Of a stretch of 64,000 nucleotides of DNA, positions 1-64,000 are shown one piece after another. The notes under the pieces are model-generated. The model ran no database searches and was not told the origin of the DNA. It was given only the letters and a program-made list of their open reading frames with translations. Position 1 is the first letter of the stretch. Each line of letters starts with the position of its first letter. This stretch comes from Micromonospora sp. NBC_00389. GTDB lineage: Bacteria > Actinomycetota > Actinomycetes > Mycobacteriales > Micromonosporaceae. The stretch is from assembly GCF_036059255.1 (NCBI RefSeq), contig NZ_CP107947.1, positions 558,001-622,000 of the forward strand. The letters are read 5' to 3'. A program made the position numbers and the translations under genes.

Positions 1-454
1 GGGCGCGGGCGGCGGCGACCGCCGGCGCGGACACCTCGGGTCCGACGATCCGCTGGCCAGCGCCGTCGTAGACGGCCCAGTAGAGCTCCTTGCGGCGAGC
101 GTCGCTGGCGGCCAGCACCGGCTCGCCGGCCGCCGCCGGGTAGCCGATCCCATCCAGGGAGCAGACGCCGTACGTGGGGATGCCGAGCACCTGGCCCATG
201 GTGGCGGCGGTGACCAGGCCGACCCGCAGCCCGGTGAACGGCCCCGGGCCGAGCCCGGTGACAATCGCACCCAGGTCGCGCGGGCGCGCGTCAACATCGG
301 CGAGGACCGCGTCAACCTGAGGCGCGAGCAGTTCGCCGTGGGCGCGGGCGTCGACCGTGCACCGGTGCGCTCGGGACGCCACACCGTCCGCCGAGACCTC
401 CACCAGCGCCGCGGTCACCGCGGGGGTCGAGCTGTCCACCACGAGTACGAGCAC
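1..454 (-). CDS. tsaB: TsaB, tRNA threonylcarbamoyladenosine biosynthesis subunit (3' end outside window)
   Basis: About 151 N-terminal codons are present and the gene runs off the left edge. The start is a GTG at 454-452, giving the N-terminus MLVLVVDSSTPAVTAALVE. The ASKHA-type nucleotide-binding pattern follows: an early VVDSSTP strand, then TGLGPGPFTGLRVG near residues 65-78, the TsaB signature. In the family, TsaB pairs with TsaD and TsaE to make the t6A modification at position 37 of ANN-decoding tRNAs. In related actinomycetes tsaE, tsaB, rimI and tsaD are adjacent. Here tsaE lies about 4.7 kb away on the same strand, with accessory genes in between. The N-terminal assignment is secure; the C-terminus cannot be judged. 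Confidence 0.9.
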   Translation of the reverse strand, partial: MLVLVVDSSTPAVTAALVEVSADGVASRAHRCTVDARAHGELLAPQVDAVLADVDARPRDLGAIVTGLGPGPFTGLRVGLVTAATMGQVLGIPTYGVCSLDGIGYPAAAGEPVLAASDARRKELYWAVYDGAGQRIVGPEVSAPAVAAARA

Positions 455-685
455 GGTATGCCAGCCTAGCCGCCCCGCCCGCCGCCCCGGTCACGCCCCG
501 CCCCGCACACAGCACCGCCCCGGCCCGACCACCGCCCCGACTACCGACGCGGCCGGGCGCGGTTCAGCGTGGGCCGGCGACGGCGTACCCGGCCGGCAGC
601 ACATCCGCCGATGAGCGTGATACCTGTGAGTCATATTTATGGGTCTTGTGTCGTGTTAGTGGGTGGTGGTGGGGGCTGGTGACGG

Positions 686-758
686 CGCATGCCGTTGTTC
701 CGTTGGAGTTTTCGACCTGCGAAAGTGCGAAAACTTGGTGACGGAGCAACGGCATGCG
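686..758 (+). promoter_or_regulatory. Hairpin masking the transposase ribosome-binding site and start codon
   Basis: The arm at 686-703 pairs with 741-758 over 18 bp with one mismatch. An inner stem GTTTTCG/CGAAAAC (708-714 with 728-734) is nested inside. The right arm contains both the GGAG ribosome-binding site and the ATG at 754. Impinging transcripts would fold this region and hide the start, a recognised way for insertion sequences to limit transposase synthesis from outside promoters. The structure is seen in the sequence; the regulatory role is inferred. Confidence 0.6.
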
Positions 759-2016
759 TTCTGCCAGGGTATGGGCTGTGCTGTTCGGGGTCGAGCAGGC
801 GGTTGTTGAGGGTGTCGAGTTCGATCAGGCTGAGTCGTTGTTGGTGGCTCGGGTGCGGGTGTGTCGGGGTGCGCGGCGGCGGTGTCCGCATTGCGGGCGG
901 CGGTGTGTCGGCTATGACGCTGGTGCCCGGCGGCGGTGGCGGGCGTTGGATCTGGGTGCGGTGCGGGCGGTGGTTGAGGCCGACGCGCCGCGGGTGTCGT
1001 GTCCGGATCATGGTGTGGTGGTCGCGGCGGTGCCGTGGGCTCGTCATGGGGCGGGGCATACGCGGGCGTTCGACGCGACGGTGGCGTGGTTGGCGGTGCA
1101 TACGGCGAAGTCCGCGGTGTCGCGGCTGATGCGGATCGGGTGGCGCACGGTCGGGGCGATCGTGGCCCGGGTATGGGCCGACACCGGTGCCGTGACGGAT
1201 CGCTATGACGGGTTACGCCGGATCGGTATTGATGAGGTCAGTTACAAGAAGGGCCACCGGTATCTGACGGTGGTCGTCGATCATGACAGCGGTCGGCTGG
1301 TCTGGGCCGCGCCCGGCAAGAGCGCGGCCACGTTGCACGCGTTCTTCGACCTGCTCGGTCCCGGCCGCGCCGCCGCGATCACTCATGTGTCCGCTGACGG
1401 CGCCGATTGGATCACCACGGTGGTCCGGCGCCGGTGCCCCCGAGCAGTCCGATGCGCTGACCCGTTCCACGTGGTCGCCTGGGCCAGCGACGCCGTGGAC
1501 CGGGTCCGCCGTCAGGTCTGGAACGAAGCCGCAGGTCGAGGGGCCGGTCGTCGCGGCGTCGCCGTTGGTGAGGCCCGGATGTTGAAGAACACCCGTTGGG
1601 CGTTGTGGAAAAACCCGCAGAACCTCACCGACGCCCAGCAGGCCAAACTCGCCTGGATCGCCAAGACCCACCCCCGCCTGCACCGAGCATGGGCGTTGAA
1701 GGAAGGCCTACGACTGGTGTTCACCCTGGCCAAGACCAGCCCGACCGCCGCGGTCGAAGCCCTCGACCGGTGGATCGGATGGGCCCGCCGCAGCCGCATC
1801 GACATCTTCATCGACCTGCAACGACGCATCACACGACACCGCGACGCCATCATCGCGTCCATCGAACACGGCCTGTCCAACGGCCGCATCGAATCCGTCA
1901 ACGCCAAGATCCGCCTGATCACCCGGATGGCCTTCGGATTCCACTCACCCGACGCCCTCATCGCCCTGGCCATGCTCAGCCTCGGCGGCCACCGACCCGA
2001 ACTACCCCGAAGATGA
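754..2016 (+). CDS. ISL3-family DDE transposase
   Basis: The protein has 420 residues, a full length for the family. An N-terminal zinc-ribbon-like motif has Cys44, Cys47 and Cys51 (CPHCGRRC), with a second pair around CPDH at 83-86. A helix-turn-helix region follows, then the catalytic domain: first Asp at 160 in GIDE, second Asp at 215 in SADGADW, and Glu380 in NGRIESVNAK, which is the usual ISL3 DDE layout. The C-terminal block FGFHSPDALIALAMLSLGG is also typical. No frameshift or stop is seen, so the enzyme is probably functional. It cuts and pastes the surrounding 1407-bp element. Translation is likely damped by the hairpin at its start. Confidence 0.93.
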   Translation: MRSARVWAVLFGVEQAVVEGVEFDQAESLLVARVRVCRGARRRCPHCGRRCVGYDAGARRRWRALDLGAVRAVVEADAPRVSCPDHGVVVAAVPWARHGAGHTRAFDATVAWLAVHTAKSAVSRLMRIGWRTVGAIVARVWADTGAVTDRYDGLRRIGIDEVSYKKGHRYLTVVVDHDSGRLVWAAPGKSAATLHAFFDLLGPGRAAAITHVSADGADWITTVVRRRCPRAVRCADPFHVVAWASDAVDRVRRQVWNEAAGRGAGRRGVAVGEARMLKNTRWALWKNPQNLTDAQQAKLAWIAKTHPRLHRAWALKEGLRLVFTLAKTSPTAAVEALDRWIGWARRSRIDIFIDLQRRITRHRDAIIASIEHGLSNGRIESVNAKIRLITRMAFGFHSPDALIALAMLSLGGHRPELPRR

Positions 2017-2202
2017 CCACCCCACCCACACACCCGACACAAGACCCATATTTATGCCTCACAGGTATCACGGTCATCAGGGCGAGGCCCGCCGTCCGGA
2101 GCCGGGTCATCGCCGAGGCGATCCCCCAGGCAGGAATGTCGGCGAGTCATCAATCTTGCTCAGCGGTATCGCCGTCAGTTCGGCCTGGTCCACCATGCCG
2201 GG

Positions 2203-2907
2203 ATGTCATCCACTCGCCTCGTCACCCTCCTCGGTGCCACCGTGCGACGACAACGACACCTGCGCGAGCTGAGCCAGCGCGAGCTTGCCGAACTGGCCGG
2301 TGTCAGCCAGGCCGCGGTGGCCCGGATCGAAAGCGGCGATCGGGCGCCCAGCATCCTGGTGTTGGAGCGGTTGCTCGCCGCCATGGATGTCCAGTTGGCC
2401 GTCGGGGTCGAGCCGCTCGACGCCCACCTCGACGCCCGGATCGCCGAACTGGCCGCCCGACCGCTTGCCGAGCGCATCGACGAGCTTGGCCTGGATCGGG
2501 CGCTGGACCGGCTCGCCGACTTCCCGCAGGTGATCACCGGAGGCACGGCGGCGCTGTTGCAGGGCGCGCCGGTGCCCGTCGACGCACTGGAGATCGCCGT
2601 GCGTTGGCACGACTCGGAACGGCTCACCCGCTGGCTGGAGGCGGCCTACGGCCAGCGGTGGAACGCCCGTTGGGGTGAGTTCGGCGGGGTGCGGTTGGAG
2701 CCCGAGGAGCAGGGCGAACACCTCTGGTCGACCCGCTACGGCGAGATCAGGGCGACGATGTGCGACGAGCTGCCCGAGACGATCGAGGTGCGCCACGCTG
2801 GACGGGGTTACCGGGTGGTGCCGCTGGCCCAACTGGAGCTGACCGACCCGCGAGCCGGCGACCTGCTGCGCCGCTACCGGGCCCGGCAGCTAGCCAGCGG
2901 CCGCTGA
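2203..2907 (+). CDS. XRE-family HTH protein with nucleotidyltransferase-like C-terminal domain
   Basis: The protein has 234 residues. Residues about 8-65 form a clear XRE helix-turn-helix (LRELSQRELAELAGVSQAAV, then ARIESGDRAPS). After a helical linker, residues about 105-180 read FPQVITGGTAALLQGAPVPVDALEIAV, which resembles the Gly-rich entry of AbiEii/MNT-type nucleotidyltransferase folds with the catalytic motif degraded. Such proteins are often regulators or antitoxin-like, but no toxin partner is adjacent. The gene lies between the IS and ung and overlaps the 3' end of ung convergently by 18 nt. Function is unknown beyond DNA binding. Confidence 0.7.
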   Translation: MSSTRLVTLLGATVRRQRHLRELSQRELAELAGVSQAAVARIESGDRAPSILVLERLLAAMDVQLAVGVEPLDAHLDARIAELAARPLAERIDELGLDRALDRLADFPQVITGGTAALLQGAPVPVDALEIAVRWHDSERLTRWLEAAYGQRWNARWGEFGGVRLEPEEQGEHLWSTRYGEIRATMCDELPETIEVRHAGRGYRVVPLAQLELTDPRAGDLLRRYRARQLASGR

Positions 2908-3606
2908 ACCGGTGGTGCGCTCCCAGTCGATGGTGGGCAGGCCGGCGTCGGCGAGCGCCTTGTTGGCCGCACTGAACGGGCGGCTGCCCAGGAAACCGCG
3001 CGGATTCATCGGGCTGGGGTGCCCGGCCTCCAGCACCACGTGCTGCGGGTTGGTGACCAGGGCGGCCTTCTTGCGCGCGTAGCCGCCCCAGAGCAGGAAG
3101 ACCACCCGGGAATCCAGCGCGTCGAGCGCCCGGATGGTGGCGTCGGTGAACTCCTCCCAGCCGCGGTTGGCGTGCGAGCCGGGCGTGGCCTCACGGACGG
3201 TGAGGACGGAGTTGAGCAACAGCACGCCCTGCGCCGCCCAGCCACTGAGGTTGCCGCCGCGCGGCTTCGGCACGCCGAGATCCTCGCCCAACTCCTTGAA
3301 GACGTTGCGCAGCGACGGCGGCACGGTCACGCCCTCCCGCACGCTGAAGCTGAGCCCGTGCGCCTGCCCCGCCTTGTGGTAGGGGTCCTGCCCGAGGATC
3401 AGAACCCGGCAGTCGGCCGGCGCGCAGAGCCGGTAGGCCGAGAAGAGGTCCTCGACCGGCGGGAAGACGGCGCGGGCGGCGTATTCCCCCGCGACGAACG
3501 CGGCCAGCTCCGCGGTGCGGGACGGGTCGAGGTGCGGGGTGAGCGCGGTACGCCAGCCCTGCGGCAGCAGCGCCGGCAGGTCCAGGGTGGGGCCGTCGTC
3601 GGACAT
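2890..3606 (-). CDS. ung: Uracil-DNA glycosylase, family 1
   Basis: From the chosen ATG the protein has 238 residues. It removes uracil arising from cytosine deamination, the first step of base-excision repair. Motif A GQDPYH is present with the catalytic Asp at residue 74, and the leucine-loop motif HPSPMN with His196. The internal motifs GVLLLN and WGGYA also match family 1. The start at 3606 was chosen because AAAGG sits about 7 nt upstream; longer in-frame starts at 3633 and 3657 lack good spacing. The 3' end overlaps the convergent HTH gene by 18 nt. The gene appears to be single and unlinked to other repair genes here. Confidence 0.95.
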   Translation of the reverse strand: MSDDGPTLDLPALLPQGWRTALTPHLDPSRTAELAAFVAGEYAARAVFPPVEDLFSAYRLCAPADCRVLILGQDPYHKAGQAHGLSFSVREGVTVPPSLRNVFKELGEDLGVPKPRGGNLSGWAAQGVLLLNSVLTVREATPGSHANRGWEEFTDATIRALDALDSRVVFLLWGGYARKKAALVTNPQHVVLEAGHPSPMNPRGFLGSRPFSAANKALADAGLPTIDWERTTGSAAAG

Positions 3607-3703
3607 CGGCAACCTTTCGTAGTCGATCGCCATCTTCCTACCAGTCGCCACCGACACCGCACGGCCCCGGTCACCGAGCGACGACGCGGGGTCGACCCAC
3701 GAA

Positions 3704-3743
3704 AGTTACCGTAGCGTAACTTACTGGTGGGTCACTTACGGTA
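3704..3743 (+). promoter_or_regulatory. Inverted-repeat operator candidate upstream of the lipase
   Basis: AGTTAC at 3704-3709 and GTAACT at 3716-3721 form a perfect inverted repeat around a 6-nt spacer. A related CTTACGGTA follows at 3735-3743, sharing TACGGTA with the first element in opposite orientation. The cluster is unusually A/T-rich for this genome and lies 54-93 bp before the lipase GTG. The dyad spacing suits a TetR-like dimer. No cognate regulator is adjacent, so binding is only inferred. Confidence 0.4.
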
Positions 3744-3796
3744 TGGGCCGCTGTTAGCTTGCATTCACCTCCATCAATGCTCGTGAGGAGTGAACT

Positions 3797-5146
3797 GTGA
3801 GCCACAGGAACCCCCGTCCCCGTTCCTCTCGTGTGCTGGCCGTCGCAGCGGCAGCGGCAGTCTGCCTGGGCGTGTCCGGTGCACCGGCCGCCGCCTCCGA
3901 CCTGTCGACGCCCGTCGTCTCCCGCGGTGTCACCATCCCCGCCTTCTACAACCCACCGGCCCAACTGCCCGCCGCCAACGGCACGCTGATCCGCAGCGAG
4001 CCCCTGCCGCTCGGCCTGAGCATTCCCGGGCTCGACGGTCGCCCGATGCCGGGCACGGCGACCCGGCTGATGTACCGGTCCACCGACTCCAACGGCCAGG
4101 CCGTCGGGGTGACCGGCGCCTACATCGAACCGTCGGCGGCGTGGCGGGGCACCGGCCCGCGCCCACTGGTGGCCGTCGCCTCCGGCACCATGGGCCAGGG
4201 CGACCAGTGCGCGCCCTCGCTGGCGTTGCAGTACCCGTTGACCCTGCGCGGCGACACCGTGTCGGTCGGCTACGAGTCCCTGGCCATCTACCGCCTCCTC
4301 TCCACCGGCGCGGCGGTCGTCGTCACCGACTACGTCGGTCTGGGCGCCACCGACCGGGTGCACACCTACGTCAACCGCCTCGACCAGGGGCACGCCCTGC
4401 TGGACGCGGCCCGCGCAGCGCGCGCCGTGCCGGGCGCGTCGGTCACCCGGGACTCACGCGTCGGCCTGTACGGCTACAGCCAGGGCGGCGGCGCCAGCGC
4501 CGCGGCCGCGGAACTTCAGCCCACCTACGCACCCGAGTTGCCACTGGCCGGCAGCTACGTTGGCGCGCCGCCCGCCGACCTGACCACGGTCCTCAAGGGC
4601 ATCGACGGCAGCGCCCTGACGGGTGCGCTCGGCTGGTCGATGAACGGCTTCGCCCAGTCCGACCCGGCCCTGCGGGACGTCATCGAGGCGAACATCAACA
4701 GCACCGGCAGGGCGGCGCTGACGGACGTGTCGACCATGTGCGTCGGCGACGTGCTCTTCGGTTACGGCTTCGTGAAGAGCACCAGCTGGACCGTCAGCGG
4801 CAAATCCGTCGGTGACGTCATCGCGGGCTCGCCCCCGGCGCAAGCGGCGCTCGACCGCCAGCGCATCGGCACGCTCAAGCCCGCCGGCCCGGTACGCCTG
4901 GTGACCGGCATCCAGGACGACATCGTTCCCCACCAGCAGGCCCGCCAGCTGGCCGTGGACTGGTGCCGCAAGGGTGCCAACATCACGTACGAGGCCATCA
5001 GCCTGCCGAACCTCGGAGACAAGATCCTCACCAACCACCTGGTTCCGCTCATCACCGACCAGGGCGACGCGGTGTCCTGGATGGCCGACCGGCTCGCGGG
5101 CCGGACCGCCTACTCCAACTGCTGGACGATGCCCCTTCAGCCCTAG
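3797..5146 (+). CDS. Secreted lipase of the secretory (LIP) alpha/beta-hydrolase family
   Basis: The protein has 449 residues. The GTG start is set by GAGGAG six bases upstream. The N-terminal 35 residues form a signal peptide: basic MSHRNPRPRSSR, a hydrophobic core, then APAAA. The nucleophile elbow is GYSQGG with Ser228, the arrangement of fungal-type secretory lipases common in actinomycetes. Late in the chain, VTGIQDDIVPHQQ supplies the likely acid, and a His in the LTNHLVP segment probably completes the triad. Cysteines near residues 137, 315, 394 and 443 may form disulfides. It probably cleaves extracellular triacylglycerols or other esters. Its stop overlaps that of tsaE convergently. 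Confidence 0.85.
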   Translation: MSHRNPRPRSSRVLAVAAAAAVCLGVSGAPAAASDLSTPVVSRGVTIPAFYNPPAQLPAANGTLIRSEPLPLGLSIPGLDGRPMPGTATRLMYRSTDSNGQAVGVTGAYIEPSAAWRGTGPRPLVAVASGTMGQGDQCAPSLALQYPLTLRGDTVSVGYESLAIYRLLSTGAAVVVTDYVGLGATDRVHTYVNRLDQGHALLDAARAARAVPGASVTRDSRVGLYGYSQGGGASAAAAELQPTYAPELPLAGSYVGAPPADLTTVLKGIDGSALTGALGWSMNGFAQSDPALRDVIEANINSTGRAALTDVSTMCVGDVLFGYGFVKSTSWTVSGKSVGDVIAGSPPAQAALDRQRIGTLKPAGPVRLVTGIQDDIVPHQQARQLAVDWCRKGANITYEAISLPNLGDKILTNHLVPLITDQGDAVSWMADRLAGRTAYSNCWTMPLQP

Positions 5147-5673
5147 CGCTCCAGATCGGCCGGGCCGGCGCCCCTCGTCGATATCGGTGAGGGGTGCAGG
5201 GCCGCCAGTCGCCGCGCCCAGTCGCCGCCGACCGGGTCCAGCTCGACCACCCGCGTGTCGTCGTCGCGGCGGTCGATGCGCACCCGCAGGTGGGCGTCGA
5301 CCAACTGCTCGACCAGGCCCTCGCCCCACTCGACCACGGTCACCGACTCGTCGATCGAGGCGTCCAGGTCCAGATCGTCGATCTCGGCGCGCGGGTCGGT
5401 GGCGTCGCCCAGCCGGTACGCGTCGGCGTGCACCAGGGCCACCCGACCGCCCCGGGCCGGGTCGGGTCGGTGCACCCGGGCGATCACGAACGTCGGCGAG
5501 GTGATGTCCCCGAGAACCCCGAGCCCGGCGCCGATGCCCTGGGTGAGCGCGGTCTTGCCGGCGCCCAGCGGGCCGGTCAACAGCACCAGGTCACCGGCGC
5601 GCAGCAGCCCGGCCAGTTGGAGGCCGAACTCCCGAGTGTCTTCGACGGCCGACAGCTTGACGACGTGACTCAC
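5143..5673 (-). CDS. tsaE: TsaE, tRNA t6A biosynthesis ATPase
   Basis: The protein has 176 residues starting at the GTG at 5673, with GGAGG four to five bases upstream and a GTGA overlap with the hydrolase stop. The P-loop is GPLGAGKTALTQG near residues 35-47, followed by the family motif SPTFVIARVH and the HADAYRL segment. TsaE is the small ATPase that resets the TsaB-TsaD complex during threonylcarbamoyl transfer to tRNA. The extended C-terminal acidic/Arg-rich region is longer than in E. coli but usual for actinomycetes. It is translationally coupled to the upstream hydrolase and ends at the boundary of the accessory segment. Confidence 0.95.
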   Translation of the reverse strand: MSHVVKLSAVEDTREFGLQLAGLLRAGDLVLLTGPLGAGKTALTQGIGAGLGVLGDITSPTFVIARVHRPDPARGGRVALVHADAYRLGDATDPRAEIDDLDLDASIDESVTVVEWGEGLVEQLVDAHLRVRIDRRDDDTRVVELDPVGGDWARRLAALHPSPISTRGAGPADLER

Positions 5674-6776
5674 CGTTCCTCCGCGCTCTCCAGTGACTCG
5701 AGGAACCGCGCCAGCGCGGCGTTGACCTCGTCCGCGTGCTCCAGCATCACCACGTGTCCGCTGTCCTGGATCTGCACGAACTCGGCGTGCGGCAGCCGCC
5801 GGACGATCTCCTCGGAGTGGGTCACCGGAGTGATCATGTCCTTGTCGCCGACCACCACGAGCACCGGTGTGTCGGCCAGCGCCGCGAGCGCCGGGAAGCG
5901 CGAGTGGGTGGCCAGGGTCCGCAGATAGCGGGTCACCGTGTCGGCCGACGTCCGGGAGTTCATCATCTCCACGTAGGACACCAGTGCCGGGCTGGGCTTG
6001 CGGGTGCCGAAGCCGTACTTGCGGGTAAGCAGCCAGGCAACGTTCGAGGTCGACTTGCGGGCCTTGTCGATCACCGGCCCGCCGTACCGGGTGGCATTGC
6101 TCACCATGAACAGCACCGGGCCGCCGACCCGCCCGAGCAGCGCCGGCGCGACCAGCTTGGTCTCCGCGATCAGCCCGCCCGAGGTGGCCATCAGCACGGT
6201 GCCCACCACCCGGTCCCCGAACAGCTCCGGGAACAACTCGGCGAACGCCATGATGGTCATGCCGCCCATCGAGTGGCCGACCAGCACCAACGGCCCGTCC
6301 GGGGCGGTCCGGTCGATCACCTGACGCAACGTCCGGCCGAGCACCGCGAGGTCGTACTCGCCGGTCTCCAGCCGGCCGGACCGGCCGTGACCGGGCTGGT
6401 CGTACGCCACGATCCGGTAGTCGCCGCGCTCGGCGAGCATCTGCCGCTGGAAGTGGAACGTGCCCATGTCCAGGCAGAAGCCGTGCACCAGCACCACCGT
6501 CGGATGCCCGGAGACCGGGCGGGTCGGCTCGACCACCTCGACGTGGATGTCGGTGCCGTCCGGCAGCTCCAGCCGGAACGCGTCGTCGTACCACTGCTCG
6601 TCGAACTTCTCGTGCGCGTAGCGGTCGGCCGGGTCGGCCTTGAGCCGGCGGACCAGGGTGCGCTCGGTCGCGACGCCGGCGGCCAGGCCGGCCGCGGCCA
6701 CCCCGACCGCGGCGCCGACGATTCCGGCGACCCGGCCAGCCGCGGTCCGCGGACGCGGGATGCGCCTCGCGCTCAC
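5670..6776 (-). CDS. Membrane-anchored alpha/beta hydrolase
   Basis: The protein has 368 residues. An N-terminal hydrophobic stretch (AGIVGAAVGVAAAGLAAGVA, about residues 17-36) looks like a membrane anchor or uncleaved signal. The fold motifs are in order: LVHGF oxyanion region, DQPGHGRSG, nucleophile elbow GHSMGG with Ser169, acid strand VVVGDKDMITP, and the catalytic His in SGHVVML. The substrate is unknown. A hydrolase in this position, between alr and tsaE, is usual in actinomycetes. The GTG start lies inside the first copy of the 59-bp repeat and is coupled to a short upstream reading frame. Its stop overlaps the tsaE start. Confidence 0.88.
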   Translation of the reverse strand: MSARRIPRPRTAAGRVAGIVGAAVGVAAAGLAAGVATERTLVRRLKADPADRYAHEKFDEQWYDDAFRLELPDGTDIHVEVVEPTRPVSGHPTVVLVHGFCLDMGTFHFQRQMLAERGDYRIVAYDQPGHGRSGRLETGEYDLAVLGRTLRQVIDRTAPDGPLVLVGHSMGGMTIMAFAELFPELFGDRVVGTVLMATSGGLIAETKLVAPALLGRVGGPVLFMVSNATRYGGPVIDKARKSTSNVAWLLTRKYGFGTRKPSPALVSYVEMMNSRTSADTVTRYLRTLATHSRFPALAALADTPVLVVVGDKDMITPVTHSEEIVRRLPHAEFVQIQDSGHVVMLEHADEVNAALARFLESLESAEER

Positions 6777-6896
6777 GGTGCCACCTCGGTTCGCGACTGC
6801 GGGGCTCGCAACCCCGGCTCACTCCTCGCGCTCACGGTGCCACCTCGGTTCGCGACTGCGGGGCTCGCAACCCCAGCTCACTCCTCGCGCTCACGG
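6768..6896 (-). repeat. Tandem 59-bp repeat across the alr/hydrolase junction, with two coupled mini-ORFs
   Basis: Units 6768-6826 and 6827-6885 differ at one base, and an 11-nt partial third unit follows (6886-6896). Each unit can fold at GGGGTTGCGAGCCCC. On the minus strand each unit carries GAGG seven bases before a GTG. Reading from these gives two 20-codon frames (6832-6894 and 6773-6835). The alr stop, both mini-ORF stops and the next starts all form GTGA overlaps in series, ending at the hydrolase GTG. The repeat and overlaps are seen directly; translation of the mini-ORFs is unproven. Confidence 0.85.
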
Positions 6897-8009
6897 CCGC
6901 TCGCCGTCGTAGACCCGGGGCACCCGGGTGCCGCCGAACCGGGTGACGATCTCGTAGTTGATGGTGCCGGCCGCTTCAGCCCAGTCGTCGGCCGTCGGCT
7001 CGCCGTTGGCGCCGCTGCCGAAGAGCGTCGCCACGTCGCCGTCGGCCACCGGGTCGTCGCCGCAGTCCACCACGAACTGGTCCATGCAGACCCGTCCGGA
7101 GATGGTCCGCCGCGCGCCGGCGAGCTGCACCGGCCCGCTGTTGGACGCGTGCCGGGGCACCCCGTCGGCGTAGCCGAGTGGCACCACGGCCAGGTTGGCG
7201 TCGGCCTCCGTGGTGTAGGTATGCCCGTAGGAGACACCGGTGCCGGAGGGCACCCGCTTGGTGAGCATCACCCGGGCCCGCGCGGTCATCGCCGGGCGCA
7301 GCCCGTACGTCTCGCCGGCCACCGGGGAGAGGCCGTAGACGGCCAGGCCGGGGCGGACCAGGTCGAAGTGGGTGTCCGGGCGGGTCAGGGTCGCCGCCGA
7401 GTTGGCCAGGTGCCGCCAGCGCGGGCGGAGCCCGGCCCGCTCGACCATGGCCAGCCCCTCGTGAAAGACGGCCAGTTGCCGGTCGGTGGTCGGGTGGCCG
7501 GGCATGTCCGCGTACACGAAGTGGCTCCACACGCCGACCACCTCGACCAGGCCGTCGGCCTGCGCCTTGGCGGCGGCGTCCAGCAGCGCCGGCCAGTCCG
7601 CGACGGTCGCCCCACCCCGGGAGAGCCCGGTGTCGATCTTCAGGTGCAACCGGGCCGGGCGCTCGGCGCGCCGGCTCGCCTCGACCATCTCGTCCAGTTG
7701 CGGCAGGCTGGCCGCGCCCAGATCCACCCCGGCGCTGACCCCCTCGTGCAGCGGCAGCCCGGGAGCGAGCAGCCAGGCCAGCACCGGCGCGGTCACTCCG
7801 GCCCGGCGCAGCGTGAGCGCCTCGTCGAGGGTGCAGACACCGAGCCAGTCCGCCCCGGCGTCGAGCGCGGCCCGGGCGGCCGGAAGCATGCCATGGCCGT
7901 AACCGTCGCCCTTGACCACCGCCATCAGCTCAGCGGTGGTGCCGGAGCGGAGTCGGCTCACGTTCTCACGGATCGCGTCAAGATCGACGCGTACCTCGGC
8001 CTGCCACAT
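6891..8009 (-). CDS. alr: Alanine racemase
   Basis: The protein has 372 residues, a normal length. It is a PLP enzyme interconverting L- and D-alanine for peptidoglycan. Lys33 in AVVKGDGYGHG is the cofactor lysine, and Tyr261 in GVSYGHTY is the opposite-face catalytic base. HLANSAAT, GLAVYGL and GRVCMDQFVVD are further family motifs. The ATG start at 8009 follows the conserved pattern of a short residue run before VDLDAIREN. It lies between nnr and the hydrolase in the core block. Its TGA falls in the partial repeat unit and overlaps a GTG. Confidence 0.97.
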   Translation of the reverse strand: MWQAEVRVDLDAIRENVSRLRSGTTAELMAVVKGDGYGHGMLPAARAALDAGADWLGVCTLDEALTLRRAGVTAPVLAWLLAPGLPLHEGVSAGVDLGAASLPQLDEMVEASRRAERPARLHLKIDTGLSRGGATVADWPALLDAAAKAQADGLVEVVGVWSHFVYADMPGHPTTDRQLAVFHEGLAMVERAGLRPRWRHLANSAATLTRPDTHFDLVRPGLAVYGLSPVAGETYGLRPAMTARARVMLTKRVPSGTGVSYGHTYTTEADANLAVVPLGYADGVPRHASNSGPVQLAGARRTISGRVCMDQFVVDCGDDPVADGDVATLFGSGANGEPTADDWAEAAGTINYEIVTRFGGTRVPRVYDGERP

Positions 8010-8098
8010 ACGCCCAGCCTACTTTCCGCCGTGATCACCGCGGGCGGCGACGCACGTCCCGGACGCCGATCCGGTCGTCTCGTCCACAACCGTCTCGA

Positions 8099-9568
8099 TC
8101 AGCCCAGCCGGGCGATAACCGGACGCAACGCGATCGCCACGTCGGGCGCGGTCACCGGCCCGCCGCGGGCCGCCTCCCGGCCGGCCAGCCCGTGCAGGTA
8201 CGCCGCGGAGGCCGCCGCCCGCTCGGGGGGCAGGCCGGACGCCAGCAGCGAGCCGAGCAGCCCGGCCAACACGTCGCCGGTGCCGCCGGTGGCCAGCGCC
8301 GAGGTGCCGGTCGGGTTGACGTACGCCCGACCGTCCGGGGTGCCGATCACCGTGCGGTCCCCCTTGAGCAGCACCACGGCGTTCATCCAGGCGGCCAGCC
8401 GCAGCGCGGCGCCGACCCGGTCGGCGCCGGGCTCCTCCCCGCAGAGCCGGCTGAACTCCCGATCGTGCGGGGTGACCACGATCGGCGCGTCCCGACCGCG
8501 CAGCTGGTCGGCGAGCGAGCCGTCCACGAGCAGGGTCAGCGCGTCGGCGTCGAGCACCACCGGCACCGGCGCGGCCAGCACGGCGCGCAGCTCGGCCGCC
8601 GCGTCCTCGCCGGTGCCCAGCCCGGAGCCACAGACCCAGGCCTGCACCCGGCCCGCCTCGGCGACCCGCTCGGTGGCGATCACCGAGGGGTGCTGGTGCA
8701 ACACCTCCGCCTTGGCGCCGCCGGCGTAGCGGACCATGCCGGTCGGCCCGGCCAGTGCCCCTCCGACGGAGAGCACCGCCGCGCCCGGGTAGGTGGCCGA
8801 GCCGGTGGCCAGACCGACCACGCCCCGGCTGTACTTCTCCGACGCCGGGCCCAGCCGCGGCCACCAGTCGACCACGTCGGACCACTCGGTGACCCGCATC
8901 GCCGGGGTGCCCCGCAGCCACGGCCGCAGCCCGATGTCGACCAGCTCCACCTGCCCGGCCAGCACGGCGGCGGGTCCGACGACCAGGGCGGGCTTCAGCG
9001 CGCCGAAGGTCACCGTCACGTCGGCGCGGACCGCGGTAGGCCGGCCGGACGCGGCCAGCGGTACGTGCCCGGTGTCCACCGCCACCCCGCTCGGCACGTC
9101 GACCGCCAGCACGGTGGCCCGGCCGCCGTCCCGCCCACGCAGCTCAGCGAGGCGCTGCACCACCTCGTCGGCGTTCGCCCGCAGCCCGCCCGTGCCGCCG
9201 ATGCCGACGATGCCGTCGAGGACCAGGTCCACCGGGCCGACCGGTCGGTCCACCAGCCGGCCACCGGCGGCCCGCAGCGCGGCCAGCCCTGCGGCATGCG
9301 CCCGTCCGGGGGCGAGCAGCAGAGCGGACACGGCGACGCCCCGGCGGGCCAACCGCTCCCCGGCGTACAACGCGTCGCCGCCGTTGTCACCGGAGCCGAC
9401 CAGCAGCAACACCCGCCCGCCGTACAGACCACCCCGCTCGACGAGCAGCAGCGCGGCCCGTCGGGCCAGCCCGGCGGCGGCCCGCTGCATCAGCGTGCCC
9501 TCCGGCAACGTGCCCATCAGTCCCGCCTCGGCCGCCCGTACGTCAGCCACCCGCCACACCGGTCTCAT
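8099..9568 (-). CDS. nnr: Bifunctional NAD(P)HX epimerase / ADP-dependent NAD(P)HX dehydratase
   Basis: From the ATG at 9568 (MRPVWRVADVRAAE) the protein has 489 residues. It repairs hydrated NADH and NADPH. Residues about 1-210 are the YjeF-N epimerase domain with LLVGSGDNGGDALYAGERL and the LDGIVGIGG strand. Residues about 225-489 are the carbohydrate-kinase-like dehydratase with LATGSATYPGAA, VVTPHDREFSRL and ATGGTGDVLAGLLG, where the Asp is catalytic. Upstream in-frame starts exist (9583, 9700), but the conserved N-terminus fits 9568. It sits between acpS and alr, the usual actinobacterial order. Confidence 0.93.
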   Translation of the reverse strand: MRPVWRVADVRAAEAGLMGTLPEGTLMQRAAAGLARRAALLLVERGGLYGGRVLLLVGSGDNGGDALYAGERLARRGVAVSALLLAPGRAHAAGLAALRAAGGRLVDRPVGPVDLVLDGIVGIGGTGGLRANADEVVQRLAELRGRDGGRATVLAVDVPSGVAVDTGHVPLAASGRPTAVRADVTVTFGALKPALVVGPAAVLAGQVELVDIGLRPWLRGTPAMRVTEWSDVVDWWPRLGPASEKYSRGVVGLATGSATYPGAAVLSVGGALAGPTGMVRYAGGAKAEVLHQHPSVIATERVAEAGRVQAWVCGSGLGTGEDAAAELRAVLAAPVPVVLDADALTLLVDGSLADQLRGRDAPIVVTPHDREFSRLCGEEPGADRVGAALRLAAWMNAVVLLKGDRTVIGTPDGRAYVNPTGTSALATGGTGDVLAGLLGSLLASGLPPERAAASAAYLHGLAGREAARGGPVTAPDVAIALRPVIARLG

Positions 9569-9623
9569 GCCACCGTGTCCCATTCCCCTCGCGGGCGGGC
9601 CGGGACGGCCCACCCGACCGACG

Positions 9624-9992
9624 TCACCGTTCCGCGACCACCATCGCCGACGCGATCCCGCCGTCGTGCGACAGCGAGAGATGCCAGCGGTTGACCCCAC
9701 GCTCGAGCGCCACCGCCGCGACCGTGCCGGAGACGGTCAGCCAGGGGCGGCCGTCCGGATCGGGCACGACCTCGCAGTCGTGCCAGCTCAGCCCGGACGG
9801 CGCGCCGAGCGCCTTGGCGACGGCCTCCTTGGCGGCGAAGCGGGCGGCGAGCGACTCCGGCGAGCGCGGGTTGCCGGAGCGGGTGTACCGCTCGGCCTCG
9901 GTGAAGAGCCGGTCGGCGAGCAGCGGCGTCCGCGCCAGTGCCCGGGCGAACCGGTCCACCAGGACGACGTCGATGCCGACAGCGACGATCAC
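9624..9992 (-). CDS. acpS: Holo-[acyl-carrier-protein] synthase
   Basis: The protein has 122 residues, the AcpS-type trimeric class. It transfers the phosphopantetheine arm of CoA to acyl carrier proteins. GIDVV near the start supplies the metal-binding Asp8. [13 protein letters not shown] at 51-63 contains the catalytic Glu56 and the CoA-binding Lys. The C-terminal [13 protein letters not shown] is also diagnostic. It is the first gene of the leftward acpS-nnr-alr-hydrolase-tsaE run, with 55 nt before nnr. Upstream lies a divergent promoter region with a DnaA-box-like inverted pair. Confidence 0.95.
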
Positions 9993-10053
9993 CAGTTCAC
10001 CCTACCGGCGGCGAAGGCGGCAGATTAGCCGTCGGGCCCGTGGTGGGCAACGC

Positions 10054-10095
10054 CTGTGGACAGGCCGGGGTACGGCCGCAGCCGGCTGTCCACAG
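10054..10095. promoter_or_regulatory. Inverted pair of DnaA-box-like sequences
   Basis: CTGTGGACAG at 10054-10063 and CTGTCCACAG at 10086-10095 are perfect reverse complements, each followed inward by CCGG complementarity. The inner TGTCCACA matches eight of nine bases of the actinobacterial DnaA box TTGTCCACA. A further palindrome TCGATATCGA lies at 10136-10145. The site is in the 173-bp divergent gap between acpS and the EspC-like gene. It could bind DnaA or simply form a hairpin. Confidence 0.35.
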
Positions 10096-10165
10096 GGCAC
10101 TTCCGGGCGTCCGTGCCACGCCTAGCGTCGGCGCGTCGATATCGATCGTCCACGGGGGTGTGGTC

Positions 10166-10462
10166 ATGACCGAGGAGCCGTTCGCCGTCCGGCCGGAGGA
10201 GCTGCGCGCCGTGGCCGTCGCGCTCGACAACGCGGCGCACCGCTTGGCGCTGGGCCTGGCCGGGTTGCCCGGGCTGCTGGTGCCGGCGCCCGAGTGGCGG
10301 GCCGCCGCCGCCCTGGCTGAGCTGGAGGCGGCCGGGCACGCCTGGCTCTGCCGGCTGGGCACCCGGGTGGCGGCGACCGCCGGTGGGGTCCGGGCGGCGG
10401 CCGAGGCGTACGAGACGGTGGACGACCGGGCCGCCGGCCGGTTCGCCGGCCTGCCCCGGTGA
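10166..10462 (+). CDS. EspC-like type VII secretion-associated protein
   Basis: The protein has 98 residues, entirely helical in appearance, with the pattern FAVRPEELRAVAVALDNAAHRLA at the start and AYETVDDRAAGRF at the end. Size, a two-helix layout and the terminal Y-x-x-x-D (YETVD) fit the EspC / ESX-secretion-associated family, whose members carry a YxxxD/E export signal after the second helix. The next gene encodes a DUF1023 hydrolase, a common neighbour of such proteins. They overlap by four bases (GTGA) and so are likely co-translated. No ESX machinery is in this window. Family assignment rests on pattern and context, not a search. Confidence 0.6.
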   Translation: MTEEPFAVRPEELRAVAVALDNAAHRLALGLAGLPGLLVPAPEWRAAAALAELEAAGHAWLCRLGTRVAATAGGVRAAAEAYETVDDRAAGRFAGLPR

Positions 10463-12049
10463 CCACCGTCGGCTACCGGCAACTCTGGGCTGCGGACCCG
10501 GGCGGGTGGCGGGCCGCCGGGGCGGCGTGGGCCGGGTTGACCGGGCCGGTCGAGCGGCGCGCAGGCGAGCTGGGTGGGGCCACCGGGCGGCTGCGGGACG
10601 GCTGGTCCGGTGCGGCCGCCACGGCGGCGGACGCCCGGCTCGCCGGCCTGCGCGACGAGCTGACCTCGGTCGTTCCCGCGTTGATCGAGGCCGACCAGGT
10701 GCTGGCCGAGTTGGCCGGCCGGCTGGTGGTGGCGAAGGCGCGGCTCGGCGAGGCGGTCGCCCTGGCCGATGCGTCCGGCCTGGTGGTGGACCGGGCGGGC
10801 GGGGTGCACGTTGATCCGACCCGGGCGCGGCCGACCGAGCGGGCCGGCCTGGCGGCAGCCCGGGTGGCGGCGGCACCGCGGGACGCGCTCGACCGGGCCG
10901 GGGCGGCCGACCGCACGGCCGCCGACCGGTTGGACGAGTTGGGCCGAGCCGCCCGCTCCGGCTGGGCGTCCCCGCCACCGCCCGGCCGCCCGGCTCCCGG
11001 TGCCGCGCCGGCCCTGGTCCGGGCCTGGTGGTCCGGGTTGACCCCGGCGCAGCGGCGGTGGCTGGTCGGGCACGAGCCGACCCTGGTCGGCCGCCTGGAC
11101 GGGGTGCCGGTAGCCGCCCGCGACCAGGCCAACCGGCTGCGACTCGGTGCCTGGCGCGAGGAGTTGCTGGCCGAGCGGCGACGGTTGCTGACCCGGGTGC
11201 CGCCCGGGCCGGCCGCGTCGGTCCGGCTGCGCGGGGTGGCGGCGCGGCTGGCCGGGCTGGAGGCGCTGGCTGGGCGGCTGGTGGCGGCCGGGGAGCCGCG
11301 GGCGTACCTGCTCGGGCTGGACGCGGCCGGGGAGGGGCGGGTGGTGATGGCACTCGGCGACCCGGACCATGCCGACCGGGTGTTGACCTATGTGCCGGGG
11401 ATGACGGCGGGTCTGGACGACGCCCCCGGCGAGCTGGGCCGGGCGGCGCGGGTCCTGGACCGGTGTGCCGCGCTCGCCCCGGGTGAGCGCAGCTCGGCGG
11501 TGCTCTGGCTGGACTACGACGCACCGGACTTCCTGCCCGAGGCGGCCTCGGCCGGCCAGGCCCGCGACGCCGGGCCGGCGTTGCACCGCTTCCAGGAGGG
11601 GCTACGGGCCAGCCACGAGGGACCGCCGGCCCGGCAGACCGTCCTGGGGCACAGCTACGGCTCGCTGGTGGTGGGCATGGCGGCCCGGGAGCACGGGTTG
11701 GCCGCCGACGCGCTGGTCTTCGTCGGCTCGCCCGGGGTGGGTGCGGCGCACGCCGCCGAGTTGGGCCTGCTGCCCGGGCAGGTCTGGGCCAGCAGCGCCC
11801 CCGACGACGTGATCCGGCTGGCCCGCCCCGCCGACGAGCTGGCCCGGCGCGCTGCTCGGCGCTGCCCCGCTCGCCGCCGTGCTCGGCTGGCCCGACCGGG
11901 GCGGGCACGAGCTGTGGTTCGGCCACGACCCGGCTGATCCCGGGTTCGGCGGGCGGGTCTTCCCCAGCGACCGGCGCGGGCACGCCGGCTACTGGGACCC
12001 GGGCAATCCGGCGCTCGACGGGATGGCCCGCGTCGTGCTGGGCCGCTGA
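10459..12049 (+). pseudogene. DUF1023-type alpha/beta hydrolase with a frameshift near the C-terminus
   Basis: The first frame runs from the GTG at 10459 to a stop at 11937. It includes a helical N-terminal region, a TYVPGM strand and the nucleophile elbow GHSYGSLVVG near residues 397-406. After DELARR, at about 11845-11855, the frame degenerates into Arg/Pro-rich sequence. The alternative frame from there reads LLGAAPLAAVLGWP, then ELWFGHDPADPGFGG and GYWDPGNPALDGMARVVLG, ending at 12049. That is the proper DUF1023 C-terminus. One extra base, or two missing, restores the gene. It is either a sequencing error in a G/C run or a true recent mutation. It overlaps the EspC-like gene by GTGA. Confidence 0.8.
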
Positions 12050-12114
12050 CGGTGGCCACTTGTCGGCGGCGAATGCCGGGCTGCGCCCCGTCTGGCGGTC
12101 TCCTCGGCCAGGTC

Positions 12115-12163
12115 GCCACCGCCACCGCCACCGGCACCAGCACCAGCACCAGCACCAGCACCG
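12115..12163. repeat. Short hexanucleotide tandem repeat
   Basis: About four CACCAG and two to three CACCGC hexamers run head to tail in the gap downstream of the hydrolase and downstream of glmS. Such tracts can vary in length by slippage. No coding role is apparent. Confidence 0.6.
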
Positions 12164-12170
12164 GCTCGAC

Positions 12171-12207
12171 AAGAAGCCCCGGCCACCGCGGGTGCGGCGA
12201 CCGGGGC
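12171..12207 (-). terminator. Terminator of glmS
   Basis: On the minus strand GCCCCGG (12207-12201) pairs with CCGGGGC (12182-12176), extended by GTCGCC/GGTGGC-type pairing. The stem is followed by TTCTTGT. It lies 20 nt beyond the glmS stop and fits an intrinsic terminator. Confidence 0.7.
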
Positions 12208-12226
12208 TCCGGAGGTCGGGCCTCGG

Positions 12227-14140
<1,914 letters not shown>

Positions 14141-14194
14141 GGCCCGCAGCCTAACCCAGTTTCGCTCATCATGGTTGCTCGAAAGTCGGCTAAA

Positions 14195-14218
14195 CGAACA
14201 TTGAATTTGAGCGAACAT
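14195..14218 (-). promoter_or_regulatory. Direct-repeat operator candidate upstream of glmS
   Basis: CGAACAT occurs at 14195-14201 and 14212-14218, start to start 17 bp, with an A/T-rich ATTGAATTTGAG spacer. This stands out from the surrounding G+C-rich DNA. It lies 55-78 bp before the glmS ATG, where an activator or repressor of amino-sugar synthesis could bind. It does not match the DasR box. Confidence 0.35.
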
Positions 14219-14425
14219 CCGACGCAGTGCGCCGCCCTGGCCGAATCGCCGGCCGGGCGTGCGACAACACGGGCGTTCGCCGCTCCCCGCCTACCCGTAC
14301 ATTGAGGGCCGCAACCGGCCGGCGGGCGACAACCTCGTCCCGCCGGGGCGGCAGCCTCGCCCCGGCGCCGTGAGCGCGGTGCCCGGGACCGGACGGGGCG
14401 CCAGCCGCCTCGGCTGGGCGGCCGG

Positions 14426-14453
14426 TTGGACCGCTGTCCGCCGTCCGTAAACT
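14426..14453 (+). promoter_or_regulatory. Candidate promoter of the MmpS-like gene
   Basis: TTGGAC at 14426-14431 and TAAACT at 14448-14453 are separated by 16 bp and lie about 50 bp before the start codon at 14504. They resemble a housekeeping -35/-10 pair. Confidence 0.4.
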
Positions 14454-14503
14454 GACGGCCGCCGGCCGAGAACCGCGCCGGTCACCCTGAGAGCGGAGTA
14501 GTC

Positions 14504-15088
14504 ATGTCCGAGGGACCGTCGCCCTCCGATTCGTTCACGCCTCCACCGACCCCCGTGCACCCGCACTCCGGCGATCCGGCTCCCCTGCCGGGGCACCCCG
14601 GTTCGGCGCCGGGTGGGCGCCGGCAAACGGTGATCGCCGCGGCACTCGCCGCCGCGCTCCTGCTCGGCGGCGGTTTCGGCGTGTACGCGTCCTTCCGCCC
14701 GGACGACCAGCCGCCCCAGGGTGACCCGGCCGCCGGCGCTGGCGTCCCGGATGCCCCCGCTGCCGCGCCGGCGCCGACCCCGTCGGCCAGTCCCGCGACG
14801 ACCCCGTCCGCCGGTCCCGGCCAGATAGAGGTGGTCTACGAGGTCACCGGGCAGGGACGCGCCGACATCCTCTACTACGACGCGAACGGCGAAGGCATCT
14901 GGCTGGACGGGGCCGCGCTGCCGTGGCGGACGAGCATCCGCACCGACCACCGGGACCAGGTGATGGTGCAGGCTGGCAAGACCGTCGGCAGCGGGGAGCG
15001 GATCGCCTGCTCGGTCACCGTCGAAGCGGGCAAGCCGGTGACCGAGGAGACCAGCAGTGCGGGATGGCGGGCGAGCTGCTTCGGCTGA
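14504..15088 (+). CDS. MmpS-like membrane-anchored protein
   Basis: The protein has 194 residues. It has a Pro/Ser-rich cytoplasmic N-terminus (1-38), one transmembrane helix at about 40-62 (TVIAAALAAALLLGGGFGVY), an Ala/Pro/Thr linker to about residue 105, and a compact outer domain. The outer domain reads VVYEVTGQGRADILYYDANGEG, then ALPWRTSI and a paired-Cys ending (CSVTV and SCFG). This order is that of MmpS and related actinobacterial secreted domains, which in mycobacteria assist lipid or siderophore export with MmpL. No MmpL is nearby. The ATG is preceded by GAGCGGAG. The role is inferred from family only. Confidence 0.75.
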   Translation: MSEGPSPSDSFTPPPTPVHPHSGDPAPLPGHPGSAPGGRRQTVIAAALAAALLLGGGFGVYASFRPDDQPPQGDPAAGAGVPDAPAAAPAPTPSASPATTPSAGPGQIEVVYEVTGQGRADILYYDANGEGIWLDGAALPWRTSIRTDHRDQVMVQAGKTVGSGERIACSVTVEAGKPVTEETSSAGWRASCFG

Positions 15089-15132
15089 GCGGCCGTGTTG
15101 AACCGACAGCGCTGGCCCGTAGGCTGACGCAG

Positions 15133-16329
15133 GTGACGACGAGCACCGATGTCGACCCGCTGGTGGCCCGGATGCGGCCGTTCGGCACGACGATCTTCGC
15201 CGAGATGTCCGCCCTCGCGGTACGGACCGGGGCGGTCAACCTCGGCCAGGGCTTCCCGGACACCGACGGCCCACCCGAGATGCTGGCCGCCGCGGCCGAG
15301 GCGCTGCGTGGCGGGCAGAACCAGTACCCGCCAGGGCCGGGCATCCCCGCCCTGCGTGCGGCGGTCGCGGAGCACCAACGGCGGTTCCACGACCTGGCGT
15401 ACGACCCGGACGGCGAGATCGTGATCACCGCAGGCGCGACCGAGGCGATCGCGGCCAGCATCCTCGCCCTCTGCGAGCCGGGCGACGAGGTGGTCTGCTT
15501 CGAGCCGTACTACGACTCGTACGCCGCCTCGATCGCGCTGGCCGGCGCGGTCCGGCGGCCGGTCACGCTTCGTCCCGCCGCCGACGGCCGGTACGCCTTC
15601 GACCCGGCCGCGCTGCGCGCGGCGTTCGGCCCCCGCACCCGGCTGGTACTGCTCAACTCGCCGCACAACCCCACCGGCAAGGTGTTCACCCCGGCCGAGC
15701 TGGCAATGATCGCCGAGCTGTGCCAGGAGCACGGCGCGTACGCGGTCACCGACGAGGTGTACGAGCACCTGGTGTTCACCGACGCGGCGAGCCCGCACGT
15801 GTCGCTGGCCAGCCTGCCCGGGATGCGAGAGCGAACGCTGCGCATCTCCTCCGCCGGCAAGACCTTCTCCTGCACCGGTTGGAAGGTCGGCTGGGTGAGC
15901 GGTCCGGCGGCGCTGGTCTCGGCGGTGTTGCGGGTGAAGCAGTTCCTCACCTTCGTCAACGCGGCACCGCTGCAACCGGCGGTCGCCGTGGCACTGGCCC
16001 TGCCGGACGACTACTACATGGGCTTCCGGGACGGGCTCCAGCAGCGCCGTGACCAGCTCGTCGGCGGCCTCACCGACGCCGGGTTCGAGGTGCTGGTGCC
16101 GGAGGGGACGTACTTCGTCACGGCCGACGTCACCGCCCTGGGCGGCCGGGACGGGGTGGAGTTCTGCCGCTCGCTGCCGGAGCGCTGCGGCGTGGTGGCA
16201 GTGCCCACCCAGGTCTTCTACGACGACGCCAACGCGGGCCGGCGGCTGATCCGCTTCGCCTTCTGCAAGCGTCCCGAGGTGCTGACCGAGGCGGTCACCC
16301 GACTGCGCGCTCTGAGCCCGAGCCACTGA
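15133..16329 (+). CDS. PLP-dependent aminotransferase, class I/II (DapC / kynurenine or methionine aminotransferase type)
   Basis: The protein has 398 residues from the GTG at 15133. A fold-type I aminotransferase is clear: VNLGQGFPDTDGP near residue 38, NQYPPGPGIPALR, ITAGATEAIAA, NSPHNPTGKVF (the cofactor Asn/Pro motif), VTDEVYEHLVF, and the cofactor lysine Lys243 in SSAGKTFSCTGWKVGW. The terminal IRFAFCKR supplies the substrate-carboxylate Arg. Motif spelling suits the kynurenine/methionine aminotransferase subgroup often annotated as DapC in actinomycetes; exact substrate is open. The 3' end overlaps the convergent padR gene by 35 bp. A GTG start is used because upstream sequence belongs to the previous gene. 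Confidence 0.88.
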   Translation: MTTSTDVDPLVARMRPFGTTIFAEMSALAVRTGAVNLGQGFPDTDGPPEMLAAAAEALRGGQNQYPPGPGIPALRAAVAEHQRRFHDLAYDPDGEIVITAGATEAIAASILALCEPGDEVVCFEPYYDSYAASIALAGAVRRPVTLRPAADGRYAFDPAALRAAFGPRTRLVLLNSPHNPTGKVFTPAELAMIAELCQEHGAYAVTDEVYEHLVFTDAASPHVSLASLPGMRERTLRISSAGKTFSCTGWKVGWVSGPAALVSAVLRVKQFLTFVNAAPLQPAVAVALALPDDYYMGFRDGLQQRRDQLVGGLTDAGFEVLVPEGTYFVTADVTALGGRDGVEFCRSLPERCGVVAVPTQVFYDDANAGRRLIRFAFCKRPEVLTEAVTRLRALSPSH

Positions 16330-16927
16330 CCGGCCCGGGGAGGGCCGACCCGGGGTCGCTCGACGACTGATCCGCCGTCGATGTCGCGAGCCGGGTCAGC
16401 AGTTGGCCCTCGTCACCGAGCAGCACCGACTCGGCGTCGTCCACGAACGACAGGTCCGCCGTCACGTGCCGGCTTGCCGCCGTGAGCAGCAACCCGACCA
16501 CCGGGTCCTCGACGGCACGGCGTAGGCCGTCCAGATTGCGCAGCTCGCGCAGCAGGTGCCCGCGCTGGTTGCTGAGCACCGCGCGAACCGTGGCTGCCGA
16601 GCCGGACCGGGCGGCGGCGGTGACCTTGAGGAAGAAGTCGTCCCGGAATCCGCCGCTGCGCGGACTCGGCTCGGCCAACCACCGCGCCAACTCCGCGCGG
16701 CCGTCCGGGGTGATCTCGTAGACCACCCGGTCCGGCTTGATCGGCTGCGGTTGCCGTTCGGCGACGACCAGCTCGTCCCGGGAGAGCCGGTCGAGGATCT
16801 GGTAGAGGTGGCCGATGTTCAGCGGCCCCCACTGCGGGCCGACGGCTGCCTCGAACGCGCCCTTGAGCTGGTAGCCGTGGCTGGGGCCACCAGCGAGCAG
16901 GGCGAGGACGGCGTGCTGGATCGCCAT
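16295..16927 (-). CDS. PadR-family transcriptional regulator
   Basis: The protein has 210 residues. The N-terminal winged helix (residues 1-85) has the PadR signature: AVLALLAGGPSHGYQLK, then GHLYQILDRLSRDELV and YEITPDGRAELARWL. A helical C-terminal dimerisation domain follows. GGAGG five bases before the ATG sets the start. It is divergent from an ABC export operon with only 75 bp between the starts, and a 13-bp palindrome lies between them. The expected model is repression of the transporter, relieved by a drug or other small molecule. The regulator's 3' end overlaps the aminotransferase. Confidence 0.92.
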   Translation of the reverse strand: MAIQHAVLALLAGGPSHGYQLKGAFEAAVGPQWGPLNIGHLYQILDRLSRDELVVAERQPQPIKPDRVVYEITPDGRAELARWLAEPSPRSGGFRDDFFLKVTAAARSGSAATVRAVLSNQRGHLLRELRNLDGLRRAVEDPVVGLLLTAASRHVTADLSFVDDAESVLLGDEGQLLTRLATSTADQSSSDPGSALPGPVSGSGSERAVG

Positions 16928-16949
16928 GTCACCTCCGGTACGGGTCTTG

Positions 16950-16962
16950 CATTGTCACAATG
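16950..16962. promoter_or_regulatory. Palindromic operator between padR and the ABC genes
   Basis: CATTGTCACAATG is a perfect palindrome centred between the two divergent starts, 23 bp from padR and 41 bp from the permease gene. It overlaps TTGCAT, a plausible -35. It is the natural site for PadR control of both directions. Confidence 0.6.
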
Positions 16963-17002
16963 TATCGCGCAGAGTGGGAGACAGCACACGGGGAGGCGCG
17001 AC

Positions 17003-19828
17003 ATGCTCGGCTTCATCTGGAGACAGCTGCGCGGCCGTGCGGGGCGGTCGGTGGCGCTGTTGGTCGGCGTGCTGGTGGCCACCACCGGCTTCGTGGTCCT
17101 GACCGGCGCCACCACCACCTCCCACCTGGACGTCACCGGCACGGTCGAGCGCAACACCCAGGTCGCCTACGAGATCCTGGTCCGTCCGAAGGGGACCCGC
17201 ACTCCGCTGGAGGCCGAGCGCGGGCTCGTCCGCCCCAACTATCTCTCCGGGCTCTTCGGCGGCATCACCACCCAGCAGTACGAGCAGGTACAAGCGGTCC
17301 CCGGCATCGAGGTGGCGGCCCCGATCGCGATGCTCGGCTATTCCACCACCCTGCTACCGACGCCAATCGACCTCACCGACGCCGTCGACCGATCGCTCGA
17401 TCGTCAGGTCATCCGGGTCGACCCGACCTTCCACGCCGAACGTGGTCTCTCCCGCGCGCCGGGCAAACCCCGGTACGTGTACGTGACCACGAAGCCGCTG
17501 ATCTACCCCCGGCTCGACGGGGAGATCGACAGCAGTGCCACGCCGTACTCCGATGGGCGGTCGTACCCCTGGTCGGACACCTGTGGGCTTACTACCCGGG
17601 AGGTGCAGCCGGACGGGCGCAGCCTTCCCATCTGCGATCCGCAATTCGCCCTGCTCGGAAACCCGGGCACGCTCTCCGAGCGCGAGCACTGGTCCCTGGA
17701 CGCCGTGCAACTGCTGCCCGACGGCCGGTTCCAAGGCCCGCCCTACCTGCTGGCGACCGACCGGGACGGCTCCTCGACACCCGCCGACCGGCTGGTGCTG
17801 GCATACGACCTGACCGTGCCGTTCCTCCTGGCGGCGGTGGACCCGGCGGCCGAGGAACAGCTGGTCGGCCTCGACGATGCCGTGGTCACGGGCCGAGCCG
17901 TCCGCGTGGACGACACGGTCGCCGTCAGACGCCTCGGCACGGCGGAGAACCACGAGGTGCCGGTCCTCGTCACCAACCGACCCTTCATCGACGAGTCGCT
18001 GGCGGCCAGATTCACCCGGCTCGCGATCAGTCCCGTCGGCGTGGAGGCAATCGACCTGGAAAAGACGTTGAGCCGCCCTGGTGGGACTCCGGCCGGGTCC
18101 AGCCGGTACGACCTCACCGCCGGCCACCAGGCAATGCTGACCGAGGAGCTGTCGCCGGCCGGGTGCTGTGTCGGCCAACTGCAAACCGTCGTGCAGTCGG
18201 CCGACGTGCAGTACGACCGGCTACCCGACGGCAGCCTGCGCGCTCGCCAGCAGCCGCCCGGCAACCCCGAGGTGTACGGCGAAGAGGAAGCCTTCAACCC
18301 GATGCCCCGACCCTGGCTCGCCGACGACAGCGGTTCGCGATCGGTACGGGCGCTGCCGCTACCCACGGGCGGAAACACCCCCAATCGCTTCTGGCGGGCC
18401 ATCGGTGTCTTCGACCCGGGCCGGCTGACCGGGTTCAGCGACCTCGGCCAACTGCCGCTGGAGACCTACCAGGCGCCGATGGCGCAGGGTGCCGACGACC
18501 GCAGCCGGGCAGCACTGGGCGGTCAGCCACTGGCGCCCAGCGGCAATCCCGCCGGCTACCTCTCGGCGCCGCCGCTGCTCCTCACCAACCTCGGCAGCGT
18601 GCCGAAACTCCTTCAGGGCGGCGGCGGGCCACAGGCCAAGGCGCCGATCAGCGCGATCCGGGTGCGGGTGGCCGATGTGGGCGGCTACAGCGAGCATTCC
18701 GCCGAGCGGGTCCGGCTGGTCGCCGAGCAGATCGCGGCACGCACGGGGCTGGACGTCGACATCACGCTCGGCTCCTCGGCCGCACCACAGACCGTGGAGT
18801 TGCCCGCCGGCTCGTTCGGACGGCCGATGCTGCGGCTGACCGAGAACTGGTCGGCACTCGGCGTGGCATCGGTCATCACGCAGGCGGTGGACCGTAAGAG
18901 CCTGGTGCTCTTCGTGCTGGTGCTGGTGGTCTGCGTGCTGTTCCTCGGCAACGCGGTCAGCGCTGCCGTCCGCGACCGGCGCTCCGAACTGGCGGTGCTC
19001 TCCTGCCTCGGCTGGCCGGTCCGTCGGATCGCGGCGCTGATCCTCGGCGAGGTCGCCCTGCTCGGGCTCATCGCCGGCCTGTTGTCGCTGACGCTCGCGG
19101 TGCCGCTCGGGATGGCGCTCGGCATCGACGTCGACTGGCGGCGGTCGGCCCTGGCCGTACCCATCGCCCTGCTGCTCGCTCTGGCCGCGGGCCTGGTGCC
19201 GGCGCTGCGGGCCGCGCGCGCCCACCCGGCCGCCGCCCTCCGCCCGATGGTCGCTCCCGCCGGCTGGGCACGTCGGCCGCGGACCCTCTTCGGGCTGGCC
19301 CTGGTCAACCTGGCCCGCACCCCCGGGCGCACATTCCTCGGTGCCGGTGCGCTGGCGATCGGGGTGGCCGCGCTGACGCTGGTCGCCGCTGCCACGTGGG
19401 CGTTCCGGGGCGCAATCGTCGGCAGTCTGCTCGGCGACATGGTCTCGCTGAGCGTGCGCGGCGCGGACACCGTGGCCGCTGCCGCCACGGTGCTGCTCGG
19501 TGCCGCAGCGGTCGCGGACGTGCTCTACCTGAACATCCGCGACCGGGCCGCCGAGCTGGCCACCCTGCGCGCGATCGGCTGGACCGACGCCGAGCTGGGC
19601 CGGCTGGTCGGCTACGAGGGGCTGGCGCTGGGGATCGTGGGGGCGACGACCGGAGCGGCGATCGGCCTGGCCAGCGCGGGCTGGCTGATCGGCGACCTTC
19701 CCGGCGCGCTGGTCCTGGTCGCCGCGCTGACGGCGCTGGCGGGCGCGTTGGTCAGCGCCGTCGCCGCGCTGGTGCCCGCCGCTCTGTTGCCGCGCCTGCG
19801 GCCCGCCCGACTACTGGCAGAGGAGTAG
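17003..19828 (+). CDS. ABC transporter permease, FtsX/MacB type
   Basis: The protein has 941 residues. GGGAGG six bases before the ATG sets the start. One transmembrane helix lies at about 14-36 (SVALLVGVLVATTGFVVLTG), followed by a very large extracytoplasmic domain to about residue 625. A first FtsX-type bundle follows at about 630-745 (SLVLFVLVLVVCVLFLGN, ELAVLSCLGWPVRRI). A second lies at about 765-935 (ELATLRAIGWTDAELGRLV). Two FtsX units with a large outer domain fit export or lipoprotein-release-like transporters rather than uptake. The ATPase follows after 6 nt. The large outer domain was not recognised. Confidence 0.85.
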   Translation: MLGFIWRQLRGRAGRSVALLVGVLVATTGFVVLTGATTTSHLDVTGTVERNTQVAYEILVRPKGTRTPLEAERGLVRPNYLSGLFGGITTQQYEQVQAVPGIEVAAPIAMLGYSTTLLPTPIDLTDAVDRSLDRQVIRVDPTFHAERGLSRAPGKPRYVYVTTKPLIYPRLDGEIDSSATPYSDGRSYPWSDTCGLTTREVQPDGRSLPICDPQFALLGNPGTLSEREHWSLDAVQLLPDGRFQGPPYLLATDRDGSSTPADRLVLAYDLTVPFLLAAVDPAAEEQLVGLDDAVVTGRAVRVDDTVAVRRLGTAENHEVPVLVTNRPFIDESLAARFTRLAISPVGVEAIDLEKTLSRPGGTPAGSSRYDLTAGHQAMLTEELSPAGCCVGQLQTVVQSADVQYDRLPDGSLRARQQPPGNPEVYGEEEAFNPMPRPWLADDSGSRSVRALPLPTGGNTPNRFWRAIGVFDPGRLTGFSDLGQLPLETYQAPMAQGADDRSRAALGGQPLAPSGNPAGYLSAPPLLLTNLGSVPKLLQGGGGPQAKAPISAIRVRVADVGGYSEHSAERVRLVAEQIAARTGLDVDITLGSSAAPQTVELPAGSFGRPMLRLTENWSALGVASVITQAVDRKSLVLFVLVLVVCVLFLGNAVSAAVRDRRSELAVLSCLGWPVRRIAALILGEVALLGLIAGLLSLTLAVPLGMALGIDVDWRRSALAVPIALLLALAAGLVPALRAARAHPAAALRPMVAPAGWARRPRTLFGLALVNLARTPGRTFLGAGALAIGVAALTLVAAATWAFRGAIVGSLLGDMVSLSVRGADTVAAAATVLLGAAAVADVLYLNIRDRAAELATLRAIGWTDAELGRLVGYEGLALGIVGATTGAAIGLASAGWLIGDLPGALVLVAALTALAGALVSAVAALVPAALLPRLRPARLLAEE

Positions 19829-19834
19829 CAGATC

Positions 19835-20581
19835 ATGAGCGAGCAGAGCGGCAGCGCGATCGCGGTCGACCACCTGATCCGACAGTTCGGCACCGGCGCG
19901 GACCGGTTGACGGCCGTCGACGACGTGTCCCTGACCATCGCGGCCGGTTCGGTGGTCGCGCTGACCGGGCCGAGCGGGTCGGGCAAGTCGACGCTGCTAC
20001 ACCTGATCGGCGCGATCGAGCAGCCCGACGAGGGCACCGTCACCGTCGACGGCGTGGTGGTCAGCAGCCTGCGCAGGGCGGCGCTGGCACGCTTCCGGCA
20101 ACGGGTCGGCTTCGTGTTCCAGCGTTATCACCTGCTGCCCGCGCTCACCGTGCTGGACAACGTGATCGCGCCCGTCCTCCCCCGCCGGGGCCGGGCCGAT
20201 CACGCGGCCCGAGCCCGGGAGTTGCTGGACGCGGTTGGCCTGGCCGGGCGGGAGCGCGCGCTGCCCGCGCAGCTCTCCGGCGGTCAGCAGCAACGGGTCG
20301 CCATCGCCCGGGCGCTGATGGGCGCACCGGGCCTGCTGCTGGCCGACGAGCCCACCGGCAACCTCGACTCGACCACCGGCGGGCAGATCCTCGATCTGCT
20401 GCTCGACCTTCGCGACCGGCACGGCATGACCATCCTGCTCGCCACACACGAACAGGCCATCGCCGCCCGCTGCGACCGACTGGTCCGTCTGAACGACGGA
20501 CGCGTCACCGAGGACCTGGACCTCACCGACGGCGAGGACCCGGCCGAGACGTACGAGCGGGCGGCCCGGCTACGGCTGTGA
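19835..20581 (+). CDS. ABC transporter ATPase, LolD/MacB type
   Basis: The protein has 248 residues. The Walker A is GPSGSGKST near residue 46, the Q-loop lies in FVFQRYHLLP, the signature is LSGGQQQR, and the Walker B is LLLADEPTGNLDS, which is the LolD/MacB subclass hallmark. The switch His is in ATHEQ. It energises the upstream 941-residue permease, from which it is 6 nt away. Both are divergent from padR. Substrate could be a peptide, antibiotic or lipoprotein. The downstream glmM gene is convergent with only 21 nt between stops. Confidence 0.93.
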   Translation: MSEQSGSAIAVDHLIRQFGTGADRLTAVDDVSLTIAAGSVVALTGPSGSGKSTLLHLIGAIEQPDEGTVTVDGVVVSSLRRAALARFRQRVGFVFQRYHLLPALTVLDNVIAPVLPRRGRADHAARARELLDAVGLAGRERALPAQLSGGQQQRVAIARALMGAPGLLLADEPTGNLDSTTGGQILDLLLDLRDRHGMTILLATHEQAIAARCDRLVRLNDGRVTEDLDLTDGEDPAETYERAARLRL

Positions 20582-20602
20582 CGGCGCAGCGGGACGGCGG
20601 TT

Positions 20603-21958
20603 TCAGCCGACAGGGCTGGCGGTGCGGACCTGCTCGGCGATCCGCTCGGCGACCTCGCGGGCGGTCTGCTCGGTGGCCGCCTCGACCATCACCCGGACCA
20701 GCGGCTCGGTGCCCGACGGGCGCAGCAGCACCCGGCCGGTCTCGCCCAGTTCCGCCTCGACCCGCTCGACCTCGGCGCGTACGGCCGGTGCGTTGGCGCC
20801 GACGGTCCGGTCGCCGACGGGCACGTTGATCAGCACCTGGGGCAGCTTGGTGACCACCGAGGCCAACTCGGCCAGGGACCGGCCGGTGGCCGCCATCCGG
20901 GCCATCAGGTGCAGGCCGGTGAGCACCCCGTCGCCGGTGGTGGCGTGTGCGGGCATGACGATGTGGCCGCTCTGCTCGCCGCCGAGCGCCAGCCCGGAGC
21001 CGCGCAGCTCCTCCAGCACGTACCGGTCGCCGACCTTGGTCTCGATCAGCCGGATGCCCTGTGCGGACATGGCCAGCCGCAGCCCGAGGTTGCTCATCAC
21101 GGTGGCCACCAGGGTGTCCTGGGTGAGCGTGCCGGCGTCCCGCATGGCCAGCGCGAGGATCGCCATCACCTCGTCGCCGTCGACCTCGTCGCCGTCGGCG
21201 GTGACCGCCACGCAGCGGTCGGCGTCACCGTCGTGGGCGATGCCCAGGTGGGCGCCGTGCTCGACCACGGCCTCGCGCAGCGCCTCGATGTGGTTGGAGC
21301 CGCAGTCGTCGTTGATGTTCAGCCCGTCCGGCTCGGCGTGGATCGCCACGACCTCCGCGCCAGCCTCCCGGTAGGCGACCGGGGCTACCTCGGCGGCGGC
21401 TCCGTTGGCGCAGTCGACCACGACCTTGATCCCGTCGAGCCGGTGCGGCACGGTGCCGACCAGGTGCTGGACGTAGTGGTCCGCACCGTCGAGCAGGTCG
21501 TGCACCCGGCCGACGCCGGCGCCGATCGGCCGGTCCCAGGCGGTGGTGGCGTTCGTCTCGACGGCCGCCTCGATCTGCATCTCGATCTCGTCGGGCAGCT
21601 TGTGCCCGCCGGCGGCGAAGAGCTTGATGCCGTTGTCCGGCATCGGGTTGTGTGACGCGGAGAGCATCACGCCGAGGTCTGCCTTGGCCTCTGCGGTGAG
21701 GTACGCCACCGCCGGGGTGGGCAGCACGCCGACCCGCACCACGTTGGCACCGGCGCTGGTGAGCCCGGCCACCACGGCAGCCTCCAGCATCTCCCCGCTG
21801 GCCCGGGTGTCCCGGCCGACCACCGCGAGCGGCGGATGGCTGCGGTCCGTCTCGGCGAGAGTGTGCGCGGCGGCCACGGCCAGCGCGAGCGCCAACTCGG
21901 GGGTGAGATCCGCGTTCGCCCGCCCGCGTACGCCGTCCGTGCCGAACAACCGACCCAT
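20603..21958 (-). CDS. glmM: Phosphoglucosamine mutase
   Basis: The protein has 451 residues from the ATG at 21958, chosen because GGAGG lies about nine bases upstream. It converts glucosamine-6-phosphate from GlmS to the 1-phosphate. The N-terminus is [12 protein letters not shown]. The phosphoserine loop is SASHNP with Ser102, the metal loop is DGDADRC, the sugar-binding loop is GGEQSGHI, and the phosphate-binding loop is [12 protein letters not shown]. All four domains are complete. It follows rplM-rpsI in the usual actinobacterial order, but a strong terminator separates it from rpsI. Confidence 0.97.
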
Positions 21959-22001
21959 AGCCGCCAACCTCCGATGACACTGCTGTTGAGGAGAAAGCGG
22001 A

Positions 22002-22045
22002 ACGGCCGGCCCACCTCCCCGTTGGAGGGGAGGCGGACCGGCCGT
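22002..22045 (-). terminator. Strong terminator after rplM-rpsI
   Basis: ACGGCCGG and CCGGCCGT form the outer stem and CCTCCCC/GGGGAGG the inner stem around a GTTG loop. On the minus strand it is followed by TCCGCTTTCTCCTC. It lies 29 nt past the rpsI stop and before glmM. Confidence 0.75.
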
Positions 22046-22074
22046 CCGTCAGAAGTACAACGCGCTGGCGAAGA

Positions 22075-22539
22075 TCAGCGCTTCGAGTACTGGGGAGCCT
22101 TACGGGCCTTCTTGAGGCCGTACTTCTTGCTCTCCTTGACCCGGGCGTCCCGAGTGAGGAAGCCGGCCTTCTTCAGGGCCGGGCGGTCGTCCGGCTCGTT
22201 CACGATCAGCGCCCGGGCGATGCCCAGCCGCAGCGCGCCGGCCTGGCCGGTGGTGCCGCCGCCGCGCAGGTTGGCGATGACGTCGAACTGCTCGGGCTTC
22301 TCGGCGGTGACCAGCGGGTCCTTGATCAGCTGCTGGTGCACCTTGCTCGGGAAGTAGGCCTCAAGGTCGCGGCCGTTGCAGGTGATCTTGCCGGTGCCCG
22401 GAACGATACGGACCCGGACGATGGCCTGCTTGCGCCGACCCACGGTCTGGATCGGGCGGTCACCACGCGGCGCGCGGGCGACGGGCGCGGGCGCCTCGGT
22501 GGCCTCGGGGGCAACCTCGGTCTCGGTGATGTCGGTCAT
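22075..22539 (-). CDS. rpsI: 30S ribosomal protein S9
   Basis: The protein has 154 residues from the ATG at 22539, with AAGGAAG upstream. The acidic/Ala-rich N-terminal extension (about 1-30) is usual for actinobacteria. The conserved S9 core begins at [18 protein letters not shown] and contains [20 protein letters not shown]. The basic tail ends in [12 protein letters not shown], which reaches the ribosomal P site. It is co-transcribed with rplM 20 nt upstream. Confidence 0.98.
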
Positions 22540-22559
22540 GCTGCTTCCTTCGCCCGCGC

Positions 22560-23003
22560 TCACTGCGCGATCTGCTTGATCTCGAACGGCATCGGCTGCT
22601 GAGCGCCGTGCGGGTGCTCGGCACCGGCGTAGACCTTCAGCTTCTTGATCAGCTGACGGCCGAGCTTGTTGTGCGGGAGCATCCCCTTCACGGCCAGCTC
22701 GATGGCCCGCTCGGGGCGCTTGGTCAGCAGCTCGTCATAGCCGACCTGCTTCAGACCACCCGGGTAACCGGAGTGGCGGTAAGCAACCTTGGTCTGGCGC
22801 TTGTTGCCGGTCAGCGCAACCTTGCCCGCGTTCACGATGACGACAAAGTCGCCCGTGTCGACGTGCGGCGCGAAAGTCGGCTTGTGCTTACCACGCAGCA
22901 ACGTGGCGGCGTGGGTGGCCAGGCGGCCCAGCACGACATCAGAGGCGTCGATGACGTGCCACTGACGCTCGATCTCACCCGGCTTCGGGCTGTACGTACG
23001 CAC
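22560..23003 (-). CDS. rplM: 50S ribosomal protein L13
   Basis: The protein has 147 residues from the GTG at 23003 ([20 protein letters not shown]), with AAGG eight bases upstream. L13 landmarks are [36 protein letters not shown] and the terminal [14 protein letters not shown]. It is an early-assembly protein of the large subunit. It is the first gene of the rplM-rpsI pair; the 209 bp upstream should carry the promoter, but no clear -35/-10 was picked out. Confidence 0.98.
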
Positions 23004-23212
23004 AGGTCTACCTTGTCTCGTCGTCGGTCTGGGGTCGCGCGCCGAGGTGACCAGATCTTGCAGGCCGGACCAGCGCGCACGAACGACCAAGCGTACCTGA
23101 TAGGGCACGCCTCTGGATGTCGTACAACAGCAGGCAACGATACCGGGCGCCCGGTCGGCAGGTCAAAACGGGGGTACGGCCCCGCGCGGCGACCCAACGG
23201 CCGTGGCCCAGC

Positions 23213-24595
23213 TCACACGCCAGCGAGCCCTTCGGCCCTCGGACGACGATACGCGACCCAGGTCACCGCGACACACAGCGCGTACCAGCCGATGAACGCC
23301 AGGTAGGCGGCGTCGGCCTTGCCGGAGCCGAGGAACGACTGGCGGAACGCGACGTTGACCAGCACGCCGCCGGAGGCGCCGACCGCGCCGGCAATCCCGA
23401 TCAACGCGCCGGTCATGCGCCGCGCCCAACGGGCTGCGGCCTCCGGGTCGCGCCGGCCCGCGGCCACCGCGTCCGCCGCCCGGGCCCGGAAGATGGCCGG
23501 GATCATCTTGTACGTGGAGCCGTTGCCGATGCCGGAGAAGACGAAGAGGGCGAGGAACCCGGCCAGGTAGAGCCCGAACGAGCGCTCCCGGGCCGCGTAC
23601 AGCACCGCTCCGGCGCCGGCCGCCATCGCCACGAAGTTCCAGAAGGTCACCCGGGCTCCGCCGAGTCGGTCGGCGAGGTGCCCGCCCAGCGGCCGGATCA
23701 GCGAGCCCACCAGCGGGCCGAGGAAGGTCAACCAGGCAGCGTCGACGGGGGTCGGGAACCGCTCGGCGAACTGGAGCTGGAGCACCTGACCGAACGCGAA
23801 GCCGAACCCGATGAACGAGCCGAAGGTGCCGATGTAGAGGAGCGACATGATCCAGGTGTGCGGGTCGCGGGCGGCCTCGCGCAGCGCGCCCGACTCGTTG
23901 CGCACCCCGGGCACGGTGTCCAACCAGCGGGCCGCCGCCAGCGCGGCCAGCACGATCAGCGGCAGGTAGACCGCCGGAACCAGCCGGGGGTACGCGGCAC
24001 CGGCGGTGGCCAGCACCGCCAGCCCGACCAACTGCACCGCGGGTACGCCCAGGTTGCCGCCACCGGCGTTGAGCCCGAGGGCCCGGCCTTTGAGCCGCTG
24101 TGGATAGAACAGGTTGATGTTCGCCATCGAGGATGCGAAGTTGCCACCTCCGACGCCGGTGAGGCAGGCGAGCACCATCAGCGTGGTGTAGGACACCCCG
24201 GGCTCCAGCAGCAAAGTCATCGGCACCGCGGGCACCAGCAGCAGCAGTGCGCTGACGATCGTCCAGCGCCGCCCACCGAAGCGGGCCACCGCCAGCGTGT
24301 ACGGCAGCCTCAGCACTGCGCCCAGCGCGGCCGGCACCGCGGTGAGCAGGAATTTCCCGGCCGGATCGATGCCGTACTCGGGGCCGAGGAAGAGCACGGT
24401 CACCGACCAGAGGCTCCACACCGAGAAGCCGACGTGCTCGGCGAAGACCGAGACCCAGAGGTTGCGCCGGGCGATCGGTGCGCCCGTTGTCCGCCAGAAG
24501 TCGGGGTCCTCGGGGCGCCAGTCGTCGAGGCGGTGCCGGCGCCCCGTGGCGCCCGGCGGCACGGCGGTGACTGCGGTGCTGGTGAGCGTGCTCAC
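23213..24595 (-). CDS. narK: NarK-family nitrate/nitrite transporter
   Basis: The protein has 460 residues, an MFS protein with about 12 membrane helices. The two nitrate-signature segments are present: GVGGGNFASSMANINLFYP in the first half and FSGIGNGSTYKMIPAIF in the second. The conserved Arg of each half is also present (RLPYTLAVARFGGRR, and RPLGGHLADR). The GTG start has GAGGAG nine bases upstream. It is expected to import nitrate, perhaps with nitrite exchange, supplying the nasA/nirBD operon 1.7 kb away. Upstream there is an inverted repeat with GTTAC and GAAAC elements. Confidence 0.93.
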   Translation of the reverse strand: MSTLTSTAVTAVPPGATGRRHRLDDWRPEDPDFWRTTGAPIARRNLWVSVFAEHVGFSVWSLWSVTVLFLGPEYGIDPAGKFLLTAVPAALGAVLRLPYTLAVARFGGRRWTIVSALLLLVPAVPMTLLLEPGVSYTTLMVLACLTGVGGGNFASSMANINLFYPQRLKGRALGLNAGGGNLGVPAVQLVGLAVLATAGAAYPRLVPAVYLPLIVLAALAAARWLDTVPGVRNESGALREAARDPHTWIMSLLYIGTFGSFIGFGFAFGQVLQLQFAERFPTPVDAAWLTFLGPLVGSLIRPLGGHLADRLGGARVTFWNFVAMAAGAGAVLYAARERSFGLYLAGFLALFVFSGIGNGSTYKMIPAIFRARAADAVAAGRRDPEAAARWARRMTGALIGIAGAVGASGGVLVNVAFRQSFLGSGKADAAYLAFIGWYALCVAVTWVAYRRPRAEGLAGV

Positions 24596-24643
24596 TGCGG
24601 CTCCTCCTCGTCGATGTGACCAGGGGGAACGCTAGGAACACCG

Positions 24644-24689
24644 GGTTACCGGGCGGTGCCCGTCGCGGGTCGGCCCGGAAACGGTAACC
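24644..24689 (-). promoter_or_regulatory. Inverted repeat upstream of narK, possibly GlnR-related
   Basis: GGTTACCG (24644-24651) and CGGTAACC (24682-24689) form a perfect inverted repeat 49 bp before the narK start. Reading on the plus strand, GTTAC at 24645 and GAAAC at 24678 are exactly 33 bp (three 11-bp steps) apart, as in an a/b GlnR box whose two middle elements are degenerate. The fit is weaker than that upstream of nasA. Confidence 0.35.
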
Positions 24690-24736
24690 GCACCGGGGGC
24701 CGGCAGCGGTAGTGAGCGGGGCACCCCGGTCGGAGG

Positions 24737-25030
24737 TCAGAGCTCCTGGAGGATGCGCAGCGCGCGGCCGACCCGGAGCATGGTGTCGGTGTCGGCGACG
24801 TCCACGCAATCGGTGAACCACTTCTTCATCGGCGAGGAGAGGCGGTCGGGCATCACCACGTAGCGGCCCATCGTCACGGCGAGCGGGGAGTCCCGCAGCA
24901 GCGACTCCTCGACCACCTCGACGACGATCACGATCGGCACGTCGGTGGAGTTGTAGACGTCCGAGCTGATCACGAGTCCGAGGCGTTCCCGAGCGCCCTC
25001 GATGCGCCAGACCTCACCCCTACGCAGCAC
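24737..25030 (-). CDS. MazF/PemK-type toxin (endoribonuclease family)
   Basis: The protein has 97 residues. MLRRGEVWRIEGARERLGLVI is the usual MazF beta-strand start (RGEVW), followed by VPIVIVVEVVEE and the late SSPMKKWFTDCVDVADTDTM region that replaces the canonical DQ-type motif. MazF toxins cleave mRNA at short sites; whether this one is active is unknown. It overlaps the upstream antitoxin gene by 11 nt, the normal antitoxin-first order. It lies between narK and a methyltransferase, with no obvious functional tie to either. Confidence 0.8.
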   Translation of the reverse strand: MLRRGEVWRIEGARERLGLVISSDVYNSTDVPIVIVVEVVEESLLRDSPLAVTMGRYVVMPDRLSSPMKKWFTDCVDVADTDTMLRVGRALRILQEL

Positions 25031-25277
25031 GCGGCCGGCCGCGGAAGAGCAGGTCGTCGACCATGCCCACCTCGCGGGCGTCGGCGAGGGCGGCGGACTC
25101 CAGGTCCATGCCGGCGCGACCCACGGCGGCGGCGTGCGCGGTGAAGACCTCGCGCAGCGCCTTCTCCCGGGCGGCCTGGTCCATCCACGCGGAGAGCGAC
25201 AGCCCTTCGCGCTTGGCGAACCGCCGGGCCTCCTCGATCGTCTCGTCTGTGAACGACAGGGTCACCTTGGCAGTCAT
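25020..25277 (-). CDS. Antitoxin of the MazF-like pair, ribbon-helix-helix type
   Basis: The protein has 85 residues from the ATG at 25277 (MTAKVTLSFTDET). A short strand followed by two helices (KVTLSFTDETIEEARRFAKR, then LSLSAWMDQAAREKAL) is the ribbon-helix-helix DNA-binding form. The tail (about 45-85) would wrap the toxin. Longer in-frame starts at 25295 and 25307 exist, but the RHH strand usually sits at the N-terminus. It overlaps the toxin start, giving coupled translation. Confidence 0.78.
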   Translation of the reverse strand: MTAKVTLSFTDETIEEARRFAKREGLSLSAWMDQAAREKALREVFTAHAAAVGRAGMDLESAALADAREVGMVDDLLFRGRPRAA

Positions 25278-25364
25278 GCCGAGGAGACTACCCATCGGTA
25301 TGACCACCAGTCATCCGCGCGCCCGCCAACTCACCCCCGGTCGTCGAAACGCACATTCCGGCCC

Positions 25365-26090
25365 TCACCGGGTCGACTCGGCAGCCCGGCCGCCGAACAC
25401 CGCGAAGCGCCATTCCTTGAAGTAGCAGTCGACGTCGACCAGGCCTGCCTCGGCGAGCCACTGGCACTGCTCGGCGACCGTCGTCGGCCGGTCGTGCCGC
25501 ATCCGCTCCCGGGCGGCGGCGATCTCCTCGGGGGGCGAGCCCAACTCGGTGATCCGTGCCGTCCACACCTCGTCGTAGCGCCGGTCCAGGGCCGGGGTCG
25601 GGCCGGCCACCTGCTCGGCGTTGACGAACACCCCGCCGGGCACCAGCGCGGCGGAGGCCCGCCGGTAGAGCGCACGCTTGTCGGCGTCGTCCAGGTGGTG
25701 GATCGCCAGCGCGCTGACCACCGCGTCGTACCGACCGGCCGGTAGCGGGTCGGCCAGGCCGGCCCGGACCGTCCGGTGCGGTATGGACCGGGCGTTCAAC
25801 TGGTCGGCGGCGCGGGCGAGCATCGCCGGCGCGGCGTCCACCAGGGTCAGCCGCACCCCCGGCACCGCCTCGGCGAGCAGGAGCGAGAGCAGGCCGGTGC
25901 CGGCGCCCAGATCCAGCACCTCCGGGGCACGCCCGGCGGCCAGTGCGGCGCGCAGGGGTGGAGCGGCCACCTGGACGGCGGTGCCGTAGAAGGCGTCGAA
26001 GCAGGGCACCAGTCGCCTGCGTGCCTCGTCGTAGCTGCCGGCAACCGCGTCGAAGGCGTCCGCCACGCTCATCGCACTCTCCCATTCCAT
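25365..26090 (-). CDS. Class I SAM-dependent methyltransferase
   Basis: The protein has 241 residues from the ATG at 26090, supported by GGAAGG seven bases upstream; an alternative start MSVADAF lies six codons later. Motif I is VLDLGAGTGLLSLLLAE near residue 57, followed by the acidic strand LTLVDAAPAMLARA, then VVSALAIHHLDD (motif IV region). The C-terminal part ends in CYFKEWRFAVFGG. The pattern resembles small-molecule methyltransferases of the UbiE/Methyltransf_11 group. The substrate is not inferable. It is divergent from nasA, with a 220-bp shared promoter region. Confidence 0.82.
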   Translation of the reverse strand: MEWESAMSVADAFDAVAGSYDEARRRLVPCFDAFYGTAVQVAAPPLRAALAAGRAPEVLDLGAGTGLLSLLLAEAVPGVRLTLVDAAPAMLARAADQLNARSIPHRTVRAGLADPLPAGRYDAVVSALAIHHLDDADKRALYRRASAALVPGGVFVNAEQVAGPTPALDRRYDEVWTARITELGSPPEEIAAARERMRHDRPTTVAEQCQWLAEAGLVDVDCYFKEWRFAVFGGRAAESTR

Positions 26091-26248
26091 GAGAAAACCT
26101 TCCCATATGTTAGACACGAACCGCGTGACTGGCGTAGCACCGACCGCACGGTGAGACGCGGACGGCGCAGGCCACGGCTGGCGGACAGCAGGCCGACGGA
26201 CACCACCCACCCGTCACGTCCGCTGCCCCTGTGCGGTGTGAGCCCCAC

Positions 26249-26286
26249 TTGACAGGACCGAAACAGAAGAGACCCGGACCGGAAAC
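26249..26286 (+). promoter_or_regulatory. GlnR-like box upstream of nasA
   Basis: Four pentamers lie at exact 11-bp steps: TTGAC (26249), GAAAC (26260), GACCC (26271) and GAAAC (26282). This is the a/b arrangement gTnAC-n6-GaAAC repeated twice that is known for GlnR in Streptomyces and mycobacteria. Both GAAAC elements are perfect. The last ends 24 bp before the nasA ATG, and TTGACA could serve as a -35. Nitrogen-limitation control is inferred from family knowledge. Confidence 0.65.
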
Positions 26287-26310
26287 CGCCCGGCGGCACG
26301 CTTTCCCGAC

Positions 26311-28530
26311 ATGACAGACGGTGCGCGGTCGGCAACTCGCCCGGGGCGGACGCCCCGAGAGGTGGCGACACACTGCCCGTACTGCGCGCTCCAGTGCGGC
26401 ATGGTGCTGCGCCAGGACGACGACGGGGTGACGGTGCACCCCCGCCAGTTCCCCACCAACCGGGGCGGGCTCTGCCAGAAGGGCTGGACCGCCGCCGACC
26501 TGCTCGACCACCCGGAGCGGCTGACCACCCCGCTGCTGCGCGACCCGGCCACCGGCGAGCTGCGCCCGGCCAGTTGGGACGCCGCGCTGGATCGGGTCGT
26601 CGCCGGCATCCGCACCGTCCAGGACGGCGCCGGCCGGGACGCGGTCGCCGTCTTCGGTGGCGGTGGCCTGACCAACGAGAAGGCGTACGCGTTGGGGAAG
26701 TTCGCCCGCATCGCACTGCGCACCCGGCACATCGACTACAACGGACGGTTCTGCATGTCTTCGGCGGCGGCTGCCGGCCTGCGCGCCTTCGGCGTCGATC
26801 GGGGGCTGCCGTTCCCACTGGCCGACCTGGGCCAGGCCGACACCCTGCTGCTGGTCGGCGCGAACCCGGCGGAGACCATGCCGCCGCTGGTGCGCTGGCT
26901 CACCGAGCAGCGCCGTAACGGTGGCCGGCTGATCGTCGTGGACCCCCGGGTCACCGCCACCGCCCGCCTGGCCGATCTGCACCTGCAACCGTTGCCCGGC
27001 ACCGACCTCGCGGTGGCCAACGCGCTGCTGCACATCGCGCTCATCGAGGGCTGGATCGACCAGACCTACGTGGCCGAGCGGACCACCGGCTTCGAGGTGG
27101 TCCGTCGCAGTGTCGCCGCCTGGTGGCCGGCCCGCGCGGAGCAGCTCTCCGGGGTGCCGGTGGCCGACCTGGAGGCGACCGCCCGGGCGCTGGGCACCGG
27201 CGGGCGAGTGATCATCCTGACCGCGCGCGGTGCCGAACAGCATGCCAAGGGAGTGGACACGGTCACCGCGTACGTGAACCTGGCGCTTGCCCTGGGCCTG
27301 CCCGGCCGGACCGGCTCGGGGTACGGCTGCCTCACCGGCCAGGGCAACGGCCAGGGCGGGCGGGAGCACGGGCAGAAGGCCGACCAGCTCCCCGGCTACC
27401 GGCGGATCGACGACCCGGTGGCCCGGGAGCACGTGGCCGGGGTCTGGGGGGTACCGGCCGACGAGCTGCCCGGCCCGGGTGTGCCCGCCTACCAACTGCT
27501 CGACTCCCTCGGCACTCCCGACGGTCCCCGCGCGCTACTGGTGTTCGGCTCGAACCCGGTGGTCTCCGCGCCCCGGGCGGCCCGGATCGAGCGCCGGCTG
27601 CGCGACCTCGACCTGCTGGTCGTCGCCGACCTGCTGCTCTCCGAGACGGCCGCGCTGGCCGACGTGGTGCTGCCCGTCGCGCAGTGGGCCGAGGAAGACG
27701 GCACGATGACCAACCTGGAGGGTCGTGTGCTGCGTCGGCGCGCGTTACGCCCGCCGCCACCGGGCGTCCGGACCGACCTGGCCATCATCTCCGACCTCGC
27801 GGTCCGGCTGGCCGCTGCCGACCCGGCGGCTCCCGGCGCGGCTGACCCGACAACCGAGGTGCGGAGCCGACCCGCGGCCATCGGGCCGGCCGCGGGGGGA
27901 CCCGATGCCCCACCGGACGCCATCGCGGCGGCTCGGTTCCCGGCCGACCCGGCCGCCGTCTTCGCCGAGCTGCGCCGCGCCTCCGCTGGCGGGGCCGCCG
28001 ACTACGCCGGCATCAGCTGGGCCCGGATCGACGCCGCTGACGGCGTCTACTGGCCCTGCCCGGCCGAGGATGGGCCGGACACGCCACGGCTCTTCACCGA
28101 CCGGTTCGCCACCCCGGACGGCCGGGCCCGGTTCCACCCCGTCGACCACCGGCCGGCCGCCGAGGAGGTCTGCGCCACCTACCCGCTGCACTTCACCACC
28201 GGCCGGGTGCTGGCCCAGTACCAGTCCGGCACCCAGACCCGCCGGGTGGCCGCGCTGCGCCGCGCCGCGCCCGAGGCGTTCGTCGAGCTGCATCCCGACC
28301 TGGCCGCCCGGCTGGGCATCGACGACGGCGACCCGGTGCGGGTCACGTCGCGCCGAGGCGAGATGCTCGCTCCGGCCCGGCTCAGCGCGGGGATCCGACC
28401 AGACACCGTCTTCGCCCCGTTCCACTGGGCCGGGGTGGCCCGCGCCAACTCAGTGACCAACGACGCGGTGGACCCGATCTCCGGGATGCCCGAGTTCAAG
28501 ATCTGCGCGGTCAGGGTGGAGAAGGCATGA
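26311..28530 (+). CDS. nasA: Assimilatory nitrate reductase, molybdopterin catalytic subunit
   Basis: The protein has 739 residues and reduces nitrate to nitrite in the cytoplasm. A [4Fe-4S] cluster is bound by Cys22, Cys25, Cys29 and Cys55 (CPYCALQC, then CQKGW). Cys148 in NGRFCMSS is in the position of the molybdenum ligand. Bis-MGD-binding segments include GANPAETMP, GQGNGQGGREHGQKADQLPG and VFGSNPVVSAP. The C-terminal dinucleotide-binding domain ends with FAPFHWAG and VTNDAVDPISGMPEFK. It lacks the C-terminal BFD domain of some homologues; that function is in the next gene, overlapped by ATGA. A GlnR-like box precedes it. Confidence 0.95.
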   Translation: MTDGARSATRPGRTPREVATHCPYCALQCGMVLRQDDDGVTVHPRQFPTNRGGLCQKGWTAADLLDHPERLTTPLLRDPATGELRPASWDAALDRVVAGIRTVQDGAGRDAVAVFGGGGLTNEKAYALGKFARIALRTRHIDYNGRFCMSSAAAAGLRAFGVDRGLPFPLADLGQADTLLLVGANPAETMPPLVRWLTEQRRNGGRLIVVDPRVTATARLADLHLQPLPGTDLAVANALLHIALIEGWIDQTYVAERTTGFEVVRRSVAAWWPARAEQLSGVPVADLEATARALGTGGRVIILTARGAEQHAKGVDTVTAYVNLALALGLPGRTGSGYGCLTGQGNGQGGREHGQKADQLPGYRRIDDPVAREHVAGVWGVPADELPGPGVPAYQLLDSLGTPDGPRALLVFGSNPVVSAPRAARIERRLRDLDLLVVADLLLSETAALADVVLPVAQWAEEDGTMTNLEGRVLRRRALRPPPPGVRTDLAIISDLAVRLAAADPAAPGAADPTTEVRSRPAAIGPAAGGPDAPPDAIAAARFPADPAAVFAELRRASAGGAADYAGISWARIDAADGVYWPCPAEDGPDTPRLFTDRFATPDGRARFHPVDHRPAAEEVCATYPLHFTTGRVLAQYQSGTQTRRVAALRRAAPEAFVELHPDLAARLGIDDGDPVRVTSRRGEMLAPARLSAGIRPDTVFAPFHWAGVARANSVTNDAVDPISGMPEFKICAVRVEKA

Positions 28531-29966
28531 CCGCCCGAGTGGTGATCGTCGGCAACGGGATGGCGGGCGCCCGGCTGGCCGGCGAGCTACGCGTCCGGGA
28601 AGGGGACCGGAAGGTCACCGTGCTCGGGGCGGAGCCGCACCGCGCGTACAACCGAATCATGCTCTCCACACTGCTGGCAGGTCGGATCGGCGAGCCGGAC
28701 GTGGAGCTGACCGAGACCGCCGTGCACGGCGTCGACCTGCGCATCGGCGTACCGGTGACCGCGGTGGACCGGTCCGCCCGGGAGGTCCGCACCGCGCACG
28801 GCGAACGGATCTCCTACGACCACCTGGTGCTGGCCACCGGCAGCCGGGCGGTGGTGCCGCCACTGCCCGGCCTCGACCCGGGCGACCTACCGGAGCGGGT
28901 GGTCCCGTTCCGCACCCTGGACGACTGCCGGCGGATCCTCGCCGCGGCGGACGGCGCGCACAGCGCACTCGTGCTCGGCGGCGGGCTGCTCGGCCTGGAG
29001 GCCGCCCGAGGGCTCGCCACGCGCGGGCTGGCCACAACCGTGGTGCACCCGACCGGGCACCTGATGGAACGGCAGCTCGACCCGGCGGCCGGCGCCGTGC
29101 TCGCCGGCACGCTCGCCGGTCTCGGCGTCACCATTCAGCTCGCGGTGCCGGCGACCGGCGTGGCCGCGGACGCCGACGGCGTACGCCTCGACCTGGCCGA
29201 CGGCCGATCGCTGCGCGCCGACCTCCTGGTGCTCTCCTGCGGGGTACGCCCGGACACCGCCCTCGCCGAGGCCGCCGGGTTGACCCTGCGACGCGGCGTG
29301 GTGGTGGACGACCGGCTGCGCACCAGCGACCGGCGCATCTCGGCGATCGGCGACTGCGCCGAGCACGACGGCGCGCTCACCGGACTGGTCGCACCCGCCT
29401 GGGCCCAGGCCCGGGTGCTCGCCGATGTGCTGACCGGGGCGGACCCGCTGGCCCGGTACCGGCCACGGCCTGTGGTGACCCGACTCAAGGCGGCCGGGAT
29501 CGACCTGGCCGCGATGGGCGACGCGGTGGGTGGCGGGCCGGGCGAGGAGCTGACCTTCACGGACCCGACCCGGGGCACGTATGCCCGGTTGCGGATCCGG
29601 GACGAGCGACTGATCGGCGCGATCCTGCTCGGTGACAACCCGGCGGTCGGCACGGTGATCCAGCTCTTCGACCGCGGTCACCCGGTGCCGGCCGACCGGC
29701 GGACGCTGCTGTTGGGCCGGTCGCTCGGCGCGACCGGTGCGGCGCCGGCCGCGTCACCGGCGCTGATGCCGGACGCGGCCACCGTCTGCCAGTGCAACAC
29801 GGTGACCAAGGGCGCGCTGGTGCGCAGTTGGCGCTCCGGGGCCCGGACGGCCGGCGCGGTGGCGGCGGCGACCCGAGCCGGCACCGGCTGCGGCGGATGC
29901 CGGGACGCGGTGGGCGGGATCGTCGACTGGCTGGCCGAGGCGGAATCGGTGGAGGTGACGCGATGA
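28527..29966 (+). CDS. FAD/NAD(P)H-dependent electron-transfer protein with BFD-type [2Fe-2S] domain
   Basis: The protein has 479 residues. The N-terminal FAD motif is VVIVGNGMAGARLAGEL and the NAD(P) motif is ALVLGGGLLGLEAARGL near residues 147-163. The second FAD motif is ISAIGDCAEHDG. A NirB-like middle follows (VVTRLKAAGIDLAAMGD), then a C-terminal BFD-like cluster with CQCN and CGGC. It has the flavin half of NirB without the siroheme domain, like NasC-type partners that pass NAD(P)H electrons to NasA. The four-base overlaps with nasA and nirB indicate one operon and support that role. Confidence 0.88.
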   Translation: MTARVVIVGNGMAGARLAGELRVREGDRKVTVLGAEPHRAYNRIMLSTLLAGRIGEPDVELTETAVHGVDLRIGVPVTAVDRSAREVRTAHGERISYDHLVLATGSRAVVPPLPGLDPGDLPERVVPFRTLDDCRRILAAADGAHSALVLGGGLLGLEAARGLATRGLATTVVHPTGHLMERQLDPAAGAVLAGTLAGLGVTIQLAVPATGVAADADGVRLDLADGRSLRADLLVLSCGVRPDTALAEAAGLTLRRGVVVDDRLRTSDRRISAIGDCAEHDGALTGLVAPAWAQARVLADVLTGADPLARYRPRPVVTRLKAAGIDLAAMGDAVGGGPGEELTFTDPTRGTYARLRIRDERLIGAILLGDNPAVGTVIQLFDRGHPVPADRRTLLLGRSLGATGAAPAASPALMPDAATVCQCNTVTKGALVRSWRSGARTAGAVAAATRAGTGCGGCRDAVGGIVDWLAEAESVEVTR

Positions 29967-32476
29967 GCGGCGGTGACCTGGTCGTCATCGGCAATGGGAT
30001 GGTCGGGCAGCGCTTCGTTGACGCGCTGCGCGCCCGTGACCCGCAGGGGCGCTGGCGGGTGACCGTGCTGGGCGAGGAGCGACGTCCGGCGTACGACCGG
30101 GTGCGGCTCTCGGCGTTCTTCGACGGGGTGAGCGAGAGTGAGCTCAACCTGCACACCCCGCACGACGGGGTGCGGCTGCGTCTCGGTGAGCCCGCCACCG
30201 CCATCGACCGGAGCCGGCGGGTGGTGACCACCGCCACCGGCGAGTACCGCTACGACATGCTGGTACTGGCCACCGGGTCCTACCCGTTCGTGCCGCCGGT
30301 GCCCGGCACGGAGCTGCCCGGAGTCTTCGTCTACCGGACCCTGGACGACCTGGCGGCGATCCAGGCGTACGCCCGAGGCCGGCGGGCCGGCGCGGTGATC
30401 GGCGGCGGGCTGCTCGGGCTGGAGGCGGCGAACGCCCTGCGGCTGCTCGGCCTGAGCACCGACGTGGTCGAGTTCGCGCCCCGGTTGATGCCGGTGCAGG
30501 TGGACCAGGCCGGCGGTGCGATGCTCCGCCGCTACGTCGAGGAGCTGGGCGTGCGGACCCACCTAGGGGTCGCCACCACCGCGATCCGGCCCGGCCCGGA
30601 CGGCGCCGTTGCCGCCCTGGGGCTCTCCGACGGTGCTGATATCGACGCCGATCTGGTGGTGGTGGCCGCCGGCATCCGGCCCCGGGACGAGCTGGCCCGA
30701 GCCGCCGGCCTGCCACTGGGTCCGCGCGGCGGGGTGCTGGTCGACGCGACCTGCCGCACCGCCGACGAGCGGATCTGGGCGGTCGGCGAGTGCGCGGCGG
30801 TCGACGGCACCTGCCACGGCCTGGTCGCACCGGGATACGCGACGGCCGAGGTGGTGGCCGACCGGCTGGTGGGCGGCGCGGCGACCTTCCCGGGCGCGGA
30901 CAGCGCGACCAAGCTGAAGCTGCTCGGCGTCGACGTGGCCTCGTTCGGCGACGCGCACGGCACGACCCCGGGCTGCCTGGACGTCACGTTCACCGACCCG
31001 GCCACCCGGGTCTACGCGAAGCTGGTCCTCTCCGACGACGCGCACACCCTGCTCGGCGGGGTGCTGGTCGGCGACGCCAACGCGTACCCGACGCTGCGGG
31101 CGAGCGTGGGTGGTCCGCTGCCGGCCGCGCCGCTGGCGCTGCTCGCCCCGGACGGCGGCGGCGCGGACGCGGGCGCGCTGCCCGCCGCCGCCCAGGTCTG
31201 CTCCTGCAACGCGGTGACCCGGAGCGACGTGGACGCCGCCATCGCCGGCGGCTGCGCGGACGTACCGGCGTTGAAGGCGTGCACCAGGGCCGGCACCAGC
31301 TGTGGCTCCTGCGTGCCGACGCTGAAGCAACTCCTGGACGCGGCCGGGGTGGCGCAGTCCACCGCGCTCTGCGAGCACTTCGACGTCAGCCGGCGGGAGC
31401 TGTTCGAGATCGTCCGGGTGCGCGGCATCCGCACCTTCTCCCGGCTGGTCGCCGAGCACGGTCGGGGGCGCGGCTGCGACATCTGCAAGCCGGTGGTGGC
31501 TTCGATCCTCGCCTCGCTGGGCGCCGGGCACGTGCTCGACGGGGAGCAGGCGTCGTTGCAGGACACCAACGACCACTTCCTGGCCAACCTGCAACGCGAC
31601 GGCAGCTACTCGGTGGTGCCCCGGATCCCCGGCGGCGAGATCACCCCCGAAAAGCTGATCGTGATCGGTGAGGTCGCCCGGGACTTCCAGCTCTACACGA
31701 AGATCACCGGCGGGCAGCGGATCGACCTGTTCGGGGCGCGGGTGGAGCAGTTGCCGCAGATCTGGCGGCGGCTGGTGGACGCCGGCTTCGAGTCCGGCCA
31801 CGCGTACGGCAAGGCGCTGCGCACAGTGAAGTCCTGCGTCGGAGAGACCTGGTGCCGGTACGGGGTGCAGGACTCGGTGGGGTTGGCCGTGGCGCTGGAG
31901 CTGCGCTATCGGGGGTTGCGCGCCCCGCACAAGATCAAGTCAGCGGTCTCCGGCTGCGCTCGGGAGTGCGCCGAGGCACGTAGCAAGGACTTCGGCATCA
32001 TCGCCACCGAAAGCGGCTGGAATCTCTACGTCGGTGGCAACGGTGGCTTCCGGCCCCGGCACGCCGATTTGTTCGCCACCGACCTGTCGACGGAAGCGCT
32101 GATTTCGCTGATCGACAGATTCTTGATCTATTACATCCGCACCGGCGACCGACTGCAGCGCACGGCCGGCTGGATCGAGGCGATGGACGGCGGCCTGGAC
32201 CACCTGCGCTCGGTGATCGTGGACGACTCGCTGGGCCTCTGCGCCGAACTGGACGCGGCAATGGCCCGGCACGTGGCGTCGTACTCCGACGAGTGGCGCG
32301 ACGTGCTGAACGACCCGGATCGGCTGCGCCGCTACACCTCCTTCGTCAATGCTCCCGAGGTACCCGACCCGTCGATCACCTTCGCGCGGGAACGCGGCCA
32401 GCCGGTGCCGGCGGGCGGCCACACCCCGACCCGACCCCAGCCGGTCGCGCTGGGCCTGCCGGAGGTGCGGCGATGA
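29963..32476 (+). CDS. nirB: Nitrite reductase [NAD(P)H] large subunit
   Basis: The protein has 837 residues. The ATG overlaps the previous stop (ATGA), with GGAGG seven bases upstream. It has an N-terminal FAD domain (VVIGNGMVGQRFVDAL), an NADH motif (AGAVIGGGLLGLEAANAL) and a BFD [2Fe-2S] domain with CSCN and CGSC near residues 413-452. A second helical segment carries CDICKPVV. The sirohaem/[4Fe-4S] domain follows, with the Cys set in VGETWCRYG and SGCARECAEA and the YVGGNGG motif. It reduces nitrite to ammonium by six electrons with NirD. All modules appear intact. Confidence 0.96.
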   Translation: MSGGDLVVIGNGMVGQRFVDALRARDPQGRWRVTVLGEERRPAYDRVRLSAFFDGVSESELNLHTPHDGVRLRLGEPATAIDRSRRVVTTATGEYRYDMLVLATGSYPFVPPVPGTELPGVFVYRTLDDLAAIQAYARGRRAGAVIGGGLLGLEAANALRLLGLSTDVVEFAPRLMPVQVDQAGGAMLRRYVEELGVRTHLGVATTAIRPGPDGAVAALGLSDGADIDADLVVVAAGIRPRDELARAAGLPLGPRGGVLVDATCRTADERIWAVGECAAVDGTCHGLVAPGYATAEVVADRLVGGAATFPGADSATKLKLLGVDVASFGDAHGTTPGCLDVTFTDPATRVYAKLVLSDDAHTLLGGVLVGDANAYPTLRASVGGPLPAAPLALLAPDGGGADAGALPAAAQVCSCNAVTRSDVDAAIAGGCADVPALKACTRAGTSCGSCVPTLKQLLDAAGVAQSTALCEHFDVSRRELFEIVRVRGIRTFSRLVAEHGRGRGCDICKPVVASILASLGAGHVLDGEQASLQDTNDHFLANLQRDGSYSVVPRIPGGEITPEKLIVIGEVARDFQLYTKITGGQRIDLFGARVEQLPQIWRRLVDAGFESGHAYGKALRTVKSCVGETWCRYGVQDSVGLAVALELRYRGLRAPHKIKSAVSGCARECAEARSKDFGIIATESGWNLYVGGNGGFRPRHADLFATDLSTEALISLIDRFLIYYIRTGDRLQRTAGWIEAMDGGLDHLRSVIVDDSLGLCAELDAAMARHVASYSDEWRDVLNDPDRLRRYTSFVNAPEVPDPSITFARERGQPVPAGGHTPTRPQPVALGLPEVRR

Positions 32477-32820
32477 ACCACGCCACCACGCTGGGCTGGG
32501 CCCCGGTCTGCCCCCTCGACCGGCTGGAACCGGACCGGGGGGTCGCCGCCCTGGTCGACGGGGTGCAGGTCGCCCTCTTCCGGACCGCGGACGGGCTGTT
32601 CGCGATCGACAACCGCGATCCGGTCTCCGGGGCGTACGTGCTGTCCCGGGGCATCGTGGGCAGCCGCAGAGGGGTGCCGACGATCGCCTCGCCGCTGCAC
32701 AAGCAGGTGTACGACCTCCGCACCGGGCACTGCCTCGACCTGCCCGGGGTGGCCGTGACCCGGCACGACGCGCGCTGCCGCGGCGGGCTGGTCGAAGTGC
32801 GGCTGCGACAGGAGGGCTGA
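32473..32820 (+). CDS. nirD: Nitrite reductase [NAD(P)H] small subunit
   Basis: The protein has 115 residues with a Rieske-like beta fold: WAPVCPLDRLEPDRGVAALV, VALFRTADGLFAIDNRDP, and SPLHKQVYDLRTGHCLD. As is normal for NirD, the Cys/His pairs of true Rieske proteins are missing, so no [2Fe-2S] cluster is expected; it stabilises NirB. The ATG overlaps the nirB stop (ATGA), and its own stop shares one base with the next start (TGATG). Coupled translation across the operon is likely. Confidence 0.95.
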   Translation: MNHATTLGWAPVCPLDRLEPDRGVAALVDGVQVALFRTADGLFAIDNRDPVSGAYVLSRGIVGSRRGVPTIASPLHKQVYDLRTGHCLDLPGVAVTRHDARCRGGLVEVRLRQEG

Positions 32821-33908
32821 TGCGGGAGGAACTGGCCGGCTTCACCATCGGGGTGACCGCCGACCGGCGGCGCGACGAGCTGGCCGCGCTGCTCGAACGG
32901 CGAGGCGCCCGGGTGGTGCTCGCCCCGGCGCTGCGGATCGTGCCGCTGTCCGACGACACCGAGCTGCGCGAGGCGACCCGGGCCTGCCTGGACCAGCCAC
33001 CGGACATCCTGATGGCCAACACCGGCATCGGCATGCGTGGGTGGCTGGAGGCGGCCGAGGGCTGGGGGCTGGCCGAGTCGCTGCGCTCGGTCCTGGCCAG
33101 CTCGTACGTGGTCGCCCGGGGCCCCAAGGCACGCGGTGCGGTCCGGGCCGCAGGGCTGCACGATCAGTGGTCGCCTGCCTCGGAGAGCTGCGACGAGGTG
33201 GTCGACCACCTGCGCCGGCGCGGCGTGGCCGGGCAGGTGATCGCCATGCAGCTGCACGGCGAGCGGCAGCCGGAGTGCACGCTCGCGCTGGAGGCGGCCG
33301 GTGCCACGGTCATCGAGGTGCCGGTCTACCGCTGGGCCCCGCCGACCGACCCGGCGCCGCTGCACCGACTGATCGACCTGATCGCCGGCCGGCTGGTGGA
33401 CGCGGTGACGTTCACCTCGGCGCCGGCGGCCGAGGCGCTGCTGCGGGCGGCCGGGGACCGCACCGACGCAATGGTGTCCGCGTTTCACAAGGACGTACTG
33501 GCCAGTTGCGTCGGCGCGGTCACCGCCGAGCCGCTGCTGCGGCGCGGGGTGCCGGTCTGCGCGCCCAGCCGGGCCCGGTTGGGCGCGCTGGTACGGACCA
33601 TCGTCGAAGAACTGCCCCGCCGAACCATGACGTTCAAGGCCGATGGGCACCTGCTCACCCTGCGCGGGCACGCCGCGGTGATCGACGGCGAGCTGCGCCC
33701 GCTCGCCCCTGCCCCGATGGCGGTGCTGCGGGCGCTGGCCCAGTCGCCCGGCCGGGTGCTGTCGCGCACGGCGCTGCTGCGGGCCCTGCCCCGTGGCGCG
33801 GACGAGCACGCGGTGGAGATGGCCGTGGCCCGGCTCCGGGCCGCCCTGCGCGCTCCCCGCGTGGTGCAGACCGTGGTCAAGCGCGGCTACCGGCTCCGGG
33901 TCGACTGA
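32820..33908 (+). CDS. nnaR: NnaR-like regulator: uroporphyrinogen-III synthase domain fused to a winged helix
   Basis: The protein has 362 residues. Residues about 5-255 match HemD: FTIGVTADRRRDELAALLERRG, VANTG-like ILMANTGIGMRGW, and VDAVTFTSAPAAEALL. Residues about 265-362 form an OmpR/PhoB-type winged helix: LAPAPMAVLRALAQSPGRVL and VEMAVARLRAALRAP, ending VVQTVVKRGYRLRVD. In Streptomyces and Mycobacterium this fusion is NnaR, a coactivator with GlnR of nitrate and nitrite genes. Being last in the nas-nir operon with a one-base overlap supports that. Whether it still makes uroporphyrinogen III for the sirohaem of NirB is open. A terminator follows 6 nt after the stop. Confidence 0.88.
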   Translation: MREELAGFTIGVTADRRRDELAALLERRGARVVLAPALRIVPLSDDTELREATRACLDQPPDILMANTGIGMRGWLEAAEGWGLAESLRSVLASSYVVARGPKARGAVRAAGLHDQWSPASESCDEVVDHLRRRGVAGQVIAMQLHGERQPECTLALEAAGATVIEVPVYRWAPPTDPAPLHRLIDLIAGRLVDAVTFTSAPAAEALLRAAGDRTDAMVSAFHKDVLASCVGAVTAEPLLRRGVPVCAPSRARLGALVRTIVEELPRRTMTFKADGHLLTLRGHAAVIDGELRPLAPAPMAVLRALAQSPGRVLSRTALLRALPRGADEHAVEMAVARLRAALRAPRVVQTVVKRGYRLRVD

Positions 33909-33914
33909 CGCGTC

Positions 33915-33944
33915 GCGGCCGGCCGGAACGGACCGGCCGGCCGC
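33915..33944. terminator. Bidirectional terminator between nnaR and the conservon
   Basis: A perfect 12-bp stem GCGGCCGGCCGG / CCGGCCGGCCGC encloses AACGGA. It lies between the convergent stops at 33908 and 33951 and can serve both. There is no T-run on either side. Confidence 0.7.
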
Positions 33945-33950
33945 CTCGGG

Positions 33951-34574
33951 TCAGCCGACCGGCGTGGGGAAGCCTCGACCCTGCTCGGACTGGAGCCGGA
34001 GCATGGCGTGCTCGACCACCGTCACCAGCACCTGCTTGACCGACTCCCGGTGCCGGGCGTCGGTCATCACCAGCGGCACGTGCGGCGAGATGGCCAGTGC
34101 CTCGCGGACCTCGTCCAGGTCGTACTGGGGAGCGCCGTCGAACCGGTTCAGCGCCACCACGTACGGCAGGTTGCGGTTCTCGAAGTAGTCCAGCGGGGCG
34201 AACGCATCGGTGATCCGGCGGGTGTCCACCAGCACGGCGGCACCCACCGCACCCCGGATGATCTCGTCCCACATGAACCAGAACCGGGTCTGGCCGGGTG
34301 TGCCGAAGAGGTACAGGATCAGGTCCTGGGCCATGGTGATACGGCCGAAGTCCATGGCGACCGTGGTGGTCTCCTTGCCCGGCACCTTGGACGGGTCGTC
34401 GATGCCGACACCGGCCGCGGTCATCACCGCCTCGGTGGTCAGCGGTGTGATCTCGGAGATCGAACCGACGAGTGTCGTCTTGCCGACGCCGAAGCCGCCC
34501 GCGACGACGATCTTCGCGGAGACGATTCCCCGGCTCTGCCGCCCCCCAGCGGGGTCATAGCCTGCGAAGTCCAC
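33951..34574 (-). CDS. Conservon Ras-like GTPase (CvnD type)
   Basis: The protein has 207 residues. The P-loop is VAGGFGVGKTTLVGSISE. A Thr-rich switch region (KETTTVAMDFGRI) precedes the G3-type FGTPGQTRFWFMWDE, and NRFDG supplies the base-recognition motif. Conservon GTPases in Streptomyces act with a histidine kinase, a roadblock protein and a DUF742 protein in a membrane-associated GPCR-like complex. All four are here in the canonical order. The GTG start lies 20 nt inside the DUF742 gene. Longer Gly/Arg N-terminus than usual. Confidence 0.92.
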   Translation of the reverse strand: MDFAGYDPAGGRQSRGIVSAKIVVAGGFGVGKTTLVGSISEITPLTTEAVMTAAGVGIDDPSKVPGKETTTVAMDFGRITMAQDLILYLFGTPGQTRFWFMWDEIIRGAVGAAVLVDTRRITDAFAPLDYFENRNLPYVVALNRFDGAPQYDLDEVREALAISPHVPLVMTDARHRESVKQVLVTVVEHAMLRLQSEQGRGFPTPVG

Positions 34575-34920
34575 TTAGCACCCTTCCAAGCAGTTCCATT
34601 CGCTCCTCGAATCCCTCGGCGGGAGCAGCAGTGTGTAACGTCAGCAGGCTCTCGGTCACCATGTCGGCGACCAACACCCGGGCGACGCCCAGCGGCATCC
34701 GGGTGTACGCGGCGATCTCCGCCAGCGACTGTGCCCGGCCTTCACAGACCGTGGCGATGCGGTGCTTGTCATGCCCGGCGAAGCGGGACTCGGCGACCTG
34801 GGTGGGAGAAGCCGTGAGGACCGCCTCGAGAGCGATGTCCTGCCGGGGCTCGGTACGACCACGGGTGACCGCGTACGGACGCACCAGAGCGCCGCGCGGG
34901 TCAGCGCGTCGTTGGTCCAT
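34555..34920 (-). CDS. Conservon DUF742 protein (CvnC type)
   Basis: The protein has 121 residues. Diagnostic segments are LVRPYAVTRGRTEP near residue 12, LAEIAAYTRMPLGVARVLVADM, which looks like a winged-helix core, and LLGRVLSGLRRL at the end. GGAGG nine bases before the ATG sets the start. It bridges the roadblock gene (90 nt upstream) and the GTPase (20-nt overlap). Its molecular role in conservons is not settled. Confidence 0.9.
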   Translation of the reverse strand: MDQRRADPRGALVRPYAVTRGRTEPRQDIALEAVLTASPTQVAESRFAGHDKHRIATVCEGRAQSLAEIAAYTRMPLGVARVLVADMVTESLLTLHTAAPAEGFEERMELLGRVLSGLRRL

Positions 34921-35010
34921 CCCCGATCACCTCCTCGTCCCCCTGCGGAGCCGGTCCACACCGCCTCCCGTCCCTGGTCCGGCACGCGGGCCGCGCGCCG
35001 TGTCTAGTCG

Positions 35011-35418
35011 CTACGAGCGCACCGCATCCCGTGGCAGCGGCACCAGCGCGGCACCCACCCGTTCGACCAGCAGCGCCATCTCGTAGCCCACCTGGCCCAC
35101 GTCGCAGCTACGCGCGGCCAGCACGGCCATCGACGAGCCGTCGCTGATCGACATGAGGAAGAGGTAGCCGCTGTCCATCTCGATGACGGTCTGCAACACC
35201 CCGCCCGCGCTGAACATCCGGGCCGCGCCCTCGGTCAGGCTCACCACGCCGGAGGTGATCGCGGCGAGCTGGTCCGCCCGGTCCCCGGGCAGATCCCGGG
35301 AAGAGGCGAGCAGCAGCCCGTCGGCGGACACCGCCACCACGTGGGCGATGCCCGCCACGCTGTCGGCGAAGTTGGTGAGCAGCCAACCCATGTCCTGCAT
35401 GGCAGCTGGCCTGTTCAT
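35011..35418 (-). CDS. Conservon roadblock/LC7 protein (CvnB type)
   Basis: The protein has 135 residues. The roadblock fold shows as MGWLLTNFADSVAGIAHVVAVSADGLLLASS, then ADQLAAITSGVVSLTEGAARMF and the strand GYLFLMSISDGSSMAVLA. Such proteins are thought to modulate the conservon GTPase, in the manner of MglB. The start overlaps the kinase stop by four bases (ATGA), with GGAGAG upstream, so the pair is translationally coupled. Confidence 0.92.
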   Translation of the reverse strand: MNRPAAMQDMGWLLTNFADSVAGIAHVVAVSADGLLLASSRDLPGDRADQLAAITSGVVSLTEGAARMFSAGGVLQTVIEMDSGYLFLMSISDGSSMAVLAARSCDVGQVGYEMALLVERVGAALVPLPRDAVRS

Positions 35419-38400
35419 CGGCTCTCCTTGGTCGAGGTGCTGTTCAGGTCCGTACCGGCCGTCCGGCCGCGCTGTACGCCGCGGTGGTAGGCCGACAACA
35501 GGCCGCGTACTTCATCGGGGGTCCGCCGGCTGCGATCCCGGCCGCTCTTCGGTTCGATACCGCCCGGCACGAGCTGCGCCTGCGGCACCCGCTTGGGCAG
35601 CCCGGAGCGCGTTGTTCCGGCCGGGGCCGGCTCGGCGGCCCGGCTGGCCCGGGACCAGCCCTCGTCCGCCGCCGTCCGCCAGGCGTCCGGGTCCGTGGCC
35701 GGCCTGGCGGGCGTGCTCGGACCGGCGGGCGCGGATGGCGCCGTTCGGGCGGCCGGCGGAGGGTTGTACGACGGCGGCGCCGTGCCGGCTCCACCCGTGT
35801 CGAACCCGTTGATGCTCGCGGTGCCCGACGGCCCGAGACCGTCGGCGTTGGAACTGCCCGGGGTACGGGTGGGCAGCGGCGGTCGGGCCGGTGCCGCGGC
35901 CGGCGCGGACGCGGTTGCCGGATAGCCGCCGTTGCCCGTGCGCAGACCCGCATCGGCCGACCCGGCGCTGACGGTGGCCGGCGGCGAGTCGAACTTCGGT
36001 CGGGTGAAGATCGCGGTGGCGTCGTCGCCGTGCGACCGGAACCAGACCGCCTCCATCTCCCGGAAGATCGGCGCCTCGGCGGGGAACTCCGGCCGGGTGC
36101 TGATCGGTGCGGCCGGCGCCGGCAGCGTGGCCGGCGGTGCGACCGCGCCGGGGCCGGCGACCGGCCCGACCGGCAGCACCGGAGCGCTCCGCCCGTCGGT
36201 GGCGTCCGCCGCGGAGCCGCGCCGGGGCAGCGGGTCGATCGTCGGGTAGGCCACGGTCGGGCTGCCCACCGAGGCACCCGTGGTGTTGCTGTACGCCGGC
36301 CGGGCCGGCGCGGCCGTGTTCGCTCCGCTGAAGCTACCGGCCTGCACGGCCGGGGCGGTGTCCCGCGCATCCAGCGGGGACTGCCACTGTGCCGGCGCCG
36401 GCGCGCTGGTCCGCCACTGGTCGGGCAGCGTCGCTGCCGCGGTGGTGGCGCCGGCGAACGGCTCGCTGTGGCCGGCCGGGGTGAGCGGCGCCTGCTCGAC
36501 CGCCATTGGCTGGCGTGGCCGGGTGAGCACCTGGTCGCGGCCCCGGTTGGCGGGCAGCACCACGGTGGCGGCGGGCAGCGTCACCTGAGCGACTGTGCCG
36601 CCCTCGACGTTGCGGCGCAGCTCCACCCGGATGCTGTAGCGGGAGGCGAGCCGGCTCACCACTGCCAGACCCATCAGCCGGAACGCGGCGACGTCCACGC
36701 TCGGTGGCGCGGCCAGTCGCCGGTTGAGTGAGTCGAGCTGCTCGTCGCTGAGGCCGAGCCCCCGGTCCTCGATCTGGATCAGCACGTAGTCGCGGATCCG
36801 GCGACCGTCGGCGACCACCGTGGTGTTCGGCGGCGAGAACCGGGTGGCGTTGTCGAGCAGCTCAGCGACGAGCCGCACGACGTCGTTGACCGCGTGCGCG
36901 GCGACCGAGATGTCGGTGTCGACGGTGCCGAACTCGATCCGGTTGTACAGCTCCACCTCGGACTGGGCGGCGCGCAGCACGTCCACCACCAGCGCGTCGT
37001 CGCGACGCGGTACGGCGGAGTCGGCGCCGGCCAGGACCAGCAGGTTCTCGTCGTTGCGGCGCATCCGCGTGGCCAGGTGGTCCAGCTCGAAGAGCTGTGC
37101 CAGCCGCTTCGGGTCCTCCTCGCCGCGCTCGATCGCGTCCAGCTCACCGATCATCTTGTCGACCAGGCTCTGACTACGGCGGGCCAGGTTGAGGAACATC
37201 GCCGAGACGCTGGTACGCAGCGCGGCCTGCTCAGCCGCGACCCGTACCGCCTCCCGGTGCACGACGTTGAATGCCAACGCCACCTGACCGACCTCGTCGC
37301 GGTTGGTGAGCTGGATCGGGTCCCGGACCTGCCGGACGATCTCCTCCACCCCGCCGTCGCCCACGCTGCCCATGTTCTGCAGCCGCTTGACCGCGTCGGG
37401 CAGGTCGTGGTTGGCCACCGAGAGCGCGCCCTCACGCAGCCGTCGCAGCGAGTGGTTCAGCGACCGGGCCAGCACCACGGCCAGCGACACGGCGATGAAC
37501 AGGGTCAGCAGCACCAGCACCGACTCGACCACGGCCTGCTGGATGACGTCCGAGCGCGCCTGGTCGGCCTGCTCGAACAGCCGGTTCTGCAGTTGGACCT
37601 CGGCCCAGCGCATCAGGTCGTTGACCGCGCCGATGGCGGCGGTGGCGTCCTGCACGCCGACCAGCGAGCGCCGCCCCACCGAGCGGGTGATGTCGGTGGC
37701 CACCCGGTCGGCCAGGCCGACCGCGTCACCGGAGACGGTGCTGTTGACCAGGGACCGCTGCACCGGGTCAGCGGCGAGCGAGAAGGAGACCAGGGCCTCC
37801 TGTTGGCTGGTCAGCGTGGCCACGAAGGAGGAGAACTGCTCCGAGTCGAGCTGGCCGGCGGTCAGCGCGGTGAAGGCGACCGCCTGCTCCTCGGCGACGG
37901 ACGCCTTGGCCCGCGCGAAGGCGGCGACCGCCCGGCGGCTGTCCGACAGGCTCTCCTCGCCAGGCAGCTGGGCCAGCCCGTCGCCGTAAGCGACCAGGTC
38001 GGTGAGGATGACGCCGTAGCGCAGCACTGCCTCGGCGACGGCCATCTGCCGACGGTCGAGCACCTCCTGACGGGTGGCGTCCAGGGTGGCCAGATGGTCG
38101 TCGATGGCCGCCAGCCGGCCCCGCAGCGCCGCCGGCACCTCGCCGATCCGGCCCCGCTCGGTGCGGTACTCGTCCACCCGCTGCTGCGTCTGGCGGACCC
38201 GCAGGTTGTACGAGTCGGCCGGCTGCTGCGGGGTGGCCAGGTAGGCCGCCGCGGCCATCCGCTCGGAGTGGAGGTCCTGCGTCAGCGCGCTGACGTCGAT
38301 GGAGAGTGCGGTGAGTGACCGCGCCCGAGTGGCGTCGAGGGCGCCCTCGCCAACCGAGATCAGCCGGACCGTGGCCAGCGCGATCACTGCCGCCACCGGG

Positions 38401-38519
38401 ACGACCAGGATCAGCGCCAGCTTGGACCGGATCCGGGCGTCACGCAGTCTCGGCAACCGTCGGCGCGAGGGCCGAGCGCTGTCGCCGAGCGCGGGCAGGG
38501 TCGTCGGTCCGGTGCTCAC
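35415..38519 (-). CDS. Conservon sensor histidine kinase with NIT-type sensor domain (CvnA type)
   Basis: The protein has 1034 residues from the GTG at 38519 (GGAGG eight bases upstream). TM1 is at about 34-56, an extracytoplasmic NIT-like helical domain at about 60-320, TM2 at about 327-352, and HAMP follows. The stretch MFLNLARRSQSLVDKMIGEL replaces a classical H-box, as in CvnA kinases. The ATPase domain has its N-box ELLDNATRFSPPN near 550 and EDRGLGLSDEQ near 585. Residues about 655-1034 are a Pro/Ala/Thr-rich disordered tail. NIT domains were defined as nitrate/nitrite sensors, but ligand binding is unproven in conservons. The neighbouring nitrate operon makes that ligand worth testing. 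Confidence 0.9.
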   Translation of the reverse strand: MSTGPTTLPALGDSARPSRRRLPRLRDARIRSKLALILVVPVAAVIALATVRLISVGEGALDATRARSLTALSIDVSALTQDLHSERMAAAAYLATPQQPADSYNLRVRQTQQRVDEYRTERGRIGEVPAALRGRLAAIDDHLATLDATRQEVLDRRQMAVAEAVLRYGVILTDLVAYGDGLAQLPGEESLSDSRRAVAAFARAKASVAEEQAVAFTALTAGQLDSEQFSSFVATLTSQQEALVSFSLAADPVQRSLVNSTVSGDAVGLADRVATDITRSVGRRSLVGVQDATAAIGAVNDLMRWAEVQLQNRLFEQADQARSDVIQQAVVESVLVLLTLFIAVSLAVVLARSLNHSLRRLREGALSVANHDLPDAVKRLQNMGSVGDGGVEEIVRQVRDPIQLTNRDEVGQVALAFNVVHREAVRVAAEQAALRTSVSAMFLNLARRSQSLVDKMIGELDAIERGEEDPKRLAQLFELDHLATRMRRNDENLLVLAGADSAVPRRDDALVVDVLRAAQSEVELYNRIEFGTVDTDISVAAHAVNDVVRLVAELLDNATRFSPPNTTVVADGRRIRDYVLIQIEDRGLGLSDEQLDSLNRRLAAPPSVDVAAFRLMGLAVVSRLASRYSIRVELRRNVEGGTVAQVTLPAATVVLPANRGRDQVLTRPRQPMAVEQAPLTPAGHSEPFAGATTAAATLPDQWRTSAPAPAQWQSPLDARDTAPAVQAGSFSGANTAAPARPAYSNTTGASVGSPTVAYPTIDPLPRRGSAADATDGRSAPVLPVGPVAGPGAVAPPATLPAPAAPISTRPEFPAEAPIFREMEAVWFRSHGDDATAIFTRPKFDSPPATVSAGSADAGLRTGNGGYPATASAPAAAPARPPLPTRTPGSSNADGLGPSGTASINGFDTGGAGTAPPSYNPPPAARTAPSAPAGPSTPARPATDPDAWRTAADEGWSRASRAAEPAPAGTTRSGLPKRVPQAQLVPGGIEPKSGRDRSRRTPDEVRGLLSAYHRGVQRGRTAGTDLNSTSTKESR

Positions 38520-38964
38520 GACATCGCCTCCGTCGTTTCTTCCCCGCCTGACCCGCCGAGCCGTGCCGTAGGCGGAGGGGACCACGCGCGGCACGGCCGC
38601 GATTTCATCAGAGAAGATCCTGTTTGGGAAGCCGCAGTGAGGCAGGAAACGGTCGGACGGCGCGCAACCCGTGATCCGGTCAACTGATACCTTCATTTCC
38701 GCAAGCCCCTGAACAGGGCATGTGACTCCAGAGTGGTCACGCGTGTATGCAAAGTGAGCTTTTGCAAACATTGCGTTACCCCAGCATGTGGGATGGTCGT
38801 CCCGAAAGTGCAACCAGGGTCCGCGCTTGACCACAGCGCCGGCCATTGGCAAGGTTTTGCAGGCTTCGCGTCACACCGTACGGCAGACCGATCCCGTCCC
38901 TCTACTGAGGACGGATTAGCGGCGGTGACCGGGCAGCGCCCGCGCCCGCACCTGGAGGACTGAG
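38520..38964. other. Divergent intergenic region between the conservon and the binding-protein gene
   Basis: These 445 bp are less G+C-rich than their surroundings at about 38690-38780. They contain two inverted repeats: GTGAC...GTCAC (38722-38740) and TGCAAA...TTTGCA (38748-38766). There is no convincing gene and no RNA gene is recognised. The region should hold promoters in both directions. Confidence 0.55.
38748..38766. promoter_or_regulatory. Inverted-repeat operator candidate
   Basis: TGCAAA and TTTGCA flank a 7-nt spacer in the divergent region. It lies 199 bp before the binding-protein start and 229 bp before the kinase start, so direct promoter overlap is uncertain. Confidence 0.3.
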
Positions 38965-40146
38965 TTGAGCCCCATCCGCTCCGCGACCATCGCGGCGCTC
39001 GCATCGGCCGTAATGGCCACCACGCTCACCGGCTGCCAGTTCGGCGAGGCAGAGCAGGACACGAGTCCGATCGTGATCGCCGCGGACCTCGAACTCTCCG
39101 GCGCCGCCGCCCCCGTCGGGCGGGCATACCAGCGCGCGCTGGAACTCAAGAGGGACCAGTTGAACTCCTCCGGAGCACTGAACGACCGGAAGATCGAGCT
39201 GAAGGTGAAGGACAACCGTTCCGACGCCGCCGAGTCACTGCGCAACGTCGTCGACTTCAGCAGCGATTCCCGGGTCAGCGCCATCATCATGGGTGGCTGC
39301 AACGAATGCGCGGTCGGCGCGGTCGGGACCATCAACGAGAAGAAAATCCCCACCATTGCCCTCGCCGCTTCCGGGACGATCGCCAGCCCCGCCGCCGAGC
39401 GGCGCTACATGTTCAAGCTGGGCCCGAACGCCGTGGACAGCGCCTCCGCGCTCACCACAGAACTGCGCCGCAAGAACATCCGCAAGGTGGGTCTGCTCTA
39501 CACCGACGATGACTACGGCCGGGAGGGCGCCGTCGCGCTCCGCCGCGAACTGACCAAGGCCAATATCAAGCCGGTCGGCGAGGAGTCGGTGAAGACCACC
39601 GACACCGAGGTCGGTCAGCAGGTCGGACGGCTCGCCGAGGAAAAGCCCGACGCGCTGGTCATCTGGACCCCGCCGGAGCAGGCGACGCTCGCCGCCACCA
39701 GCGCCCAGCAGGCCGCCTTCCGTGGGTCGCTCTTCTTCGACGCGGGCGCGGCCGGCGACCTCTTCCTCGGCGCGGCGGCCCAGGCCACCGAGCGCGCCAC
39801 GCTGATCTTCACGCAGACCATGGTGATCGATGACGTGATCGCCACCACACCGGCCAAGGCGGCCCGGCGGCAGTGGTTCCAGGACTACACCGCGCGATTC
39901 GGCGGGTACAACGGGTCCTCGTCCTTCGCCGCCGACGCGGTCCAGCTGATCGCCGATGCCGAGCTGCGTGCCGGCGGTCCGGTCGGGAAGGTGGACCGCG
40001 ACGGCCTCCGCGACGTGCTGGAAACGTCCCAGATGGACGGTCTCTCCGGCCCGATCCGGATGACGCCGGACAACCACTCCGGGCTGATGCCGCAGGCGCT
40101 CACCACGCTGGTTGCCCGCAACGGCCGGTGGCGGCTGGCGGGCTGA
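38965..40146 (+). CDS. Substrate-binding lipoprotein, branched-chain amino acid (Peripla_BP_6) type
   Basis: The protein has 393 residues. The TTG start is favoured by GGAGG six bases upstream. The signal peptide ends in a lipobox LTGC with Cys24 as the acylated residue. The mature type I periplasmic-binding fold opens IVIAADLELSGAAAPVGRAYQRALEL, contains SAIIMGGCNECAVGAVG and VGLLYTDDDYGREG, and closes with a C-terminal lobe. LivJ and AmiC relatives have this plan. No permease or ATPase is adjacent, so it may be a sensor partner rather than a transporter part. It is divergent from the conservon and ends at a strong terminator. Confidence 0.85.
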   Translation: MSPIRSATIAALASAVMATTLTGCQFGEAEQDTSPIVIAADLELSGAAAPVGRAYQRALELKRDQLNSSGALNDRKIELKVKDNRSDAAESLRNVVDFSSDSRVSAIIMGGCNECAVGAVGTINEKKIPTIALAASGTIASPAAERRYMFKLGPNAVDSASALTTELRRKNIRKVGLLYTDDDYGREGAVALRRELTKANIKPVGEESVKTTDTEVGQQVGRLAEEKPDALVIWTPPEQATLAATSAQQAAFRGSLFFDAGAAGDLFLGAAAQATERATLIFTQTMVIDDVIATTPAKAARRQWFQDYTARFGGYNGSSSFAADAVQLIADAELRAGGPVGKVDRDGLRDVLETSQMDGLSGPIRMTPDNHSGLMPQALTTLVARNGRWRLAG

Positions 40147-40163
40147 GGCCGACTCAAAGCCAA

Positions 40164-40215
40164 AGGGCCACACCGTTCTCCGACGCTCTCGGGCGTCGAA
40201 GGGCGGTGTGGCCCT
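40164..40215. terminator. Bidirectional terminator
   Basis: AGGGCCACACCG (40164-40175) pairs with CGGTGTGGCCCT (40204-40215), and an inner GACGC/GCGTC stem strengthens the hairpin. It lies between the convergent stops at 40146 and 40253. Confidence 0.75.
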
Positions 40216-40252
40216 GCCGTATCCGGCTCGGCTTCGGCGACGACCTCGGTGG

Positions 40253-41113
40253 TCAGCGGCTGCTGGTGGTCTCCCGTACCCAGGGCAGGGCGAGCCGCTC
40301 GACCAGCACCAGCGTCGAGTAGAGCAGGATGCTCACCAGCGCCACCAGCATGATCGCCGACCAGGCGGTGGCGGTGTCGCCGACACCGGCGTACTGAAGG
40401 ATGACGTAGCCCAGGCCAGTCTCGCCGGCCTGGAACTCACCGATCACCGCGCCGATCGCCGCCAGTGGCATGGCCACCTTGAGCCCGACGAAGATCTGCG
40501 GCAGCGCGGCCGGGAAGCGCACCTTGCGGAACGCCTGCCAGCGGGAGGCGTTCCAGGAGCGCACCAGCTCGGCCAGGTCGGCCGGGGTGGTGGTCAGCCC
40601 GGTCGCGGTGGAGAGCACGATCGGGAAGAAGCAGAGCAGGAACACCATGGTCAGGATCGGCTTCTGACCCCAGCCGAGTGCGACCACCAGCAGCGGACCC
40701 AGTGTGATCTTGGGCACCGCGTTGATGGCGACCAGCAGCGGGGTGAACATCCGCTCCACCGTGCGGGAGCTGGCCAGGGAGAGTCCGATCAGGACACCCG
40801 CCGCCGCCGACAGGACGAAGCCGATCAGGATCTCCAGCAGGGTGTCCCAGGTGTGCTCCAGCATCCGGGCCGGCTTGTCGGTGAAAGCGGCGAGCACATC
40901 GCCCGGCGGTGGCAGGGCCGCCGGGTGGACCAACTCCAGCCGGGCGATCAACCACCACGCCGCCAGGGCGACCAGGAGGCCGGCCACGGGCAGCAACGCC
41001 GCCCCGGCCCCGGAGCGGAGGCCGGCGCCCCGACCCGCTCGCCCCACCTCGGGGCCGGCACCCGGGGGCGTGGGCACCCCCGCCACCGGCTCCGCTGCCC
41101 GGACGTCGGTCAT
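40253..41113 (-). CDS. ABC uptake permease, SsuC/TauC/ThiX type
   Basis: The protein has 286 residues with six to seven membrane helices. It has an N-terminal Pro/Gly-rich segment (1-35), then hydrophobic runs such as LLPVAGLLVALAAWWLI and TLLEILIGFVLSAAAGVLIG. The EAA-type loop is LVRSWNASRWQAFRKVRFPAALPQIFVGL. This family imports sulfonates, nitrate, taurine or thiamine pyrimidine precursors. It follows its binding protein by 91 nt containing a hairpin, while the ATPase is encoded divergently. Confidence 0.9.
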   Translation of the reverse strand: MTDVRAAEPVAGVPTPPGAGPEVGRAGRGAGLRSGAGAALLPVAGLLVALAAWWLIARLELVHPAALPPPGDVLAAFTDKPARMLEHTWDTLLEILIGFVLSAAAGVLIGLSLASSRTVERMFTPLLVAINAVPKITLGPLLVVALGWGQKPILTMVFLLCFFPIVLSTATGLTTTPADLAELVRSWNASRWQAFRKVRFPAALPQIFVGLKVAMPLAAIGAVIGEFQAGETGLGYVILQYAGVGDTATAWSAIMLVALVSILLYSTLVLVERLALPWVRETTSSR

Positions 41114-41152
41114 CTTGTCCTCCTCGAAATCCCACGGCCCAATGGGCCGACG

Positions 41153-41188
41153 GGGGTACGCCCCACCGGAATCGGCGGGACGTACCCC
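41153..41188 (-). terminator. Hairpin between binding-protein and permease genes
   Basis: GGGGTACG and CGTACCCC pair with further CCC/GGG and CCG/CGG pairing around a GAAT loop. A hairpin here can protect or partly terminate the upstream message. This would give more binding protein than permease, as is common in such operons. Confidence 0.5.
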
Positions 41189-41204
41189 TGGTGACGGCGC
41201 GCGA

Positions 41205-42236
41205 TCAGGCCTTCGGCGTGAGGCTGAAGTCGATGATCTGCTCGGGGGTGATGTTCTGCTTCAGGGCGCCAGCGCCCTGCAGGATCGCGATGCTCTTGGC
41301 TACCCGGCCGTTGTCCAGGGTGCCGATCGCGGTGCCGGAGTTACCGGAGCGGACGTACGCCGCCATCAGCTCAAGCTCGGCGGCGGCCGAGGCCGGGTTG
41401 GTGGCGTCGACGTTCTTCTTCAGGATGTCGGCGGCCTCCTTCGAGTTCGCCAGGCTGTACTCGAGGCCCTTGAGCAGCGCCGCGGTGAACCGCTTCACCA
41501 TCTCGGGCTTCTCCTTGGCGATCTTCGAGGAGGTGATCAGCACGTTGCCGTAGAGGTCCTGCATCACGTTGCTGTACGGCAGCATGACGGCCTTCTTCTT
41601 GGCCACCGCCTCGATGGTCGGCTGACCCACGACGAACTGGCCGATGCCGTCCACCGAACCGGAGGCGAGCGTGCCGATCAGCGCCTGCGCCTCACCGTTG
41701 ACCCAGGTCACCTTGTTGACGTCCACGCCGGCGAGCCGGGCGTACGTCGGGAACAGGTTGCGGACCACGGACCCGGGAGTGTCGGCGAGCTTCTTGCCCT
41801 CCAGGTCCTTCGGGGAGGCGATGTTCTTGCCCTCGACGGTGGCGATGCCGGCCATCGTGCGCTGCTGGATCGCGGCCACCGCGACGAAGTCCTTCGCCTG
41901 GCCGTTGCCGAGCTGGAGCAGACCGCCGGTGAGGTCGATCGGCCCGAAGTCGGCCTGGCCACCGACGACGGTCTGGATCACACCACCGGTGCCCTGACCG
42001 GCCTTGATCTCGACGTCGAAGCCGGCCTCCTTGAAGAAGCCCTTGTCCTTCGCCACCCAGGCGTAGGAGTCACGGCCGAAGTTACCGAAGGAGGTGAGGT
42101 AGGTCACCTTCTCCAGAGCCCCGCCGTTGCCGCCCTTGGCGTCGTCGGACGAGTCCGACCCGCTGCTGCAGGCGGAGACGAGGGCGAGGGCGGTGGCCAG
42201 CGCGGCCGTAGCGACCGTACGGGTCAGCCTTCTCAT
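41205..42236 (-). CDS. ABC substrate-binding lipoprotein, NMT1/THI5-like (SsuA/ThiY type)
   Basis: The protein has 343 residues. The signal peptide (LTRTVATAALATALALVSAC) ends with lipobox Cys23. A Ser/Asp/Gly linker leads to the NMT1-like fold: YAWVAKDKGFFKEAGFDVEI, VVGGQADFGPIDLTGGLL and TPGSVVRNLFPTYARLAGVD. The family covers alkanesulfonate, nitrate and pyrimidine-precursor binding proteins. The ligand is not evident. The permease follows downstream. The ATPase, an LLM oxidoreductase and a cupin are divergent, suggesting uptake and oxidation of one compound. The riboswitch-controlled thiamine genes lie only 5 kb away, so a thiamine precursor is another possibility. Confidence 0.85.
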   Translation of the reverse strand: MRRLTRTVATAALATALALVSACSSGSDSSDDAKGGNGGALEKVTYLTSFGNFGRDSYAWVAKDKGFFKEAGFDVEIKAGQGTGGVIQTVVGGQADFGPIDLTGGLLQLGNGQAKDFVAVAAIQQRTMAGIATVEGKNIASPKDLEGKKLADTPGSVVRNLFPTYARLAGVDVNKVTWVNGEAQALIGTLASGSVDGIGQFVVGQPTIEAVAKKKAVMLPYSNVMQDLYGNVLITSSKIAKEKPEMVKRFTAALLKGLEYSLANSKEAADILKKNVDATNPASAAAELELMAAYVRSGNSGTAIGTLDNGRVAKSIAILQGAGALKQNITPEQIIDFSLTPKA

Positions 42237-42507
42237 CAGTGCACCATGTCCTTTCCGACCGGGGCCGGCAGGCCACCGGAGGGGGTTGTCGTGGCGGGAC
42301 CGGCGAGGGGGGTGGAAGCCGGGCACCGCCGTCGTGAGGGGACTCTTCGCGGGCACAGCGTACGAGAAACCCACCTTTGCGACGCCAGGCGTACCGCGTT
42401 GCGGAACGGAAACAACCTGACGACCACCCCGGACGGTGCGATAGGGAGACGAGCCGGATAACCTTTGCCGGATTCCTGACCGTCCACTCAGCGGAGGTCC
42501 GCCGGAG
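42237..42507. other. Divergent promoter region of the ABC uptake cluster
   Basis: These 271 bp separate the two halves of the uptake system. No TPP-riboswitch consensus, terminator or strong palindrome was found. It is less G+C-rich near 42350-42430, where promoters are likely. Confidence 0.4.
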
Positions 42508-43293
42508 ATGATCCGACTGTCCGGGGTGTCCCGTACCTTCGAGGGCCGATCCGGCCGGGTGGAGGCGTTGCGGGGCATCGACCTCGACGTCGCCGATGGC
42601 GAGTTCGTCGCCGTGCTCGGGCGCTCCGGGTGCGGCAAGTCCACCCTGCTGCGGCTGGTCGCCGGGCTGCTCCCGCTGACCGCCGGCGAGATCACCGTGG
42701 CCGGTACGCCGATCACCCGGCCCCGCCGGGACATCGCCATGCTGTTCCAGAAGCCGGCGCTGCTGCCCTGGCGCACCGTGCTGGACAACGTCCTGCTGCC
42801 GGTGGAGATCTTCGGCTGGAGCCGCGCCAAGCACCGCGAGCGGGCCCGGCGACTGCTCGACGTGGCCGGGCTGTCCGGCTTCGAGAAGCGGCTGCCGCAC
42901 GAGCTCTCCGGCGGCATGCAGCAGCGGGTGTCGCTGTGCCGGTCGCTGATCGGCGAGCCCCGGGTGATGCTGATGGACGAGCCGTTCTCCGCGCTCGACG
43001 CGCTCACCCGCGAGGAGCTCTCGGGCGAACTCCAGCGGGTGCACATGGAGAACCGGCCGAGCATCATCTTCGTCACCCACTCGATCGACGAGGCGGTGCT
43101 GCTCGCCGACCGGGTGGTCGTGCTGAGCCCCCGGCCCGGCCGGATCCGCAAGGTGGTCGAGGTGAACATCCCCCGGCCCCGCACCCTGGGCCGCAACGCC
43201 CACCTCGCGGACGTCGCCCAGGTCAGCGCCGACCTGCACGAGCTGTTGATGGAACGTGACCAGCCGGCCGTGGCCGGCGCGGAAGGACGATGA
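42508..43293 (+). CDS. ABC uptake ATPase, SsuB/TauB/ThiZ type
   Basis: The protein has 261 residues. The Walker A is GRSGCGKSTLLRLVAG, the Q-loop lies in LFQKPALLPWRTVLDNV, the signature is LSGGMQQR, the Walker B is VMLMDEPFSALDALTR, and the H-loop lies in VTHSIDEAVLLADRV. This spelling is that of nitrate/sulfonate/taurine-type importers. It should pair with the divergent permease at 40253-41113. It overlaps the oxidoreductase gene by four bases (ATGA). Confidence 0.93.
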   Translation: MIRLSGVSRTFEGRSGRVEALRGIDLDVADGEFVAVLGRSGCGKSTLLRLVAGLLPLTAGEITVAGTPITRPRRDIAMLFQKPALLPWRTVLDNVLLPVEIFGWSRAKHRERARRLLDVAGLSGFEKRLPHELSGGMQQRVSLCRSLIGEPRVMLMDEPFSALDALTREELSGELQRVHMENRPSIIFVTHSIDEAVLLADRVVVLSPRPGRIRKVVEVNIPRPRTLGRNAHLADVAQVSADLHELLMERDQPAVAGAEGR

Positions 43294-44246
43294 ACATGCG
43301 GGTGTCGGTCTTCACCGAACCGCACCGGGGCGCCAGCTACGACGACCAGCTCCGGTTCGCCCGGCTGGTCGAGGCGGGCGGCTTCGAGGGCTTCCTCCGC
43401 GCCGACCACTACCAGTCGATGGGCACCGACCCGGGCCTGCCCGGCCCCACGGACGCCTGGCTGACCCTCGCCGCGCTGGCCCGCGAGACCCAGCGGATCC
43501 GGCTCGGCACCCTGGTGACGTCGGCCACCTTCCGGCCACCCGGTCCGCTGGCGGTGATGGTCGCGCAGGTCGACCAGATGAGCGGCGGCCGGGTCGAGCT
43601 GGGTATCGGCGCTGGCTGGTACGAGCGCGAGCACCTCTCGTACGGCATCCCGTTCCCGGCGGTGGCCGAGCGCTTCGACCGGCTGGCCGAACAGCTTGAG
43701 GTGATCACCGGGCTGTGGCGGACCCCGGCGGGCGAGACGTACAGCTACTCCGGCGACCACTACCAGCTGGTGGACGCCCCTGCCCTGCCGAAGCCGGTGC
43801 AGGTGCCCGGGCCGCCGATCATCGTGGGCGGGCGCGGTCCCAAGCGCACCCCCGAGCTGGCCGCCCGGTACGCCGACGAGTTCAACATGCCGTTCAAGTC
43901 CGTGGCGGAGACCGCCGGGGCGTACGAGCGGGTGCAGGAGGCGTGCGACCGGACCGGCCGGACCGAGTCCGGACGGGCACCGCTGGTGCTCTCCGCCGGG
44001 ATCGTGGTGGCCATCGGGCGGACCGACGCGGAGGCGCAGCGGCGGGCCGCGCCACTGCACGAGAAGAGCGCTCTGCCCCCGGAAGACCCGGTGGTCGGCT
44101 CGCCCGCGCAGCTCGTGCAGCGGATCGGCGAGTTCGCCGCGATCGGCGCCACCCGGGTCCACCTGCGCCTGATCGATTTCGCTGACCTCGACCACCTTGA
44201 GCTGATCGCCGCCGAGGTGCTCCCGCAACTGGACGGAGAACGATGA
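43290..44246 (+). CDS. LLM-class flavin/F420-dependent oxidoreductase
   Basis: The protein has 318 residues; it may start at the first ATG or two codons later (MRVSVFTEP). A luciferase-like TIM barrel is shown by FEGFLRADHYQSMG, RIRLGTLVTSATFRPP, GGRVELGIGAGWYEREHLSYG and PPIIVGGRGPKRTPELAARYAD. The group contains F420-dependent dehydrogenases and FMN monooxygenases such as alkanesulfonate or pyrimidine oxygenases. Cofactor cannot be decided from sequence by eye. Overlap with the ATPase and the cupin gene indicates one transcript and a shared substrate. Confidence 0.88.
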   Translation: MNMRVSVFTEPHRGASYDDQLRFARLVEAGGFEGFLRADHYQSMGTDPGLPGPTDAWLTLAALARETQRIRLGTLVTSATFRPPGPLAVMVAQVDQMSGGRVELGIGAGWYEREHLSYGIPFPAVAERFDRLAEQLEVITGLWRTPAGETYSYSGDHYQLVDAPALPKPVQVPGPPIIVGGRGPKRTPELAARYADEFNMPFKSVAETAGAYERVQEACDRTGRTESGRAPLVLSAGIVVAIGRTDAEAQRRAAPLHEKSALPPEDPVVGSPAQLVQRIGEFAAIGATRVHLRLIDFADLDHLELIAAEVLPQLDGER

Positions 44247-44551
44247 GCGACGTGATCGACAGCACCGAACTCGGGCCGGTGGGCCAGGAGATCGTGTACG
44301 AGAACGATCGGGTCCGGGTCTGGCACATCCGGCTCGAACCGGGCGAGCGACAGCCGCTGCACCGGCACGACCACCCCTATCTGGTGGTGGCGATCGAGGG
44401 CGCGAAGAACGTCATTCAGACGGTCGACGGCACCCGGATCGACGCCGACGAGCCCACCGGTGGAGTGGTCTACCGGGACCCGGGCGCGGTGCACATGCTC
44501 ACCAATGTCGGGGACACGACTTACCTGGCTCGGCTGGTCGAACTCAAGTAG
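44243..44551 (+). CDS. Small cupin-domain protein
   Basis: The protein has 102 residues, a single cupin barrel. Motif 1 is LEPGERQPLHRHDHPYLVVAIEG, with His residues placed for metal binding. Motif 2 is GGVVYRDPGAVHMLTNVG, with a further His. The start overlaps the oxidoreductase stop (ATGA). Such cupins may act as small dioxygenases, isomerases or sensors. Function is unknown, but the operon suggests a role in metabolising the imported ligand. Confidence 0.85.
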   Translation: MSDVIDSTELGPVGQEIVYENDRVRVWHIRLEPGERQPLHRHDHPYLVVAIEGAKNVIQTVDGTRIDADEPTGGVVYRDPGAVHMLTNVGDTTYLARLVELK

Positions 44552-44628
44552 ACCCGCCGGCGGCGGGCCGCCACGCCGCGCGGCGCGCCGGTGGCGATCG
44601 GGTGTACCGGGTGCGTAACGTGCCGGAC

Positions 44629-47127
44629 ATGGCCTTTCGGACCTGGGGCAGACTGCTGCTCACGGCGCTCGGGGTGAGCGTGCTGGCCGGAGCCGGCCAG
44701 CTCGGCGTCGCGTACGGTTTCGGCATCGTCCGGCTCACCGGCGCCTTCACCGGTACGACCGTCAACCAGTGGCCGGCCCAGCTCGTCTGGGTGGGCTGGT
44801 TCGCCGCGAACGCCGCAGTGGTCGGCGCCGTCCTGACCGGACGGCTGGCCCGCCGGGACGGGCTGCCGACCACCACCGGTCGGCAGTTGGCCGTCGGGGG
44901 TGCCGCCGCGCTCGGCGCCACCATCGTCGCTCCGCTCTGCATGCAGCCGGCCCGGGCCGCCGAGTTGATCTCCGTGGACCCGGTCTGGGCGGTCGGCATC
45001 TGCGCCGTGCTCGGCGCGGTGATCGGGGCCGGCGCGGCTATCGGCGTCCTGCTCCGACCCGAGCTGGGCTGGAACATGGCGGCCGTGGCCGGCATCGTCT
45101 GGGTGCTTGCCCTGATCTCCGTCCTGCCGTCGCTCGGCACCACCGGCCCGCTGCCCACGGTCCGGCTCGGCGTACTCGAGCCGAGCTGGCTGGACGACGG
45201 CGCGGCACAGCGGCTGGGGCTGCTCCTGCTGCCCACCACGGCACTGCTCGCCGGTGCGGCGACCGCCGGCTTTTCCCGCTGGCGGGGCCAGATCCCGCTG
45301 ATCAGCGGGGCCACCGGGGTGGCCGGCCCGGCGCTGGTGGCATTCGCCTATCTGACCGCCGGCCCCGGCGACGCGGTGGGCCGCTACCAGGCCACCCCCT
45401 ACTACGGTGCGCTGATCGCCGTCCTCGCCGGCGTGCTCGGCGCGGCCGCCGCCGCCCTGCTGCGCTGGCCGGTGCATGCCCGCACCTCCGATCCGCAGGC
45501 GATCGAACCCACCGACATCCTGCGGCCGCTGCCCGCCGGCCCAGCCCTGCCCGGCGCCGGGCCGGCGGGTTCGGCCGACGACCGGGAAACCGTCGCGCCT
45601 ACCGGCGCCGAACTGGCCGGCACCGGCCAGGACCGGCGCGACGGCGACTCCACCGGCACCGTCCGCACCGTCCCGGCATACTGGGACTGGCCGGTTACCA
45701 CGGCGAGCGGCCAGCACGGTCCGGTCCCCATCGACCCGACCGGCCCCGAGGACGCCACCGTTCCCCGACCGGCCGGCCGCCCCCGCCACCACACCGACGC
45801 CGCACCGGACCCCGCCGTGACCGCCCCAGCGGGCGAGCCGATCACCGGTCGGACGGCCACCGGCGAGCCGGTCCAGGACGGCCCGGCCGGGGGCCGGTCA
45901 CCCCGCCGCGCCGGTGGTCGTACCCCGAGCGAGGCCGCCCCGGCGGCCACCACCGCCACGTCGGACCGGACCGACGCCAAGGCCGCCAGTCCGACGGGCA
46001 GCCCCGGCGATGACGGTGCGGCCAGCACCGCAGTGCCGGCCACAACCAGCACGGCCACGACCGACATGGGCACGACCGACGCGGGCACGGCCGCCGCCCC
46101 GGCACCCAAGCCGCGCCGGACGCGCAAGCCGAAGGCCACCCCGGCGGAAACGACCACGGACGTGTCCGACGGCACGACCGCTGCGGACACCGCGAAGGCC
46201 AGCCGGACCGGCAAGGGAACGGGTGCCGGGTCCGGCAAGGCCAGCACTGTTTTCCGGCCGGGCAAGGAGACCCAGGGCACCGCATCCGGCCGAGGCACCG
46301 GGACTCCGGCAACCCCGGTCGCCGCCACCGGCCCGGCGGCGACCTCGGAGCCGACCGCCACGGCCAACCCGGCGGCGACCTCGGAGCCGGCCGTCACGGC
46401 CGACCCGGCCGCTCAATTCGTTGCCGCCAACACGGCCGGGACCGACCGGGCCACCGACACCGAGCGACCCGTGACCGAGAGCGGTTCCGTCGGCCGGCTG
46501 TTCGGGACGGCGACCGCCGGCAACCCGGCGGCGGACCGGTGGACGCCGGCCGCGCCGGTCTGGCCGGTCACCGCAGCATCCACGGCAACGCCGCAGACGA
46601 ATGACGCCGAACCGACCGCATCGGACGCCGCGACCGGGCCGGAGGAGCCCGAGTGGACGCCCCGGCCCCGGCACCGCGCCCCGCTGCCAGACCTGGGCCG
46701 AGCCACCCGTTGGGACGCCTTCACAGCCCCCCGACCCGCCGGGCCGGCAGACCCGCAGGACAGCTCGGCGGCACCCACCACCCCGACCGCTGCGTCTCCG
46801 GTCATACCGGAGCAGGCCGTCGGGCCGGCCCAGGCGGGTGACGCCACCGGCGGCCCGGCGAGCGCCGACGGTGGGGCGGCCACGCCGACGGATGACGCCG
46901 AGCAGCCCTCCCGCCGGGGACGCATCGGCGGCCTGTTCCGCCGCAACCGGTCCCGGGCCGACGAGGAGAGCCAGACCGCACCGGAAACGGCGGAGCCGCT
47001 GCCGACCCAGGACGAGGAGTTCGTCGACTGGGTCGCCGGCCTGAGCAAGCCGGTGGCGGACAACGAGCCGGAGCAGGAGAACGGTCGTCGCTCGCTGCGC
47101 TCCACCGGTCGACACCACCGCGACTGA
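44629..47127 (+). CDS. Polytopic membrane protein with a long low-complexity tail
   Basis: The protein has 832 residues from the ATG at 44629 (MAFRTWGRLL); a GTG nine codons upstream is also possible. The first 290 residues hold about eight hydrophobic helices (LLLTALGVSVLAGAGQLGVAY, ALIAVLAGVLGAAAAALL and others). The remaining roughly 540 residues are Pro/Ala/Thr-rich and probably disordered, with Arg/Lys patches near 500 (PKPRRTRKPKA). The tail ends in an acidic/basic segment. No enzymatic motif was recognised. It may be a cell-envelope scaffold. It stands alone between a cupin gene and a terminator. Confidence 0.7.
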   Translation: MAFRTWGRLLLTALGVSVLAGAGQLGVAYGFGIVRLTGAFTGTTVNQWPAQLVWVGWFAANAAVVGAVLTGRLARRDGLPTTTGRQLAVGGAAALGATIVAPLCMQPARAAELISVDPVWAVGICAVLGAVIGAGAAIGVLLRPELGWNMAAVAGIVWVLALISVLPSLGTTGPLPTVRLGVLEPSWLDDGAAQRLGLLLLPTTALLAGAATAGFSRWRGQIPLISGATGVAGPALVAFAYLTAGPGDAVGRYQATPYYGALIAVLAGVLGAAAAALLRWPVHARTSDPQAIEPTDILRPLPAGPALPGAGPAGSADDRETVAPTGAELAGTGQDRRDGDSTGTVRTVPAYWDWPVTTASGQHGPVPIDPTGPEDATVPRPAGRPRHHTDAAPDPAVTAPAGEPITGRTATGEPVQDGPAGGRSPRRAGGRTPSEAAPAATTATSDRTDAKAASPTGSPGDDGAASTAVPATTSTATTDMGTTDAGTAAAPAPKPRRTRKPKATPAETTTDVSDGTTAADTAKASRTGKGTGAGSGKASTVFRPGKETQGTASGRGTGTPATPVAATGPAATSEPTATANPAATSEPAVTADPAAQFVAANTAGTDRATDTERPVTESGSVGRLFGTATAGNPAADRWTPAAPVWPVTAASTATPQTNDAEPTASDAATGPEEPEWTPRPRHRAPLPDLGRATRWDAFTAPRPAGPADPQDSSAAPTTPTAASPVIPEQAVGPAQAGDATGGPASADGGAATPTDDAEQPSRRGRIGGLFRRNRSRADEESQTAPETAEPLPTQDEEFVDWVAGLSKPVADNEPEQENGRRSLRSTGRHHRD

Positions 47128-47159
47128 CCCCGACCGACGACCTGCACCGCCGCACCCGA

Positions 47160-47193
47160 GCGCCGGCCCGCCACCTTTCGAGCGGGCCGGCGC
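47160..47193. terminator. Bidirectional terminator before thiC
   Basis: A perfect 12-bp stem GCGCCGGCCCGC / GCGGGCCGGCGC encloses CACCTTTCGA. It lies between the convergent stops at 47127 and 47205. Confidence 0.75.
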
Positions 47194-47204
47194 CGTGCGG
47201 TTGA

Positions 47205-51378
<4,174 letters not shown>

Positions 51379-51388
<10 letters not shown>

Positions 51389-52587
51389 CGGTCCTCCTCC
51401 ATCGTCCGATCGCCAACACCGACCGCACCGGACCCAGCCAGCCCACCGACACCGACCGCACCGGTGGATTCCGGGAAGTCGCTGGAGAAGCGGTCGGGCC
51501 GGAAGGGCGCGAGCAGCGGATCGGGCACGCCGGTGGTCACCCGGTCGGCGATCAGGTCGGCGGTGACCGGGGTGAGCACGATGCCGTGCCGGTGGTGCCC
51601 GGTGGCGGCCAGCACGTCCGGCCGGCCGGGCAGCGGCCCGAGGATGGGCGCGTTGTCCGGGGTGCCCGGGCGCAGCCCGGCGACCGCCTCGACCAGGTCG
51701 TACTCGGCCAACTCGGGGAGCAGGTCGACGCCGGCACGGAGCAGGCGCAGCACCGCGCCGGCGGTGACCGTGGTGTCCGACCGCTCCTCGACCGTCGCGC
51801 CGAGCACCACCTCGCCGTCGACGCGGGGCACCAGATAGACGTGCTCGCCGTCGGCGTACCCCCGGATCACGTGCCGGAAGCCCGGCGCAACGCCGTCGGG
51901 CGCGCGCAGCCGGAGGACCTGGCCCTTCACCGGCCGCACCGGCAGGCCGGTGAGGGCGGCGGCGCCGCAGCCGGCGGCGACCACGGTGATCCGGGCGTCC
52001 ACCTCGGAGAGGTGCCGGACCGGCTGCGGCACGAGCACCGCGCCGGCCCGCCGGGCGGCCGTGCGCAGCGCCGGCACCAGCAGCCGGGGGTCGACCTGGT
52101 GGTCGGTGGGCGCGAGCGCGCCGCCGCGCACCCGCGGGGCGAGCGCCGGCTCGCGGTCGCGCAGCTCGGTGGGGCGCAGCGGGGTCACCGGCAGTCCCAA
52201 CCCCTGCTGGTACGCCCAGAGCCGGCGCGCCTCGGCCAGGTCGTCGCCGGTCAGCCCGACCATCAGGGTGCCCTCGGTCCGGTAGCCGAGCTCGGCGCCG
52301 GTCGCCTCGGTCAGCTCGGCGGCGAACGCCGGCCAGCGGGCGGCGGACGCCAGCAGCAACCCAGTCAACTGCCGTTCACCGAAGTACGCCTCGGCGACCG
52401 GGGAGAGCATGCCCGCGGCCACGGCCGACGCCCCCGAGCCGGAGGCCGGATCGTGCACCTCCACTCGCAGCCCGCGCGCGGCGCACCGCCAGGCGATCGC
52501 CAACCCGATCGGGCCCGCCCCCACCACCGCCACGTCCGGCCGGGCCCGGTCGTCGGATCGCGTCGACGGGGACCGGCCGGTCAGCAC
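51379..52587 (-). CDS. thiO: Glycine oxidase
   Basis: The protein has 402 residues from the GTG at 52587, which overlaps the thiE stop by seven bases. The FAD dinucleotide-binding motif is VAVVGAGPIGLAIAWRCAARG near residue 20, followed by GSGASAVAAGMLSP. The DAO-type substrate domain has GALAPTDHQVDPRLL, VKGQVLRLR, VYLVPRVDGEVVLGATVEE and the C-terminal GLRPGTPDNAPILG with ATGHHRHGI. It oxidises glycine to dehydroglycine for ThiG. The last 30 residues are a Gly/Val-rich extension. Confidence 0.95.
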
Positions 52588-53207
52588 GTCAGCGCCCCGA
52601 GCAGCTCGGCGGTGGCCCGGGCGGGATCGGCGGCGGCGGAGATCGCGCCGACGACGGCCACCCCGTACGCCCCGGCGTCGCGCAGCGCCGGCACCCGGTC
52701 GGCGGTCACCCCGCCGATCGCGATGACCGGCACGTCGACGGCGCCGGTGACCGCGCGTACCCCCGCTGGGCCGATCGGGTCGGGTAGCCCGGACTTGGTG
52801 CTGGTGGCGTGGCACGGCCCGACGCCCAGGTAGCTGGCCCCGGCGGCGACCGCCTCGACCGCCGTCCCCGGCGCGCGGGCGGTGGCTCCCAGCACACCGG
52901 TGGGGCCGAGCACCCGGCGGGCGGCGGCGACCGGCAGGTCGTTGGCCCCGACGTGCCCACCGGCGGCGCCCACCGCCAGCGCCACGTGCAGCCGGTCGTT
53001 GACCAGGCAGTTCGCCCCGTACGGCGCACAGAGCGCCAGCACCCGGCGGGCCAGGTCGTACGCCTCGCGGTCGGTGGCGGAGTCCTCGACCCGGACCTGC
53101 ACCACCAGGTCGGCGCGGGCCGCCGTGAGGGCGGCCCGGACCACGGTGAGCGGATCCCGCCCAGGTCGGGTGTCGGTGATCAGATGCAGTCGCCCAAGGG
53201 ACGGCAC
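52581..53207 (-). CDS. thiE: Thiamine-phosphate synthase
   Basis: The protein has 208 residues. It joins HMP pyrophosphate and thiazole phosphate. The barrel motifs are LHLITDTRPG, VVQVRVEDSATDREAYDLA (R in place of the usual KxxxR spelling), NCLVNDRLHVALAVGAAGGHVGANDLP, YLGVGPCHATSTKSGLPDPIG and VIAIGGVTADRV. The GTG start has GGAGG nine bases upstream, at the edge of the riboswitch. It is the first gene of the operon, so its translation is the likely switch target. Confidence 0.94.
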   Translation of the reverse strand: MPSLGRLHLITDTRPGRDPLTVVRAALTAARADLVVQVRVEDSATDREAYDLARRVLALCAPYGANCLVNDRLHVALAVGAAGGHVGANDLPVAAARRVLGPTGVLGATARAPGTAVEAVAAGASYLGVGPCHATSTKSGLPDPIGPAGVRAVTGAVDVPVIAIGGVTADRVPALRDAGAYGVAVVGAISAAADPARATAELLGALTC

Positions 53208-53221
53208 GGCAACTCTCCTCC

Positions 53222-53304
53222 CTGCGCCGGCATTACCCGGATCAGGTTCGACGGTCGGGGGCTGTCAGCCCCCCTCTCAGCCCGGTACACCGGGCTCCCG
53301 TGGG
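53222..53304 (-). promoter_or_regulatory. TPP riboswitch controlling the thiamine operon
   Basis: On the minus strand the aptamer contains the consensus CTGAGAGG and the thi-box GAACCTGATCCGGGTAATGC (20 nt), framed by a P1 helix and with a CCCGGTGTACCGGGCTGAGA arm. The thiE ribosome-binding site GGAGG (53221-53217) begins right after the aptamer. That suits translational control by hiding the site when TPP binds, with the whole coupled operon following. Confidence 0.95.
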
Positions 53305-53622
53305 TTACTTGCGTGTCACCGTACGACAGTTCCGCCGGTCTGCCAAGGCGGGGTCGGCGGCTGGTCGGCGGGCCCCGGCCGTGGCGCGTGGCGAGATCCG
53401 CTGGGCGCTTCATGCGGTCCTGTTCGGAATGTCGCCCGCCGTTGCAGAACCGTTACCCGTCGGCATCTTGCCCGACATTGATCCAACCGAATTAATTTGT
53501 TCAGCGATTCGACAAAATGCTGGAGTGGACGCCCTGGCACGGCGCCCGCACCGGCTCCATCTGGGACGGTCTTCGGCGAGCCGGCCCCCGCGATTCCTGT
53601 CCACCGCGACATAGGAGGCGGC
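53305..53622. other. Divergent region between the thiamine riboswitch and the ThuA-domain gene
   Basis: These 318 bp hold promoters for both directions. An A/T-rich stretch at about 53478-53525 (around GAATTAATTTGTTC) is the likely promoter of the rightward gene. A TTTGT/ACAAA inverted repeat lies in it. No gene or RNA is otherwise recognised. Confidence 0.45.
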
Positions 53623-56600
53623 GTGTCCCATTCTCGTCGTGCCCGCGTACCCATCACCGCAACCCTGATCTCCCTGACCCTCGCCTCAACGACCCTCTTC
53701 GGTCTGCCCGCGCAGGCGGCACCCGCCGCGCAGGCCGCACCGGCCGCACAGGCCGCGCCAGCGGTCGTGCAGGCCGCCCCGGCCACCCAGCCACTCCCCC
53801 GGGCGGCCCAGGCCGCCGACGAGCCCTTCTCCGTCCTGGTGTTCTCCAAGACGGCCGGCTTCCGCCACGACTCCATCCCCACCGGTCTCGCCGCCATCCA
53901 ACAACTCGGCGCTGCCAACGGATTCACCGTGGACAGTTCGGAGGACGGTGCCGCGTTCACCGATGCCAATCTGGCGAAGTACAAGGCGGTGATCTGGCTC
54001 TCCACCACCGGCGACGTCCTGGACGCCGAGCAGCAGGCGGCGTTCGAGCGTTACGTGCGTGCCGGCGGCGGTTACGTCGGCATCCACGCCGCCTCGGACA
54101 CCGAGTACAGCTGGGCCTGGTACGGCGACCTGGTCGGCGCGTACTTCGCCAACCACCCGGCGAACCAGCAGGCCACGGTCAAGGTGGAGGACCACGCCCA
54201 CCCGTCCACCGCTGAACTGCCGGACCGCTGGTCCCGGTTCGACGAGTGGTACAACTACCAGACCAACCCCCGGCCGGACGTGCACGTGCTGGCCACCCTG
54301 GACGAGAAGAGCTACACCCCGGGCGCCGGCGCGATGGGCGCCGACCACCCGATCGCCTGGTGCCAGGACTTCGACGGCGGTCGTTCCTGGTACACCGGGG
54401 GCGGGCACACCCGGGAGTCGTACGCCGAGCCGGAGTTCCTCAACCACCTGCTCGGCGGCATCCGGACCGCCGCCGGCGTGGCGGACGCCGACTGCGGCGC
54501 CTCGAAGACCACGAGCTTCGAGAAGGTCGCCCTGGACAGCAACACCAGCAACCCGATGGAGCTGGACATCGCGCCCGACGGGCGGGTCTTCTACATCGAG
54601 CGCGACGGCCGGGTGCAGATCGTCAAGCCGGACACCGGCAGCACCGTCACCGCCGTCGACCTGGACGTCTTCACCGGCAACGAGGACGGCCTGATCGGCA
54701 TCCGGCTCGACCCGGACTTCGCCACCAACAAGTGGGTCTACCTCTACTACGCCCCGAACGACGGCATCGCGCGCAACCTGCTGTCCCGGTTCACCGTGAC
54801 CGGCGACACCATCGACCCGGCCAGCGAGAAGCAGGTGCTGCGGGTCGACACCCAGCGCAACACCTGCTGCCACGCCGGCGGCAGCATGGCGTTCGACGGC
54901 GACGGCAACCTCTACCTGGCCACCGGTGACAACACCAACCCGTTCGAGTCCAGCGCGTACACGCCGATCGACGAGCGGCCGGGACGCCAGGACTTCGACG
55001 CGCAGCGCACCTCTGGCAACACCAACGACCTGCGCGGCAAGGTGATCCGGATCCACCCGGAGGACGACGGGACGTACACCGTCCCGGCGGGCAACCTCTT
55101 CCCGTCCGGCACCGAGAAGACCCGTCCCGAGATCTACGCGATGGGCTTCCGCAACCCGTTCCGGATCGGCACCGACCCGGGCACCAACACCCTCTACGTC
55201 GCGGACTACGGGCCGGACGCCAACGCCGACAACCCGAACCGGGGCCCCCGGGGCCTGGTCGAGTGGAACATCGTCACCCCCGGCAACTACGGCTGGCCGT
55301 ACTGCACCGGAACGAACGAGGCGTACAACGACTACACGTTCCCGTCCGGCCCGAGCGGGGCGAAGTTCGACTGCGCGGCTCCGGTCAACAACTCGCCCAA
55401 CAACACCGGCCTGACCAACCTCCCGCCGGTCGTACCGGCGACCGTCGACTACGGCTACGCCGGTGACGCGCGGTACCCGGAGATCGGCGGCGGCGGAGCC
55501 CCGATGGGCGGCCCGGTCTACCGGTACGACGCCGACCTCGACTCCGACCGGAAGTGGCCGGCGTACTACGACGGCAAGGCGCTGCTCGGCGAGTGGAACC
55601 AGTCGAAGATGTACACCATGCAGGTGACCGCCGACGGCAAGTCGTTGGTGGACATCAACCAGCTGCTCACCGGGATGAGCATGATCCGGCCGATGGACTT
55701 CGAGTTCGGCCCGGACGGCGCGCTCTACCTGATCGAGTGGGGCAGCGGCTTCGGCGGCAACAACGACAACTCCGGCGTCTACCGGATCGACTACATCGCC
55801 GGTGACCGCGCACCGATCGCGGTGGCGGCGGCCACCCCGACGTCGGGGCCCGCACCGTTGACGGTCGCCTTCTCCAGCGCCGGCTCGCGGGACCCGGACG
55901 GTGGCACGCTCACCTACGCCTGGGCCTTCGGCGACGGGCAGACCTCCACCGAGGCCAACCCGACGCACACCTACGCCACGGCGGGCAGCTTCACCGCCCA
56001 GCTCACCGTGACCAACCCGAAGGGCCGTACCGCGGTGGCCAACGTGCCGGTCACCGTGGGCAACACCGCGCCGACGGTGACCATCGAGTTCCCGCCGGAC
56101 GGCGGCTTCTTCGACTGGGGTGACCAGGTCCGCTACACGGTCACGGTGACCGACCCGGAGGACGGGCAGATCGACTGCGACCGGGTGCAGCTCCAGGTGC
56201 TGCTCGGTCACGACGAGCACGCCCACCCGCTGGAGCAGCACACCGGCTGCACCGGCACGGTCCAGACGTCGCTCGCCTCCGGGCACGGCGCCGAGGCGAA
56301 CGTGTTCGCGGTCTTCGAGGCCACCTACACCGACGAGGGTGGCGCTGGTGGGGCCGGACCGCTCACCGGGCGGGCCATCGAGCAGTTGCAGCCCAAGCGC
56401 AAGCAGGCCGAGTACTTCACCGCCACCGGGCGGGCGCCGGTGAGCACCGGCGGCGGCGACGCCGGCGTGCAGCGGGAGACCACCGGCGACACCGCCGGCG
56501 GCGGCCAGAACATCGGCTTCATCGAGGACGGCGACTGGTGGTCGCTCGCCCCGGCGAACCTGACCAACGTCACCGACATCCGGTTCCGGGCCGCCTCGGC

Positions 56601-59475
56601 CGTCGCCGGAGGTCGGGTCGAGGTCCGGGCCGGCGCGGTCGACGGGCCCCTGGTCGCCTCGGCGACTGTGCCGGGCACCGGCGGGTGGCAGACGTACACG
56701 GACGTGACCGCGCCGGTGACCGGCGCAGCGAGCGGCACGCTGTACTTCGTCGCCCGGGACCCGAACGGCGGCGCGGGGTCGCTGTTCAACGTCAACTGGA
56801 TGGACTTCCTCGGCCGCGGCGTCACCGAGAACGCGCCGCCGGTGGTCAGCGCCACGGCCACCCCGGCCACCGGGACGGCGCCGGTCACCGTCGCCTTCGA
56901 CGGCACGGCCACCGACGCCGAGGGGAACACCCCGCTGACGTACGCCTGGGACTTCGGTGACGGCGGCACGGCGACCACCCTGGACGCCAGCCACACGTAC
57001 ACCAGCCCCGGCACCTTCACGGCCACCCTGACCGTGACGGACAGCAAGGGCGCGAAGTCGTACGCCACGGTGCCGGTGCGGGTGGACGCGCCGAACACGT
57101 CCTGCTTCGGGGCGCGCTCGGACGACTTCACCGGCGCCAGCCTCGACAAGAGCCGGTGGACCAGCGTGGTCCGGGAGAACCAGCTCTACTCGGTCTCCGG
57201 CGGCGCGCTGCGGCTGCCCACCGCGGTGGGCGACCTCTACGGCGGCCGCAACGACGCCACCAACCTGGTGCTCCAGCCGGCTCAGAGCGGAGCCTGGCAG
57301 GTGACCACCCGGGTCACCCTGCCGGTGACGACCAACTACCAGCAGGCCGGCCTGCTGGTGTACGGCGACGACGACAACTACGCCAAGCTGGACCTGCTCT
57401 ACTCGGGCAGCCGGCGGGTGGAGTTCATTCGCGAGACGGCCGGCACGCCCCGCAACGAGGCCGCCGACAGCACCGCGGCACCCGCCGGTGACACCCTGCA
57501 CCTGCGGCTCAGCAGCGACGGGACGAACCTGACCGCGGCCGTCTCGGCCGACGGGCAGACCTTCACCCCGGTCGGCCGGTCGGCCGCACTCGCCGGCATC
57601 ACCAACCCGCGGATCGGGCTCTTCGCGCTCAACGGCGGCACCGAGGCGCCGGTGGTGGACGCCAGCTTCGACTGGTTCCAGATCACGCCGGACGCCCCGG
57701 CCGGACCGGTCGTGCCGTCGGACGAGTTCACCGGCGACACGCTGGACAAGTGCCGGTGGAACGCGATCCTGCGGGAGGACCCGAACGGTTACCGGGTCAC
57801 CGGTGGCGCGCTGCGGGTCGACGTGCCCAACGGTGACATCTACGGCGGCGACAACACCGGGCCGAAGAACTTCATCCTCCAGACCGCGCCCTCGGGCGAC
57901 TGGACCCTGGAGACGAAGGTCGACGGCAGCCTGCTGAACGAGCAGTACCAGCAGGCCGGCCTGATCGTGCACGGCGACGACGACAACTACCTGAAGTTCG
58001 ACTACATCGCGGACAACCAGCCCGGCCAGCCGGTGACGCGGCGGATCGAGTTCCGCAGCGAGATCGGTGGGGCGGTCCAGAACCCGCAGCCCGAGGCGGG
58101 CAACCTGACCAGTGCGGTGTGGCATCTGCGGCTGGCCCGCAGCGGCGACACCTTCACCGCGTCGTACTCGGCTGACGGGACGACCTGGACCGCGTTGACG
58201 ACGCTCACCAACAGCGCGGTCGGGGCCACCCCGAAGGTCGGGCTGTTCACCCTGGGCGCCAACCAGACCGCCTCGAAGACCGCCGGGTTCGACTACTTCC
58301 GGCTCAGCACCGAGGTGGCCGACGAGACCGCACCGGTGACCACGGCGGCGGTCTCCGGCACCCCGACCGACGGGTGGTACACCGGGCCGGTGACGGTCAC
58401 CCTGACCGGCGTCGACGAGGCCGGCGGCAGTGGGTTGGCCGGTACGGCGTACCAGCTGGACGGGGCCACCACCTGGACGGATTACACCGCTCCGGTGGCG
58501 GTCAGCGGAGACGGCGAGCACGAGCTGCGGTTCCGCTCGACCGACGAGGCGGGCAACGTGGAGTCGACGAAGACCGTCGCGGTCAAGATCGATGCCACCG
58601 CGCCGGTCACCTCGGCGACGTTCGCTCCCGCGAACGACGCCGGCTGGCACAACGGGACCATCCCCGTCGTGCTGACCTCGACCGATGCCGGGTCCGGGGT
58701 CAGGACGGTGGAGTGGTCGCTGGACGGTGGCGCCTGGACGCCGTACTCGGCGCCGGTCGGGGTGACCGGTGACGGGCAGCACGAGCTGCTGTTCCGGTCC
58801 ACCGACAAGGCGGGCAACGCCGAGACGCTCAAGTCGGCGGTGCTACGGATCGACGGCACCAAGCCGACGCTGCTGGTGTCCGGGATCGCCGATGGTCAGC
58901 TCTACGGGGACAGCCAGGATGTCCGGGTGTCCTGGCAGGCCGTCGACCCGACCTCGGGCATCGCGACCGTGGTCGGCGACCTGGACGGCCGGCCGTACGT
59001 CAGCGGCACTCTGCAGGCCATGTACGAGCTGCCACTCGGCCTGCACGAGCTGACCGTGACCGCGACCGACAAGGCGGGCAACAAGACCACCTCGGAGGTC
59101 CGGTTCTTCGTCACCACCTCGTTCCGGGACATGCAGAACCTGCTGGACCGGTTCAAGGCGACGGGGCGGCTGTCGGCCAAGGCGCACAAGCAGTTGACGG
59201 CGAAGCTCGACGCGGCTCGGAAGGCCGAGGCGTCCGGCAAGGACGCTCAGGCGATCAACCAGCTGACCGCGTTCCGGGCGCTCGCCGCCGACGCCACCCT
59301 GGTGGCGGAGGCCGAGATCCGGGATGTCCTGATCCGGGACGCCGACGCCATGATCGTCCGGCTCGGCGGCGCGGCCAGCCAGGCCGGGGTCCGGGCCAAC
59401 GACGGCGAGCCGGTCAAGGGTGCCGGGCGGCTCGGTGGCGACGCCACCCGGCTCGCCCCCGGTCGCCAGCTCTGA
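53623..59475 (+). CDS. Giant secreted ThuA / sugar-dehydrogenase-like beta-propeller protein with PKD, CBM6-like and FIMAH domains
   Basis: The protein has 1950 residues; AGGAGG sets the GTG start. A signal peptide and AAPAAQ repeats occupy 1-60. ThuA-like domain: about 66-285 (FSVLVFSKTAGFRHDSI, GGGHTRESY). Sorbosone/glucose-dehydrogenase-like propeller: about 296-724 (GRVFYIERDGRVQIV, EIYAMGFRNPFRIG). PKD domains: about 729-812 and 1072-1156. CBM6-like: about 926-1066. Two laminin-G/DUF1349-like domains: about 1163-1355 and 1366-1562. Chitobiase-type Ig-like repeats: about 1568-1800. C-terminal FIMAH-like helices follow (MQNLLDRFKATGRLSAKAHK). An extracellular polysaccharide or sugar role is likely; the exact reaction is unknown. 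A strong terminator follows. Confidence 0.85.
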   Translation: MSHSRRARVPITATLISLTLASTTLFGLPAQAAPAAQAAPAAQAAPAVVQAAPATQPLPRAAQAADEPFSVLVFSKTAGFRHDSIPTGLAAIQQLGAANGFTVDSSEDGAAFTDANLAKYKAVIWLSTTGDVLDAEQQAAFERYVRAGGGYVGIHAASDTEYSWAWYGDLVGAYFANHPANQQATVKVEDHAHPSTAELPDRWSRFDEWYNYQTNPRPDVHVLATLDEKSYTPGAGAMGADHPIAWCQDFDGGRSWYTGGGHTRESYAEPEFLNHLLGGIRTAAGVADADCGASKTTSFEKVALDSNTSNPMELDIAPDGRVFYIERDGRVQIVKPDTGSTVTAVDLDVFTGNEDGLIGIRLDPDFATNKWVYLYYAPNDGIARNLLSRFTVTGDTIDPASEKQVLRVDTQRNTCCHAGGSMAFDGDGNLYLATGDNTNPFESSAYTPIDERPGRQDFDAQRTSGNTNDLRGKVIRIHPEDDGTYTVPAGNLFPSGTEKTRPEIYAMGFRNPFRIGTDPGTNTLYVADYGPDANADNPNRGPRGLVEWNIVTPGNYGWPYCTGTNEAYNDYTFPSGPSGAKFDCAAPVNNSPNNTGLTNLPPVVPATVDYGYAGDARYPEIGGGGAPMGGPVYRYDADLDSDRKWPAYYDGKALLGEWNQSKMYTMQVTADGKSLVDINQLLTGMSMIRPMDFEFGPDGALYLIEWGSGFGGNNDNSGVYRIDYIAGDRAPIAVAAATPTSGPAPLTVAFSSAGSRDPDGGTLTYAWAFGDGQTSTEANPTHTYATAGSFTAQLTVTNPKGRTAVANVPVTVGNTAPTVTIEFPPDGGFFDWGDQVRYTVTVTDPEDGQIDCDRVQLQVLLGHDEHAHPLEQHTGCTGTVQTSLASGHGAEANVFAVFEATYTDEGGAGGAGPLTGRAIEQLQPKRKQAEYFTATGRAPVSTGGGDAGVQRETTGDTAGGGQNIGFIEDGDWWSLAPANLTNVTDIRFRAASAVAGGRVEVRAGAVDGPLVASATVPGTGGWQTYTDVTAPVTGAASGTLYFVARDPNGGAGSLFNVNWMDFLGRGVTENAPPVVSATATPATGTAPVTVAFDGTATDAEGNTPLTYAWDFGDGGTATTLDASHTYTSPGTFTATLTVTDSKGAKSYATVPVRVDAPNTSCFGARSDDFTGASLDKSRWTSVVRENQLYSVSGGALRLPTAVGDLYGGRNDATNLVLQPAQSGAWQVTTRVTLPVTTNYQQAGLLVYGDDDNYAKLDLLYSGSRRVEFIRETAGTPRNEAADSTAAPAGDTLHLRLSSDGTNLTAAVSADGQTFTPVGRSAALAGITNPRIGLFALNGGTEAPVVDASFDWFQITPDAPAGPVVPSDEFTGDTLDKCRWNAILREDPNGYRVTGGALRVDVPNGDIYGGDNTGPKNFILQTAPSGDWTLETKVDGSLLNEQYQQAGLIVHGDDDNYLKFDYIADNQPGQPVTRRIEFRSEIGGAVQNPQPEAGNLTSAVWHLRLARSGDTFTASYSADGTTWTALTTLTNSAVGATPKVGLFTLGANQTASKTAGFDYFRLSTEVADETAPVTTAAVSGTPTDGWYTGPVTVTLTGVDEAGGSGLAGTAYQLDGATTWTDYTAPVAVSGDGEHELRFRSTDEAGNVESTKTVAVKIDATAPVTSATFAPANDAGWHNGTIPVVLTSTDAGSGVRTVEWSLDGGAWTPYSAPVGVTGDGQHELLFRSTDKAGNAETLKSAVLRIDGTKPTLLVSGIADGQLYGDSQDVRVSWQAVDPTSGIATVVGDLDGRPYVSGTLQAMYELPLGLHELTVTATDKAGNKTTSEVRFFVTTSFRDMQNLLDRFKATGRLSAKAHKQLTAKLDAARKAEASGKDAQAINQLTAFRALAADATLVAEAEIRDVLIRDADAMIVRLGGAASQAGVRANDGEPVKGAGRLGGDATRLAPGRQL

Positions 59476-59481
59476 TCCGAC

Positions 59482-59521
59482 GAGGCCCCTCCCCGACGCT
59501 CCAGCGCCGGGGAGGGGCCTC
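59482..59521 (+). terminator. Strong hairpin terminator
   Basis: Perfect 14-bp arms (59482-59495 with 59508-59521, core GGCCCCTCCCC) lie 7 nt after the ThuA-domain gene stop. No T-run, as is frequent in this genome. The next gene starts 26 nt later and is probably separately or weakly read through. Confidence 0.75.
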
Positions 59522-59546
59522 CCTCATCCGTAGTGAGGAGACGTCC

Positions 59547-60086
59547 GTGACGCGTATCCGCAAGGGATTCGCCGCCCTGCTCGTCGGACTGGCCCTGATC
59601 CTGTTCTCGGCGGCTCCGGCCGCCGCGCACACCGGCAAGCTCAAGCTGACCGTGGCCGGCGACGGGGCCGACGGGGTCACTGTGCAGGCCACCTACGCCG
59701 ACGGGCATCGGCTGGACAAGCCGGTGCGGTTGACCCTCACCGGCACGGGCCCGGAGGGTCGGCGGCTCGGCCCGGTGCAGTTGGAACCGGCACCCGAGGG
59801 GCAGGGCTTCTACAGCAGCGGCCCGCTGCTCTCCCCCGGCGCGTGGCGGGTGACGGTGAGCGCCCCGGCGCCGAACCCCGGTCAGGCCGGGGCCCAGGTG
59901 CAGGCGCGGCCGGCGCAGTCGCCTCCGCCGGCTCCCGCGCGGGTCGCCGTGACGGCGCCGGCGGCGGCCGACGGTCGCGCCGCCGCGGACGGGAGCGCCT
60001 GGTGGTGGCCGGTCGGGCTGGCCGCCCTGGTGCTCACCGCGCTGGCGGTGGCGGTGGCGATGCTGGTCAGCCGCCGCCCCGACTGA
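59547..60086 (+). CDS. Small secreted protein with C-terminal membrane anchor
   Basis: The protein has 179 residues; GAGGAG six bases upstream sets the GTG. A signal peptide ends in SAAPAAA with cleavage probably before His28, so the mature protein would start His-Thr-Gly. The outer domain (28-105) is beta-rich (KLKLTVAGDGADGVTVQATYADG, then GQGFYSSGPLLSPGAWRVTV). A Pro/Ala linker leads to a transmembrane helix at about 150-173 and a short RRPD tail. The plan recalls CopC/YtkA-like secreted domains. A mature N-terminal His could bind copper, but that is an inference. Its stop precedes a terminator. Confidence 0.7.
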   Translation: MTRIRKGFAALLVGLALILFSAAPAAAHTGKLKLTVAGDGADGVTVQATYADGHRLDKPVRLTLTGTGPEGRRLGPVQLEPAPEGQGFYSSGPLLSPGAWRVTVSAPAPNPGQAGAQVQARPAQSPPPAPARVAVTAPAAADGRAAADGSAWWWPVGLAALVLTALAVAVAMLVSRRPD

Positions 60087-60100
60087 CCGTCTCGGATGAT

Positions 60101-60131
60101 CGGGCCGGGCCGCCATGAGCGGCCCGGCCCG
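60101..60131. terminator. Bidirectional terminator
   Basis: Perfect 13-bp arms CGGGCCGGGCCGC / GCGGCCCGGCCCG with a CATGA loop lie between the convergent stops at 60086 and 60149. Confidence 0.75.
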
Positions 60132-60148
60132 TCGCCCGACCAGGCGTC

Positions 60149-61093
60149 TCAGAGGATGGCGCGCAGCGCCGCCAGGTCCTCGTCCGTGGGCTCCCAGGTG
60201 CCGGCGGCGGCGTTGGCGTGCACCTGCTCGGGCGTGGTGGCGCCGGCGATCACCGAGGTCACCGCCGGCTGGGCGGCCAGCCCGCCGATCGCCACCTGGA
60301 GCATGGTCAGCCCCCGCTCGGCCGCGTACGCCTCGATCGCCTCGATGGTGTCCCAGTCGGCGGCGGCGAGCCGTTCGGCGTACCGGCCACCGCCGGAGAG
60401 CCGGCTGCCGGCCGGCGGCTGCCCGTCGCGCCGGTACTTGCCGGTGAGCAGACCGTTGGCGAGCGGGAAGAAGGGCAGCATGCCGAGCCCGAACCGCTCA
60501 CAGGCCGGGATCACCTCGGTCTCCACGGACCGCTCCACCAGGCTGTAGTGGTTCTGCGCGCTGATGAAGCGGGCCCGGCCGTTGGACGAGGCGACCCAGT
60601 CCGCGTCGGCGATCTGCCACCCGGCGAAGTTGGAGTTGCCCAGGTAGCGCACCTTGCCGTCGCGGACCAGGTCGTCCAGGGCCGCCAGCGTCTCGTCGAT
60701 CGGGGTGCCCGGGTCGGGCTCGTGCATCTGGTAGAGGTCGATGTGGTCGGTGCCGAGCCGGCGCAGCGACGCCTCCACCGCGCGGGCGATGTAGCGCCGC
60801 GAACCCCGGGCGCCGAAGTCCGGCCCGTTCAGGCCGTTCATGTCCATGCCGAACTTGGTGGCCACCACCACGTCGTCCCGGCGGCCCTTGAGCGCCTGCC
60901 CGAGCAGCTCCTCGGAGCCGCCCTGCGGCTCGCCGTAGATGTCGGCGGTGTCGAACAGGGTGATCCCGGCGTCCAGGGCGGCGTCCACCACCGCGCGGGT
61001 GCCGTCGAGGTCGAGCTTGCGGCCAAAGTTGTTGCAGCCGATGCCGACCACGGACACCACGAGCCCGGAGTCGCCCAGCCGGCGATAGGTCAT
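60149..61093 (-). CDS. Aldo/keto reductase
   Basis: From the ATG at 61093 (MTYRRLGDSGL) the protein has 314 residues; in-frame GTG codons up to 61111 are possible. The TIM barrel has the catalytic Tyr in DTADIYGEP, the Lys in VATKFGMD and the His in LYQMHEPD. NADPH-site motifs are YSLVERSVE and SVIAGATTPEQVHAN. It belongs to the voltage-channel-subunit-like / YajO-type group that reduces aldehydes with NADPH. Substrate unknown. It is a single gene next to the nucleotidyltransferase. Confidence 0.92.
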   Translation of the reverse strand: MTYRRLGDSGLVVSVVGIGCNNFGRKLDLDGTRAVVDAALDAGITLFDTADIYGEPQGGSEELLGQALKGRRDDVVVATKFGMDMNGLNGPDFGARGSRRYIARAVEASLRRLGTDHIDLYQMHEPDPGTPIDETLAALDDLVRDGKVRYLGNSNFAGWQIADADWVASSNGRARFISAQNHYSLVERSVETEVIPACERFGLGMLPFFPLANGLLTGKYRRDGQPPAGSRLSGGGRYAERLAAADWDTIEAIEAYAAERGLTMLQVAIGGLAAQPAVTSVIAGATTPEQVHANAAAGTWEPTDEDLAALRAIL

Positions 61094-61148
61094 CTCAGTC
61101 ACGAGATCCACCCTATGCCGGCCGGTTGTGGGCCACCTCGGCGGTGGC

Positions 61149-61949
61149 TCAGCCGACCACCTCGGTGACCAGCTCGCGGGCGGCGCTGAGGGTGGCGGTC
61201 AGCTCGGCGGGGCTGCGGCCGACGGCGCCGAGCAGTGCCTGCGCCCGCTGCTCGAAGTCCGGCGGCGCGCCGGGCAGCCGCCCCGCGGCGGCGATCATCC
61301 CCTTCTCGTTGACCAGCCACCGGCCCGCTCGGGCGTGCAGCACCTGGGCGAGCACCCCGACCACCCGGAACAGGCAGCCGGCGACGTACCCGCTGTCCCC
61401 GCCGGCGCTGGCCTTGGCCGCGCCGGCCAGCAGGAACCCGGCCTCCCAGCCGCCGGCCACCAGCGCGTCGGCCAGCGCGGGCGGATACTCCCGGGTCTGC
61501 TCCTTCAGCCGGGTCAGCTGGCCGGTCGGGTCCGCCAGCACCTGGCACAGCGCCACCTCGCCCACGTAGGCGGACGAGTAGAACCCGAGAGGATGCCCGG
61601 CCTGCACCCCGACCTCGTACCGACCGGCCCGGCAGTCCGTCCAGACGCGGTGCACCCGGTCGAGGTCCCGGTAGATCCAGTCCACGGCGGACCCGTCGAC
61701 CCGCAGCCAACCACCGCCGTCGACCCAGCGTCCCCAACCACCCGGGGCGGTGAGCGCGACGCCGGTGTCGTCGGCGACCGTCGCGGCGACCGCACGCAGC
61801 GCCGGTACGTCCAACTCACCCCGGTAGTACAGACCCAGGTCCCAGTCGGAGTCCGGGCGATGCTCGCCGCGTGCCCGGCTACCGCCGAGCGCCACGGCCA
61901 CCACCCCCTCGACGGCGCACAGCCGGTCGGGCAGGTCGGCGGGGATCAC
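61149..61949 (-). CDS. Nucleotidyltransferase-domain protein (antibiotic adenylyltransferase-like)
   Basis: The protein has 266 residues. The catalytic motif GGSRARGEHRPDSDWDL (22-38) has the GS-x-RG and D-x-D pattern (Asp35, Asp37) of Pol-beta-type nucleotidyltransferases. The second half is helical (GYVAGCLFRVVGVLAQVLHAR), as in aminoglycoside nucleotidyltransferases and related DUF4111/KNTase-like proteins. Its start overlaps the ABC-F stop by four bases, so the two are translationally linked. The combination suggests drug modification plus ribosome protection, but a housekeeping role is also possible. Confidence 0.8.
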   Translation of the reverse strand: MIPADLPDRLCAVEGVVAVALGGSRARGEHRPDSDWDLGLYYRGELDVPALRAVAATVADDTGVALTAPGGWGRWVDGGGWLRVDGSAVDWIYRDLDRVHRVWTDCRAGRYEVGVQAGHPLGFYSSAYVGEVALCQVLADPTGQLTRLKEQTREYPPALADALVAGGWEAGFLLAGAAKASAGGDSGYVAGCLFRVVGVLAQVLHARAGRWLVNEKGMIAAAGRLPGAPPDFEQRAQALLGAVGRSPAELTATLSAARELVTEVVG

Positions 61950-63625
61950 CCGACGTCCCAGACCGGCTCCGGGGTCTCCGCCACCTCGCTGTCGCCACGG
62001 AACAGCACGAACCGGTCGAAGGAGCGGGTGAACCAGCGGTCGTGGGTGACCGCGATCACGGTCCCCTCGAACGCGTTCAGGCCCGCCTCCAGCGCCTCGG
62101 CGCTGGCCAGGTCGAGGTTGTCGGTGGGCTCGTCCAACAGCAGCAGGGTCGCCCCGGACAGCTCCAGCAACAGCACCAGGAACCGGGCCTGCTGCCCACC
62201 GGAGAGGGTGCCGAAGCGCTGGTCGCCCTGGGCGGCCAGTTCGTACCGGCTGAGCACACCCATCGCGGCGTGCCGGTCCATCCCGGTCCGGTGCTCGTCG
62301 CCCCGCCAGAGGATCTCGACCAGCGTCTTCGACATCAGCTCCGGCCGGTCGTGGGTCTGGGAGAAGTGCCCGGGGCGGACGCGGGCACCGAGCCGGGCCG
62401 TGCCGTCGTGCGCCACCGGGGCGAGCGCGCCCGCACCGTCGACCGGCCCGTTCGCCGGGTCGGGGTCGGTGCCGCCCCGGGCCAGCAGCCGCAGGAAGTG
62501 CGACTTGCCGGTGCCGTTGGCACCGAGCACAGCCACCCGGTCGCCGTACCAGATCTCCAGGTCGAAGGGGTAGGTCAGGCCGTCCAGCTCCAGCTGCTCG
62601 CAGACGACCGCGCGCTTGCCGGTCCGCCCGCCGGTCAGCCGCATCCGGATGTCCTGGTCCTTCGGCGGTACGGGAGGCGGCCCGGCCTCCTCGAACTTGC
62701 GCAGCCGGGTCTGCGCGGCCTGATAGCGCGAGGCCAGCCCGTCGTTGTACGCCGCCTTCTGCTTGTACATCAGCATCAGCTCGCGCAGCTTCTGGTGTTC
62801 CTCGTCCCAGCGCCGACGCAGCTCGTCGAGACGGGCGTGTCGGGCCACCCGCGCCTCGTACCAGCTGGCGAAACCACCCGGGTGCACCCAGGCGCTGCCG
62901 CCCTCCACGGCGACCACCCGGTCGGCGGTCTGGGCCAGCAGCTCGCGGTCGTGCGAGACGTAGAGCACCGACTTGGTCGACTCGCGCAGCCGCGCCTCCA
63001 GCCAGCGCTTGCCCGGCACGTCGAGGAAGTTGTCCGGCTCGTCGAGCAGCAGCACCTCGTCGGGGCCGCGCAGCAGCAGCTCCAGTGCGAAGCGCTTCTG
63101 CTGTCCACCGGAGAGGGTGCGGACCGGCCGGTCCCGGACGCCGTCCCAGGGCAGGTCAAGCACGATGGTGGCGACGGTGTCGAAGAGCACCTCGGCGTCG
63201 TACCCGCCGGCCTCGCCCCAGGCGCCCAGCGCGTCGGCGTACGCCAGCTGGGCCTTGCCGGCGGCGGTGCTGTACTTGCCGCGGACCTCGGCCGCCCGCA
63301 TGGCCGCCTCGGTCTCGCCGAGCCGGCGGCCGGCCTCACGCAGTGCCGGTGGGGCCAGCGACAGCGCCATGTCGGCCAGCGTCGACTCGTCGCCGATCAT
63401 GCCGATGAACTGGCGCATCACGCCCAGCCCGCCGGCCCGCGCGACGGCGCCGGTACGCACCGGCAGGTCGCCGGCGACCATCCGCAGCAGCGTCGTCTTA
63501 CCCGCGCCGTTCGGCCCGACCAGGGCGACCTTGCTGCCCTCCCCGACCCGGAACGACACGTCGGCGAAGAGTTCCCGACCGTCGGGCAGGATGTGCCCGA
63601 CCGCTGCCACATCCACGTATCCCAC
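61946..63625 (-). CDS. ABC-F family ATPase
   Basis: The protein has 559 residues from the GTG at 63625 (MGYVDVAAVGHILPDG). It has two ATPase modules and no membrane helices. Module 1: Walker A GPNGAGKTTLLRM, signature LSGGQQKRF, LLLDEPDNFLD. Module 2: Walker A GANGTGKSHFLRL (His where Ser/Thr is normal), signature LSGGQQARF, LLLDEPTDNLDL. Between them is a charged linker (RRRWDEEHQKLRELMLMYKQKA). ABC-F proteins act on the ribosome E site as translation factors or antibiotic protection factors; which applies is unclear. It lies 40 nt behind a methyltransferase gene, likely in one operon. Confidence 0.9.
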   Translation of the reverse strand: MGYVDVAAVGHILPDGRELFADVSFRVGEGSKVALVGPNGAGKTTLLRMVAGDLPVRTGAVARAGGLGVMRQFIGMIGDESTLADMALSLAPPALREAGRRLGETEAAMRAAEVRGKYSTAAGKAQLAYADALGAWGEAGGYDAEVLFDTVATIVLDLPWDGVRDRPVRTLSGGQQKRFALELLLRGPDEVLLLDEPDNFLDVPGKRWLEARLRESTKSVLYVSHDRELLAQTADRVVAVEGGSAWVHPGGFASWYEARVARHARLDELRRRWDEEHQKLRELMLMYKQKAAYNDGLASRYQAAQTRLRKFEEAGPPPVPPKDQDIRMRLTGGRTGKRAVVCEQLELDGLTYPFDLEIWYGDRVAVLGANGTGKSHFLRLLARGGTDPDPANGPVDGAGALAPVAHDGTARLGARVRPGHFSQTHDRPELMSKTLVEILWRGDEHRTGMDRHAAMGVLSRYELAAQGDQRFGTLSGGQQARFLVLLLELSGATLLLLDEPTDNLDLASAEALEAGLNAFEGTVIAVTHDRWFTRSFDRFVLFRGDSEVAETPEPVWDVG

Positions 63626-63665
63626 GCCGGGATCCTGCCCCAGTGAGGGCCGGGGGGACATCCAA

Positions 63666-64000
63666 TTACCGGGTGACCCGCAGCACCCGGAAGCCCTTCT
63701 GGCTGGCGCACCGCTCAACCTGCCAGCCCTGTTCGGTGAGCCAGCGGTGCAGTGAGTCGCCGCCGAGGTGCCGGGCGACCACCAGCCAGCCGACGCCGTC
63801 CGGGGCGAGCCGGGGCAGCCAGCGCAGCAGCAGGTCGTGCAGCCCGTCCTTGCCGATCCGGATCGGCGGGTTCGACCAGAGCTGGGCGAAGCGGATCTCG
63901 GCCGGTACGTCGTCCGGTGCGCTGACCCGGACCCGGTCGGCGGCGCCGACCCGGACCGCGTTGGCCGCGGTCAGCTCGCGGGCGCGGGCGTTGACGTCGA
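63666..64000 (-). CDS. RsmC-like methyltransferase, C-terminal part (5' end outside window)
   Basis: The last 111 codons are present, ending with TAA at 63668-63666. DVNARARELTAANAV supplies the SAM-binding acidic strand region, and QLWSNPPIRIG carries the N-P-P motif of N-methyltransferases acting on bases. LLLRWLPRLAPDGVGWLVV and GFRVLRVTR complete the small-methyltransferase fold (RsmC/RlmG type). In that family the substrate is the exocyclic amine of guanine in 16S or 23S rRNA. It is upstream of the ABC-F gene on the same strand. Confidence 0.85.
   Translation of the reverse strand, partial: DVNARARELTAANAVRVGAADRVRVSAPDDVPAEIRFAQLWSNPPIRIGKDGLHDLLLRWLPRLAPDGVGWLVVARHLGGDSLHRWLTEQGWQVERCASQKGFRVLRVTR

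What the first reader, a model, noticed from the sequence alone, without database searches (positions are those of the whole stretch)
6768..6896. Tandem 59-bp repeat builds a relay of three GTGA stop/start overlaps
The alr stop overlaps the start of a 20-codon frame, whose stop overlaps the start of a second 20-codon frame, whose stop overlaps the hydrolase start. Each start has a GAGG seven bases upstream. A 59-bp unit gives this only because 60 coding bases plus the GTGA overlap close exactly. The repeat therefore could expand or contract without breaking translational coupling, and could tune hydrolase output by copy number.
Basis: partly seen in the sequence, partly recalled or inferred. 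Interest (0 to 1): 0.7.

Follow-up and report, generated by a model that had tools for sequence, protein, structure and literature searches.

The report
Repeat cassette inside operon stop/start overlaps
A short DNA repeat, found across the soil bacterium genus Micromonospora, sits where one gene's stop codon overlaps the next gene's start codon, and it occurs there in zero to several copies while mostly keeping the layout that lets ribosomes pass from gene to gene.

Summary
On the minus strand alanine racemase (alr), two 20-codon mini-ORFs and an alpha/beta-hydrolase are chained by three GTGA stop/start overlaps made by a 59-bp tandem unit. One detail is wrong: GAGG precedes two of the three starts.

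The pair belongs to a dispersed repeat family: 33 arrays at E<=0.001 in this genome, and units followed by GTGAGC in 119 of 121 genus genomes. Close named relatives are Micromonospora. Copies lie in sense orientation in operon junctions. The relay reaches the downstream frame in 79 of 84 sampled arrays.

At the orthologous alr/hydrolase junction, 89 of 118 species have a bare xTGA overlap and 14 carry 1-4 units. All 14 start at the alr stop and reach the hydrolase. galE-galK and tsaB-rimI repeat the pattern; at rph-rdgB 3 of 8 filled sites do not close.

Tuning of hydrolase output is untested. It works like the mycobacterial MIRU (recalled; the paper library failed), but no MIRU sequence was compared.

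The parts
6891..8009 (-). alr (alanine racemase), upstream gene; its TGA stop is bases 2-4 of the first unit
   Evidence: ORF; Pfam PF01168/PF00842
6836..6894 (-). repeat unit 1 (59 bp), begins at the GTGA that contains the alr stop
6777..6835 (-). repeat unit 2 (59 bp), one mismatch from unit 1
6765..6776 (-). partial third copy GTGAGCGCGAGG, which is the hydrolase start
6832..6894 (-). mini-ORF 1, 20 codons, start overlaps the alr stop
   Evidence: relay
6773..6835 (-). mini-ORF 2, 20 codons, stop overlaps the hydrolase start
   Evidence: relay
6819..6881 (-). interleaved 20-codon ORF from the inner GTGA of unit 1 (one base after GAGG, probably a poor start: inference)
5670..6776 (-). alpha/beta hydrolase, downstream gene of the relay
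   Evidence: ORF; Pfam PF00561
5670..5673 (-). next junction (hydrolase/tsaE): a bare GTGA overlap with GGAGG upstream and no repeat

Best explanation
The 59-bp unit is a copy of a short dispersed element, present throughout Micromonospora, that occupies xTGA stop/start overlaps between co-directional operon genes. It brings its own GTGA, an open frame of about 20 codons and usually a purine-rich ribosome-binding stretch, and it ends just before the next xTGA. The upstream gene therefore stops on the element's GTGA, a ribosome can reinitiate, translate about 20 codons, and meet the next gene's start at another xTGA. Whole units are gained and lost in tandem, probably by recombination or slippage between the direct repeats, and the bare overlap can be regained, so coupling geometry is kept in most states. 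Shown: location, orientation, geometry, copy-number differences between species, likeness of units within an array. Inferred: translation of the mini-ORFs, reinitiation, the amplification mechanism, and the way new sites are reached. The most likely role is a coupling-neutral repeat that the operon tolerates, with at most a modest effect on downstream expression.
For: Dispersed family; 119/121 genus genomes; 25/25 genus genomes (own included) and 0/16 genomes of other families among 41. Own-genome census: 32 of 33 arrays read; downstream gene same strand 32/32; upstream same strand 24, opposite 1, undecided 7; upstream stop on the unit's TGA 18/24. Sample of 86 arrays from 16 genomes: downstream same strand 84/84 decided (2 undecided), upstream same strand 79/81 decided (5 undecided), stop on the unit's TGA 66/79, relay reaches the downstream frame 79/84 against one third by chance. 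Orthologous bare and filled sites: alr-hydrolase 118 junctions with 0-4 units, 113 closing; 38 further named loci, 35 closing, three of them filled (L262, L275, L287) and closing; galE-galK 29/29, tsaB-rimI 30/30, rph-rdgB 25/30 closing. Local amplification: 16-nt tails 94% alike within arrays (51 pairs), 43% between (1035 pairs). In the one annotated record seen, genes end and start exactly at the unit's borders (M. terminaliae plasmid pLB1). Arrays of 60- or 57-bp units can still close as one long ORF (L154; L241, L217).
Against: No expression, ribosome-profiling or peptide data. Five of 84 sampled arrays do not close (L032, L196, L219, L247, L252); at rph-rdgB three of eight filled sites do not (L382, L383, L399) nor two unfilled ones (L386, L393); five alr junctions do not (L085, L121, L168, L173, L180), nor three named ones (L285, L302, L337). 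In 13 of 79 sampled arrays the upstream gene does not stop at the first TGA of the array (in 5 of them 59 or 62 bases later); 10 of the 79 closing arrays close by in-frame fusion. That the element brings the ribosome-binding site is clear only at alr: genome-wide the first start of an array, at the upstream gene's own end, already has a match of 4 or more bases in 52 of 79 arrays, against 65 of 79 for the last start. The sample is partly selected: 59 of 86 arrays came from a pattern requiring GTGAGC at both ends of a unit (no frame required) and 7 were long arrays picked by hand. Species share descent, so the counts are not independent.
Confidence: 0.82

Rival explanations
1. Copy number is a selected dial: each added unit changes reinitiation losses and may add a ribosome-binding site, so unit number sets the output of the downstream gene.
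For: Copy number differs between species at one junction, 0-4. SD-like matches of 4 or more bases before the hydrolase start: 7/14 filled against 5/89 bare junctions (Fisher p about 1e-4 treating species as independent).
Against: 89 of 118 species have no unit and a bare overlap at this junction; filled and not-filled need at least 13 changes on the gene tree of 115 rows, which also fits neutral turnover; no expression data.
Confidence: 0.28
2. The mini-ORFs make functional peptides.
For: An open frame of 19-21 codons is kept in most closing arrays.
Against: Variation in 46 distinct cores is about equal over the three codon positions (summed 0.70, 0.89, 0.65; without the variable stretch 0.22, 0.30, 0.22); arrays of 60, 57 and 61 bases fuse or change the peptide.
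Confidence: 0.05
3. Local slippage only: the unit arose here by duplication of the junction, not from a dispersed family.
For: Tails are locus-specific and alike within arrays; tandem expansions of other sequence at GTGA junctions exist (L138, L425).
Against: The same 47-base core is found at many different junctions in the genome and genus.
Confidence: 0.05
4. The repeat acts as an RNA structure, terminator or processing site and the ORF geometry is a by-product.
For: An 8-bp hairpin can form in the consensus core when folded alone (-10.1 kcal/mol).
Against: No Rfam match at E<=1; the whole consensus unit folds less stably than mononucleotide shuffles (-17.2 against mean -22.5, sd 3.1); the inverted-repeat scan of the window's copies finds only 6-base arms; sense placement at xTGA is not expected from it.
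Confidence: 0.08

Closest known systems
MIRU, mycobacterial interspersed repetitive units (Supply and colleagues 1997; recalled, look-ups of the paper failed)
   Same: As recalled: short repeats, dispersed and in tandem, sense orientation in operons, small ORF whose ends overlap the stop and start of the flanking genes, sites of the kind DTGA, variable copy number.
   Different: Found here in Micromonosporaceae: all 24 positive genomes of 200 in the order belong to the window's family (at most 4 candidates per genome scored). Unit mostly 59, also 54-62, against 77/53 recalled for MIRU. Two GTGA sites per unit. No MIRU sequence was compared.
REP/BIME and ERIC elements (recalled)
   Same: Short, many copies per genome, between genes.
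   Different: As recalled those are palindromic and not tied to stop/start overlaps; here placement is in one orientation relative to the genes and structure is not above shuffles for the whole unit.
Ordinary xTGA (ATGA/GTGA) translational coupling
   Same: The bare state of the same junctions: 89 of 118 alr-hydrolase, 26 of 29 galE-galK, 22 of 30 tsaB-rimI, 16 of 30 rph-rdgB.
   Different: Here one or more relays of about 20 codons are interposed.

Membership tests
MIRU (defining features recalled) | Short tandem and dispersed repeat in intercistronic regions | tested here: met
MIRU (defining features recalled) | Contains a small ORF overlapping the stop of the upstream and the start of the downstream gene | tested here: met
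   in the window; of sampled arrays 79/84 close (10 by fusion) and 66/79 upstream stops lie on the unit's TGA
MIRU (defining features recalled) | Sense orientation relative to translation | tested here: met
   84/84 decided downstream genes, 79/81 decided upstream genes
MIRU (defining features recalled) | Occupies DTGA overlap sites, seen as bare overlap in relatives | tested here: met
   four junctions
MIRU (defining features recalled) | No strong dyad symmetry | tested here: inconclusive
   whole consensus below shuffles, but the core alone can form an 8-bp hairpin; only 6-base arms in the window copies
MIRU (defining features recalled) | Sequence homology with mycobacterial MIRU | not tested
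   no MIRU sequence was fetched or compared
REP/ERIC palindromic repeats (recalled) | Imperfect palindrome forming a stable stem-loop | tested here: inconclusive
   as above
Variable-number tandem repeat | Whole-unit copy-number differences at one locus | tested here: met
   0-4 units between species; within-species variation not tested

The most novel reading that the evidence does not exclude
The element is a targeted, reversible ribosome hand-over cassette. Its two GTGA sites make a ribosome entering in any frame either stop on a restart site or read through into the next unit. It installs itself only in stop/start overlaps by machinery not yet known, can leave without a trace, and its unit number is used in evolution to set the expression ratio of neighbouring operon genes genus-wide.
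Probability: 0.2. Interest if true: 0.82.

Novelty: new variant of a known kind. Interest (0 to 1): 0.6.

Why it matters
It gives a natural experiment on translational coupling: the same operon junction with 0, 1, 2, 3 or 4 near-identical relay steps in related species, with similar series at three other junctions. It suggests that MIRU-like insertion into stop/start overlaps exists outside mycobacteria. In the one annotated record seen such a site is simply a 55-bp gap between genes, so it is easily overlooked. Where the copies come from is open and now testable in a large genus.

Tried and rejected
Chance repeat: rejected. One-off local duplication: rejected as sole origin. RNA family: no Rfam hit at E<=1. 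RNA structure: whole consensus not above shuffles, a local hairpin possible. Peptide selection: no codon-position signal. Phage or plasmid carriage: no match in phages; one plasmid record with two places, of which I looked at one, between two metabolic genes. 'Each start has GAGG': rejected for the first start. Independent insertion at every filled alr junction is not claimed: the 13-nt tails there are 70-79% alike across species against 42% for 66 sampled arrays, so an old insertion with repeated loss, or exchange between species, is as likely as repeated gain. Literature: of twelve searches sent four were answered (0, 0, 1 and 685 papers; of these I saw the one row and the 20 rows listed, none on such an element by title or abstract start), eight failed; no paper was opened. 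Nothing is claimed about what is or is not in print.

Full report
What is in the window. The minus strand reads alr (8009-6891), mini-ORF 1 (6894-6832), mini-ORF 2 (6835-6773) and an alpha/beta-hydrolase (6776-5670); each neighbouring pair shares the four bases GTGA. A tandem repeat of period 59, 2.2 copies and 98% matches covers 6765-6896. Pfam supports alr, the hydrolase and, downstream, TsaE. The hydrolase/tsaE junction is itself a bare GTGA overlap.

It is a family. The junction DNA matches 32 places in the genome, 40 candidates having been scored. The 47-base core pattern, with up to 3 mismatches, matches 17 places against 0 for the reversed-pattern control. A 65-base unit query gives 51 matches at E<=1, 40 of them at E<=0.001 in 33 arrays; these are lower bounds, since only part of the candidates is scored. 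Of 41 genomes (own included) 25 have matches: all 25 of the genus and none of 16 from other families. Of 121 genus genomes 119 have at least one unit followed by GTGAGC. Of 121 genomes drawn from the family 57 have matches at E<=0.001, in 26 of 44 genera (at most 7 candidates scored per genome). Of 200 genomes of the order 24 match, all in the window's family (at most 4 candidates scored per genome).

Anatomy of the unit. Core GTGAGCGCGAGGAGTGAGC-cgggtt-TGCGAGCCCCGCAGTCGCGAAC, then a locus-specific tail of roughly 9-16 bases, rich in G and A about 8-12 bases before the next start. The frame beginning at the first GTG is open for 20 codons; the other two frames stop on the outer GTGA or on an inner GTGA 13 bases further on. 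In the 86-array sample the spacings were 59 (40), 60 (17), 56 (9), 62 (5), 61 (3), 57 (3) and 54 (1). Of 46 arrays with two or more units, 32 have a spacing of class 2 modulo 3, 15 of class 0 and 1 of class 1; two arrays, L221 and L245, have two classes.

Context. A codon-usage score trained on the window decided the strand and frame of the flanking genes. Own genome: 32 of 33 arrays read; downstream gene on the same strand in 32 of 32; upstream gene same strand 24, opposite 1, undecided 7; the upstream stop is the unit's TGA in 18 of 24, in three others the inner GTGA, in three elsewhere. Wider sample: 86 arrays from 16 genomes, 20 of them from the own genome, 59 from regions found with a pattern that asks for GTGAGC at both ends of a unit but for no frame, and 7 long arrays that I picked; L197, L199 and L258 gave no usable array. 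Downstream same strand 84 of 84 decided (2 undecided), upstream same strand 79 of 81 decided (5 undecided), stop on the unit's TGA 66 of 79 and 59 or 62 bases later in 5 more, relay landing in the downstream frame 79 of 84. By source the relay closes in 19 of 20 own arrays, 6 of 7 picked ones and 54 of 57 others. If the frame were random a third would be expected; the binomial tail is below 1e-30, though arrays are not independent. Ten of the 79 close by in-frame fusion, not by overlap. Arrays with 60- or 57-base spacing can still close as one long ORF whose last unit has a different length (L154; L217 and L241), while L247, with spacing 60, does not; the 61-base array L205 closes through the inner GTGA sites. 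In one annotated record, M. terminaliae plasmid pLB1, the listed genes stop and start exactly on the borders of a unit.

The same junction in other species. The hydrolase is found in 121 of 121 genus genomes. In 118 the end of alr could be read with it (not in L103, L185, L190). 89 have a direct xTGA overlap. 14 carry the element: seven with 1 unit, four with 2 (the window among them), two with 3, one with 4, counting units after the alr stop. 10 have another spacer with one mini-ORF of 6-33 codons. 5 do not close: L085, L121, L168, L173, L180. All 14 filled junctions start at the alr stop and reach the hydrolase; in L154 the units are 60, 60 and 59 bases and make one 60-codon ORF. Of 80 named loci, 2 lacked alr and 38 had junctions not seen before; 35 of these 38 close and 3 do not (L285, L302, L337). 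Three of the 38 are filled, L262 (M. trifolii, 1 unit), L275 (3) and L287 (1), all closing. Of 22 loci named as other genera than Micromonospora and Salinispora (two of them unnamed or binned MAG records) among the 38, none has the unit; 17 have the direct overlap, 4 a mini-ORF relay of other sequence (L321, L323, L329, L339), 1 does not close (L337). On a quick tree of the flanking genes (115 rows) the filled state needs at least 13 changes. The tails at this junction are more alike across species (70-79%) than tails of the sampled arrays (42%), so old insertion with repeated loss, or exchange between species, may be part of the story.

Three more junctions, each in 31 genus genomes searched. 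galE-galK: 29 junctions read, 29 close, 26 bare, 3 filled with 1, 2 and 3 units (in the second the last unit is fused in frame to galK). tsaB-rimI: 30 read, 30 close, 22 bare, 6 filled with 1 (four species), 3 and 4 units, 2 other spacers. rph-rdgB: 30 read, 25 close; 16 bare; 8 filled, of which 5 close, while L382 ends in TGATG, L383 has a cut last unit and L399 has CTGA at the stop; 4 other spacers close; two unfilled spacers (L386, L393) do not. The gene names galE, galK, rph, rdgB, tsaB and rimI are my reading of the translations, not a family search.

How it grows and whether it is selected. Tails are 94% identical within arrays and 43% between arrays, so extra units most likely come from local amplification. 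Ribosome-binding matches of 4 or more bases precede the hydrolase in 7 of 14 filled and 5 of 89 bare junctions; genome-wide, however, the first start of an array has such a match in 52 of 79 cases and the last in 65 of 79, so the element is not the only source of such sites. Variation in the core is alike at the three codon positions, so no peptide selection is seen. The whole consensus folds no better than shuffles, though an 8-bp hairpin can form in the core. Whether new sites are reached by a transposase, by recombination at GTGAGC, or otherwise, is unknown; sense-only placement in overlaps argues for targeting or strong filtering.

Verdict. The second (tuning) is open. MIRU and REP features are recalled from memory because the paper library failed.

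Noticed in passing
own genome G000:C1, places (L027, L031, L038, L039): A second subfamily of the unit with a different middle (GAGGAGTGCAGCGAAGCGGAGCCCCGCAG) occurs at 5 places, two of them a tandem pair.
   Followed up: partly
L425 (tsaB-rimI) and L138 (alr-hydrolase): Tandem expansions of sequence unrelated to the element at GTGA junctions also keep the relay closed, so GTGAGC overlaps may be prone to slippage in general.
   Followed up: no
L323 (Couchioplanes), L329 (Paractinoplanes ovalisporus), L321 (Catenuloplanes): Other genera have long relay ORFs (136; 53 and 46; 59 codons) between alr and the hydrolase, L329 with what looks like its own direct repeat.
   Followed up: no
G000:C1:557718-557780, just outside the window's left end (L008): Another single unit sits at the tsaB-rimI junction of the same gene neighbourhood; a relative (L401) has 4 units there.
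   Followed up: yes
L262 against L077: In one species the alr stop is ATGA and the hydrolase start GTGA, in another the reverse, so the exact insertion point relative to the original overlap is ambiguous.
   Followed up: no
L153 and L136, end of alr: The last alr codons there look like a unit tail, so a further unit may have been absorbed into the alr frame.
   Followed up: no
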